Positions 1-40,072 of a DNA stretch of 40,072 nt are shown here, piece by piece. Position numbers and translations under genes: made by a program. Location of the stretch: assembly GCF_029946185.1 (NCBI RefSeq), contig NZ_JAQSEA010000139.1:1-40072 (forward strand), in the 5' to 3' direction. Position 1 is the stretch's first letter. Every line of letters starts with the position of its first letter. The DNA comes from Prosthecobacter sp. (lineage in GTDB: Bacteria; Verrucomicrobiota; Verrucomicrobiia; Verrucomicrobiales; Verrucomicrobiaceae). Below the pieces are notes generated by a model. That model worked only from the letters and a program-made list of their open reading frames with translations. It had not been told where the DNA came from and searched no databases.

Positions 1-554
1 TGCTGGAAGTCATGGGACGTCACGCTGGGTGGATCGCCCTCTACGGTGGCATGGCTGGCGGTGCAGATGTGATCCTCCTGCCTGAGATTCCCTTCAACTT
101 CGAGCATATCGCGAAGGCCATCCGCAAGCGCGACGCCGCAGGGCGCCACAGCACGTTGGTCGTGGTGGCCGAAGGGGCCCGCATTGAATCAGGCGAACTG
201 CTGACGAAGGAACGTGTGGGAGCCAAGGGCGAAGACCGCTTGGGCGGCATCGGTGACTACGTGGCGAAGCATATCGAAAAGGACACTGGCAAGGAAACGC
301 GGTCCTGCACACTGGGCCATCTCCAACGCGGTGGCGCTCCCACAGCGCTGGATCGCATCCTCGGCGTACGCTTTGGTGCCAAGGCCGTGGAACTGATTGC
401 TCAGGGCAGCTTTGGCCGCATGGTCAGCTACCAGCAATATCAGGTGGGCGACGTGCCGATCGAGGAAGCGGTGCATCAACTCCGCCTCGTGAGCAAGGAC
501 AGCGAGATCGTCCGCGCGTCCCGCGCGATTGGCATTTCCTTTGGCGACGAGTAG
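1..554 (+). CDS. pfkA: 6-phosphofructokinase, C-terminal part (5' end outside window)
   Basis: Phosphorylates fructose 6-phosphate to fructose 1,6-bisphosphate, the committed step of glycolysis, in the cytoplasm. The reading frame is open from base 3 (Leu-Glu-Val before the first Met), so only about 183 C-terminal residues are present. Family hallmarks are the segment VMGRHAGWIAL followed by GGADVILLPEIPF, which forms part of the fructose-6-phosphate site, and LGHLQRGGAPTALDRILG with the conserved Arg of the sugar-phosphate pocket. The gene ends in TAG and is followed 32 bases later by a strong terminator, so it is the last gene of its transcript. The nucleotide-site residues that separate ATP-dependent from pyrophosphate-dependent enzymes lie upstream, so the phosphate donor cannot be read here. 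Confidence 0.94.
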   Translation, partial: LEVMGRHAGWIALYGGMAGGADVILLPEIPFNFEHIAKAIRKRDAAGRHSTLVVVAEGARIESGELLTKERVGAKGEDRLGGIGDYVAKHIEKDTGKETRSCTLGHLQRGGAPTALDRILGVRFGAKAVELIAQGSFGRMVSYQQYQVGDVPIEEAVHQLRLVSKDSEIVRASRAIGISFGDE

Positions 555-586
555 TCCGGGCCGCGCAGCCCGAGTGCAATCAACAA

Positions 587-618
587 GAAAGCCGCCCCGT
601 TGCATGGGGCGGCTTTTT
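587..618 (+). terminator. Rho-independent terminator of pfkA
   Basis: Perfect 8-bp GC-rich stem (591-598 pairing with 606-613) around a 7-nt loop, followed by five T residues (614-618). It lies 36 bases after the pfkA stop. The A residues before the stem could make it work in reverse for the convergent thioredoxin gene as well. Confidence 0.87.
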
Positions 619-680
619 AATATCTGCGTGGGCCGCTGCCTGCGGAACCCACGCAAAGGAGAGAGTAACCTTGAGGGCTA

Positions 681-1010
681 TCAGGCAAGAGCCGCAAGGC
701 GCTTGGTCAGGGCGTCTTTGGACTGCACGCCAACGACGGTTTCCACGGCCTTGCCGTCCTTGAAGAAGACCATCATCGGAATGGAGCGCACGCTGAACTG
801 AGCCGCGAGATTCGGCGACTCGTCCACATTCACCTTGCCGATTTTCACCTTGTCGCCCTGCTCTTTGGCGAGATCATCCAAGATAGGACCCAGCATGCGG
901 CAAGGGCCGCACCATTCAGCCCAGAAATCGACCAGCACGGGTACCGTGGATGACGTGACTTCAGATTCAAAATTTGCTTCGGTGATGGTGAGGACTGCTT
1001 CGCTGGCCAT
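681..1010 (-). CDS. trxA: Thioredoxin
   Basis: Cytoplasmic 109-residue dithiol-disulfide oxidoreductase that keeps protein thiols reduced and is itself reduced by thioredoxin reductase. The active site WAEWCGPC is at residues 30-37, with Cys34 and Cys37 as the redox pair. Asp28 is the conserved buried acid of VDFWA, and the cis-Pro loop is RSIPMMVFFKDGK. Length and motifs are those of a canonical single-domain thioredoxin with no signal peptide. The Met at 1010 starts exactly where family members do (MASEAVLTITEANFESEV). It is convergent with pfkA and divergent from the CHAD gene, so it is probably monocistronic. No clear Shine-Dalgarno sequence precedes the start. Confidence 0.96.
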   Translation of the reverse strand: MASEAVLTITEANFESEVTSSTVPVLVDFWAEWCGPCRMLGPILDDLAKEQGDKVKIGKVNVDESPNLAAQFSVRSIPMMVFFKDGKAVETVVGVQSKDALTKRLAALA

Positions 1011-1271
1011 GGTGTCAGGTATTAAGGGTTTAAAAAGGGTTACGCATGCACGCTTGCATCAGAGGCACGCGAATCAACGAAAGTTTTCAGCAACTCCGGC
1101 TGAAAGGCGGAAAAAACGCGCAAATCGAATGTGGCGGTCAATCGAGTGGAGTGCGTGCCGGAAGCCAGTCAGGCAGGGCGCAGGTGAGGCGAGGTTGTTG
1201 CCAGACCAGGCGGAGGAATGTGCAAAACTCTTTCTTGCTGTGCGGCCTGATTCCGGGCTGAATGAAGTATA

Positions 1272-2090
1272 ATGAAACAAATCCGTGACTCTACGGGCTT
1301 GGAAGGCCGGAAGCTGAAGCGTTTGTTGCATCAACTCTGCGAACGTGCGCAGGAGGATGTACGGAGAATTTCCGTGCATGAGGAGAGCGCCACGCACCAG
1401 CTGAGAGTGCGCGTGAAAAAGATGATGGCGCTGCTGCGACTGGCCCGTGCTGGGATCGAGAAACAGACCTTTCAGGCGATGGGCCAGCACCTGCGTGCGG
1501 TGAACAAGGCCTGCGCGGGCAGTCGCGAGCATGTGGTACAGAGCCGGCTTCTCGACAAACTTACCGGCCGTTTTCATCTCGCGCCCGACCAGCGCCCGCA
1601 GCTCAGCGCCCATCCGCTGAAAGCGCCTGCAGCCACGGAGCTGAATCATCCGTTGTTTGCCGTGGGTCAGCTTATCGAGAGCACCTGCATCCAGTCGCTG
1701 TCGGAGGATCAGATTATCACGGAACACGTGCGCTGCTATCGCAAGGGGCGCCAGCTCATGAAGCAGGCCTGTGAGACGAAGGACAAGCGCACGCTGCACC
1801 TGTGGCGGCACAGAGTGAAGGATCTCTATTTTCAAACGCTGGTGCTGCGGCACTTGCGCGGTGGACCGCGACGGATCCGACGCGCGAAGCGTCTCGGCCA
1901 GCTTCTGGGCCGGGATCAGGATCTCGCGAACCTGGCCGCAGAGCCGGCCTTTGCGCTGCGGCGCAGTCCGTGGGTGCAAGTGATCCATGAGCACCGGGAC
2001 GAATTGCGTGAACGCTACCTCTCGCTCGGGCATCGGCTCTATGCCGCACCTTGGACGCGATTCAGTGAGAAGATGCTGAGGGATGGCTGA
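1272..2090 (+). CDS. CHAD domain protein
   Basis: A 272-residue protein formed almost entirely of a CHAD domain, an all-alpha fold with conserved histidines and basic residues that binds inorganic polyphosphate in characterised members. Visible signatures are HQLRVRVKKMMALLRL in the first half, and LHLWRHRVKDLYFQ followed by LGQLLGRDQDLANL in the second half, the expected twofold layout. No CYTH/triphosphatase domain is fused and there is no signal peptide or membrane segment. ATG at 1272 is the first start after a 261-base intergenic region. A role in polyphosphate binding or localisation is inferred from the family. No polyphosphate kinase gene is nearby to confirm it. A long open frame on the opposite strand is a coding shadow. 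Confidence 0.9.
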   Translation: MKQIRDSTGLEGRKLKRLLHQLCERAQEDVRRISVHEESATHQLRVRVKKMMALLRLARAGIEKQTFQAMGQHLRAVNKACAGSREHVVQSRLLDKLTGRFHLAPDQRPQLSAHPLKAPAATELNHPLFAVGQLIESTCIQSLSEDQIITEHVRCYRKGRQLMKQACETKDKRTLHLWRHRVKDLYFQTLVLRHLRGGPRRIRRAKRLGQLLGRDQDLANLAAEPAFALRRSPWVQVIHEHRDELRERYLSLGHRLYAAPWTRFSEKMLRDG

Positions 2091-2154
2091 ACCTCCGGCA
2101 TGGCTCCGCTTTTTCATTCAAGCCCTGCGATGGCGCAGGTGGAACGACAAAGGG

Positions 2155-3567
2155 CTAGAGGCCGGCGGCTTGGCGGGCGGCTTGCACGAGGTGGATGAAG
2201 CGGGCGCGCTCACCGGTGGTGTCTGTGCCTTTGGACTGAGTGGCGAGGTTCAGGACGAGATCATGGTTCAGGCCGCCCAGTTGCTCGGCTCCGCGCAGCA
2301 GCAGGCCAAAGCCGACCACGGAGGTTTCAAAGACGAAATCTTCACGGGCGTTTTGCAGTGAGTACCCTCGGTCCATGACTTGGAGCTTGCTGCTGTCAAA
2401 GGGACCCACAGCCTGCGAGGTGAAGCGCGCGTTGGGCAGGATCACAGTGGCCACCTGACGGCTGCTGTCGCGCGGGATCTCGCCGCTGCCATTGGGCTGA
2501 AACTCATACCAGAGGACATGCGTGCCAGCGCTGCGGAGCTCCGCGGCGGCGAGGTGCCGCTCACACAGCATGCGGTACTGTTTAACGTTAGCCTGATCAA
2601 ACGTGATCTGCAGTGGGAAGGCGGCTTCTTGTCCGATCACGGCGGACTGATCTGCCGGGACCTGGATCACGAGGCGGAGGAGACGATTTGTGGGATTCCA
2701 TGGGCACGCGGCGACTTCGGCTTTCCAAGAGTGAATGTACAAATCAACCGCGCGGGCTGTTTTGGGCTCGGGCTTGGCGGGGGTCATCTGCGGTGAGGCA
2801 AATGCCTGCCCTTTGGCTTTGGGCGGCAGCGGCTTGATCTGCCCCGGACGCAGGCTGAACTGATTGGTGGCCTGCTTCGTCGTGCTCACAAAGGTGCCGT
2901 GTCCGGACGGGAGGGTGAAGCCCAGGCTGGGAGTCTGCGCGGGTGCTGCAGGCTTTTCATTCACCGGGGCAGCACTGGCAACGATCACGCTTTCCTTGGC
3001 GAGGGGGGCAGGTGCGGGTGTGACTTCGGCCACCTGCTTTTTCACCTGTGGCAGGGGTGCCGCTGGCAGCGTTGCCTTGGGTGCAGGCTTGGCAGCGGCC
3101 AGAAGCGGCGCGGGTGCGGGCTGTGGCTTCACCTCGGGGGTGGTGGGCAGTTTGGCCTTGGGTGGCAGGGCAGACATCTGCGAGGCGGACTTCACTGCGG
3201 GGCCGTACATCCACCCGGCGAGGAACGCGGCACCGCTGAAGGTGATGACCGCCGCCACTTTCACCAGCGCGCCCATGACGGGCCAGAAGACTTCACGCGA
3301 ACGCTGGGAGGGCTTGCGCGGCAGCATCGGTTGAATGCGCCGTGGCAGATTCGATGGATGCAGCACCGCGTGGCGCTGCTCGTGCGTCAGGCGCGAGAGC
3401 GCAATCGGCGCGCCCTGCCTCAAGGCATCGGTCACGGCCTCGATCTGCTCCAGTTCGTGAGCGGCGGAGGGTGTGCTGGCCAGCACCGCGTGCAGATCAC
3501 GCGCCTCTTCGGCGCTCAGTTCTCCGAGTGCGTAAGCCGTAAAATGGGGATTATCCTGGGGGTTCAT
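2155..3567 (-). CDS. Anti-sigma-like membrane protein with YfbK-type C-terminal domain
   Basis: A 470-residue protein whose start overlaps the ECF sigma gene stop by 4 bases (ATGA), so the two are co-transcribed and probably translationally coupled. Residues 1-60 (FTAYALGELSAEEARDLHA) resemble the helical N-terminus of zinc-less anti-sigma factors and of PVC YfbK-like proteins. One membrane segment lies at about 95-120. A Pro/Ala/Lys-rich linker at about 125-265 would span the periplasm or cell wall. The C-terminal 200 residues resemble the C-terminal (DUF3520) domain of YfbK-type von Willebrand A proteins: NRLLRLVIQVPADQSAV, then FVFETSVVGFGLLLRGAEQL, then a closing segment ending RARFIHLVQAA. 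The von Willebrand A domain normally between these parts is absent. Inferred role: membrane control of the partner sigma factor. Confidence 0.72.
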   Translation of the reverse strand: MNPQDNPHFTAYALGELSAEEARDLHAVLASTPSAAHELEQIEAVTDALRQGAPIALSRLTHEQRHAVLHPSNLPRRIQPMLPRKPSQRSREVFWPVMGALVKVAAVITFSGAAFLAGWMYGPAVKSASQMSALPPKAKLPTTPEVKPQPAPAPLLAAAKPAPKATLPAAPLPQVKKQVAEVTPAPAPLAKESVIVASAAPVNEKPAAPAQTPSLGFTLPSGHGTFVSTTKQATNQFSLRPGQIKPLPPKAKGQAFASPQMTPAKPEPKTARAVDLYIHSWKAEVAACPWNPTNRLLRLVIQVPADQSAVIGQEAAFPLQITFDQANVKQYRMLCERHLAAAELRSAGTHVLWYEFQPNGSGEIPRDSSRQVATVILPNARFTSQAVGPFDSSKLQVMDRGYSLQNAREDFVFETSVVGFGLLLRGAEQLGGLNHDLVLNLATQSKGTDTTGERARFIHLVQAARQAAGL

Positions 3568-4127
3568 GAATGGGTGGGGGAATATTCCTCGCTAATGTCG
3601 GTGCTCATCAGTTCGCGGAGTTTCTTGATGGCGTGGTGCATGATAAAGCCGACATTGCCGACGCTGAGTCCGGTGATGCCTGCGATTTCCTGATACGAGC
3701 AGTCATGCTGAAATTTGAGCCGTACCACCTCGCGCTGGTTCGGGCGGAGGCGGTCCACGCAGGTCCAGATGTGCTCATAGAGCTCATGCACGCTGGCGCT
3801 TTGCGCGGGGTCGGGCTCTTGATCCGTCGCGGCATTGATGACTTCATCGTTGCCAATGTCGAGCCGCTGCTCCTTGCGGAGGATGTCGAAGGCACGGTTC
3901 CGGCACACGGTGAAAAGCCAGGATTTGAGGTTCTCGCGGACGCGTTCCGGCTCGGTGAGGTAAAGCCGCAGCATGGAATCCTGCACGACATCGCGGGCAC
4001 GCTCGATGTCGCCACCGAGGATGCTGGCTGTGTAGGCGATGAGAGTGCTTTCATGCTGGTCCAATGCCCGCCTGACCAGCACGGCGGCTTCATCCTGTAC
4101 GTGGGGGTCGGGCATGCGTGAGTTCAT
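3564..4127 (-). CDS. ECF-family RNA polymerase sigma factor
   Basis: Sigma-70 family extracytoplasmic-function sigma factor of 187 residues. Region 2 spans about residues 15-85: DVVQDSMLRLYL, then NLKSWLFTVCRNRAFDILRKEQR, which is the -10-recognising and core-binding part. Region 4 spans about residues 115-172: LRPNQREVVRLKFQHDCSYQ, then EIAGITGLSVGNVGFIMHHA, a helix-turn-helix for the -35 element. Family members recruit core RNA polymerase to stress or envelope regulons and are held inactive by a co-encoded anti-sigma factor, which fits the overlapping downstream gene. Met1 and Met5 are both possible starts. No Shine-Dalgarno sequence decides between them. Target genes cannot be read from the window. 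Confidence 0.93.
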   Translation of the reverse strand: MNSRMPDPHVQDEAAVLVRRALDQHESTLIAYTASILGGDIERARDVVQDSMLRLYLTEPERVRENLKSWLFTVCRNRAFDILRKEQRLDIGNDEVINAATDQEPDPAQSASVHELYEHIWTCVDRLRPNQREVVRLKFQHDCSYQEIAGITGLSVGNVGFIMHHAIKKLRELMSTDISEEYSPTHS

Positions 4128-4237
4128 GAATGGAACGGGCAGACACAGGGGAAAATTAGGGCGAAACAGAGATTGCCGTCATTTTTGGCCTTGGAAACCG
4201 CAATCTTTGCACACGTCCCGCCGTTGAGACAGGCACT

Positions 4238-4519
4238 GTGAGTGATTCCTCCTCTTCCACGACCTCGTTCTTTCTCATCCTGCTGGCCCTTGGGGGCGGC
4301 GTGTGGCTGGTGAAAGAGGCGCTCAGCCCTGCCGCGAAGCCTGCGCCCTCTGCCCCCGTTGAGGAAGCAACCTCACTCCCAAGCCGCGCGCTGGATGCCT
4401 CCCAAGCCAGCGGCGAAGCTCTGAACAACTCCATGAGCGACCAGTTAAAGTCTGTGCAAGGCATGGTCGGCGGCAGCTACGACGGCCAGACCTACGTGCC
4501 GCCCAACGGTAAAAAATAG
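4238..4519 (+). CDS. Small single-pass membrane protein, unknown function
   Basis: A 93-residue open frame with a GTG start at 4238, divergent from the sigma gene. A Ser-rich N-terminus is followed by one hydrophobic segment (FFLILLALGGGVWLV, residues 11-25), then a Pro/Ala-rich stretch and a polar C-terminus ending in Asn-Gly-Lys-Lys. I recognise no family. Support for coding is moderate: a plausible membrane anchor, a low-complexity linker like that of other envelope proteins here, and a position filling the gap between the sigma operon and the Usp operon. No ribosome-binding site is visible. It could be a small envelope protein under control of the neighbouring sigma factor, but nothing in the sequence proves it. 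Confidence 0.55.
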   Translation: MSDSSSSTTSFFLILLALGGGVWLVKEALSPAAKPAPSAPVEEATSLPSRALDASQASGEALNNSMSDQLKSVQGMVGGSYDGQTYVPPNGKK

Positions 4520-4714
4520 CGACCGTGGTATGGATTTCGCATGACCGGGCTGAGTGGCGCGCGGGAGCAGGCGAAGGCGGCAGCTTCACCCAGTCAGGGT
4601 TGCGCCGCCGCACTCCAAATGACCTGGGGGTGTTCGCGAGGCTCACAGGGAGGGCGCTGGCGCGGCGAGTCATTCCTCGGAACACACGCCCACACCCGAA
4701 GCCCGCAACCGAAG

Positions 4715-5173
4715 TCACCTCTTCTCAGTCACGTCCTCATCGTTCGGGACGACGAGCACCGGGCAGTGGGCGCCTTTCAAAACATCGGCGGCGACGTTGC
4801 CTACCAGCAGGTGGTAGATCGTGCTGTGGTGGTGGGAGCCGAGGATGATGAGGTCGGCATTGCGACGCCGGGTTTCTGCAAGCACGGCAGCCACGCTGGC
4901 GTCGTCCAACTGCTCCACGCTGGCGCGCACGCCGAATTTGATCAGCGAGTCGCGCATTTCAAAAAGCTGCTCGGTCTGCTGATGCACCGCCTCCGGGGAG
5001 GGATCCTGCATGACCACGGGCGAGGCAATGCCGACGTCCACCACCACGGGAACCTTGGCCAGCACGTGGAGGATGATGACTTCGCTGTTAAAAGCGGTGG
5101 CAAGCGAGTGGGCGTGTTTGAGCACTTTGAAGGTGAGGTCGGAGAGATCGACCAGGGCAACGATGGTTTTCAT
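4715..5173 (-). CDS. Universal stress protein, single domain
   Basis: A 152-residue UspA-family protein (Rossmann-like alpha/beta fold, cytoplasmic). The N-terminal strand MKTIVALVDLSDLTFKVLKH carries the conserved Asp of the nucleotide site. The C-terminal half has ADLIILGSHHHSTIYHLLVG followed by Asn and ends CPVLVVPN. The usual ATP-binding pattern G-2x-G-9x-G-S/T is altered: the second Gly is His (GSHH) and the last Ser/Thr is Asn. Nucleotide binding may therefore be weak or lost. It starts 2 bases after the stop of the upstream tandem Usp gene, so the two form an operon. Regulation by stress is inferred from the family only. Confidence 0.9.
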   Translation of the reverse strand: MKTIVALVDLSDLTFKVLKHAHSLATAFNSEVIILHVLAKVPVVVDVGIASPVVMQDPSPEAVHQQTEQLFEMRDSLIKFGVRASVEQLDDASVAAVLAETRRRNADLIILGSHHHSTIYHLLVGNVAADVLKGAHCPVLVVPNDEDVTEKR

Positions 5174-5175
5174 AA

Positions 5176-6093
5176 TTAGACGTTTTCTACGGGAAGTTTC
5201 ACCACGAGAATGGAGCAGGGCAGCCGCGTGAGCAAGCGCTCCGCCGTGGAACCCAGCAGGACGTAGCGGAGATTGGTGCGCCCTTTACCACCAACGACAA
5301 TGAGGTCTGCCTCAGACTGCTGCGCATGCTCGGCGATGCCATTGCCATGACTGAAGGCTTCATGCAGGACTTCGTTGGACTGGATCCCCTGCCCGGCATC
5401 GCCCACAAATTCATGCAGCTCTTTGTGGAGTCCTTGGGTGAAGACCTCCCGATCATCGAGAGTGGTCACCACGCTGGGCACACTGGTGTCGGCAAAGGGC
5501 GTGGGGTAGGCCATAGCCGACCAGGGCTCCTGACATACGTGCAAAAAGTCCACAGCGGCGCCATCCATGTGCGCGATGGCAGAAGCATGCGCGGCTACGG
5601 CGCGTGAGTTTTCAGAAAAATCGATGCAGGCGACGATCTTGCTAAACGGCTCCGGATGATTGGTGCGCACCAGCAGCACCGGCGTCTGCACTTTGCGCGC
5701 CAGCTTGCTGGAGATCGACCCCGCGCCTGCGGGCATCTCCCCTGCCCCGGCGATGCCTGCTACGAGCAGATCTGCTTGGAGGAGGCGGGCATGCTCCAGG
5801 ATTTCATGCAGCGGCGTGCCCAGTGCGATGGTAACCTGGTAATTGGCCGGCGCGGGAGATTGCGCCATCCACTGTGACAGTGCGACGCCGGCGCCTTCGG
5901 TAGCCACGCGCGCCTGACTTTCAAAAGCCTCTTCGCGGCTGGACGCAAGGGCTGCGACTGCGGAGGAGTCCACCACATGCAGCACATGTACCTTGGCGCC
6001 ATGCACCCCCGCGATGCGCACCGCCTGATCATAAGCGGTGCGTGATCCGGTGGAAAAATCCACGGCAACGAGAATGTGGGTGAGCTTGTTCAT
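5176..6093 (-). CDS. Universal stress protein, tandem UspA domains
   Basis: A 305-residue protein with two UspA domains, at about residues 1-145 and 150-300. The first begins LTHILVAVDFSTGSRTAYDQ but has a degenerate nucleotide loop (GIAGAGEMPAGAGS). The second begins FSKIVACIDFSENSRAVAAH and has the full ATP signature GGKGRTNLRYVLLGST, matching G-2x-G-9x-G-S-T, followed by LPCSILVVK. So one half is likely ATP-binding and the other structural, a common arrangement in tandem Usp proteins. It is first in a two-gene operon with the single-domain Usp. The divergent upstream gene is the Tyr/Gly-rich lipoprotein, with a shared 198-base intergenic region. Start ATG at 6093 fits the family N-terminus. 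Confidence 0.93.
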   Translation of the reverse strand: MNKLTHILVAVDFSTGSRTAYDQAVRIAGVHGAKVHVLHVVDSSAVAALASSREEAFESQARVATEGAGVALSQWMAQSPAPANYQVTIALGTPLHEILEHARLLQADLLVAGIAGAGEMPAGAGSISSKLARKVQTPVLLVRTNHPEPFSKIVACIDFSENSRAVAAHASAIAHMDGAAVDFLHVCQEPWSAMAYPTPFADTSVPSVVTTLDDREVFTQGLHKELHEFVGDAGQGIQSNEVLHEAFSHGNGIAEHAQQSEADLIVVGGKGRTNLRYVLLGSTAERLLTRLPCSILVVKLPVENV

Positions 6094-6291
6094 GGCGTGA
6101 GGATGTTGAGATTCATGCTGCAGCTAATCGCAGGCTGAAGGGGCATGATATGGGTTGTTCACCCCACTGATTGATCGCAGCACGCGTAGATTTTGGCCTT
6201 CTCAAAGTTTCTCAGGGGTTCGCTTCTTCGACCTCCCCTATGGGGTACACACCTCATTTCATCTCTCAGATTTCTGCCCCACTTTCCGCCC

Positions 6292-6855
6292 ATGAAACCC
6301 ACTCACCTCAAGAAAGCACTGCTTCTCCCCACCGTTGTTCTCACCCTCTCGCTGATGTCCTGCGCAGACCCTCAGTTTTATGCAGGAACCACCGGCGGCG
6401 GAAGAGGCTTCACCACCTACACCGCGCTTCCACCAAACTACTCTGGCAGCGCCTACCTGCTTGACGGCACTTACTACTCGGGCGGCCAATATCAAACCGG
6501 CAACTACAACTACCAGGGCCGCGCCTACCCCAGCCGCTACTATTACAACGGCCAGTACTATTACGGCGGCAACCACCGCGCGTACGGCAGCCCCCTTCCA
6601 GTGCAAAGCAACACCTACGTCCAGCAGAGCAACGGCTATCGCACTTACACCACGCTTCCTTCGAACTACTCGGGTAACGCGTATCTTTACAACGGACGCT
6701 ATTACTCCGGTGGCCAGTATCAAAACGGGAACTACAACTATCAGGGCCGCACCTACCCGACACGTTACTTCTACAACGGCCAGTACTTCTACGGCGGCGA
6801 CCATCGAGCCTACGGCAGTTCCCTCCCGGTGCGGACCAGTGTTTACGTTCGATAA
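6292..6855 (+). CDS. Tyr/Gly-rich repeat lipoprotein
   Basis: Starting at ATG 6292, 187 residues. Residues 1-24 form a lipoprotein signal (MKPTHLKKALLL, hydrophobic core, lipobox LMSC, lipidated Cys24). An upstream in-frame Met at 6193 would bury this signal and is rejected. The mature protein is essentially two 65-residue repeats, starting at residues 40 and 116, each with the order LPxNYSGxAYL, YYSGGQYQxGNYNYQGR, YYNGQYYYGG and HRAYGSxLPV. The composition is dominated by Tyr, Gly, Asn and Arg. I recognise no named family. Inferred role: an envelope surface or matrix component rich in stacked aromatic residues. It is followed by a strong terminator at 6904, so it is a single-gene transcript. 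Confidence 0.82.
   Translation: MKPTHLKKALLLPTVVLTLSLMSCADPQFYAGTTGGGRGFTTYTALPPNYSGSAYLLDGTYYSGGQYQTGNYNYQGRAYPSRYYYNGQYYYGGNHRAYGSPLPVQSNTYVQQSNGYRTYTTLPSNYSGNAYLYNGRYYSGGQYQNGNYNYQGRTYPTRYFYNGQYFYGGDHRAYGSSLPVRTSVYVR
6409..6831 (+). repeat. Internal tandem duplication in the Tyr/Gly-rich lipoprotein gene
   Basis: Two 195-base units, 6409-6603 and 6637-6831, are offset by exactly 228 bases with no insertion or deletion and separated by 33 bases. Most differences are synonymous or conservative at the protein level (for example Ser/Asn and Tyr/Phe), which implies duplication followed by selection on the protein. Confidence 0.95.
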
Positions 6856-6903
6856 CACACCGCAGCGGCACTTCAGCGCATCATTGGCTTGCTGACTTGA
6901 ATG

Positions 6904-6934
6904 GCACTCCGTTAACGCGGAGTGCTATTTTTTT
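6904..6934 (+). terminator. Rho-independent terminator after the Tyr/Gly-rich lipoprotein
   Basis: Perfect 8-bp stem GCACTCCG (6904-6911) with CGGAGTGC (6918-6925), a 6-nt loop, then TATTTTTTT. It ends the lipoprotein transcript 49 bases after its stop and faces the convergent kinase gene. Confidence 0.92.
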
Positions 6935-6957
6935 GGGGCTGGTGACGGGCCACTCCA

Positions 6958-8859
6958 TCACCTGACCGCCTCTCCCTCCACCACGCAGCGAAACCCATGG
7001 TTCGCATTCCCAAAGGAAACATCCGGCGGGAGGTGTCCGCGTGAAGACGGCTGCAGGTCTCTGCGCTCACGACTGACGTAGCCGCCGCCGCGAAAGGTGC
7101 GCTCCTTTTGCTGTGCATTCCACCAGTCCTGCACCCACTCGCTGACGTTTCCGCTCAGGTCATAGATTCCCTGGCGATTGGGCGGAAAGCTCATCACCGG
7201 CGCGGTGGTGGCGAAGCCGTCGGTGTAGCCTTCGATGGACGTGTAGCTCGGAAAGGCGGCATTGAGGGCGGTGTCGCCGTAGTTGCCGAAACCCATTGGT
7301 GGGGGCCACTGGGTGCTGCCCCAGGGAAACTCTTGAATGGCCTCACGACTCATCTTTTCCGGACTGTCTCCGGGCTGCCGCTTCTCCGCCGGGCCGAGGC
7401 CCATGGCCAGACTCCACTCGGCGTCTGTGGGCAGCCGATACTTCCGCCCCTCCTTCTCGCTCAGCCACTCGCAGAAACCGGCGGCGTCATTGTATTTCAC
7501 ATTACGCACCGGGTGGTCGCCGGCCTGATCCACAGCAGATTTGTCTGAGAAAAAGGGCGAGGCATTCACGCCCTTCACAGCGGCAGCATAGGCCCGGTAG
7601 TCCTGATTGCGCGTCTCGTGGATGCACATGAGCACCTGGGTGCCTGCCACCGGAATGAACTGCATGCCGAGGCTGTTGGTGAAGACAGGCTCCGGCGCGG
7701 TGAATGCGGGGGTCACAGCAGCCGTGGCCACGGCCTCTCCTGCGGCAGCTTGCACTTTTGGGCTGACCCTGGATTTGCCCTGCTCTGACCAAAGCACGAA
7801 GCCCACAAGTGCGGCCACGACACCGACCACCGGCACCCAAAATCCGAGATTAAGATTCCTGGCTGGCGGCGGCGCTGCCTGCCACTGCGGCGGGTGGTAC
7901 GGCTGCCCTGCGGCGCGCTGCGGCCTTGCCATGGTGTTCAGGGCGGCGGGTGCGCTGCCCGCCTTCGCAGCCGGCTTCACCACGGGCTGCGCTATGATGG
8001 CATCCAGATCTCTGCGCAGTTCTACCACCGTCTGGTAGCGCAGCTCGCGGTCGTTGCGAAGCGCACGGCTGATGATGCCGTCATAGCGCGGATCCAGCCC
8101 CGGCACCTGGAGTGATGGCAGCTCAAACATCCCCTGTGGCAGGCCGCCGGTCAGCATGTGGTAGAGCATCACGCCCATGGCATAAATGTCCGCACGCTGA
8201 TCCACCGACACGCCCAGCGCCAGCGCCTCCGGGGCGATGTAGTGCAGGGTCCCCATCGCCAGACCGCTCTGCGTCATGCCCGTGATCGGGGTGCCCTGGC
8301 TCATTTTCGCCAGGCCAAAATCTGCGACTTTCACCACGCCCTCATAGCCCACCATGATGTTCGCCGGCTTGATGTCCCGGTGCACGATGCCGCGCTCATG
8401 CGCGTACTTCAGCGCATCACACACATGCGCGGTGATCGCCATCGCGTGGGCAGCCGGCAGCCTCGTTTGCTGCATCATCATCTGGGCCACATCCGTGCCA
8501 TCCACGAACTCCATGACGATGTACAGCATGCCGTTGGAGGTGCTGCCAAAGTCATACACGCCCACGATTCCGGGGTGGTTCAGCTTTGCCATGGCGAGGG
8601 CTTCATTGCGAAAGCGTTCGCTGTAGGTGGCGTCCGTGTCATCCAGCCCCGGCGGCAGAATTTTGATCGCCACCGGGCGGTCCAAATGTACCTGCATCCC
8701 CCGGTACACGGCGCCCATCCCACCGCGCCCGATCAGCGCGGTGATCTCATACTGCGGCAGCATTTCATGCAGATCCTCCGGCGTCGGCGGCTCCCAGCCC
8801 TGAGGTGATCCCGCAGTACTGGATCTCGGTGTCTCGGCGGAAGAGGATGGAGCGGACAT
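6958..8859 (-). CDS. Ser/Thr protein kinase with C-terminal FGE-sulfatase (SUMF1-like) domain
   Basis: A 633-residue PknB-type kinase with a complete catalytic core: Gly loop GRGGMGAVY (44-52), Lys66, Glu86, HRDIKPAN with catalytic Asp162, DFG Asp180, and APE in IAPEAL. One membrane segment (FWVPVVGVVAALVGFVLW) at about residue 345 separates it from an FGE-sulfatase/SUMF1-type domain (about 390-630) with NSLGMQFIPVAG, RKYRLPTDAEWSLA, GIYDLSGNVSEWV and GFRCVV. The topology predicts a cytoplasmic kinase and an external sensor domain. The Cys pair used by formylglycine-generating enzyme is absent after FRGGGYV, so this domain is probably for binding, not oxidation. Such fusions are typical of PVC bacteria. 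Substrates are unknown. The gene is monocistronic, facing a terminator. Confidence 0.95.
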   Translation of the reverse strand: MSAPSSSAETPRSSTAGSPQGWEPPTPEDLHEMLPQYEITALIGRGGMGAVYRGMQVHLDRPVAIKILPPGLDDTDATYSERFRNEALAMAKLNHPGIVGVYDFGSTSNGMLYIVMEFVDGTDVAQMMMQQTRLPAAHAMAITAHVCDALKYAHERGIVHRDIKPANIMVGYEGVVKVADFGLAKMSQGTPITGMTQSGLAMGTLHYIAPEALALGVSVDQRADIYAMGVMLYHMLTGGLPQGMFELPSLQVPGLDPRYDGIISRALRNDRELRYQTVVELRRDLDAIIAQPVVKPAAKAGSAPAALNTMARPQRAAGQPYHPPQWQAAPPPARNLNLGFWVPVVGVVAALVGFVLWSEQGKSRVSPKVQAAAGEAVATAAVTPAFTAPEPVFTNSLGMQFIPVAGTQVLMCIHETRNQDYRAYAAAVKGVNASPFFSDKSAVDQAGDHPVRNVKYNDAAGFCEWLSEKEGRKYRLPTDAEWSLAMGLGPAEKRQPGDSPEKMSREAIQEFPWGSTQWPPPMGFGNYGDTALNAAFPSYTSIEGYTDGFATTAPVMSFPPNRQGIYDLSGNVSEWVQDWWNAQQKERTFRGGGYVSRERRDLQPSSRGHLPPDVSFGNANHGFRCVVEGEAVR

Positions 8860-9087
8860 GAAGCCTAGGCTGGTGCTGGTGAATTCTTACAAATCCATGC
8901 CAGCGGAGCCGTGGTATTGCACGAAAAAAGTGTGGGTGGTGAATGGCTGTGAACGACGGGCTAGGAGATGCTGGATGTGACCTTTAAGTTGCTTGGGGTA
9001 TGCGTGCAGTGAGCGGGCCTGCGAAAGCGGGGGCCTGCGGTCGTGCCTCACAGCGCAACCCCTGTCCCTATCGGAGGCGCGAGCGCA

Positions 9088-11307
9088 TCAATGGGGGCTG
9101 ACTTGGACGTCGGAAGTGAAGACGACCAGGGAGCGTGACTGGATGCTGTATTTGCTGCCTTCTTCGAGCTCTGGGCTCTCCTTTGAGTCCTGGGTGGTGA
9201 GTCTAAGTTTCCAGGGCTCGGTGCCACCGGTGGGGGGCAGGACGAAGTCGATGTCTTCATGGTGGGCATTCATGATGACGCAGACGGAGTCACTGTGACG
9301 GGGTGTGCCAGCCTCGTCGATTTCGGTGGTGCTGCCTCCGGCAAGAACCATGCTGAAGCAACGGACAAATCCGGCATCCCAGTCTTCAGCGGTCATCTCG
9401 TGACCTTCCACATTCCACCATGACACGTCCTTGGGCCGCCCTTCAGCGAGGGGTTGGCCGGTGAGAAACGTTTTCCGGGAGAGGACAGGCTGTTCATTTC
9501 TGAGGGCAATGAGCTGTATGACGAACTCGCGCAGCCTCTCGACCTCGGCATCATCTTCCCAACTGAGCCAGGAGATGTCGTTGTCCTGGCAGTACGCGTT
9601 GTTGGTGCCTTTCTGGGAATGCCATCTTTCATCTCCCGCCAGGAGCATGGGCGCACCTTGACTGAGGAAAAGGGTGGCGAGGAAATTGCGCGCCTGGCGG
9701 AGTCTGAGCGCCTTGATGCTGGCGTCGTCTGTCTCACCTTCCGCGCCGCAGTTCCAACTGGCGTTGTTGTTGTCGCCATCGCGGTTGTCTTCGCCGTTGG
9801 CTTCGTTGTGCTTGCCGTCATAGCTGACCAGATCGCGCAGGCAAAAGCCATCATGGCAGGTGACAAAATTGACGCTGGCATGCGGACTGCGCCCGCTGTG
9901 GTCATAGAGATCTGCACTCCCGGTCAGACGCGCGGCCAGCTCGCCAGCGGTCCCCAGGCCCTTCCAAAACATCCGGACTTCATCACGATACCGGCCGTTC
10001 CATTCGGCCCAGCCGGTGGGGAAATTGCCCACCTGATAGCCACCCATGCCCACATCCCAGGGTTCGGCGATTAATTTCACGGTGGAGAGAACGGGGTCTT
10101 GGGCGATGGCGTCAAAAAAGGAGCTGAGCTTGTCCCAGCCTTGCAGCTCGCGGGCGAGGGCGCTGGCGAGGTCAAAGCGGAAGCCGTCCACATGCATTTC
10201 GGTGACCCAGTAGCGGAGGCTGTCCATGAGGAGGCGCAGGCCGGCGGTGTCCTGCATACTGAGGGTGTTGCCACAGCCGCTGAAGTCTTCGTAGTAGCGG
10301 CCGGTCTCCTGTGAGAGGCGGTAGTAGGAAGCGTTGTCGATGCCACGGAATGACAGCGTGGGCCCAAGTTGATTGCCCTCGGCGGTGTGATTGTAAACGA
10401 CATCCAGGATCACCTCGATGCCGGCACCGTGGAGCCGCTTGACCATGCCTTTGAATTCACGCATGGCATCGTGCGGATCTGCCGTTGAGGCATAGCTGGG
10501 TTCGAAGGCGAAGAAGGAGAGAGTGTTGTAGCCCCAGTAATTCGAGAGGCCTTTTTCCATGAGGTAGGAGTCATCAAGATGATGGTGCACCGGCAGAAGT
10601 TCGATGGCGGTGACGCCGAGCTTTTTGAAGTAGGCCATGGCCTCGTCTGAAGAAAGCCCCGCATAGGTGCCGCGCAGGTTCTCGGGGATGGCATCTTTCA
10701 GCTTGGTGAAGCCCTTCACATGGAGTTCGTAAATGGAGGTGCGGTACCATGGGGTGGCTGGGGCTTTGTCCTCACCCCAGTCAAACGCGGGGTCGATCAC
10801 CATGCCGAGCGGAGCAAAGGCGGCGGAGTCCCGACTGTCGAATGAGAGATCCTTTTCCTCATGGCCCAGCTCATAGGCAAAGAGTTCGGGCTTCCACTCC
10901 TTCAGCGGTCTGCCGATGGCGCGGGCATAGGGATCGAGCAGGAGCTTGTTGGAATTGAAGCGGTGACCGTTTTGCGGCTCATAGGGGCCGTGCACACGGT
11001 AGCCGTAAAGCTGGCCCGCTTTCAGTCCGGGCACGAGGCCATGCCAGATGTGATTGGTACGCTCTGGAAGGGTGATGCGGGTCTCTGCATAGTCCGCCTC
11101 AGGGTCAAACAGGCAGAGTTCCACCCGGGTGGCATTGGCGGAGAAAAGGGCGAAGTTGACCTCTTCTTCCACGACGGTGGCTCCCAGCGGAGTGGGAGTA
11201 CCGGGAAGAATAAGACAGGAAACGGCATCGACCGCTTTTTCACCATGGGGGGGGGAGATTGTTTGCACATGCGTCCATCGAATTTGAGGCTGTTTTGGAT
11301 GCATCAA
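9088..11307 (-). CDS. glgX: Glycogen debranching enzyme GlgX (isoamylase type)
   Basis: A 739-residue GH13 alpha-1,6-glucosidase that removes short branches from phosphorylase-limited glycogen. An N-terminal CBM48-like domain (TPLGATVVEEEVNFALFSAN, about 35-130) precedes the (beta/alpha)8 barrel. The four GH13 regions are visible: DVVYNHTAEG; GFRFDLASAL with the nucleophile Asp; LIAEPWDVGMGGYQVGNFP with the acid/base Glu; and FVTCHDGF with the third Asp. Length and motifs fit GlgX/TreX rather than branching enzyme. About 30 residues before the usual family start are present, so an internal start is possible, though Met1 at 11307 has no rival Met nearby. The divergent neighbour is a CBS protein. 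No other glycogen gene is in the window. Confidence 0.95.
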   Translation of the reverse strand: MMHPKQPQIRWTHVQTISPPHGEKAVDAVSCLILPGTPTPLGATVVEEEVNFALFSANATRVELCLFDPEADYAETRITLPERTNHIWHGLVPGLKAGQLYGYRVHGPYEPQNGHRFNSNKLLLDPYARAIGRPLKEWKPELFAYELGHEEKDLSFDSRDSAAFAPLGMVIDPAFDWGEDKAPATPWYRTSIYELHVKGFTKLKDAIPENLRGTYAGLSSDEAMAYFKKLGVTAIELLPVHHHLDDSYLMEKGLSNYWGYNTLSFFAFEPSYASTADPHDAMREFKGMVKRLHGAGIEVILDVVYNHTAEGNQLGPTLSFRGIDNASYYRLSQETGRYYEDFSGCGNTLSMQDTAGLRLLMDSLRYWVTEMHVDGFRFDLASALARELQGWDKLSSFFDAIAQDPVLSTVKLIAEPWDVGMGGYQVGNFPTGWAEWNGRYRDEVRMFWKGLGTAGELAARLTGSADLYDHSGRSPHASVNFVTCHDGFCLRDLVSYDGKHNEANGEDNRDGDNNNASWNCGAEGETDDASIKALRLRQARNFLATLFLSQGAPMLLAGDERWHSQKGTNNAYCQDNDISWLSWEDDAEVERLREFVIQLIALRNEQPVLSRKTFLTGQPLAEGRPKDVSWWNVEGHEMTAEDWDAGFVRCFSMVLAGGSTTEIDEAGTPRHSDSVCVIMNAHHEDIDFVLPPTGGTEPWKLRLTTQDSKESPELEEGSKYSIQSRSLVVFTSDVQVSPH

Positions 11308-11424
11308 CCAAGGAACGACCCTGAATTTTACATGAGGGCCATTTGATACAACCGGCCGGGAGAGACGTGGCGATGTCTCTGTAGAAGCCCTGTGCTTCTC
11401 TCTGCAAACTTCCCCTCTATTTCA

Positions 11425-11844
11425 ATGCCTGATCAAACAAGCAAGCCGGCCTCTCCTGACAAATCCCTTATGGATGTATTGCTGCACAAGGCGGGCATCT
11501 TAAAACCGCAGGATTCCATGCAAACGGCGGGAGACCGAATGCGCGCTGGTGGCCATGAAAGCATGCCGGTGGCAGACAACCTGAAGCTGGTGGGGATGGT
11601 GACTGATCCGAATCCGGACCAACAAGTGATGCGCTTTGGGCATGATCCCTCACGCACCCCTGTCTCGGAGAGCATGGACAAAAAAATCCTGTTCTGCTTC
11701 GAGGATGAAGACTGCACCACGGCCCTGCTCAGAATGGATGAGAATGGTGTGAAAAACCTGCCGGTAATGAAACGCGACATGAAAATGGTCGGAGTGGTGA
11801 GCAGGGAGGAAATCGTGGGCATCTCAGACGCGTCGAAGAGTTAG
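11425..11844 (+). CDS. CBS domain protein
   Basis: A 139-residue protein from ATG 11425 (a GTG at 11392 would add 11 residues of poor character). It is a divergent CBS pair: first half MQTAGDRMRAGGHESMPVAD, then LVGMVTDPNPD; second half ILFCFEDEDCTTALLRMDEN, then VKNLPVMKRDMKMVGVVSRE. CBS pairs bind adenine nucleotides and act as energy-sensing modules, usually attached to or regulating another protein. Here the pair stands alone, as in many stress-related CBS proteins. Its only close neighbour is the divergent glgX; a regulatory link to glycogen use is a guess from position. The 3' end is convergent with the symporter small-subunit gene, 17 bases apart. Confidence 0.77.
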   Translation: MPDQTSKPASPDKSLMDVLLHKAGILKPQDSMQTAGDRMRAGGHESMPVADNLKLVGMVTDPNPDQQVMRFGHDPSRTPVSESMDKKILFCFEDEDCTTALLRMDENGVKNLPVMKRDMKMVGVVSREEIVGISDASKS

Positions 11845-11861
11845 CAGCTTGGAGTGAAACC

Positions 11862-12017
11862 CTAGCCCTCCTCATCCATGTCTGGCGTATGCAATTCCAC
11901 GCCGTGTACTTTCTCCGTTTCACGCGGTGTAGTGAGCACTTTATAAATGCACCAGCTAAACAAGGAGACGACGGTGCCGACAGATAGCAGCATGACGATA
12001 AGGCCGGAGGTGGTCAT
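11862..12017 (-). CDS. Putative small subunit of the NSS symporter (MetS-like), 51 residues
   Basis: A short open frame 27 bases downstream of the NSS transporter on the same strand. ATG is at 12017 and TAG at 11862-11864. It encodes 51 residues: MTTSGLIVMLLSVGTVVSLF, then a Trp-Cys-Ile-Tyr end to the membrane segment, then a charged tail rich in Glu, Thr and Lys. One N-terminal membrane helix beginning Met-Thr-Thr, a short polar tail, and the position directly after a sodium:neurotransmitter-type symporter are the traits of MetS-like small subunits. In Corynebacterium MetP/MetS such a subunit is needed for methionine uptake. It was found by translating the gap by eye. The family call rests on size, topology and context, not on a search. 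Confidence 0.72.
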   Translation of the reverse strand: MTTSGLIVMLLSVGTVVSLFSWCIYKVLTTPRETEKVHGVELHTPDMDEEG

Positions 12018-12044
12018 AAAAGAGGAGGTGTTCAGGGTTCGCGG

Positions 12045-13805
12045 TTAATCATGCTTGTTAAGGCCCTGCTCGGCGCGTTGGAAGGCCCTGGAACGGGAGG
12101 ACAGCAGCGCAAAAAAGCCGGCAACAATGATCACCAATGCCACGCTGAGCTGCGCGGCCAAATTCGTCTCCACCGCTTTGCCATCCTTCACGCCGCCGAT
12201 GAGATCGACCACGTAGGATGAGGCACTGCCGAAGGTGCGTGTACTGAGATCAAATCCAAACACACTGGTCAGCACCGTCAGAGAAAAGATCGCCAAGAGA
12301 AACACCGGGCAGATCCATTTCATGACACAACCAAAAAAACGCGGAATGCGGATGGCCGCGCCCTGATGTGCCTCCTTGAATCCGCGTTCAATGCCCCAAT
12401 GCCAGCCAAAGATGATGATCTGGATCGTGGCGAGAATGAAGATGAGGAAAGTGCCCACCCAGAAATCCAGCGTATCGAGCGCCTTCAGCTCCTTGGTGAA
12501 AAAGACCACAAAACCCACGCCGAGCGTGGTCAGCAGTCCGAGGATCGTCACACTGACCTTGCGCCCCACATTCATCGCCTCTTCAAGAAAGGCGATCCCC
12601 GGCTGCAGCATGGAGATCGAGCTCGTGACCGCAGCTAGGAACAGCATGAAAAAGAACGCACCGCCAAAGAACGCACCCAGCGGCATCTTGGCAAACACCA
12701 GCGGCAGCACCGTGAAGCCGAGGCCAAAGGTGCCCTGCCCTGCCACGGAGGCCAGCCCCAGAAACGCCACCGCCGCCGGCACGGTGATGAGTCCGCCCAG
12801 CGCCACTTCGCAGAACTCGTTCGCACTGCTCGCCGTAAGGCCGCTGAGCACCACGTCGTCCTCTTTTCGCAGATAGCTCGCGTACACAATGATCACGCCA
12901 AAGCCCACCGAGAGGCTGAAGAAAATCTGCGCCGCCGCAGCCATCCACAGCAGCGGGTTTTGAAGCTGCTGCCAGGGAGTGATGGTGACCATCTTCAATG
13001 CACCACCGCTCGCCGCCACCTTCTGCTCCGCCGTCTTGATGGCCGCCGCACCCACCAATTCCTCCACCACTTTGGCCTCGCCCAGCGCAGGCTGCGTTCG
13101 TTCAATCTGCACCTTGCTGGGATTCCACATGTAGCCCAGGCCATTGACCACATTGTCATGCGGTTTGGCAGGATCAGGCGCCCCCAGGGTCATGACACGC
13201 GCCAGCACCAGCAGTGCCAGCACGATGAGAACGGGCATGCCGTAGTTGCACATCTTCTCGATACCCCCTGATATCCCACGAAAGATAAGCCAGAAGTTGA
13301 ACACAAAAACGACCAGCAACCAGGGCAGCGCCGTGTCCCATGAGAACGATAAGGCGGAGCCATCGACAAGCTGCCCGCTCATGCTTTTAAACATCGCCAC
13401 CGCCTGCTCCGTCGTCTTCAAATCCACGTTGCCCGTCCAGAATTTCACCGCATAGCCCAGACACCAGGATTCGATAAACACATAGTACATGTAGATCATC
13501 ACCGGCACGATCACCCCGATGAGGCCGATGTATTTGGCCCAGCGCTTGTTCAAGATGGCCGCGAAGGCCCCCGGTGCCGAGTTGAACCCCTTGCCGCCCG
13601 CATAGCGCCCCATCGCCCACTCCGCCCAGCCAATCGGCAGGCCGATGATCAAAAACGAAATCGCATAGGCGATCATGAAAGCACCCCCGCCATACTGCGC
13701 CGCGAGGCCCGGAAAGCGGAGAAAATTCCCCAAGCCCACCGCACTGCCCGCCACGGCCATGATGACTCCAAGACGTGATCCCCAAGCTTCTTTCTTTTGC
13801 GACAT
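12045..13805 (-). CDS. Sodium:neurotransmitter symporter (NSS/SNF) family transporter
   Basis: A 586-residue inner-membrane sodium-coupled symporter, probably for an amino acid or related amine. Starting at ATG 13805 gives the usual cytoplasmic N-terminus MSQKKEAWGSRLGVIMAVAG. An in-frame Met at 13877 adds 24 atypical residues. TM1 carries the signature GSAVGLGNFLRFPGLAAQYG, where the helix is unwound around the substrate and Na+ sites in this fold. IGLPIGWAEWAMGRYAGG follows, matching the TM2/loop signature of LeuT-like proteins. About 12 hydrophobic segments are visible. An extra loop at about residues 230-290 is unusually polar and may be external. It probably forms an operon with the 51-residue gene at 11862. 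The substrate cannot be read; alanine/methionine-type members are the ones that have such a small partner. Confidence 0.94.
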   Translation of the reverse strand: MSQKKEAWGSRLGVIMAVAGSAVGLGNFLRFPGLAAQYGGGAFMIAYAISFLIIGLPIGWAEWAMGRYAGGKGFNSAPGAFAAILNKRWAKYIGLIGVIVPVMIYMYYVFIESWCLGYAVKFWTGNVDLKTTEQAVAMFKSMSGQLVDGSALSFSWDTALPWLLVVFVFNFWLIFRGISGGIEKMCNYGMPVLIVLALLVLARVMTLGAPDPAKPHDNVVNGLGYMWNPSKVQIERTQPALGEAKVVEELVGAAAIKTAEQKVAASGGALKMVTITPWQQLQNPLLWMAAAAQIFFSLSVGFGVIIVYASYLRKEDDVVLSGLTASSANEFCEVALGGLITVPAAVAFLGLASVAGQGTFGLGFTVLPLVFAKMPLGAFFGGAFFFMLFLAAVTSSISMLQPGIAFLEEAMNVGRKVSVTILGLLTTLGVGFVVFFTKELKALDTLDFWVGTFLIFILATIQIIIFGWHWGIERGFKEAHQGAAIRIPRFFGCVMKWICPVFLLAIFSLTVLTSVFGFDLSTRTFGSASSYVVDLIGGVKDGKAVETNLAAQLSVALVIIVAGFFALLSSRSRAFQRAEQGLNKHD

Positions 13806-13900
13806 AAAAACGACTGTAGGCAGCGCCCCGAATGACAACAAGGTTGGAGTTCGAGAAAGTGCCGTGAGTTTCTTCAAAAGCAGAACTCGCGCCAGTGCGC

Positions 13901-13925
13901 CAATGTGCGAAATTTTGCCACATTG
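13901..13925. promoter_or_regulatory. Inverted repeat abutting the protease start codon
   Basis: CAATGTG (13901-13907) and CACATTG (13919-13925) form a perfect 7-bp dyad with an 11-base AT-rich centre, ending on the base before ATG 13926. It lies in the divergent region between the symporter and protease genes. It could be an operator, or a hairpin masking the start codon. A chance dyad of this size is possible. Confidence 0.35.
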
Positions 13926-15236
13926 ATGCGCCCCAACCGTCTGCCACTCCTGCTTTTCGCCACCACGGTCCTCCTCATGGTGGGCTCGGTGCTATGGCTG
14001 CTCTGGGTTTCCAATACAGCTCCATCTGCGCAAGCCGCCCTGTCTCCGACAAAACAAAACTCGGGCACCACCAGCCCGGCAGGGCTCACAGCGATGCCGC
14101 AAGCACCTGCCTCAACCGCCCCACCCTCGGCACCCGCCAAACCAGCGACATCCCCCACCATCGTCCAACTCAACGTGCCCGGCTCCATGCCGAACGAGGC
14201 CCTGCTCACCTTCCGCACCCCCGAGGCCCTGGCCGCGTTTCGGGACCGCGCGGCAGCCCTCGGACTCGAAGTGATCGGATACGAGATCAAACTCCGCACC
14301 GCCCGGGTGCGCTTTCGGGACACGACGGCGCTTGAAAGGGATCTCAATGCGCATACCGAGGACTACACCCACGTCGGGCCGAATCTCATCACCCGCATCC
14401 CCGGTCTGCCGCTCCCTCTTGCGGAATCCGACACATCGAACGCGGGTGGGAACACCCCGTTTCGCAGCCAGGGCCTGGAGGCCATTGGCGCCAACGGCGA
14501 CCGCACAAACTGGGGTCAGGGCGTCACCGTCGCCGTCATTGATTCCGGCATCACCAGCCACCCATCACTCGCGAGCACCAAGATCACCCACTACGACCTC
14601 GTCAACGACGGCAGCACCTTCAACGGCCACGGCACCGCGATGGCCTCCCTCATCGCAGGCAATGACTCAAACGTCAGCGGCGTCTCTCCAGCGGTCAAAC
14701 TGCTCGACATCCGTGTGGCGGACACCAACGGCGAGAGCAACACCGCGCTGGTTTCATCCGCCATCATCAAAGCGACGGACCTTGGAGCCCGCGTCATCAA
14801 CATCAGCCTCGGTGCGAATGGTTTTTCCCCTGTGCTTGATGAAGCCGTTCGTTACGCTCAAAGTCGCAATGTCGTGATCGTCGCTGCCGCAGGTAATGAG
14901 CAACTCACGGCCCTCTCTATGCCAGCCGGTATTGCAGGTGTGCTCAGTGTCGGTGCCGTCGATGCCAAAGGGACGCAGGCTTATTTTTCCAATTCAGGCG
15001 CGGGACTCACCCTCGTCGCGCCCGGTGTTGGCATCGTTTCGGGCTATGCTGAACAGAGATTCGTCATTGGCAGCGGGACCTCTCAGGCCACCGCGATCAC
15101 TAGCGGCGTGGTGGCATATCTGCTGGGACGTGGATACTATGGGCCGAATATCATTCCGCTGCTCACCCGCACGGCAGAGCCGCTGCAAGCACCCGCCACG
15201 GCGGTGGGGGCGGGTTTGATTCAGGTGCCGAAGTGA
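13926..15236 (+). CDS. Membrane-anchored subtilisin-like serine protease (S8)
   Basis: A 436-residue protein from ATG 13926 (a GTG at 13905 lies inside an inverted repeat and is less likely). An N-terminal hydrophobic segment (LLLFATTVLLMVGSVLWLLW) acts as a signal anchor. A propeptide-like region follows (TFRTPEALAAFRDRAAALGL), resembling inhibitor I9-type prodomains. The catalytic triad is clear: Asp206 in VAVIDSGIT, His235 in NGHGTAMASLIAG, and Ser386 in GSGTSQATAITSGVVAYLLG. The oxyanion Asn lies in VIVAAAGNEQL. So this is an active S8 protease on the external face of the cytoplasmic membrane. Calcium-site residues and substrate preference cannot be judged. The helicase gene follows on the same strand after a 122-base gap holding a TTGACC cluster. 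Confidence 0.94.
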   Translation: MRPNRLPLLLFATTVLLMVGSVLWLLWVSNTAPSAQAALSPTKQNSGTTSPAGLTAMPQAPASTAPPSAPAKPATSPTIVQLNVPGSMPNEALLTFRTPEALAAFRDRAAALGLEVIGYEIKLRTARVRFRDTTALERDLNAHTEDYTHVGPNLITRIPGLPLPLAESDTSNAGGNTPFRSQGLEAIGANGDRTNWGQGVTVAVIDSGITSHPSLASTKITHYDLVNDGSTFNGHGTAMASLIAGNDSNVSGVSPAVKLLDIRVADTNGESNTALVSSAIIKATDLGARVINISLGANGFSPVLDEAVRYAQSRNVVIVAAAGNEQLTALSMPAGIAGVLSVGAVDAKGTQAYFSNSGAGLTLVAPGVGIVSGYAEQRFVIGSGTSQATAITSGVVAYLLGRGYYGPNIIPLLTRTAEPLQAPATAVGAGLIQVPK

Positions 15237-15292
15237 GAAGAGGTCAGGCGGCTTCGCCGTCAAGAGGGGCAAGATTGTCAAGCAGCCACCTT

Positions 15293-15339
15293 TTGACCAT
15301 ACTTGACCCCGTTGACGCGCAGCACTTGACCTCTCGACC
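15293..15339 (+). repeat. Phased TTGACC/TTGACG cluster A
   Basis: TTGACC at 15293, 15303 and 15326, TTGACG at 15312 and TCGACC at 15334 lie 8-14 bases apart. GTCAAG occurs on the same strand just upstream at 15259 and 15277. The cluster is intergenic between the protease and the helicase. Similar clusters occur at 19827 and 29467. Function is unknown. Confidence 0.55.
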
Positions 15340-15358
15340 TCCGTCTCCTACTTCCCCG

Positions 15359-17380
15359 ATGGCCCGCAACTACACGCTGCACAGCACGCACGAACCCAGC
15401 ACCCGCATTGACTACAAGGCGGAGCTCAACGAGCAGCAGTATGCGGCGGTCACGAGTCCGCCGGGGCAGGCGCTGGTCATTGCAGGGGCAGGCAGCGGCA
15501 AGACGCGCACGCTGACGTATCGCGTTGCATGGCTGATGGACAACGGCATTCAGCCGGAGGCGATCCTGCTGCTCACGTTTACCAACAAGGCCGCGCGCGA
15601 GATGCAGCATCGGGTGCAAGAACTCGTCACTCAAGATGCCACTCGCATCTGGGGCGGCACCTTCCATTCCATCGGCAACCGCATTCTGCGCTACAACGCC
15701 GAACGACTGGGCTATCGCAAAGGTTTCTCCATCATGGACCGCGAGGACCAGAAGGACCTCATGGAAACCGTGCTCGGCAGCAGTGGCATCGACACCACCA
15801 CCTACCGCTTTCCCAAAGCCGAAGTGCTGGGAGACATCTTCTCTCTCGCTGACAACACGCTCTGCGCCCTCAAGGAAATCATCAACACGCGCTATCCCTA
15901 CTTTGAGGAAGTCGCCAGCGGCATTCTCAAGATGCGCACGCTCTATCAAGAGAAGAAGCGCGAGACCAACTGCATGGACTTCGATGACCTGCTGGCGCTC
16001 ACCGTACAGTTGCTGGAGGAAAATGAAGACCTGATGGAGCGCTACCGCACGCAGTTTGAGTTCGTCCTCGTCGATGAGTATCAAGACACCAACAGCCTCC
16101 AGTGTCGCATGGTGGAACTGCTCACCGGACCGCAGGGAAATCTCATGGTCGTGGGTGATGACGCGCAGTCTATTTATTCTTGGCGTGGGGCGGATGTCTC
16201 CAACATCCTTGAATTTGACCAGCACTGGCCCCGGGCCCGCGTGCATAAGATTGAAGTGAACTATCGCAGCGTGCCGGAGGTGCTCAATCTTGCCAATGCG
16301 GCCATCGCCATGAACCGTGGCCAGATTCCGAAAAATTTGGTTCCCGCTCGTGAGTCGAAGGGCATGCTGCCCGCGCTCGTCTCGCTCGACAGCTCATCGG
16401 CGCAGGCGGCCTTCGTGGCTCAGCGCATCCTGGAACTGCAGGACGAAGGCACGGAACTCAACGATATCGCCGTCCTCTACCGTGCGCATTTCCACAGCAT
16501 GGAAATCCAGATGGAGCTCACCCAGCGCGGCATCCCGTTTCAGATCACCAGCGGGCTGCGGTTCTTTGAGCAGGCGCATGTCAAAGATGTGGCCGCGTTC
16601 ATGAAGTTTGCGGTGAATCGTCAGGATGAGGTCAGCTTCATGCGCATGGTGCGACTCGTCGAAGGCATCGGCAATGTCAGTGCTGCGAAGCTGTGGCAGG
16701 ACTGGCTGAAGTCTGATGCCGCGAAGGCCGAGACGATGCCGTCCAGTTTCTCCGCCGTGCTCCTCCCACTCAAAGTACCAAAGAAAGCAAAAACCACCTG
16801 GGAGCAGTTTGCCTACACTCTCGATGAACTCATCGACAAGGAGGGAAAAGTGGCCGCACCGGCGCAGATGATCCGTAGCATCACCGACGGCGTCTATGAT
16901 GACTATATGAAGGCGAAGTTCAAAAACTACGAGCAGCGCCAGCAGGACCTTGAGCAGCTCAGCAACTTCAGCGACCGCTTCACCGACCCGCTCGAATTCC
17001 TCAGCCAGCTCTCCCTGCTCAGCGGGGTGGACACCGACAACAAACCCGCCCAGCAGCAGCAACAGGACCGCGACGCCGTCACCCTTACCACAGGGCATCA
17101 GGCCAAAGGACTGGAGTGGAACGTCGTCTTCGCCGTCTGGCTGGCCGATGGCATGTTCCCCCACAAACGCGCCATCGATGAAGGCGGAGACGCCGCCCTG
17201 GAAGAGGAGCGCCGCCTCTTCTACGTCACTGTGACCCGCGCTAAAGACGAACTCTACCTCACCTACCCCGTCATCAATCACCAAGCCCGCGATGGGGACA
17301 TCATGATGCGTCCGTCACGCTTCATCACGGATCTGCCGAAGGATTTGGTGGAAGTCTGGAATGTGAAGAGCGGGTGGTGA
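15359..17380 (+). CDS. UvrD/PcrA/Rep-type ATP-dependent DNA helicase
   Basis: A 673-residue superfamily 1A 3'-to-5' helicase. ATG 15359 is chosen because the upstream in-frame extension is repeat-derived intergenic sequence. Motifs in order: LNEQQYAAVTSP (Q motif), Walker A AGAGSGKT (42-49), LLTFTNKAAREM (Ia), DEYQDTN (II, 239-245), VVGDDAQSIYSWRGAD (III), NYRS (IV), TGHQAKGLEW (V), and EERRLFYVTVTRAKDELYL (VI). The protein ends about 40 residues after motif VI, so it lacks the long C-terminal extension through which PcrA/UvrD contact RNA polymerase and is nearer Rep in size. Role: displacement of proteins or strands during replication restart or repair. The exact orthologue cannot be assigned without a tree. 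Confidence 0.95.
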   Translation: MARNYTLHSTHEPSTRIDYKAELNEQQYAAVTSPPGQALVIAGAGSGKTRTLTYRVAWLMDNGIQPEAILLLTFTNKAAREMQHRVQELVTQDATRIWGGTFHSIGNRILRYNAERLGYRKGFSIMDREDQKDLMETVLGSSGIDTTTYRFPKAEVLGDIFSLADNTLCALKEIINTRYPYFEEVASGILKMRTLYQEKKRETNCMDFDDLLALTVQLLEENEDLMERYRTQFEFVLVDEYQDTNSLQCRMVELLTGPQGNLMVVGDDAQSIYSWRGADVSNILEFDQHWPRARVHKIEVNYRSVPEVLNLANAAIAMNRGQIPKNLVPARESKGMLPALVSLDSSSAQAAFVAQRILELQDEGTELNDIAVLYRAHFHSMEIQMELTQRGIPFQITSGLRFFEQAHVKDVAAFMKFAVNRQDEVSFMRMVRLVEGIGNVSAAKLWQDWLKSDAAKAETMPSSFSAVLLPLKVPKKAKTTWEQFAYTLDELIDKEGKVAAPAQMIRSITDGVYDDYMKAKFKNYEQRQQDLEQLSNFSDRFTDPLEFLSQLSLLSGVDTDNKPAQQQQQDRDAVTLTTGHQAKGLEWNVVFAVWLADGMFPHKRAIDEGGDAALEEERRLFYVTVTRAKDELYLTYPVINHQARDGDIMMRPSRFITDLPKDLVEVWNVKSGW

Positions 17381-17412
17381 GTATCAGCTGTAAAACCCAT
17401 GTAAAACTTGCA

Positions 17413-18018
17413 ATGCATCCGCCGCTTTCGAAGACTCAGATCGACATGCACAATAGTCTTTATCATTGCGCATTTGCTTTGATTAAAGGCGAAATTTTTC
17501 TGGACTATGTTACTGACCCGAACGTGCCAGGCTTCTTCACAAAGCGAAAGCTCAGAAAAGCGATAAAGACTTTTCAAAAGGTCATCTCCATCAATCCGAG
17601 GAATTGGAATGCCATGTTTGCTATTGCGAAAGTGCATCAGCGATTAGGAGACATGCAGGCATCTTTCGAATGGTTGTTAAAAGCGCGGGAGTTTGCGCCG
17701 GACAACCCCAGCCTGGCAAAAGAGACAGCACTCACAGCAGCCCATCTTGGAACGTATGACAAGTCGATCGAAGTATCCATCGAAGCTATTTCAGTAAAAC
17801 CCGACGACCCTGTACTTCACTCCAATCTCGGCATGTCTTTTCTTCTCGCCAACAGACCAGATGAAGCAGTTAATTCCTTCAAAGAGGCCTTGCGACTGGA
17901 GCCTCGACATCCAGCAACTACAAGACTCCTTTCTTACGCGAAATATGTTCAAGCTGGACACTTTCCCGTGCCAAAGTCTGAGCGGGAAATCATTCAAAAC
18001 CTCCCAAGAACCGCCTAA
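17413..18018 (+). CDS. TPR repeat protein
   Basis: A 201-residue protein from ATG 17413. A GTG at 17374 overlapping the helicase end, or ATG 17446, are alternatives. At least three TPR-like helical pairs are visible: KAIKTFQKVISINPRNWNAM, LGDMQASFEWLLKAREFAPD, and RPDEAVNSFKEALRLEPRHP. TPRs make protein-protein scaffolds. No enzymatic domain, signal peptide or membrane segment is seen. Base composition is clearly lower in GC than the helicase: row 17461-17520 has 23 G+C of 60, against 34 of 60 in row 16921-16980. That suggests a different origin. It probably shares a transcript with the membrane protein gene 20 bases downstream. The partner is unknown. Confidence 0.77.
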   Translation: MHPPLSKTQIDMHNSLYHCAFALIKGEIFLDYVTDPNVPGFFTKRKLRKAIKTFQKVISINPRNWNAMFAIAKVHQRLGDMQASFEWLLKAREFAPDNPSLAKETALTAAHLGTYDKSIEVSIEAISVKPDDPVLHSNLGMSFLLANRPDEAVNSFKEALRLEPRHPATTRLLSYAKYVQAGHFPVPKSEREIIQNLPRTA

Positions 18019-18038
18019 CAGGCGAATCAAGTACATCG

Positions 18039-18635
18039 ATGACGACCATTGTCCTGCCCTTTGTTGTAATCGGAGCAGTCTTCGTCTTCCTGAATTGGTC
18101 TTGCCTGATCACATCTTTAGCCACCAAAAAACACCACTCCATGGTGCCTCCTCTTGGCGGCCTGCTGATATTGATAGGCTTGCTCTTCGACCCTCAATGG
18201 CGACTTAAGGCCTGGGTGGGGCTGGTAGTCGATCCTGGATTCTGGGCTATGATTATTGGCCTACCGTGGATCATTTTTCAGCTCCGCCGTTCTTCGGAAT
18301 CCCGTTTAGAGTTAAGGTTGTCCGGGCAATCTGAACAATTGGAGGTTCAGCTTCGCTTGTTTCGCCCTGACTATTACGAGATCAAGCTGACGCGAATACC
18401 TGTGTCGAACCGACTCGGATGGCAGTCACTTTGTTCCTTGGGCACCTGGATACAGCACGATGGACGCATCGAACTCGTTTCACACACTAACAAGCCCGAT
18501 ATGCCCTCAAGAGCTGTGTTAGTCCGATCTTTGGACTCCCTCGAATATAGCGTTACAGAATCGACCTTGATTTTGCCTGGTCCAAATGAAGCGCCGGAAC
18601 TGCCACCCGTTTCATTTCATTTCAAAATCGAATAA
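18039..18635 (+). CDS. Hypothetical membrane protein
   Basis: A 198-residue protein with three hydrophobic segments (about residues 3-25, 36-51 and 59-82), followed by a soluble, strand-rich C-terminal half starting RRSSESRLELRLSGQSEQLE. The C-terminus is probably cytoplasmic or periplasmic depending on N-terminal orientation, which I cannot fix. I recognise no family. It sits 20 bases after the TPR gene, shares its lower GC (row 18541-18600 has 28 G+C of 60), and the pair may be a horizontally acquired two-gene unit in which the TPR protein is the soluble partner. It is convergent with the FKBP gene. Confidence 0.62.
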   Translation: MTTIVLPFVVIGAVFVFLNWSCLITSLATKKHHSMVPPLGGLLILIGLLFDPQWRLKAWVGLVVDPGFWAMIIGLPWIIFQLRRSSESRLELRLSGQSEQLEVQLRLFRPDYYEIKLTRIPVSNRLGWQSLCSLGTWIQHDGRIELVSHTNKPDMPSRAVLVRSLDSLEYSVTESTLILPGPNEAPELPPVSFHFKIE

Positions 18636-18653
18636 TCCATCTCCCCGCCCTCC

Positions 18654-19166
18654 TCAATCCATCACATCAATCAGCTCCACAAGGAAGTGCAGTGTCGCAT
18701 TCGGCGGGATGCCGGAGCCGGACTGGCCCTGCAGGCCATAGCCCAGGTAACCGGGGATTTCGAGTTCGATCATGCCGCCTTTGCCCACCAGCTGCAAGCC
18801 TTCGGTCCAGCCTTTGACGACCTGATTAAGACCAAAGGTGGTCGGCATGCCACGCGCATAGGAGCTGTCAAAGAGACGTCCGTTGAAAAGCCAGCCCTGG
18901 TAGTTCGCCACCACCTTCTGCTGAGCGGTAGGCTTGACTCCTGTCCCTGGACGCAGAATGCGGTATTTCAGGCCTGACTCGGTCGTGGTGAAGGTCTTGG
19001 CAGCTTTTGAGCTGATCTCTCCCGCCCCCTCGGGAAGCTTGGGGAAAGGCACAGTTTCTTCCGCCATGCCCCCCCCTGCCGCCATGAGCAGCCCCCCCAG
19101 CAGAGCGACTCCCATGATGCGGGGACGACGAAGGGACGAAATGAGGCTGGAGCGGAAGGAGTTCAT
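18654..19166 (-). CDS. FKBP-type peptidyl-prolyl cis-trans isomerase, exported
   Basis: A 170-residue protein. Residues 1-35 form an export signal (basic start, hydrophobic MGVALLGGLLMAAGGGMA). A short spacer precedes the FKBP domain (about 65-170) with GLKYRILRPGTGVKPTAQQK, VVANYQGWLFNGRLFDSSYA, VVKGWTEGLQLVGKGGMIEL, PGYLGYG and IPPNATLHFLVELIDV, the standard aromatic pocket of the family (Tyr, Phe, Asp, Trp, Tyr, Phe). It catalyses proline isomerisation in folding of envelope proteins, probably in the periplasm. An internal Met is less likely as a start because it would remove the basic region. The divergent region to the next gene is 197 bases. Confidence 0.93.
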   Translation of the reverse strand: MNSFRSSLISSLRRPRIMGVALLGGLLMAAGGGMAEETVPFPKLPEGAGEISSKAAKTFTTTESGLKYRILRPGTGVKPTAQQKVVANYQGWLFNGRLFDSSYARGMPTTFGLNQVVKGWTEGLQLVGKGGMIELEIPGYLGYGLQGQSGSGIPPNATLHFLVELIDVMD

Positions 19167-19363
19167 TGACCAGAACTGACGTAATGACCGACTTTCGTCA
19201 AGCGTTTAGCCACGATGCCGAATGCCTGATGAGACAGCAGGGGAAAAGCGCAGCCGGTGTCTCGTGGGAGATCTACGGTCACTGAGATGAAAGCTGGAAC
19301 ACGGATTCCTCGAAAATTCGCACGGAGGTCTTTTATCTGCTACAAGACACTCAGGACTAAACC

Positions 19364-19822
19364 ATGCCTGACTACAACATCATCAGCACTGACCAATGGC
19401 AGATCATGCTGCCAAGTGACTGGGCGCAGAAGCCGCAGACCGACGGGCCCGGCTCGTTTTATTTCGAAGCCAGTGACGGGAACAAGGGGGCTTACATTTC
19501 CGTCTTCACTCGCACGGACCCCGACTCCCCTGCCCTGGCAGACCTCGCGGCCTGGCGTGAAAAGGAAATTCTCAATCTGCATGCGATGATCGATCACGAT
19601 TGGGATATCCTCGAAGAGTGGGAGCATGATGAAGGCGGCACGGCCATTTCTGCGAGCGACTGCCTGGAACGCACCACCAACTACCGCATCGTCTGTCTGC
19701 GCATGACGCAGTTTCCCTGGCTCGTTCGCGTGAGCCTGCATGACTACAACTGCACGGACTATGAGACCTCGAAGCAGGCTTTTCTGCCGCTGATCGATTC
19801 GTTCGCGCCAGTCTTTGCGTAG
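19364..19822 (+). CDS. Conserved-looking hypothetical protein, 152 residues
   Basis: A soluble protein starting MPDYNIISTDQWQIMLPSDW, with no signal peptide. The pattern of a short strand followed by LPSDW, then SFYFEASDGNKGAYISVFTR, later YRIVCLRMTQFPWLVRVSLH, and finally LPLIDSFAPVF at the C-terminus resembles small alpha/beta proteins of the PsbP/Mog1/DcrB-like fold, in which a final helix reads xxxxxSF. That is a fold-level guess; I do not recognise a named family. Acidic and Trp-rich composition suggests a cytoplasmic protein. It is monocistronic, divergent from FKBP and convergent with a lipoprotein gene, with a TTGACC cluster between the two stops. Confidence 0.67.
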   Translation: MPDYNIISTDQWQIMLPSDWAQKPQTDGPGSFYFEASDGNKGAYISVFTRTDPDSPALADLAAWREKEILNLHAMIDHDWDILEEWEHDEGGTAISASDCLERTTNYRIVCLRMTQFPWLVRVSLHDYNCTDYETSKQAFLPLIDSFAPVFA

Positions 19823-19826
19823 AGAC

Positions 19827-19868
19827 GGTCAAGTGTCGAGCATTGACCCTCTTGACCATTCCTTGACC
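19827..19868 (+). repeat. Phased TTGACC cluster B
   Basis: GGTCAA at 19827 (TTGACC on the other strand), then TTGACC at 19843, 19852 and 19863, spaced 9 and 11 bases. It lies between two convergent stop codons (19822 and 19875), where a promoter role is unlikely. Confidence 0.55.
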
Positions 19869-19874
19869 GCTCCG

Positions 19875-20477
19875 TCACAACGACGCCGTAGTCATGGCTG
19901 CTGCTGCCTCGACTTCATTCACATAAGGTTCGCCGGTGATTTTTTCGATCTTCTCCCGGTTTTCTTCCTCGCTCAGCGGCGGCACTTCCTCGCCGTTCGA
20001 GGAGGCGGTTCCATGCCAGCTCACATGCCAGGCCTCGCGCTTCCAGCCGCCTTCCACCCGCGTGAAGGTGTAGTGGAGTTTCGGTTTCCGAAAGCCGAAG
20101 CCATCATCAATCGGGCCAATGGCCATCTGGACCTTCAGGGGCTTGGCCTCGGCGATCTGCTTAATTTCGATAGGGGTTTGGGATCTGTCGCCTTTGAGCA
20201 GGAAGTGGTCTTCCTTTTCCTCGGTCAGCCCATCACGGTGGAAGACATTGATGGACCAGTCATAGGCGGGAAAGGTCTGGGCGATTTCCCACATGGTGGG
20301 CTTCTTCTCTGCGGGCAGTTTAACCACGTCCTCAATGATTTTCTCGGCCATCGCAGGCCGCTTGACGAGGAGGAAACGCTCCTCCTGGGCTCTCTCCGCC
20401 CGTTGTGCGGGCGTCTCGCAGCCGGTGAGCAGCAACATCAGAGACAGGGCGGCAAAAGGGGCGGTCCGAAATTTCAT
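19875..20477 (-). CDS. Hypothetical lipoprotein
   Basis: A 200-residue protein with a lipoprotein signal: MKFRTAPFAALSLMLLLTGC, lipobox LTGC, lipidated Cys20. The mature part is charged and starts with an Ala/Glu/Arg-rich helix (PAQRAERAQEERFLLVKRPA), followed by a mixed strand region (LHYTFTRVEGGWKREAWHVS) and an acidic tail that includes PPLSEEENREKIEKITGEPY. I recognise no family. Location is predicted at a membrane surface facing the periplasm. The gene is isolated: convergent with the gene at 19364 and divergent from the DUF1549/1553 gene. The sharp lipobox makes the start at 20477 secure. Confidence 0.78.
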   Translation of the reverse strand: MKFRTAPFAALSLMLLLTGCETPAQRAERAQEERFLLVKRPAMAEKIIEDVVKLPAEKKPTMWEIAQTFPAYDWSINVFHRDGLTEEKEDHFLLKGDRSQTPIEIKQIAEAKPLKVQMAIGPIDDGFGFRKPKLHYTFTRVEGGWKREAWHVSWHGTASSNGEEVPPLSEEENREKIEKITGEPYVNEVEAAAAMTTASL

Positions 20478-20699
20478 GTGTATTGACTGGCGAGGTATGT
20501 CTGACTGGAATGATATAGGCCAGTTTTCCGGGGATCAAAGGGTGATCTCTTTATCCCGCGCACATATCCTGCCAGCATTTTCAGGAGTTTGCCATCGGCT
20601 CTCTGCCTCCCCCGCTAAAGGATTCAGAAAAGATCTGAAACTTCCTTTCGGCCCCTGCGTTTAACCCGCCATCGACCCGGACCACCGGACGATTCCCTC

Positions 20700-22793
20700 A
20701 TGAAAACGCACCTCTGCCTCCTCCTTGCCAGTGCTCTCCTCGTCACCGGCCTCCAGGCCGACAATGAAGTCTATCGCACCTGGACTGACACCCAAGGACG
20801 AAAGCTGGAGGCGACTTTCCGGGGTATCGAAAACGGCAATGTCTTCCTCCAAGTGCGCAATGGATACGTCTATCGACTCTCATTGGACAAACTCTCAGCG
20901 GTCGATCAGGAAGCTGCCAAGACCCTCAAGCCCGAAGGTCTCGGCATTCCCTCCGATCCCAATCTCGCCCAAGCCGCAGCGCAGATCGACATGTTGGTCG
21001 AAGCCGGACTGAAGAAAGCTGATCAGAAGCCCAACCCGCTTGCTTCCGATGAACAGTTCGTCCGCCGCGTCTTTCTCGATCTCGCGGGCCGCATTCCCAC
21101 CCGTGAGGAAGCGCTGGAATTCATCAATGACACCAGCCTTTCAAAACGTGCGAAAGTGATCGACCGGCTGCTGGACTCCGAGGGTTACCGCAGCCATCTG
21201 TTCAACTACTTTGCCGACATGCTGCGCATGGCGGATGTGGCCCAGAAGGCGCGCTTTTACACCTACCAAGACTGGTTGAAAGGGCAGATCGCCGAGAATG
21301 TGCCGTGGGACAAGGTCGTCCATTCCATGATGACTGCGGACGGCAAACTGCTGGAAAATGGTGCCACCGGCTACCTGCTGCGTGACGCTGGCATGCGGCT
21401 GGACAATCTCAGCCTCACGCTCAGCACCTTCATCGGCGCCAACGTCTCCTGCGCGCAATGCCATGACCACCCCTTTGCTGACTGGACGCAGCGCCAGTTC
21501 TATGAAATGGCGGCCTTTTTTGGTGCCACGGAGACTTACGGTGCCAAAGGCAATGCAGGTGGTGGCATGCAGGGCATGCGCAAGTTGATTGCCTCTCTGG
21601 ATGACAGAAGAATGCAACAGCAGGCGAAGAACGTCCTGCGCGTCAATGGACTGGCGGTCGAAGACTCCAGTACGAACGATTTGAAGCTGCCGGATGATTA
21701 CAAATACCCGGATGCCAAGCCCGGGGATCTCGTCACCCCCAAGCTCATCACTTGGAGCGATGACAAAGCCAAGAAAGCCTATCAAGGCGTGCAGACCACC
21801 AAGCATGATGAGCAACTGCGCGAGCAATTTGCCAAATGGATGACCTCGCCGGACAATCCGCGCTTTGGCATGACCATTGCCAACCGCATGTGGAAGCACA
21901 TTTTCGGTGTAGGCGTGAAGGAACCGGTCTCTGATATCGATGACCCGAACGCCAGCGTGAATCCGGCGCTGTTGCACCATCTCGCCCATGAAATGGTGCG
22001 CTTCAAATTCGACCTCAAGCAGTTCCTGCGCGTGCTGTGCAATACCCAGACCTACCAGCGTGAGGCCACCAGCCATGAACTGGCGGACAATACACCCTAC
22101 CTTTTCCCCGGTCCGATTCTCCGCCGCATGACTGCCGAACAGGCCTGGGACTCCTGCGCCACGCTCGTCGTCGGTGCCGACGTGGACAAATTCAAAGGCC
22201 ATCGCGGAGAAACCTACGCCAAGGCGATGAACATCGACTTCAGCCAGGATGCCTCCCCGGATGTCGTGAAAGGCCAGATCGAAAACGCCATCGCGAGCAT
22301 GCGCCAGTTTGGCGGCGGCAAGGGAGATGGCAATCCCAAGAAAAATGCGAGGAAGAAGCGCATGATGAAACAGAACGCTGACAATGAGGAAGACCTTACC
22401 CTCGCGCCGCCGGTGCGCGACGGGCTGGTGCTGGCCCGTGCCTCCGAGCTTCCACAGCCAGAAAAAGACCAGCATTTCCTGCGCATGTTTGGGCAAAGTG
22501 ATCGCCAGATCGCCGACAGCGAAAGCGAGGAGGGCAGCATTCCGCAGGTGCTCATGCTCATGAATGGCGAGGCCCAGCGTGTCATCGGCCAGAACGATTC
22601 ACTCGTGGTGAAAACTGCTAGCGCGCAGAAAACACAGGAGCAGCAGGTGGACAGCCTCTACCTCAGCTTCTTCAGCCGCAAACCCAAGCCCGATGAAAGC
22701 GCTAATGCAATCGCGGGACTCAACAACGGCATGACCATGCGTGACCTGACCTGGGTGCTGTTCAACACCCGTGAATTCATCTTCGTGGAATAA
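20700..22793 (+). CDS. DUF1549/DUF1553 (PSCyt2/PSD1) protein with N-terminal SHD1-like domain
   Basis: A 697-residue exported protein. Signal peptide at residues 1-20 (MKTHLCLLLASALLVTGLQA). Residues 25-80 form an SHD1-like domain (YRTWTDTQGRKLEATFRGIE). The DUF1549 region holds SDEQFVRRVFLDLAGRIPTR and a CxxCH heme-type motif CAQCH in NVSCAQCHDHPFADWT. The DUF1553 region holds MTIANRMWKHIFGVGVKEPV and ILRRMTAEQAWDSC. A charged linker near residue 545 is rich in Lys and Arg. These proteins are abundant in Planctomycetes and Verrucomicrobia, almost always paired with DUF1501 as here (20 bases apart, same strand), and are thought to act in degradation of complex substrates, possibly in electron transfer. 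The reaction is not established. Confidence 0.93.
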   Translation: MKTHLCLLLASALLVTGLQADNEVYRTWTDTQGRKLEATFRGIENGNVFLQVRNGYVYRLSLDKLSAVDQEAAKTLKPEGLGIPSDPNLAQAAAQIDMLVEAGLKKADQKPNPLASDEQFVRRVFLDLAGRIPTREEALEFINDTSLSKRAKVIDRLLDSEGYRSHLFNYFADMLRMADVAQKARFYTYQDWLKGQIAENVPWDKVVHSMMTADGKLLENGATGYLLRDAGMRLDNLSLTLSTFIGANVSCAQCHDHPFADWTQRQFYEMAAFFGATETYGAKGNAGGGMQGMRKLIASLDDRRMQQQAKNVLRVNGLAVEDSSTNDLKLPDDYKYPDAKPGDLVTPKLITWSDDKAKKAYQGVQTTKHDEQLREQFAKWMTSPDNPRFGMTIANRMWKHIFGVGVKEPVSDIDDPNASVNPALLHHLAHEMVRFKFDLKQFLRVLCNTQTYQREATSHELADNTPYLFPGPILRRMTAEQAWDSCATLVVGADVDKFKGHRGETYAKAMNIDFSQDASPDVVKGQIENAIASMRQFGGGKGDGNPKKNARKKRMMKQNADNEEDLTLAPPVRDGLVLARASELPQPEKDQHFLRMFGQSDRQIADSESEEGSIPQVLMLMNGEAQRVIGQNDSLVVKTASAQKTQEQQVDSLYLSFFSRKPKPDESANAIAGLNNGMTMRDLTWVLFNTREFIFVE

Positions 22794-22813
22794 TCACACA
22801 CCCCTTCACTGAC

Positions 22814-24103
22814 ATGACTCTTCACAACCAGCTTGATCCCATCTCCCGTCGTGCTTTTTGCGAGCGCTGGGCCAGTGCCGCTCTCGGCGTCACCGTGCTG
22901 CACGGTCTCGGCGGCAGCGCCTTTGCAGCCGAGGCAGCCCAAAGCGGCGCGCCCTCTGGCCCCGGCTTTGGCAAGGCCAAGAATGTCATCTTCCTCCAGA
23001 TGATCGGCGGCATGACGCACATTGACACGCTGGACCCCAAGGAGGGTCCGACGCAGGGCCCGAAAGCGCCGATCAAAACCAAGGCGGATTTCCAATTGGG
23101 CGGCACGATGGAGAACCTCGCCAAGCAGGCGGACAAGTTCAGCATCATCCGCAGCATGACTTCCAAAACGGGGGTGCACGCCGCCGGGCAGTACGTCATC
23201 CGCAACGGCTACGAACAGCGCGGAACCATCAGACATCCGAATATCGGGGCTTGGGCGCAGCACTTCCTCGGCTCCAGCCACAAGACGCTGCCCTCAAACG
23301 TCTGCGTCAACCGCCAGCCGCAGAACGGGAATGGCTTCTTCCCCTCCAGCTTTTCACCGCTGCCCATCCTCGACCCGGACGTCGGCCTGCAATACGCCAA
23401 GAGCGAAGCCAGCCCCGATCAGATGACCAAGCGCCTAGCCATGCTCGAACAGCTCGACGCCGGATTCCGCGACCGCTTTCAGACTTCCGAAGTGAAGAGC
23501 TACTCGCAGTTCTATGACAAAACGATCAGCATCATGTCCAGCACGGACCTGGAAGCCTTCCACCTCGATGACGAACCGGAGGCGCTGAAGGAGAAGTACG
23601 GCAAGAACAAATTTGGCCAAGGCTGCCTGCTGGCACGACGTCTCGTGGAAAAAGGCATCCGCTACATTGAAGTGGCCAAAGGCGGCTGGGACATGCACAA
23701 CAACATCGACGACGGCCTGGATGAACACGGTACCGAACTCGACGTGGCGCTCTCCGCTTTGCTCGAAGATCTCAAGGAACGCGGCCTGCTGGAAAGCACG
23801 CTCGTAGTGCTCTGCTCCGAATTTGGCCGTGGTCCCAAGCTCAACGGCAACGGTGGACGCGACCACCATCCCAAAGTCTTCTCCACCCTGCTCGCAGGTG
23901 GCGGAATCAAGGGCGGCTACATCCACGGCTCCAGTGACAAGGAAGGCATGGCAGTGGCCGACAAGCAGGTCAGCCCGCAGGATTTCCTTTCCACCATCGG
24001 GTGGAGTCTCGGGCTGCCGATTGACGAAGTCGTCATGTCCCCCAGCAACCGACCGTTTACAGTGGGTGACAAGGGCAAGGCGGTGATGGAGGTGTTTGCG
24101 TAG
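22814..24103 (+). CDS. DUF1501 protein, Tat-exported
   Basis: A 429-residue protein with a twin-arginine signal (SRRAFCERWASAALGVTVLH, ending near AFAAEA). The mature protein has the DUF1501 pattern: KNVIFLQMIGGMTHIDTLDP, VHAAGQYVIRNGYEQRGTIR, GWDMHNNIDDGLDEHG and LVVLCSEFGRGPKLNGNGGR, then DHHPKVFSTLLAGGGIKGGY. These metal-ligand-like Asp/His residues recall the alkaline phosphatase/sulfatase fold to which DUF1501 is related. Together with the upstream DUF1549/1553 gene it is a standard PVC two-gene operon of unproven function, probably periplasmic breakdown of sulfated or otherwise modified polysaccharide. Tat export implies folding and perhaps metal loading before secretion. A long palindrome begins 9 bases after the stop. 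Confidence 0.94.
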   Translation: MTLHNQLDPISRRAFCERWASAALGVTVLHGLGGSAFAAEAAQSGAPSGPGFGKAKNVIFLQMIGGMTHIDTLDPKEGPTQGPKAPIKTKADFQLGGTMENLAKQADKFSIIRSMTSKTGVHAAGQYVIRNGYEQRGTIRHPNIGAWAQHFLGSSHKTLPSNVCVNRQPQNGNGFFPSSFSPLPILDPDVGLQYAKSEASPDQMTKRLAMLEQLDAGFRDRFQTSEVKSYSQFYDKTISIMSSTDLEAFHLDDEPEALKEKYGKNKFGQGCLLARRLVEKGIRYIEVAKGGWDMHNNIDDGLDEHGTELDVALSALLEDLKERGLLESTLVVLCSEFGRGPKLNGNGGRDHHPKVFSTLLAGGGIKGGYIHGSSDKEGMAVADKQVSPQDFLSTIGWSLGLPIDEVVMSPSNRPFTVGDKGKAVMEVFA

Positions 24104-24112
24104 GCTCCGGAA

Positions 24113-24192
24113 GAAAGTACTCAAGAGCTTTAGCTCGCTCTGGGAAAACGTGACGCTCTTTCCAGAGCGAGCTAAAGCTCACCAGTACTTTC
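24113..24192. repeat. Long palindrome downstream of the DUF1501 gene
   Basis: Two 31-base arms (24113-24143 and 24162-24192) are inverted copies matching at 28 of 31 positions. The three mismatches are consecutive (TTG against ACC in the right arm). The loop is 18 bases. The stem core GAGCTTTAGCTCGCTCTGG is itself partly self-complementary. There is no T run, so it is not a standard terminator, though it could stabilise or end the DUF1501 transcript. A degenerate half copy lies at 35782-35811, so this is a dispersed repeat family. Confidence 0.92.
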
Positions 24193-24254
24193 CTTCGCAA
24201 GCCTCTCCAACGGCTGGCGTATTCTGGACACGCATGCTTTCATCGCCGCCATCC

Positions 24255-25565
24255 ATGACTTCCCGCCGCCATTTCATTTCCACCAGCACCGCCGCATTTG
24301 CCGCTTCGTCATATCACATCTTCGGGGCTGATCCGGCCAAGAAGTACCGCACGGCCTTGATCGGCTCAGGCTGGTGGGGGATGAACATCTTGAAGGAGGC
24401 GCTGGCCTCCGGTCGCATCAAGGTCTGCGCTTTGTGTGATGTGCATGAAGACGTGGCCTCCAATGCTGGCGACACCATCAACGGCATCTCCGGCGACGAC
24501 CCGAAGCTCTACAAAGACTATCGCGAACTGCTGGACAAAGAGAAGCCGGAGATCGTCATCATCGCCACGCCGGACCACTGGCATGCGCTGCAAACCATCG
24601 CTGCGTGCAAAGCGGGCGCTCATATCTATGTGGAGAAGCCCACGGGGCACACCATCAACGAAAGCAAAGCGATGGTGAAAGCCGCGCGCGAAGCGGGAGT
24701 TGTCGTACAGGTGGGCCTGCACCGCCGCATTGGCCCGCATCACGTCGAGGCGATGAATTTCCTCAAGTCCGGTGCCGTGGGCAAGGTCGGCATGGTGCGC
24801 GCCTTTGCCATTAACAAGGGTGGCCCTGAGCAGCCCAAGCCGAACAGCCAGGTGCCTGAGGGCATGGACTGGGACATGTGGTGCGGCCCTGCCCCGCTAC
24901 GCCCTTTCAACTCCAAACTCCACCCCGGCGGCTGGCGTCACTTTCTCGACTACGCCAACGGCACCATGGCCGACTGGGGCGTGCATTGGCTGGACCAAAT
25001 CATGCTCTGGAGCGGCGAGAAAGGACCCAAGAAAATCTTCTGCACTGGCGGGCGCCCCATCGCCGGCCCTGTCGTGCTCAATGACAAGGAGCAAACCACC
25101 GACGCGCCGGACCATCAGGTGGCCACGTTCGAGTTTGAGCAGTTCACCGCTGTATGGGAACACCGCAAGTTTGCCGACAACAACAACGAGAAGCACAAGA
25201 TCGGCTGTTACTTCTACGGTGAAAAAGGCGTGCTCCACATCGGCTGGCGCGATGGCTGGACCTTCTACCCGGTAAACACCAAAGACGGCGAGAAACACGG
25301 CAACCACCAGCTTCAAGAGCCCGACGGCCACAACATCGCCCTGCTCTGGGCCGACTTCATCGACGCCATCGAGAAGAAAAAGACACCCATCGCGGACGTC
25401 GAAAGCGCTCACCGCTCCACCTGCCTCCCGCTGCTTGGCATGCTCAGCTACAAAGCCGGCCGTAGCATCCAGTGGGACCCGGAGAAGGAGCTCATCATCG
25501 GTGATCCGGAGGCCAGCAAGCTCATGCAGCGCGAGTATCGGAAGCCCTGGGTTTATCCGGTCTAA
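24255..25565 (+). CDS. Gfo/Idh/MocA family oxidoreductase, Tat-exported
   Basis: A 436-residue NAD(P)-dependent oxidoreductase. ATG 24255 is preferred because it begins a twin-arginine signal (MTSRRHFISTSTAAFAASSY); longer in-frame starts at 24234 or 24096 add sequence that partly comes from the palindrome. The Rossmann fold begins YRTALIGSGWWGMNILKEAL, the cofactor-contacting Asp is in ALCDVHEDV, and the family motif is YVEKPTGH with the conserved Lys. HHVEAMNFLKSGAVGKVGMV and DWGVHWLDQIML give the usual C-terminal alpha/beta domain with a catalytic His. Tat export of a folded, cofactor-loaded dehydrogenase is characteristic of PVC sugar catabolism. Substrate is unknown, probably a sugar or cyclitol. 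Confidence 0.92.
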   Translation: MTSRRHFISTSTAAFAASSYHIFGADPAKKYRTALIGSGWWGMNILKEALASGRIKVCALCDVHEDVASNAGDTINGISGDDPKLYKDYRELLDKEKPEIVIIATPDHWHALQTIAACKAGAHIYVEKPTGHTINESKAMVKAAREAGVVVQVGLHRRIGPHHVEAMNFLKSGAVGKVGMVRAFAINKGGPEQPKPNSQVPEGMDWDMWCGPAPLRPFNSKLHPGGWRHFLDYANGTMADWGVHWLDQIMLWSGEKGPKKIFCTGGRPIAGPVVLNDKEQTTDAPDHQVATFEFEQFTAVWEHRKFADNNNEKHKIGCYFYGEKGVLHIGWRDGWTFYPVNTKDGEKHGNHQLQEPDGHNIALLWADFIDAIEKKKTPIADVESAHRSTCLPLLGMLSYKAGRSIQWDPEKELIIGDPEASKLMQREYRKPWVYPV

Positions 25566-25677
25566 AAGCCGACATTCCAGCGATTGCCGCTTGATCTTGC
25601 CTTTTCCTTCGGCTTTCGACACAGCTGATGGCGAATCAGGCATCCTTCCTGCTTTGATTCCCAAGCACCACCCAGCC

Positions 25678-28431
25678 ATGTCCGAATCCCCCCCGCAAAA
25701 CCTCCGCAGCCACGGCTTTCAACTTCTCGAAGACGACCTGCGCTATCTCATGGAGGCTTTCTCCGCCGTTTTGAAGCAACTGGGAGAGCCGGAGCTGGCC
25801 GCCAGCCTGCCATGGATCGGCAGCGGGGTGCCGCAAAAAACGAATCGCTCCCTCGGTCAGGCCTATTCCATCGCGTTCCAGCTTCTCAATGTCGTCGAGG
25901 AGCGCGCTGCTTCGCAGATCCGTCGGCTGCGTGAGAAAAAGAGCGGACCCGAGGCTGAAAAGGGTCTGTGGGCGGACAATTTGAAGCAACTGCAAACCCT
26001 CGGCCTCAGCGAGTCCGAGATCCTCGCCGCTCTGCGCGATGTCTGCGTGGAGCCCGTGCTCACAGCGCACCCCACCGAGGCCAAACGCGAGACCGTGCGT
26101 GAGCTGCATCGTGAAATCTACAGCCTCATGAACCGTCATGAGAACCCAGCCTACACGCCGCGTGAGCAGGCCCGCCTGCAAAGCCAGCTGCAGACCCAGC
26201 TCGAAAACCTCTGGCGCACCGGCGAAATCCACGTCACGCGCCCGAGCATCGAGGCCGAGCTGCAAAACGCGCTGCACTATCTGCGCGATGTGTTTCCCGA
26301 GGCCCTCACCCGTGCGCACGTTCACCTGCGCGAAGCCTGGCAGGCCGCCGGATATGACGTAGCGGAGATCGACTCCCTGCCCCCGCTGATTCGCTTCGGC
26401 TCCTGGATCGGTGGAGACCGCGACGGCCATCCGTTTGTGACAGCGGATGTCACGCGTCATGCCTAGCAGGTCATGCGCAAAAATGCGCTGCGGGTGCAGC
26501 GCCGCGGGCTGGAGGCTCTCGCCTTCCATCTGCCACTCAGCTCGTTGTTCCAGATCATGCCGCCGCAGCTCACGGAGCTCATCGCGACCCTCACTGCGCA
26601 GCTCCAGACAGAGCCGGGCGTCGATCTCGCCAACATCTTGGAGCGCAACAAAGAGGAGCCGTGGCGTGCCGCCGTTTACCTGATGCGCGCGAAGGTTGTT
26701 CTTGCCATTGAGAAGCCTTCTTCGCCTGTCGCGTATGTGCAGCCGGAGGAGTTGCATGCGGACATTGATGTGCTCGCGCAAACCTTGCTTGATGTCGGCT
26801 CAAAGGCGATCGTCGAAGAGCAGATTGTCCCGTTGCGCCGCAATCTCACCGCCTTCGGTTTCCACTCCGCCTTGCTCGATGTGCGGCAAAATTCAGCCTT
26901 CCATGAGAAGGCACTCGATCAACTCCTGCGTGCCGCTGGCTTGCTTGACGGCGGTTCCTTCATCGACTGGAGCATCGAGAAAAAGCGTGAACTACTGGAC
27001 CGCGAACTCGCCTCTCCCCGGCCCTTCCTCTCTCCCGGCATTTCCGCCGGACCTGAAGCCGACACCGTGCTGGATTGTTACCGCGTCCTGGCAGACCACC
27101 GCGCCAAGTTCGGCAATGCCGGCCTCGGCTCTCTCATCATCTCGATGACCCGCTGCGTCGAAGACATGCTCGTCGTCTTCATTCTTGCCCGTGAGGCCGG
27201 ACTCATGACCTGGAGTGATGAAGGCCTCATCTGCCCCCTGCCCGTCGTGCCCTTGTTTGAAACCATGGGCGATCTCGAATCCGGCCCCGGCATCGTCGAA
27301 GCCTTCCTCTCTCACCCCGTCGCCAAGCGCAGCCTCCTCACACAGAGCAAGGGCGGTACGCCCGTGTTTCAGATGATGGTCGGCTACTCCGACTCCAACA
27401 AAGACTGCGGCATCGTCGCCAGCCAGTGCGCCCTGCATCGTGCGCAGCGCGAGCTTTCCACCACGATCCATCGGCATGGCGTTCGCCCTATTTTCTTCCA
27501 TGGCCGTGGCGGCACCGTCGGACGCGGCGCGGGCCCCACGCATTGGTTCATGGAGGCACTGCCACACGGCTCCCTCAGCGGCGGCATGCGCATGACTGAG
27601 CAGGGCGAAACCATCGCGCAAAAATACGCGCACATTGGCTCCGCCGTTTACAATGCCGAACTGCTTATGGCTTCTGCCACGGCAGCAACCGCGCGGCATC
27701 GCTGCACTGAATCCAGCGCCCCACCGGAGCTTGAACCGCTGTTTGACAAACTCGCCGCCGACAGCCGGGATGCGTATCGCGCCTTCTTACACGCACCGGA
27801 CTTCATGAAGTTCTATCGTCAGGCCACGCCGATCGATGCGCTGGAAAACTCCCGCATCGGCTCCCGCCCCGCCCGCCGCACCGGCCAGGCTTCGCTGGAT
27901 GATCTGCGCGCCATTCCCTGGGTCTTTTCATGGACGCAGTCACGCTTCTACCTCCCCGGCTGGTTCGGTGCCGGCAGCGCCCTGACCAAGCTCAAAAATG
28001 AAGATCCCAAGAGCTACGCCGCCCTGGCCGCAGCCATTCCCGGCTCCGCCTTCCTTCGCTACGTCCTCACCAACATCGAAAGCTCCCTCGTCAGTGCCAA
28101 CACCGACCTCATGCGCGCCTATGCCGATCTGGTGGAGGAAACCGCCGTGCGTGACCGCTTCCTCAATACAATTCTCACCGAATACGAAGCCACCCGCAGT
28201 ATAATCGACGACCTCTTCCAAGGCACCTTCGAAGGACGCCGCCCGCGTCTTGCCTACACGCTGAACATTCGTGAAGAGCCGCTCAAGGTGCTGCACGATC
28301 AGCAGATCGCCCTGCTGCGCGAATGGCGCTCTCTCGTGGCCGCCGAGAAGACAGAGGCCGCCGACGCCATGGTCACAGACCTCCTCATCTCCATCAACGC
28401 CATCGCCTCCGGCCTGCGCACCACGGGTTAA
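25678..28431 (+). pseudogene. ppc: Phosphoenolpyruvate carboxylase, interrupted by one in-frame TAG
   Basis: Makes oxaloacetate from phosphoenolpyruvate and bicarbonate, the anaplerotic entry to the TCA cycle. The frame is continuous from ATG 25678 to TAA 28431 (918 codons, normal for the family) except for TAG at 26464-26466, after residue 262 (VTADVTRHA, stop, QVMRKNALRV). Both sides are intact: VLTAHPTEAKRETVRELHRE with catalytic His131, FGSWIGGDRDGHPFVT, GYSDSNKDCG, FFHGRGGTVGRGAGPTHWF, and the C-terminal GLRTTG. No other frame damage is seen, so this is a very recent nonsense mutation, a sequencing error, or a gene read by another route. An ATG six bases after the stop (26473) could restart translation. 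The N-terminal piece carries the catalytic His and the C-terminal piece most of the active site. Confidence 0.9.
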
Positions 28432-28466
28432 CACAAACACGCGAGAGCGTCATCTCAATCTCGCAA

Positions 28467-29300
28467 TCACGCCCTCCCTCGATACTCGCCCGGTGCCACG
28501 CCGACCCAGCGCCTGAACACTCGCGAGAAGATCGCCGCATTCGCATAGCCCACATTCGCGGCCACGACTTCCAGCTTGTCGTTCCCAGCTTCAAGAAAAC
28601 GCCGAGCCTGCTCCATGCGCAAACAGGTTAGGTGCTGCATCGGGCTGCGCCCCAGCTCCTTCATGCACAGCCGCCGCAGATGCTCCGGACTGCAATGGCT
28701 GCGATGCGCCAGCTCGGCCAGCGTCCAGTCCCGCATCAGATCCTGCTCCACATCTGCCCACAGCTTCGCCACCCGTGGTTCGCGGCTGCGCCATGGCTGG
28801 GCAATGCGGCGGATCGTCCCATGCAGCAGCTCAAGCCAATGATGCAGTAGACGCGGCTCACGCTCGCCCTCCCACTCAGTCCGTACTCCATGGATGATCC
28901 GCGCAATTTCATCCGCATGCGCCGTCGGCATCACCGGCGATGCTGCACCCACCACCGGCGTGACAAAACTAGGCTCGTCATACCGCACCCACGCAAAGCA
29001 CCAGCGTTCGCTTCCCTTGGCCTCAAACGCATTCAGCACCCGGGGCGGTGCTAGGCACACCATGCCCGGCTTCACCTTCTGCCAGCGACCATCGAGCAAG
29101 ATCGATCCCTCTCCACTCACACAGGCCAGCACAAAACTCCCCTCAGGACTCATGCGCACCCGCCGGTAGGGCGGCAGCGCCTCATCCATGCCAAAGCGCG
29201 CGATCCGGTGCGTCGTCATCTCCACACACTCCCGCGCCTCCACCACCCAGCGCCGTGTGCGCGGGCCGTCGAGCGTGGTTTCGATAAGGTCGTGGGTCAT
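28467..29300 (-). CDS. AraC family transcriptional regulator
   Basis: A 277-residue regulator from ATG 29300. The open frame extends to 29381, but those 27 residues are the translation of a REP element and are not credible. An N-terminal cupin-like ligand-binding half (SPEGSFVLACVSGEGSILLD, then MVCLAPPRVLNAFEAKGSER) precedes the C-terminal AraC double helix-turn-helix (about 180-277): DWTLAELAHRSHCSPEHLRR, GRSPMQHLTCLRMEQARRFL, and ANVGYANAAIFSRVFRRWVG followed by VAPGEYR. Such proteins usually activate sugar-use genes in response to a small molecule. The divergent neighbour is the 1375-residue DUF1080 protein, a plausible target. The gene is convergent with ppc, 35 bases apart. Confidence 0.91.
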   Translation of the reverse strand: MTHDLIETTLDGPRTRRWVVEARECVEMTTHRIARFGMDEALPPYRRVRMSPEGSFVLACVSGEGSILLDGRWQKVKPGMVCLAPPRVLNAFEAKGSERWCFAWVRYDEPSFVTPVVGAASPVMPTAHADEIARIIHGVRTEWEGEREPRLLHHWLELLHGTIRRIAQPWRSREPRVAKLWADVEQDLMRDWTLAELAHRSHCSPEHLRRLCMKELGRSPMQHLTCLRMEQARRFLEAGNDKLEVVAANVGYANAAIFSRVFRRWVGVAPGEYRGRA

Positions 29301-29332
29301 ACAAGGATGTACAGCGTGCCAGGCCGGATTGG

Positions 29333-29417
29333 CAAGGAGCGGGACTTGCCAAGTGCCAGCCTGTGGAGAATCACACGGCATGAGTCCAGGCCGGGACTTG
29401 GCAAGTCCCGCTCCTTG
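29333..29417. repeat. REP pair 1 (head-to-head palindromic units)
   Basis: Left unit 29333-29357 is CAAGGAGC plus hairpin GGGACTTG-C-CAAGTGCC (one unpaired position). Right unit 29393-29417 is a perfect hairpin plus GCTCCTTG. The spacer is 35 bases. The pair lies between the AraC regulator start and the DUF1080 gene. Confidence 0.92.
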
Positions 29418-29466
29418 AGTGCCAGCGTCGCTGCGAGCATGGCCTGCCGTCTTTGGATCTCCACTA

Positions 29467-29512
29467 TTGACCGTAATTGACGGCGCACTGCACCAACCTT
29501 GACGCTTTGACC
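29467..29512 (+). repeat. Phased TTGACC/TTGACG cluster C
   Basis: TTGACC at 29467 and 29507, and TTGACG at 29477 and 29499: steps of 10, 22 and 8 bases, all on one strand. It lies upstream of the DUF1080 gene (start 29593). Same pattern as at 15293 and 19827. Confidence 0.5.
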
Positions 29513-29592
29513 TTTTCCGAAGTGCATTTCAGGCATGACACCGTGCATGTCATCCTGCTAGCCTGCGCTTAACGAGTCCGTTATTCCAACCC

Positions 29593-32500
29593 ATGAAGCA
29601 CTTTCTCTCTCTGCTCCTCCTCAGCACCGCTCTCCACGCGGAGCCGGTTTCCCTCTTCGATGGCAAAACCCTCGAAGGCTGGGACTTCGATCCCAAGATC
29701 TGGCATGTGGAAGACGGCATGATCACCGGCGGTTCCACCACGGAGAAGATCAAGGAAAACCACTTCATCTGCACCAAGAAGAGTTACCAAAACTTCGACC
29801 TCAAGCTCAAGATCAAAGTCAGCGGCGATCCAAAGACCGGCCTGATCAACAGCGGCATCCAGATTCGCAGCCTGCGCGTTCCCGGAGGCGCTCACATGAC
29901 CGGCTATCAGGTCGATTGCGGTGCAGGCTGGTTTGGCAAAATCTATGACGAGTTCCGCCGCAACAAAGTCATCTGGGCCCCTACCCCAGAACAGCAAGCC
30001 GCTCTCGACAAGGCCGTCGATGTCTTCGGTTGGAACGAATACCGCATCCGCGCCGAAGGCCCGCGCATTCAGACCTGGATCAATGGTGTACTTTGCATGG
30101 ACTACACCGAGACCGACAAGAACATCGCGCTCGATGGCCTCCTCGGCCCGCAAGTTCACAGCGGTGGCGTCTGCCTCGTGCAGGTCAAAGACGTGACGAT
30201 CGAAGAACTCCCCGCCACACCCGGAGCACCCACCTGGGAATCGCTCGGCGGTGTCGATGCCGCACGCAAACTCGTCGCCCCGCCGCCAAAACTGCAGGCC
30301 GATGCCGCGAAACCGAAGCGCGACATCAGCTACAACAACGTGCAAGGCACCCCGCTGACTGCGCAGGAGGAATTGAAAAAGTTCCACGTCGCCCCTGGCT
30401 ACGAAGTCGAACTCGTCGTGCAGGAAAGCGAGGGCCTCGGCAAATTCGTCAGCGTTTACTTTGATCAACGCGGCCGCATGTGGACCCAGACCGCGCTGGA
30501 GTATCCCGTCGATTCAAACGAAAACCCCGCCGCTGCGGAGGCCGTGTATGCGACCCGGGGCAAAGACAAAGTGCTCGTCTATCCGCGGGAGTCGGTGAAT
30601 GGGCCGATTCCCGCGGGTGGACTCACCAACCCCACCGTCTATGCGGACGGCCTCGCCATCCCGCTCGGCATCCTCCCCTGGGGCAATGGCGACTCCTGCT
30701 ACGCGCTCCACGGTCACGATCTGCTCCTGCTCAAAGACACCGATGGCGATGGCAAATCCGACCAGCGCGAAGTCATCCTCACCGGCTTCGGCGTGCAAGA
30801 CTCGCATCTATTTCCGCATCAGTTCACTCGTGCACCCGGCGGCTGGATCTGGATGGCGCAGGGCCTCTTCAACAACAGCAAAGTCCACAAGCCAGGCAGC
30901 GATGTCGTGGTCGACTACCCGAAGTGCGGCATGGCACGCATGCGCCCCGATGGCAGCGAATTTGAAATGACCAGCATCGGCCCCAACAACATCTGGGGCC
31001 TCGTCATCACCGGCGAAGGCGAGACCTTCATCCAGGAAGCCAACGACTACGGCTACCCCATCATGCCCTTCCACGAATACGCCTACTACCCCGGCGGCAT
31101 GGAGGCGCTCAAGAAGAGCTATCAGCCCGACTTCCCACCCGCCACCGAGTTCCGCATGGGAGGCACCGGCTTGAGCGGCCTTGCCTTGATCGAAGACGGC
31201 GCACTGCGCGACAAAAAGAACGCGCACACCATGGCCGTCGCCAACCCCATCACCTCAAAGGTTCAAACCCTCGGCATGCAGCGCGACGGTGCCTATTGGA
31301 AGCTCGAACAACTCACCGACCTCATCACCAGCGACGATCCATTCTTCCGCCCCGTCGGCCTCACCAACGGCCCCGATGGCTGCATCTACATCGTCGATTG
31401 GTACAACAAGATCATCTCACACAACGAAGTCCCTCGCGCACATCCTGACCGCGACAAGACGCGGGGGAGAATCTGGCGCGTGAAGCCTGTAAAAAAGGCT
31501 TCCAAGTTCGTTTCCACCATCCCCGATTTCACCAAACTCACCAACGAAGAACTCAATGCTTCGCTCAAAGATGCCCCCCTCGGCAAAACTCAAATAGCCT
31601 GGCAAACGCTCAGCGATAGACATCAGCTAGCAACGAGCCACTGGGCCACGTCTGAGTACGCCTATCCCCGCGAAAGCATTCCGCTGCGCGCCATCGGTCG
31701 CAGCCTGACCGACCATAACATCGCCGATCTGCTCGCCTTCGCCAAGCCCTCCCTCCCCGGCCCACTTGGCCAAAGCTCACGCGGCGCAAAACAAATCCCC
31801 GTGCGCGAAGCCTACGACCGTGAGTTTGAGCGCTTCCTCGTCCGCATGTTCTTGGAGCGTCATCCCGATCTCGTCACCAAGTTCCTCGACTCCGACGCTG
31901 CCGCCAAGCTCCCCATCGAAGCCCGCGTGCTCGCCTCACTCGCTCTCGACTCCAAAGCCAGCGCCTCGCGTGTCGCCAAGCTGCTGCCTCAACTCGACCG
32001 CGCTCCGAATGATGAAGAACTCCTCCGCCTCGCCCAGTTCCCCGCCGAGCCCGGCGTCGGCACGGCTTTGAAGGCTCTGCTTACCAATGAAAAATCACGC
32101 ACGAGTGTCGCCGAAAAGCTGCTGGCTCAACGCATCAAACTCGATGCCGCCAAGATCGCGCCGCTGCTCACGGAAACAGCTCGCGACATGCTGCAAAGCA
32201 GCGATGCCCCAGTCCGCCACCTGGCTCTATCACTTATCGGTGGGTTTCAGCTCACCGCACTCGAAGCAGATCTCGTCGCGCTTCTAACAAGGAGCGGGAC
32301 TGGCCCAGTCCCGACGGGAGTTGGCAACTCCCGATCCTTGGTTCTCAACACCCTGCGCGATCTTCGCAGCGACGCGGCCAGTCTCTTCGCGTCGCTCGCC
32401 AAATCCGATCCTGATCCCCTCACCCGCGAAGCCGCGCTCGAAGCCCTCGCAGCCTCACGCGCACCGGATGCCGCAGCCAAACTTCTCGCGCTTTATCCTG

Positions 32501-33720
32501 AGCTTCAGCCCTCGCAGCGCAAAGCCGCGCTCACCACTCTCGCCAGCACCAAAGCAGGCGCGCAGACCATCGTTACCGCCTTGCTCGACAAAACCCTGCC
32601 GCAGGCCGATCTCGATGGTCCCACGGTCGAGCGACTCGCCACCGTACTCGGCAATGATCCGGCACTCGCAAAGCTCCAGCAGCAACTCGGCGGCATCTTC
32701 CGCGAAGTCTTGCTGCTCGATGGCGAGGACACCGCCATGGTCGATTCCAAGATCACCCTCGACGGCCCCTTCACCATCGAGGCCTGGGTGCGCCTCGCCG
32801 AAGGCATCAGCAATACCGACGGTCTCCTCGGCACGCCCGGCGGTGTCGATATGAATTTCTTCGGCTCCAAGTTCCGCGTGTATGCCGGCTCCGAATTGAA
32901 AGACGTCTGCGTGGCCACCAAACCCATGACGCCTGACCTCTGGACGCACCTCGCCGTCACACGCGATGACAAGAACATCCTCCGCATCTACCAAAACGGT
33001 GAACTGGATGCCACTGGCACCAAGCCAGCACCGGCCAAGTGGGAGAACTGCAAAATCGGTTGGAGTGGTCCGAAGCAAGGCACCGAAGGAGCCATCACCG
33101 AATTCCGCGTATGGAATTCAGCCCGCACCGCAGCCGAGATCCGGGCAAACTTTGATCGCAGCCTCGCATCTCATCCCTCCCTCATCACGGCAGCCTCGAA
33201 ATTCGATAAAGGTGCCCGCATCGCCAAAACCATCGACACTCCACCGCTGCTCACCGAAGAGCAGGCCAAGGCTCTCGACACCAAGTTCGCCCAATTCACC
33301 GCACTCGCGCCGAAGGGCAATGCAGCCAACGGCAAAGTCCTCAGCGCTCTCTGCATGGCCTGCCATCAGATCGGCAACGCGGGCGGCCAGATCGGCCCGA
33401 ACCTCAGCGGTGCCGGTGCCATGGGCCTGGAGGCCGTGCTGCGCAACATCCTCACCCCCAATGCCGCCATGGAGCCCGGCTACCGCATCTACCGTGTGGA
33501 AATGAAAAACGGCGATCTCATCGATGCCTTCTTCGTCAGCGAAGACAAAACTGCCACCATCATCCGCCAGCCCGGCCTGCAGGATCGCCGCCTCGAAAAG
33601 AAGGACATCCGCAGCACCAAGTTCATCCGCCGCTCCCTCATGCCCGAAGGCCTTATCGATGCCCTGCAAGACCAGCAAGTCGCCGATCTCCTCGCCTACC
33701 TGATGACGCTGAAAGGCTAA
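29593..33720 (+). CDS. Secreted multidomain protein: DUF1080, dehydrogenase-type propeller, HEAT, LamG-like, cytochrome c-type domain
   Basis: A 1375-residue exported protein, signal peptide about residues 1-16 (MKHFLSLLLLSTALHA). Domains in order: DUF1080/3-keto-disaccharide hydrolase (18-211; VSLFDGKTLEGWDFDPKIWH, then INSGIQIRS); a propeller of the PVC membrane-bound dehydrogenase type (about 245-640; FHVAPGYEVELVVQESEGLG, DGCIYIVDWYNKIISH); HEAT-like helices (about 690-1030); a LamG/concanavalin-like domain (about 1038-1192; ITLDGPFTIEAWVRLAEG, LWTHLAVTRDD); and a C-terminal heme-binding domain with CMACH at 1254-1258 and a possible Met ligand in PNAAMEPGY. Known only by family, it is probably a periplasmic sugar-oxidising or hydrolysing enzyme passing electrons to its own heme. 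Residues about 899-916 are encoded by an inserted REP pair. The AraC-type regulator is divergent. Confidence 0.92.
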   Translation: MKHFLSLLLLSTALHAEPVSLFDGKTLEGWDFDPKIWHVEDGMITGGSTTEKIKENHFICTKKSYQNFDLKLKIKVSGDPKTGLINSGIQIRSLRVPGGAHMTGYQVDCGAGWFGKIYDEFRRNKVIWAPTPEQQAALDKAVDVFGWNEYRIRAEGPRIQTWINGVLCMDYTETDKNIALDGLLGPQVHSGGVCLVQVKDVTIEELPATPGAPTWESLGGVDAARKLVAPPPKLQADAAKPKRDISYNNVQGTPLTAQEELKKFHVAPGYEVELVVQESEGLGKFVSVYFDQRGRMWTQTALEYPVDSNENPAAAEAVYATRGKDKVLVYPRESVNGPIPAGGLTNPTVYADGLAIPLGILPWGNGDSCYALHGHDLLLLKDTDGDGKSDQREVILTGFGVQDSHLFPHQFTRAPGGWIWMAQGLFNNSKVHKPGSDVVVDYPKCGMARMRPDGSEFEMTSIGPNNIWGLVITGEGETFIQEANDYGYPIMPFHEYAYYPGGMEALKKSYQPDFPPATEFRMGGTGLSGLALIEDGALRDKKNAHTMAVANPITSKVQTLGMQRDGAYWKLEQLTDLITSDDPFFRPVGLTNGPDGCIYIVDWYNKIISHNEVPRAHPDRDKTRGRIWRVKPVKKASKFVSTIPDFTKLTNEELNASLKDAPLGKTQIAWQTLSDRHQLATSHWATSEYAYPRESIPLRAIGRSLTDHNIADLLAFAKPSLPGPLGQSSRGAKQIPVREAYDREFERFLVRMFLERHPDLVTKFLDSDAAAKLPIEARVLASLALDSKASASRVAKLLPQLDRAPNDEELLRLAQFPAEPGVGTALKALLTNEKSRTSVAEKLLAQRIKLDAAKIAPLLTETARDMLQSSDAPVRHLALSLIGGFQLTALEADLVALLTRSGTGPVPTGVGNSRSLVLNTLRDLRSDAASLFASLAKSDPDPLTREAALEALAASRAPDAAAKLLALYPELQPSQRKAALTTLASTKAGAQTIVTALLDKTLPQADLDGPTVERLATVLGNDPALAKLQQQLGGIFREVLLLDGEDTAMVDSKITLDGPFTIEAWVRLAEGISNTDGLLGTPGGVDMNFFGSKFRVYAGSELKDVCVATKPMTPDLWTHLAVTRDDKNILRIYQNGELDATGTKPAPAKWENCKIGWSGPKQGTEGAITEFRVWNSARTAAEIRANFDRSLASHPSLITAASKFDKGARIAKTIDTPPLLTEEQAKALDTKFAQFTALAPKGNAANGKVLSALCMACHQIGNAGGQIGPNLSGAGAMGLEAVLRNILTPNAAMEPGYRIYRVEMKNGDLIDAFFVSEDKTATIIRQPGLQDRRLEKKDIRSTKFIRRSLMPEGLIDALQDQQVADLLAYLMTLKG
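32288..32340. repeat. REP pair 2, inside a coding sequence
   Basis: A compact 53-base pair with almost no spacer. Left unit CAAGGAGC plus GGGACTGG-C-CCAGTCCC; right unit GGGAGTTG-G-CAACTCCC plus GATCCTTG. Both hairpins are perfect although both differ from consensus at paired positions. It is read in frame as about 18 residues (TRSGTGPVPTGVGNSRSL) in the HEAT region of the 1375-residue protein. Confidence 0.93.
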
Positions 33721-33723
33721 CTC

Positions 33724-33816
33724 CAAGGAGCGGCACTTGCTAAGTGCCGCGTAGTGCCCCGCTTTCACCCAAACATTCCAAACATCAAGCCGGGACTTGG
33801 CAAGTCCCGCTCCTTG
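33724..33816. repeat. REP pair 3, upstream of the RAYT gene
   Basis: Left unit 33724-33749 starts 3 bases after the stop of the 1375-residue gene and has hairpin GGCACTTG-C-TAAGTGCC (paired change from consensus). Right unit 33791-33816 is a perfect hairpin and ends 15 bases before the RAYT start codon. Confidence 0.93.
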
Positions 33817-33831
33817 ACGCCCCCCGCTCGA

Positions 33832-34458
33832 ATGAAGTTCTTCAATCCGTTCGAAGACATTCGTATCACGCGACACAACCTGCCACACTGGCAGCAGCCG
33901 GGAGCCACTTACTTCATCACCTTTCGCATGGCCGATTCACTGCCTGCGGAAATGCTCAGAGAACTCGACTCCGAGCGAGAGCGCTGGCGGTTGCACCACC
34001 CGCCCCCGCTTTCACCTGAGGATGAAGCCGAATATCACCGTCTGTTCTCCGCTCGTGTCGATCAGTGGTTGGATGATGGCCACGGCTCCTGTTTCTTGCG
34101 CCAGTCAACTCTGCGAGGAGTCGTCAAGGAATCGCTGAATTTCTTCCATGACCAGCGCTATGAGTTGTTATCCTACGTCATCATGCCCAATCATGTGCAC
34201 GCGCTTGTCGTACTGCATCCTGACTGGCTTCTGGAGAAAGTGCTCTACACATGGAAGCGTCGGACGGCGGGTGTCATCAACGAAACACTCGGCGTTCAAG
34301 GCCAGTTTTGGAAGCACGATTACTTCGACCGCCTCATCCGCGATGGCGACCACCTGAGAAACGTCATCCGCTACTTCCGGCGCAATCCCACCAAAGCCCA
34401 CCTGATAGAAAGTGACTTCACCCTCTGGGAAAGCGAACTAGCCAAGGCGGTTGCGTAA
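33832..34458 (+). CDS. REP-associated tyrosine transposase (RAYT, IS200/IS605-like Y1 superfamily)
   Basis: A 208-residue single-strand DNA endonuclease of the Y1/HUH superfamily. ATG 33832 is chosen because the frame upstream (from 33754) crosses a REP unit. The HUH motif is His121-Val-His123 in YVIMPNHVHALVVLH. The catalytic tyrosine is most likely Tyr164 in FWKHDYFDRLIRDGDHLRNV, the usual place for RAYTs, followed by IRYFRRNPTKAHL. The N-terminus MKFFNPFEDIRITRHNLPHW, then YFITFRMADSLP, is also typical. RAYTs cut and join REP palindromes in vitro in E. coli and are held responsible for REP dispersal. All active-site residues are present, so the enzyme may be active. REP pairs lie 15 bases upstream and directly after the stop. 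Confidence 0.94.
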   Translation: MKFFNPFEDIRITRHNLPHWQQPGATYFITFRMADSLPAEMLRELDSERERWRLHHPPPLSPEDEAEYHRLFSARVDQWLDDGHGSCFLRQSTLRGVVKESLNFFHDQRYELLSYVIMPNHVHALVVLHPDWLLEKVLYTWKRRTAGVINETLGVQGQFWKHDYFDRLIRDGDHLRNVIRYFRRNPTKAHLIESDFTLWESELAKAVA

Positions 34459-34548
34459 CAAGGAGCGGGACTTGCCAAGTCCCGACCTGGCGTTTTAGAA
34501 AAGCCCTCTCAAACTTCCCAACCAGGACTTGGCAAGTCCCTCTCCTTG
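34459..34548. repeat. REP pair 4, downstream of the RAYT gene
   Basis: Left unit 34459-34484 starts on the first base after the RAYT stop and is a perfect consensus hairpin. Right unit 34524-34548 has AGGACTTG-G-CAAGTCCC (one mispair) plus TCTCCTTG. The spacer is 39 bases. The unit ends 14 bases before the next start codon. Confidence 0.93.
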
Positions 34549-34562
34549 GGATAAGCGCACCC

Positions 34563-35783
34563 ATGCCAACCGCAACCAACGAGCCCGCCCCCAAACCTGC
34601 CGCACCGGCAGATCTGGAAATCAAAGATGCCCAGCTCATCTTTAACCACGTCTGGAAGCAGCTCGTCGAGGACTATGGCCGCGAAAAGCTACGCTTTCCC
34701 AAGGAGCTGATCCTTCTCGGCGGCGCACCGGGAGCGGGCAAAGGCACCAACACCGACTTCATCCGCGAGGTGCGCGGCATCACCGCTCAGCCGATTGTGG
34801 TTAGTGCGCTGCTCGACAGCCCGGAAGCACAAAAGCTCAAATCTCAAGGCGGCATGGTGGGCGACCGCGAGGTGGTGGGTATTCTGATCCGCAAACTGCT
34901 CGAACCTGAGCAGCAAAACGGTGCCATCTTAGACGGCTTCCCGCGCACGAAGGTGCAGGTGGAGTGTCTGAAAATGCTGTTTGATGAAATGATAAGCCTA
35001 CGCCGTGATTTTTCGGAAACACCCGACGCGGCGCATTTCAAGCAGCCCATCTTCCACATCATGGTGCTGTTTGTCGATGAGGCGGAAAGCATCGCCCGTC
35101 AGCTTAAACGCGGCCGCCAGGTGCTGGAGCACAATGAGGAAGTACGCAGTTCCGGCCTCGGCGACCTTTGGGAGGAACGTACCACCGACTTTGATCCCGT
35201 ACTGGCGCGCAACCGCTACAAAGTCTTCAAAGAGAAAACCTACGACGCACTCGTCTCGCTCAAGGAGATCTTCCATTATCACTTCATCAACGCGCAGGCA
35301 CCGCTGGAACTGGTGCAGGACAACATCATCCGTGAGCTTGAATACCAAAGCTCGCTCGAACTCGATCCGCGTACCTTCGACCAGTTGCGCGACCTGCCAC
35401 TGGCCAGCGAAATCGTGCGCCACGCACGGCAGGATCTGGTGCGTCGTTTGGACAGCTACAAGGTGGAGAAGCCCGAACTCATGCAGGCCGTGGTGACCTT
35501 CATTCAGGACAAGATGATGCCCATCGTCGTCCGCCACGCCATCTCCGGCCGTGCCGACATTAACAGCGAGGACAATCTCTTCCATAGCGCCGAGGCACTG
35601 GCGATGCTCATCGACATCTTCTCCGAGCGCGGCTTCCATGCCACGGCGGACGTCCATCGGATCGAGATCCCGGACCGCTTTGACCTGCAAACCGGCAAGA
35701 TTCAGTGCCGCAAGAAAAAGGTGTTCCGCTTCCGCATCATCTTCAAAGGCTCCGAAATTCGGCGCGGACAGTTCATGGCGTAA
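34563..35783 (+). CDS. Adenylate-kinase-like nucleotide kinase with long C-terminal extension
   Basis: A 406-residue protein. Residues about 48-250 resemble adenylate kinase: P-loop LILLGGAPGAGKGTNTDFIR, the NMP-binding stretch that ends GGMVGDREVVGILIRKLLEP, AILDGFPRTKVQVECLKMLF with the family DGFPRT motif, and LFVDEAESIARQLKRGRQVL. It is about twice the usual length of adenylate kinase (near 215 residues). The N-terminal 45 residues and the C-terminal 150 (DLVRRLDSYKVEKPELMQAV, then RHAISGRADINSEDNLFHSA) have no match I recognise. A housekeeping role in AMP/ATP balance, or phosphorylation of another nucleotide, is possible. The gene follows the REP-RAYT unit. Its stop overlaps a degenerate copy of the 24.1-kb palindrome. 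Confidence 0.87.
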   Translation: MPTATNEPAPKPAAPADLEIKDAQLIFNHVWKQLVEDYGREKLRFPKELILLGGAPGAGKGTNTDFIREVRGITAQPIVVSALLDSPEAQKLKSQGGMVGDREVVGILIRKLLEPEQQNGAILDGFPRTKVQVECLKMLFDEMISLRRDFSETPDAAHFKQPIFHIMVLFVDEAESIARQLKRGRQVLEHNEEVRSSGLGDLWEERTTDFDPVLARNRYKVFKEKTYDALVSLKEIFHYHFINAQAPLELVQDNIIRELEYQSSLELDPRTFDQLRDLPLASEIVRHARQDLVRRLDSYKVEKPELMQAVVTFIQDKMMPIVVRHAISGRADINSEDNLFHSAEALAMLIDIFSERGFHATADVHRIEIPDRFDLQTGKIQCRKKKVFRFRIIFKGSEIRRGQFMA

Positions 35784-35811
35784 AGTAGTCGTGAACTTCA
35801 GTTCGCTCTGG
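35782..35811. repeat. Degenerate half copy of the 24.1-kb palindrome
   Basis: Thirty bases match the left arm at 24114-24143 in 24 positions and share the downstream GGAAA and CGTG elements. The right arm has decayed to CCAG and little more. The repeat starts within the stop codon of the adenylate-kinase-like gene. Confidence 0.7.
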
Positions 35812-35945
35812 AAAGCGTGTCCAGCCACCAAGCGCGAATGAAGATTAGAGGCTTCGATGCCTGACGCGCATGACTCAAAGCCGCCGCCCTCCCCTGCGCG
35901 ACGCCACTTGCGCGGCCACATCGCCGCCGCTAGTCATCACGCCTC

Positions 35946-36548
35946 ATGTCCACCATCGTTGTCACTCAAAAAAATGGCGTCGCCTGCATCGGCGCTGACA
36001 CGCTCAGTTGTCTCGGCTCATTGCGGCAGAAGGCGCAGCACGTTGTCAACAAGACCAAGATCACCAAAATCGCGGACACCTACATCGGTCTCACCGGGAC
36101 CTCAGCGAGTCTGGTGGTGATGAACAGCTACTTCTCCAATCCAGATCGTCCGCGCGATTTCTCCTCCTGCGAGGCCATCTTTGAAACCTTCCGATATTCC
36201 CACGGCTGGCTGAAAGCCGAGTACTTCATGGCAGCCGCGCCAGATAAAGGCGAAGAATTCGAGACCACGCAGTTCTACGGCCTGTTGGCAAATCCGCACG
36301 GCATCTTCGCCATCTACTCCTACCGCTCCGCGCAGCAGTTCCACAAATTCTGGGCCGCAGGCTCGGGTCGCGACTACGCGCTGGGTGCCATGCAGGCCGC
36401 GTATGACAAGTGCAAGACCGCCGAGGAAATCGCACGCGCCGGGCTCGAGGCCGCTGCTGAGTTTGACAGCGCCACCAGCGCGCCCCTTGAACTTCACAAC
36501 GTGCCGCTGCTCTCCGCCGCGAAACCGAAACGCACGCGCAAGAAATAG
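35946..36548 (+). CDS. HslV-like Ntn hydrolase (proteasome-type subunit homologue)
   Basis: A 200-residue protein of proteasome beta/HslV type. It starts MSTIVVTQKNGVACIGADTL, aligning with HslV, whose mature N-terminus is Thr-Thr-Ile-Val. Removal of Met would leave Ser, not Thr, as the N-terminal nucleophile. Asp18 matches the conserved Asp of the active site, and the segment NKTKITKIADTYIGLTGTSA corresponds to the strand carrying the catalytic Lys, with Lys36 or Lys38 as candidate. A basic C-terminal tail (KPKRTRKK) is extra. No HslU ATPase is nearby, so it either works alone, as Anbu-type relatives do, or with a distant partner. The gene is preceded by 162 non-coding bases. Confidence 0.8.
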   Translation: MSTIVVTQKNGVACIGADTLSCLGSLRQKAQHVVNKTKITKIADTYIGLTGTSASLVVMNSYFSNPDRPRDFSSCEAIFETFRYSHGWLKAEYFMAAAPDKGEEFETTQFYGLLANPHGIFAIYSYRSAQQFHKFWAAGSGRDYALGAMQAAYDKCKTAEEIARAGLEAAAEFDSATSAPLELHNVPLLSAAKPKRTRKK

Positions 36549-36578
36549 TCCCCTTCCCCATTTCTCTCTTCCCCAACC

Positions 36579-38600
36579 ATGAAGCGCATCCTCCTACCCT
36601 TCCTCGCTCTCAGCGCCGCCTTAGCTGACGGCCCCAAGGACAATCAAGCCGCCGATGTGCGCCCGGTACCGCCTCCGGGCGTGGCCGTGCCGGATGCGGA
36701 TCGTGCCCGCCTCACGGAAGGTCTGAAAAAACTCCGCAATGCTATTGATGAAGCGGCCAAGGCGCAGGCGAAGAATCCCCAACTGGCTGATCTGCTGCCC
36801 GACATTGAGATCTACCACAAGGCCATCGATTGGGCGCTGCGCTACAACGAGGTGCACAAGCTGGGCGAACTCAAGAGCGCGGACGAAATCCTCGCCGAAG
36901 GGCAGCAACGCGCCGAGCAGTTCAAAGCGGGTCAGGCACCGTGGACGAAGCAGAAGGGCCTCGTGGTGCGCGCTTACCGCTCCAAGATTGACGGCTCCGT
37001 GCAGCCGTATGGCTTGGTCATTCCTGAGAGCTACGTGGGCGCTCCCGTTCGCATGGACATCTGGTGCCATGGCCGTGGCGAGACGCTCAGCGAACTCGCC
37101 TTCCTCGATCAGCGGCGCAAACAGACCGGACAGATCACGCCGAAGGGCGCGCTCGTCCTTCACGCCTATGGCCGCTACTGCTGCGCGAACAAGTTCGCGG
37201 GTGAAATCGATCTCATCGAAGCCATCGACCACGCGTCCAAATTTTACGCCATTGATGAGGACCGCATCATCGTGCGCGGCTTCAGCATGGGCGGCGCGGC
37301 GGCATGGCAGTTTGCGGTGAATTACGCCGACAAATGGTGCGCAGCCAGCCCAGGCGCAGGATTCTCTGAGACGCCTGAATTCCTCGGCGGATTTCAGAAC
37401 GAAGATGTCAGCGGCGCACCTTGGTATCAGCAGAAACTCTGGCACTGGTACAATGCCACGGACAACGCCCTGAACCTGGAAAACTGCCCCACCGTGGCTT
37501 ACAGCGGCGAGATCGACAAACAGAAGCAAGCCGCCGACATGATGGAAAAGGCGCTGCGTGGCGAGAACGTGGATTTGCTGCACATCATTGGTCCGCAGAC
37601 CGCGCACAAGATTCATCCTGACTCGCTGATCGAAATCGAAAAGCGTCTCGCCAGCATCGCCGCCATGGGGCGCAATCGCGCACCGAAGGAGATACATCTC
37701 TCCACCTGGTTCCTGCGCTACAACCACATGTTTTGGGTCACGGTGGATAGTCTTGAGGAGCATTGGGTGCGCGGTCGCATTCATGCCCGCATCACCGGTC
37801 CGTCCGAGATCACGATCAAGCTGCAGAACATCAGCGCCTTCACGCTCGACATGCCTTCCGGCACCTGCCCCATGCCCCTGCTCTACAAGCCCGTCGTCAG
37901 CATCGATGGCCAGCTTCTCGAAGTCACCCGCCCGAAACTGGACCGCTCATGGCTGGTCCATTTCCAGATGAAGAACGGCAAATGGACGCAGACACTCGAC
38001 AATGAAGGCGAGGGCAAGCTGATCAAAAAGCACGGCCTCGAAGGTCCGATCGACGACGCTTTCATGGACAAGTTCCTCTTCGTGAAACCCACCAAGGCTG
38101 GTGCTAGCGAGAAGGTCGATGCCTGGGCCAAGGCGGAACTCGAACGCGCACAGTTCGAATGGCGTCGCCAGTTCCGTGGCGATGCACCCATCAAAGACGA
38201 CACCGCCATCAGTGACGCCGACATCGCCGCCAACAACCTCGTCCTGTGGGGCGATCCCCAGAGCAACGCCATCCTCGCCAAGATCGCCGACAAGCTGCCG
38301 ATCCAGTGGTCCAAGGACAAGCTCGTCGCCAATGGCAAGACCTACGATGCGGCCACGAATGCTCCAGTCCTCATCTACCCGAACCCGCTCAATCCCACGA
38401 AGTATGTCGTGATCAACAGCGGCTTCACCTATCGCGAATACGATTACCTCAACAACGCCCGTCAGGTGGCCAAGCTGCCCGACTGGGCGGTGATCGACCT
38501 GACCAAGCCTGTCACCAGCCAAGCCCCCGGTGGCATCAGCGATGCGGGATTCTTCGGCGAGAGCTGGGAGTGGAAAGCCGCCCCTGCTCCCAAGAAGTAA
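36579..38600 (+). CDS. Secreted alpha/beta hydrolase (S9-like), large
   Basis: A 673-residue exported protein, signal peptide about residues 1-17 (MKRILLPFLALSAALADG). A helical N-terminal region (about 40-130) precedes an alpha/beta-hydrolase core: DIWCHGRGETLSELAFLDQR (oxyanion region), IVRGFSMGGAAAWQFAVNYA with the nucleophile elbow GFSMGG (Ser236), and GPQTAHKIHPDS, which probably holds the catalytic His. The C-terminal 300 residues are strand-rich and unassigned (TITGPSEI-like strands, then YPNPLNPTKYVVINSGFTYR). This matches large prolyl-oligopeptidase-like proteins of PVC genomes. Substrate could be a peptide or an ester. It forms an operon with the FGE-fold gene 3 bases downstream, so both probably act together outside the cytoplasm. 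Confidence 0.87.
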   Translation: MKRILLPFLALSAALADGPKDNQAADVRPVPPPGVAVPDADRARLTEGLKKLRNAIDEAAKAQAKNPQLADLLPDIEIYHKAIDWALRYNEVHKLGELKSADEILAEGQQRAEQFKAGQAPWTKQKGLVVRAYRSKIDGSVQPYGLVIPESYVGAPVRMDIWCHGRGETLSELAFLDQRRKQTGQITPKGALVLHAYGRYCCANKFAGEIDLIEAIDHASKFYAIDEDRIIVRGFSMGGAAAWQFAVNYADKWCAASPGAGFSETPEFLGGFQNEDVSGAPWYQQKLWHWYNATDNALNLENCPTVAYSGEIDKQKQAADMMEKALRGENVDLLHIIGPQTAHKIHPDSLIEIEKRLASIAAMGRNRAPKEIHLSTWFLRYNHMFWVTVDSLEEHWVRGRIHARITGPSEITIKLQNISAFTLDMPSGTCPMPLLYKPVVSIDGQLLEVTRPKLDRSWLVHFQMKNGKWTQTLDNEGEGKLIKKHGLEGPIDDAFMDKFLFVKPTKAGASEKVDAWAKAELERAQFEWRRQFRGDAPIKDDTAISDADIAANNLVLWGDPQSNAILAKIADKLPIQWSKDKLVANGKTYDAATNAPVLIYPNPLNPTKYVVINSGFTYREYDYLNNARQVAKLPDWAVIDLTKPVTSQAPGGISDAGFFGESWEWKAAPAPKK

Positions 38601-38603
38601 GCC

Positions 38604-39362
38604 ATGCAGCGCACGCTTTCCGCCTTCTTTCTGCTGCTGGCTCATTGCGCCAGCGCGCAGTCGGCCAAGAACGAAACGGCATTCTCCAACAGCCTGGAGA
38701 TGCCGTTCGTGCGTGTCGCCAGCATCGGCGCACTAGTCTGCCGCTATGAAACGCGGGTGAAGGACTATCAACCCTTCGCGACCGCCACGAACATCGAATG
38801 GAAGAAGCCTGACTTCCCGCAAACGCCCGAGCATCCAGCGATCAATGTCAGTTTCGCGGAGGCGCAGGCCTTCTGCGAATGGCTCGGCAAGAAAGAAGGC
38901 CGCAAGTACCGCCTTCTCACAGATCAGGAATGGAGTGTGCTCGCAGGTTTGCAGGAGAAGCCCGACACCGCGCCAAATCAACAACCGCCCAGCACAGGCG
39001 TGCATCATTGGGGCAAAGCTCCGCTGTCCAAAATCGTCGGCAACTTCTGCGACGAAGCCTTTGGCAAAAAGTACCACAACAGCTACGACGCCAAATGGCT
39101 GGAGATGGACGACGGCCATCCCGACACCGCCCCCGTCGGCAGCTACCCCGCCGATGCCAATGGCCTCCACGACCTCCCCGGCAACGTCTGGGAATGGGTC
39201 GATGGCTGGTATGATCCGCCGAGCAACACGTTGCGCATCGTGCGTGGCGGAGCCTTCCGCACCGGCGGCGAGAAACGCCTGCTAGCTTCGTTTCGTGGAC
39301 CGGACCCGTACAATGTGCACCTCGACAGCGTCGGATTTCGGATTGTGTGTGAGAAGGAGTGA
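38604..39362 (+). CDS. Exported FGE-sulfatase (SUMF1-like) domain protein
   Basis: A 252-residue protein with signal peptide MQRTLSAFFLLLAHCASAQS (cleavage near Ala-Gln). The FGE-sulfatase fold is shown by NSLEMPFVRVASIGALVCRY, VSFAEAQAFCEWLGKKEGRK, YRLLTDQEWSVLAG, GLHDLPGNVWEWVDGWYD, VRGGAFRTGGEKRLLASFRG and VGFRIVCEKE. The active-site Cys pair of formylglycine-generating enzymes, normally after RGGSF, is missing, so it is not expected to modify sulfatases. Relatives use the fold for binding. The domain is the same type as the C-terminal part of the kinase at 6958. It is transcribed with the upstream hydrolase (3-base spacing). The stop is followed 7 bases later by a REP unit. Confidence 0.91.
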   Translation: MQRTLSAFFLLLAHCASAQSAKNETAFSNSLEMPFVRVASIGALVCRYETRVKDYQPFATATNIEWKKPDFPQTPEHPAINVSFAEAQAFCEWLGKKEGRKYRLLTDQEWSVLAGLQEKPDTAPNQQPPSTGVHHWGKAPLSKIVGNFCDEAFGKKYHNSYDAKWLEMDDGHPDTAPVGSYPADANGLHDLPGNVWEWVDGWYDPPSNTLRIVRGGAFRTGGEKRLLASFRGPDPYNVHLDSVGFRIVCEKE

Positions 39363-39369
39363 GGTGCCC

Positions 39370-39500
39370 CAAGGAGCGGGACTTGCCAAGTCCCGGCTTG
39401 GAATCAACGCTCTCAAAGCTCCTCGGCGGGCCGTTGTGGCATTGAGGGGGTGCACTTTCCCAACATATGCTCCATGGCACTTAGCAAGTGCCACTCCTTG
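39370..39500. repeat. REP pair 5, filling a convergent intergenic region
   Basis: Left unit 39370-39395 is a perfect consensus hairpin 7 bases after the FGE-fold stop. Right unit 39475-39500 has GGCACTTA-G-CAAGTGCC plus ACTCCTTG, with one paired change, and lies 3 bases beyond the ApaG stop. The spacer is 79 bases, the longest of the five pairs. Confidence 0.93.
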
Positions 39501-39503
39501 GGC

Positions 39504-39884
39504 TCACGCCATCATCGGCGGATGCATCTCAATCGGCGGAATCTTCGTGCACACCCTCCGGCCATCCGGCGTCGTCCCAAAGAACGACCCCGTGGCCGTG
39601 CTCTCCGTCTTAACAACGTGATACGAATTGTAGCTGAAGGTTTCCCCCGGCGAGAGATTGGGGAACTGGCCGACGACGCCGTCGCCTTCGACGACCATGG
39701 TATCTCCGTCCGTGTCACGGACGATCCATTTGCGGCCAAAAATGCGCACAATGTCGGGTGAGTCGTTGTGGATCGAAAGATGATACACAAATGGGTGCGG
39801 CCGGTCTGGCGGAGCAGGCCGTGTGGGATCGTAGGCGATGCTGTCCACCGTGACCGTGAGTCCTGGCAACGGATCGAAATTCAT
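39504..39884 (-). CDS. apaG: ApaG-domain protein
   Basis: A 126-residue single-domain ApaG (DUF525) protein, a fibronectin-III-like beta sandwich. Family marks are FVYHLSIHNDSPDIVRIFGR, KWIVRDTDGDTMVVEGDGVV, GQFPNLSPGETFSYNSYHVV, and the C-terminal strand ending KIPPIEMHPP. In enterobacteria apaG is linked to cobalt resistance and magnesium efflux, but its molecular activity is unsettled. Length and start match the family, with Met at 39884. No signal peptide. It is convergent with the FGE-fold gene, the two stops being separated only by REP pair 5. Confidence 0.9.
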   Translation of the reverse strand: MNFDPLPGLTVTVDSIAYDPTRPAPPDRPHPFVYHLSIHNDSPDIVRIFGRKWIVRDTDGDTMVVEGDGVVGQFPNLSPGETFSYNSYHVVKTESTATGSFFGTTPDGRRVCTKIPPIEMHPPMMA

Positions 39885-39986
39885 GGTGGCAGTTTAGTTC
39901 ATACGCCGGATGCCACAAGCCGGGGTTTACGAAATCCGGTGCACCACGGTGAGGGTGTGGTGCTGGGCGGCGCTACAACACCCTAC

Positions 39987-40008
39987 GCCATCTTCGGGCG
40001 AAGATGGC
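39987..40008. repeat. Short perfect inverted repeat near the window end
   Basis: GCCATCTTCG, 2-base centre, CGAAGATGGC: a perfect 10-bp stem. No T run follows. The surrounding 39885-40072 holds no convincing gene. It may belong to a further palindromic family or an operator upstream of a gene beyond the window. Confidence 0.5.
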
Positions 40009-40072
40009 TGCATGCTCGCCGCGTAGCTTCTCGGGTAGGAGTGTGCGGCATTGTGATGGCATCCTTCTCCGC

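Follow-up and report, generated by a model that had tools for sequence, protein, structure and literature searches.

A REP-RAYT locus with a GGAG foot in a Prosthecobacter genome, and related RAYTs lying in frame within host proteins

RAYTs are TnpA_REP-type HUH-Y1 transposases, and the described systems closest to the one reported here are the RAYT/TnpA_REP systems with GTAG REPs of E. coli and Stenotrophomonas (groups 2 and 3 in PMC8266576; this and the other papers cited below are drawn on in excerpt). They share with our locus an HUH motif with a single tyrosine in a YxxxNP motif, REPs around the gene, REP pairs in the genome, and a foot followed by a hairpin of 7-8 bp with a 3-nt loop, as in REP-Sm. 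Clustering of REPs near the RAYT gene has been described in some species (PMC2817692). The foot is printed as GT[AG]G (PMC6006769, PMC8266576, PMC2817692) and in some families is relaxed to GYRG or GTMG (PMC3733652). In the published model, A3 and G4 of GTAG pair with the CT cut site (PMC8266576).

Two further groups invite comparison. Subclass 2.4 of TnpA_Y1 (Bertels group 4), compared here through its printed motif table, has NHVH, W and Y-x-x-x-NP in common with our protein and a distribution across many phyla; it tolerates REPs in frame inside the RAYT gene itself, and the REPs printed for it have GT[AG]G feet where ours have GGAG (PMC6006769). What is described in the excerpted parts of that paper is a REP within a RAYT, not a RAYT within a host. 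The intragenic REPs of Opitutus terrae and the RPEs of Rickettsia (PMC3733652) are palindromic repeats read in frame, like the pair at 32288-32340 described below; they encode 20-82 amino acids, whereas the embedded RAYTs that we report place a whole transposase in frame. It is fair to say, as the original prediction did, that RAYTs are best known from Proteobacteria, although the O. terrae report had already put verrucomicrobial REPs in print (PMC3733652).

A RAYT between REP pairs

The window, by which we mean the whole analyzed stretch of 40,072 nucleotides, carries ten REP units of one family arranged as five head-to-head pairs, two of which bracket the RAYT open reading frame (33832-34458, + strand), just as had been predicted. 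The consensus unit is 25 bases long, CAAGGAGC+GGGACTTGCCAAGTCCC, in which CAAGGAGC is followed by the hairpin. Nine units fit it with at most 3 mismatches, and 100 dinucleotide shuffles yielded 0 such matches. Upstream of the gene, the outer unit (33724-33748, +) has a GC to CG change at stem position 3 and the inner unit (33792-33816, -) is exact consensus; downstream, the inner unit (34459-34483, +), also exact, adjoins the RAYT stop codon and is followed by the outer unit (34524-34548, -). A further pair lies at 29333-29357 (+) and 29393-29417 (-, exact consensus), and another at 39370-39394 (+, exact consensus) and 39476-39500 (-). This last is the tenth unit, with 4 mismatches to the consensus; it does carry the predicted GC to CG change, at these coordinates rather than at 39475. 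The fifth pair (32288-32312, +, with a TA to GC change; 32316-32340, -, with a CG to GC change) lies inside the neighboring gene. Throughout the 6.19-Mb assembly we found 21 units, dispersed as solo units or pairs, with 10 of the 21 on the 40-kb contig, inside about 10 kb.

The neighboring gene (29593-33720, +) matches DUF7133, 3-keto-disaccharide hydrolase and cytochrome c domains, and we read it as a putative dehydrogenase. Its two REP units form a 53-bp pair read as about 18 codons within a frame of 1375 amino acids. Two relatives (L213 and L207) have a shorter loop without the pair, and a comparison of five orthologues turned up no REP unit within the gene; because the sequence around the 32288 site has diverged, no empty/filled pair gives the ends of the insert to the base. 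Several other in-frame inserts of about 10-100 amino acids differ among relatives in this gene (29593-33720; L207-L210, L213).

The realistic fold of a unit is a 7-bp stem with a 3-nt loop, GCC, and not the 8-bp hairpin with a 1-nt loop originally proposed. The claim that pairing is what keeps this hairpin was borne out on twice as many copies as those in the window, by the genome-wide covariation test that had been suggested as a check. All four of the double-sided, pairing-keeping stem changes pointed out in the prediction (32288, the 32315 region, 33724 and 39475) are present, and paired changes were in excess among the 21 units (15 distinct, in a gapless alignment): 96.2% of stem cells are paired, 5 of the 7 stem pairs have changed on both sides, and 0 of 500 shuffles reached the observed value on any of five covariation measures. 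When the partner was shifted by one, two or three columns, 17-54% of cells stayed paired and 0-1 pairs had changes on both sides. The CAAGGAG foot is unpaired, yet it is exact in 17 of the 21 units and has one change in the other 4, in line with its description as near-invariant, and (CAA)GGAG is the best candidate for the guide read by the RAYT. A second hairpin, between CAAG of the foot and CTTG of the stem, was also considered and is unsupported: the stem of unit 32288 now reads CTGG and its CAAG is kept.

The protein set between these units (208 amino acids) carries the intact HUH motif that had been noted, with both His121 and His123 invariant in a 64-row alignment, together with Trp160 and Asn185. 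The residue originally put forward as catalytic, Tyr164, lines up with Phe98 in E. coli TnpA_REP and is ruled out by Tyr181, which stands in a YxxxNP motif (RYFRRNP), is invariant in 64/64 aligned sequences and aligns with Tyr115 of 4er8; from this alignment we identify Tyr181 as the predicted catalytic tyrosine. The protein thus has the HUH motif and single YxxxNP tyrosine in a Y1 fold, with inverted REPs flanking its gene, that mark a RAYT/TnpA_REP. It matches Pfam PF01797 (Y1_Tnp) at 32.5 bits and NCBIfam NF047646 (REP_Tyr_transpos) at 69.2 bits, under the curated cut-off of 80. A PDB search with a profile of 18 relatives returned E. coli TnpA_REP (4er8) first (E 1.6e-7), and the same structure is the best fold match of the AlphaFold model (pLDDT 94.5; E 2.9e-6, TM 0.48/0.60). 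Compared with the E. coli and Stenotrophomonas RAYTs, our protein has extra helices at about residues 39-82, and it carries Asp166/Arg167 where the E. coli protein has Glu100/His101. Its own genome contains 18 Y1_Tnp matches (among L001-L024), five of them paralogues of the window RAYT, and those paralogues that have REPs bear differing ones (GGAG, GTAG and others).

The locus has the low copy number and vertical inheritance of a RAYT. The nearest other gene found in the same genome is 48% identical in protein, and in four relatives (G040, G041, G005 and G019) the RAYT has the same two neighbors, the dehydrogenase-like gene on one side and an ORF of 406 aa on the other; in G002 it is at the same place, split over two contigs, and in G049 a 60%-identity orthologue sits elsewhere.

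These observations bear on two rival readings of the locus. The hairpins could be kept as RNA elements, terminators or mRNA-stabilizing stem-loops, with the RAYT incidental; selection on RNA would also be expected to conserve pairing, and many REPs near genes are transcribed (PMC3733652, in excerpt). This reading would leave unexplained why the CAAGGAG foot, which does not pair, equals the stem in conservation, why all four intact orthologous loci have units flanking the RAYT on either side (two of them with an inverted pair at each flank), why the RAYT gene has 10 of the 21 units clustered around it, and why related RAYTs keep the same CAAGGAG foot with an entirely different stem, and we consider it improbable. 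An ordinary IS200/IS605 element ending in these hairpins, which would share the HUH-Y1 fold and gives 25.8 bits with NF033573, is more improbable still, since that score is under the cut-off of 55, the tyrosine motif is the YxxxNP of RAYTs and not the IS200 motif printed in PMC6006769, and one copy is held between the same genes across species amid many REP pairs without a gene.

Taken together, anatomy, covariation, fold and synteny support the predicted REP-RAYT system in Verrucomicrobia, and we put the probability at roughly 0.85 that the locus is a genuine REPtron, of a known kind with a new foot, that moves REP pairs in a verrucomicrobial genome. A vertically inherited RAYT gene set between REPs would encode an enzyme that most likely binds the single-stranded REP hairpin and reads the (CAA)GGAG foot as its guide; Tyr181 would cut next to the foot, probably at a CT dinucleotide, and REP pairs would thereby spread, mostly near the RAYT.

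A further check suggested with the prediction was whether the copies occur only in genomes with an orthologous RAYT. A model of the REP found copies in 49 of 96 genomes, at up to 81 per genome, a top value to be read as at least 81. Within family f1, with an orthologue defined by at least 60% identity and its presence scored among the matches listed, the 7 genomes with the RAYT have 9-56 copies (median 22) and the 52 without it a median of 3.5 (Mann-Whitney p 7e-5). Enrichment with the RAYT therefore stands. Restriction to RAYT genomes does not, because 9 of the 52 genomes without an orthologue still hold at least 9 copies and one 99%-complete genome without a cognate RAYT (G033) holds at least 81, many of them exact. 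RAYT presence predicts REP abundance, but REPs outlast the RAYT or come from another source. The copies in G033 (L097-L108, L112-L116) are arranged as pairs of about 200 bp or as direct arrays, and no window REP unit, allowing up to 5 mismatches, was found within about 1.5 kb of any of the nine Y1 loci of that genome.

The GGAG foot and its associated residues

The window REPs, with CAAGGAG before the hairpin, lack the GT[AG]G tetranucleotide, and we therefore file the system as a RAYT by its protein and not as a GTAG-type REPtron. As the start of a word, GGAG has 0 occurrences in the excerpts of PMC3733652, PMC6006769, PMC2817692 and PMC8266576. An automatic tag call on 136 RAYTs gave GGAG for 45, GT[AG]G for 33, GGTG for 3, both for 1, another tag for 16 and no repeated hairpin for 38, so that 54 of the 136 have no tag or another tag by this call.

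We built a tree, with bootstrap, of 61 free-standing RAYTs that have one clear tag (37 GGAG/GGTG, 24 GT[AG]G). The tag changes 3 times on it, whereas shuffled labels change 18.9 times (minimum 13). Together with a single clade of 35 GGAG/GGTG rows (support 95/83), this suggests about one switch of guide between GT[AG]G and GGAG in the subfamily. The residue most closely tied to the tag is 164, a tyrosine in 40/44 sequences on the GGAG side and a serine in 20/31 on the GT[AG]G side. Residue 167, ninth in tag association (Arg in 40/44 versus His in 24/31), aligns with His101 of E. coli, which is listed among the tag-contacting residues (PMC6006769). Since Arg also replaces His101 in some members of GT[AG]G-type subclasses (PMC6006769), Arg167 alone cannot be specific, and as the link between tag and residues is in essence one tree event, it is a lead and not a proof. 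The recoding of the guide most likely went through the segment with Tyr164 and Arg167, as far as the alignment can suggest. Cutting is expected at a CT dinucleotide because A3-G4 of GTAG are unchanged in GGAG.

RAYTs embedded in host proteins

Among the matches listed, relatives of the window RAYT include copies in frames of about 1000-1600 amino acids. We called a RAYT embedded when one frame runs for at least 60 amino acids before and at least 150 after the RAYT core, using surrounding sequence taken for many, not all, of the listed matches. By this definition 40 of the 188 distinct RAYT cores of the subfamily lie in long stop-free frames, most of them inside host proteins; the 40 include three NUDIX cases that we do not count as inside a host.

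Pfam finds the RAYT flanked by host domains, before and after it, in leucyl-tRNA synthetase (LeuRS), CarB, HsdR, a family-4 glycosyltransferase, a Clp ATPase and an ADH/GFO fusion, with weaker evidence before the RAYT in an Eco57I-type enzyme; named records add MmeI, exonuclease VII, SNF2, another class I tRNA synthetase and a menaquinone enzyme. The RAYT is in frame, without a stop and with its catalytic residues kept, in LeuRS (L262), CarB (L063, L123, L256), HsdR (L238, L240, L254, L273), Clp (L130), exonuclease VII (L246) and SNF2 (L285). A clear host match lies only after the RAYT in the Eco57I hosts L228, L237, L249 and L276, and only before it in L230 (MmeI) and L239 (HsdR, at a contig end). 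Most named hosts come from Verrucomicrobia, Kiritimatiellae or Lentisphaerae records. Hosts of the HsdR or Eco57I kind are found, in addition, under the record titles Chloroflexales, Bacteroidota, Ignavibacteriales, Flavobacteriales, Methylomirabilis and Gallionellaceae. Two sets of candidates were set aside: the NUDIX cases (L122, L125, L126, L128), in which the NUDIX match is confined to the sequence that follows the RAYT, and L065/L129, an open frame beside a secreted protein. With a LeuRS-embedded RAYT as query, a phylum-wide search gave a match in 86 of 288 genomes, and 47 of the 150 matches listed lie in frames of at least 450 amino acids, counted by frame length alone.

LeuRS and CarB are essential, and the insertions recur at one place in each. 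A LeuRS search gave matches in 95 of 96 relatives, and among those listed the RAYT lies at model position 360-366, presumably a loop of the editing domain, in five genomes of five genera and three families, and is flanked by host sequence (the N-terminal host part reads partly N in L198); four more named cases bring the distinct total to nine. No second leuS is among the matches listed, with up to 8 candidates scored per genome, in the five genomes, which are 86-96% complete, so that a second copy may have been missed. In CarB the RAYT lies at position 473-481 in 2 of the 96 relatives (G077, G080), neither with a second CarB listed; three named loci have it as well. Unless another copy escaped detection, these cells get by with a LeuRS-RAYT or CarB-RAYT chimera. 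Two observations touch the same genes: near LeuRS model position 520, L205 and L121 have another site of in-frame insertion, where there are repeat-like linkers of about 25-35 amino acids and no RAYT, and at carB position 473-483 the family match in G061, G033, G067, G019 and G011 has gaps of about 90-130 bases, perhaps REPs. An AlphaFold model of a LeuRS-RAYT chimera (A4, 13 rows) has a mean pLDDT of 52.6; its RAYT part is mostly at 72-89, and the host part was not modeled.

Could the embedded copies be dead remnants, or artefacts of assembly or annotation that are open by chance? The four NUDIX cases and L065/L129 do resemble open frames beside, not inside, a gene, and nearly all records are metagenome assemblies. 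Yet about ten host families have host domains both before and after the RAYT, LeuRS alone contributes its nine distinct cases, and one record, L228, whose host evidence is weaker and comes only after the RAYT, is not labeled as a metagenome-assembled genome. Nor do the enzymes look decayed: the HUH motif is kept in 40/40 embedded cores and the tyrosine motif in 39/40 (both in 140/148 other cores), and in the embedded pair L117/L132 dN/dS is 0.09 across the RAYT and 0.14 across the host sequence that follows, next to 0.09-0.13 for four pairs of free RAYTs. Pairs with saturated synonymous sites in the RAYT (L126/L128, L117/L118, L025/L027) were left out of this comparison. Remnants or artefacts thus seem an unlikely account of the set, if the least unlikely of the alternatives. 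In L126/L128, with a RAYT before a NUDIX gene, the NUDIX protein is identical while the RAYT is saturated, which may reflect replacement of the RAYT or very fast evolution.

Inteins with homing endonucleases are in-frame mobile-enzyme domains at conserved sites of essential genes, and the embedded RAYTs resemble them in being in frame, in essential genes, and at the same position in orthologous hosts. Splicing out of the protein is nevertheless very improbable: Pfam scans (1e-3 or 1e-6) list only Y1_Tnp and host domains and no intein domain, and the protein appears to retain the insert.

Elements of the subfamily, then, can apparently also settle in frame in proteins, as a REP pair in the window and as a whole RAYT in relatives, and an embedded RAYT is probably translated as part of its host protein. 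Within the 25 codons before the start of the conserved domain, 34 of 38 embedded cases have no ATG, and 20 of 38 have no ATG, GTG or TTG (L131 and L197 of the 40 have no anchor); a separate internal start is possible in some of the cases that have one. Of 21 embedded cases, the four NUDIX ones among them, 16 had repeated hairpins no more than 500 bp away.

How these insertions arose can be read only roughly from quick trees. The first took in 127 of 136 cores, leaving out those under 150 amino acids and L205, L090 and L079, and hinted at independent insertions at the same LeuRS loop. We do not retain that hint: an AU test does not reject one LeuRS clade (p 0.74), and the tree constrained to it scored 18.3 lnL higher, so the deep branching of the quick trees is unsafe. 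A second quick tree held the 40 embedded rows, L239, L224 and 45 random free rows, always including the window RAYT. Its host labels change 17 times, compared with 30 times for shuffles (minimum 26); lineages therefore tend to keep one host gene. They may also hop between host genes, as with L242 (a menaquinone gene), sister to L256 (carB), with the same caution for deep branches. Between the free and the embedded state there are 14 changes by parsimony.

We found no description of embedded RAYTs in the open-licence PubMed Central literature searched, and one survey of the family discarded long fusions (PMC6006769, in excerpt); the in-frame, stop-less state of a RAYT inside essential proteins appears to be undescribed. 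On balance we favor, with some reserve, a large multi-phylum RAYT subfamily with two states, one free between REPs and the other a catalytically intact, unspliced, in-frame domain of essential or defense enzymes, and with the guide of one clade recoded. To judge from the sequences, hosts of the second state would include LeuRS, CarB, another class I tRNA synthetase, Clp, exonuclease VII, HsdR and Eco57I-/MmeI-type enzymes.

If this reading is true, lodging in an indispensable gene would shield the element and couple its expression to that of the host, a third way of life beside those of the insertion sequence and the intein. Sets of RAYTs with two guides make the rule for choosing a REP and a cut site testable, by swapping two residues and the bases of the foot. 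Should the chimeras be confirmed as single chains, they would represent a mobile enzyme that survives as a tolerated domain of indispensable proteins, and would reveal natural domain-insertion sites in LeuRS and CarB.
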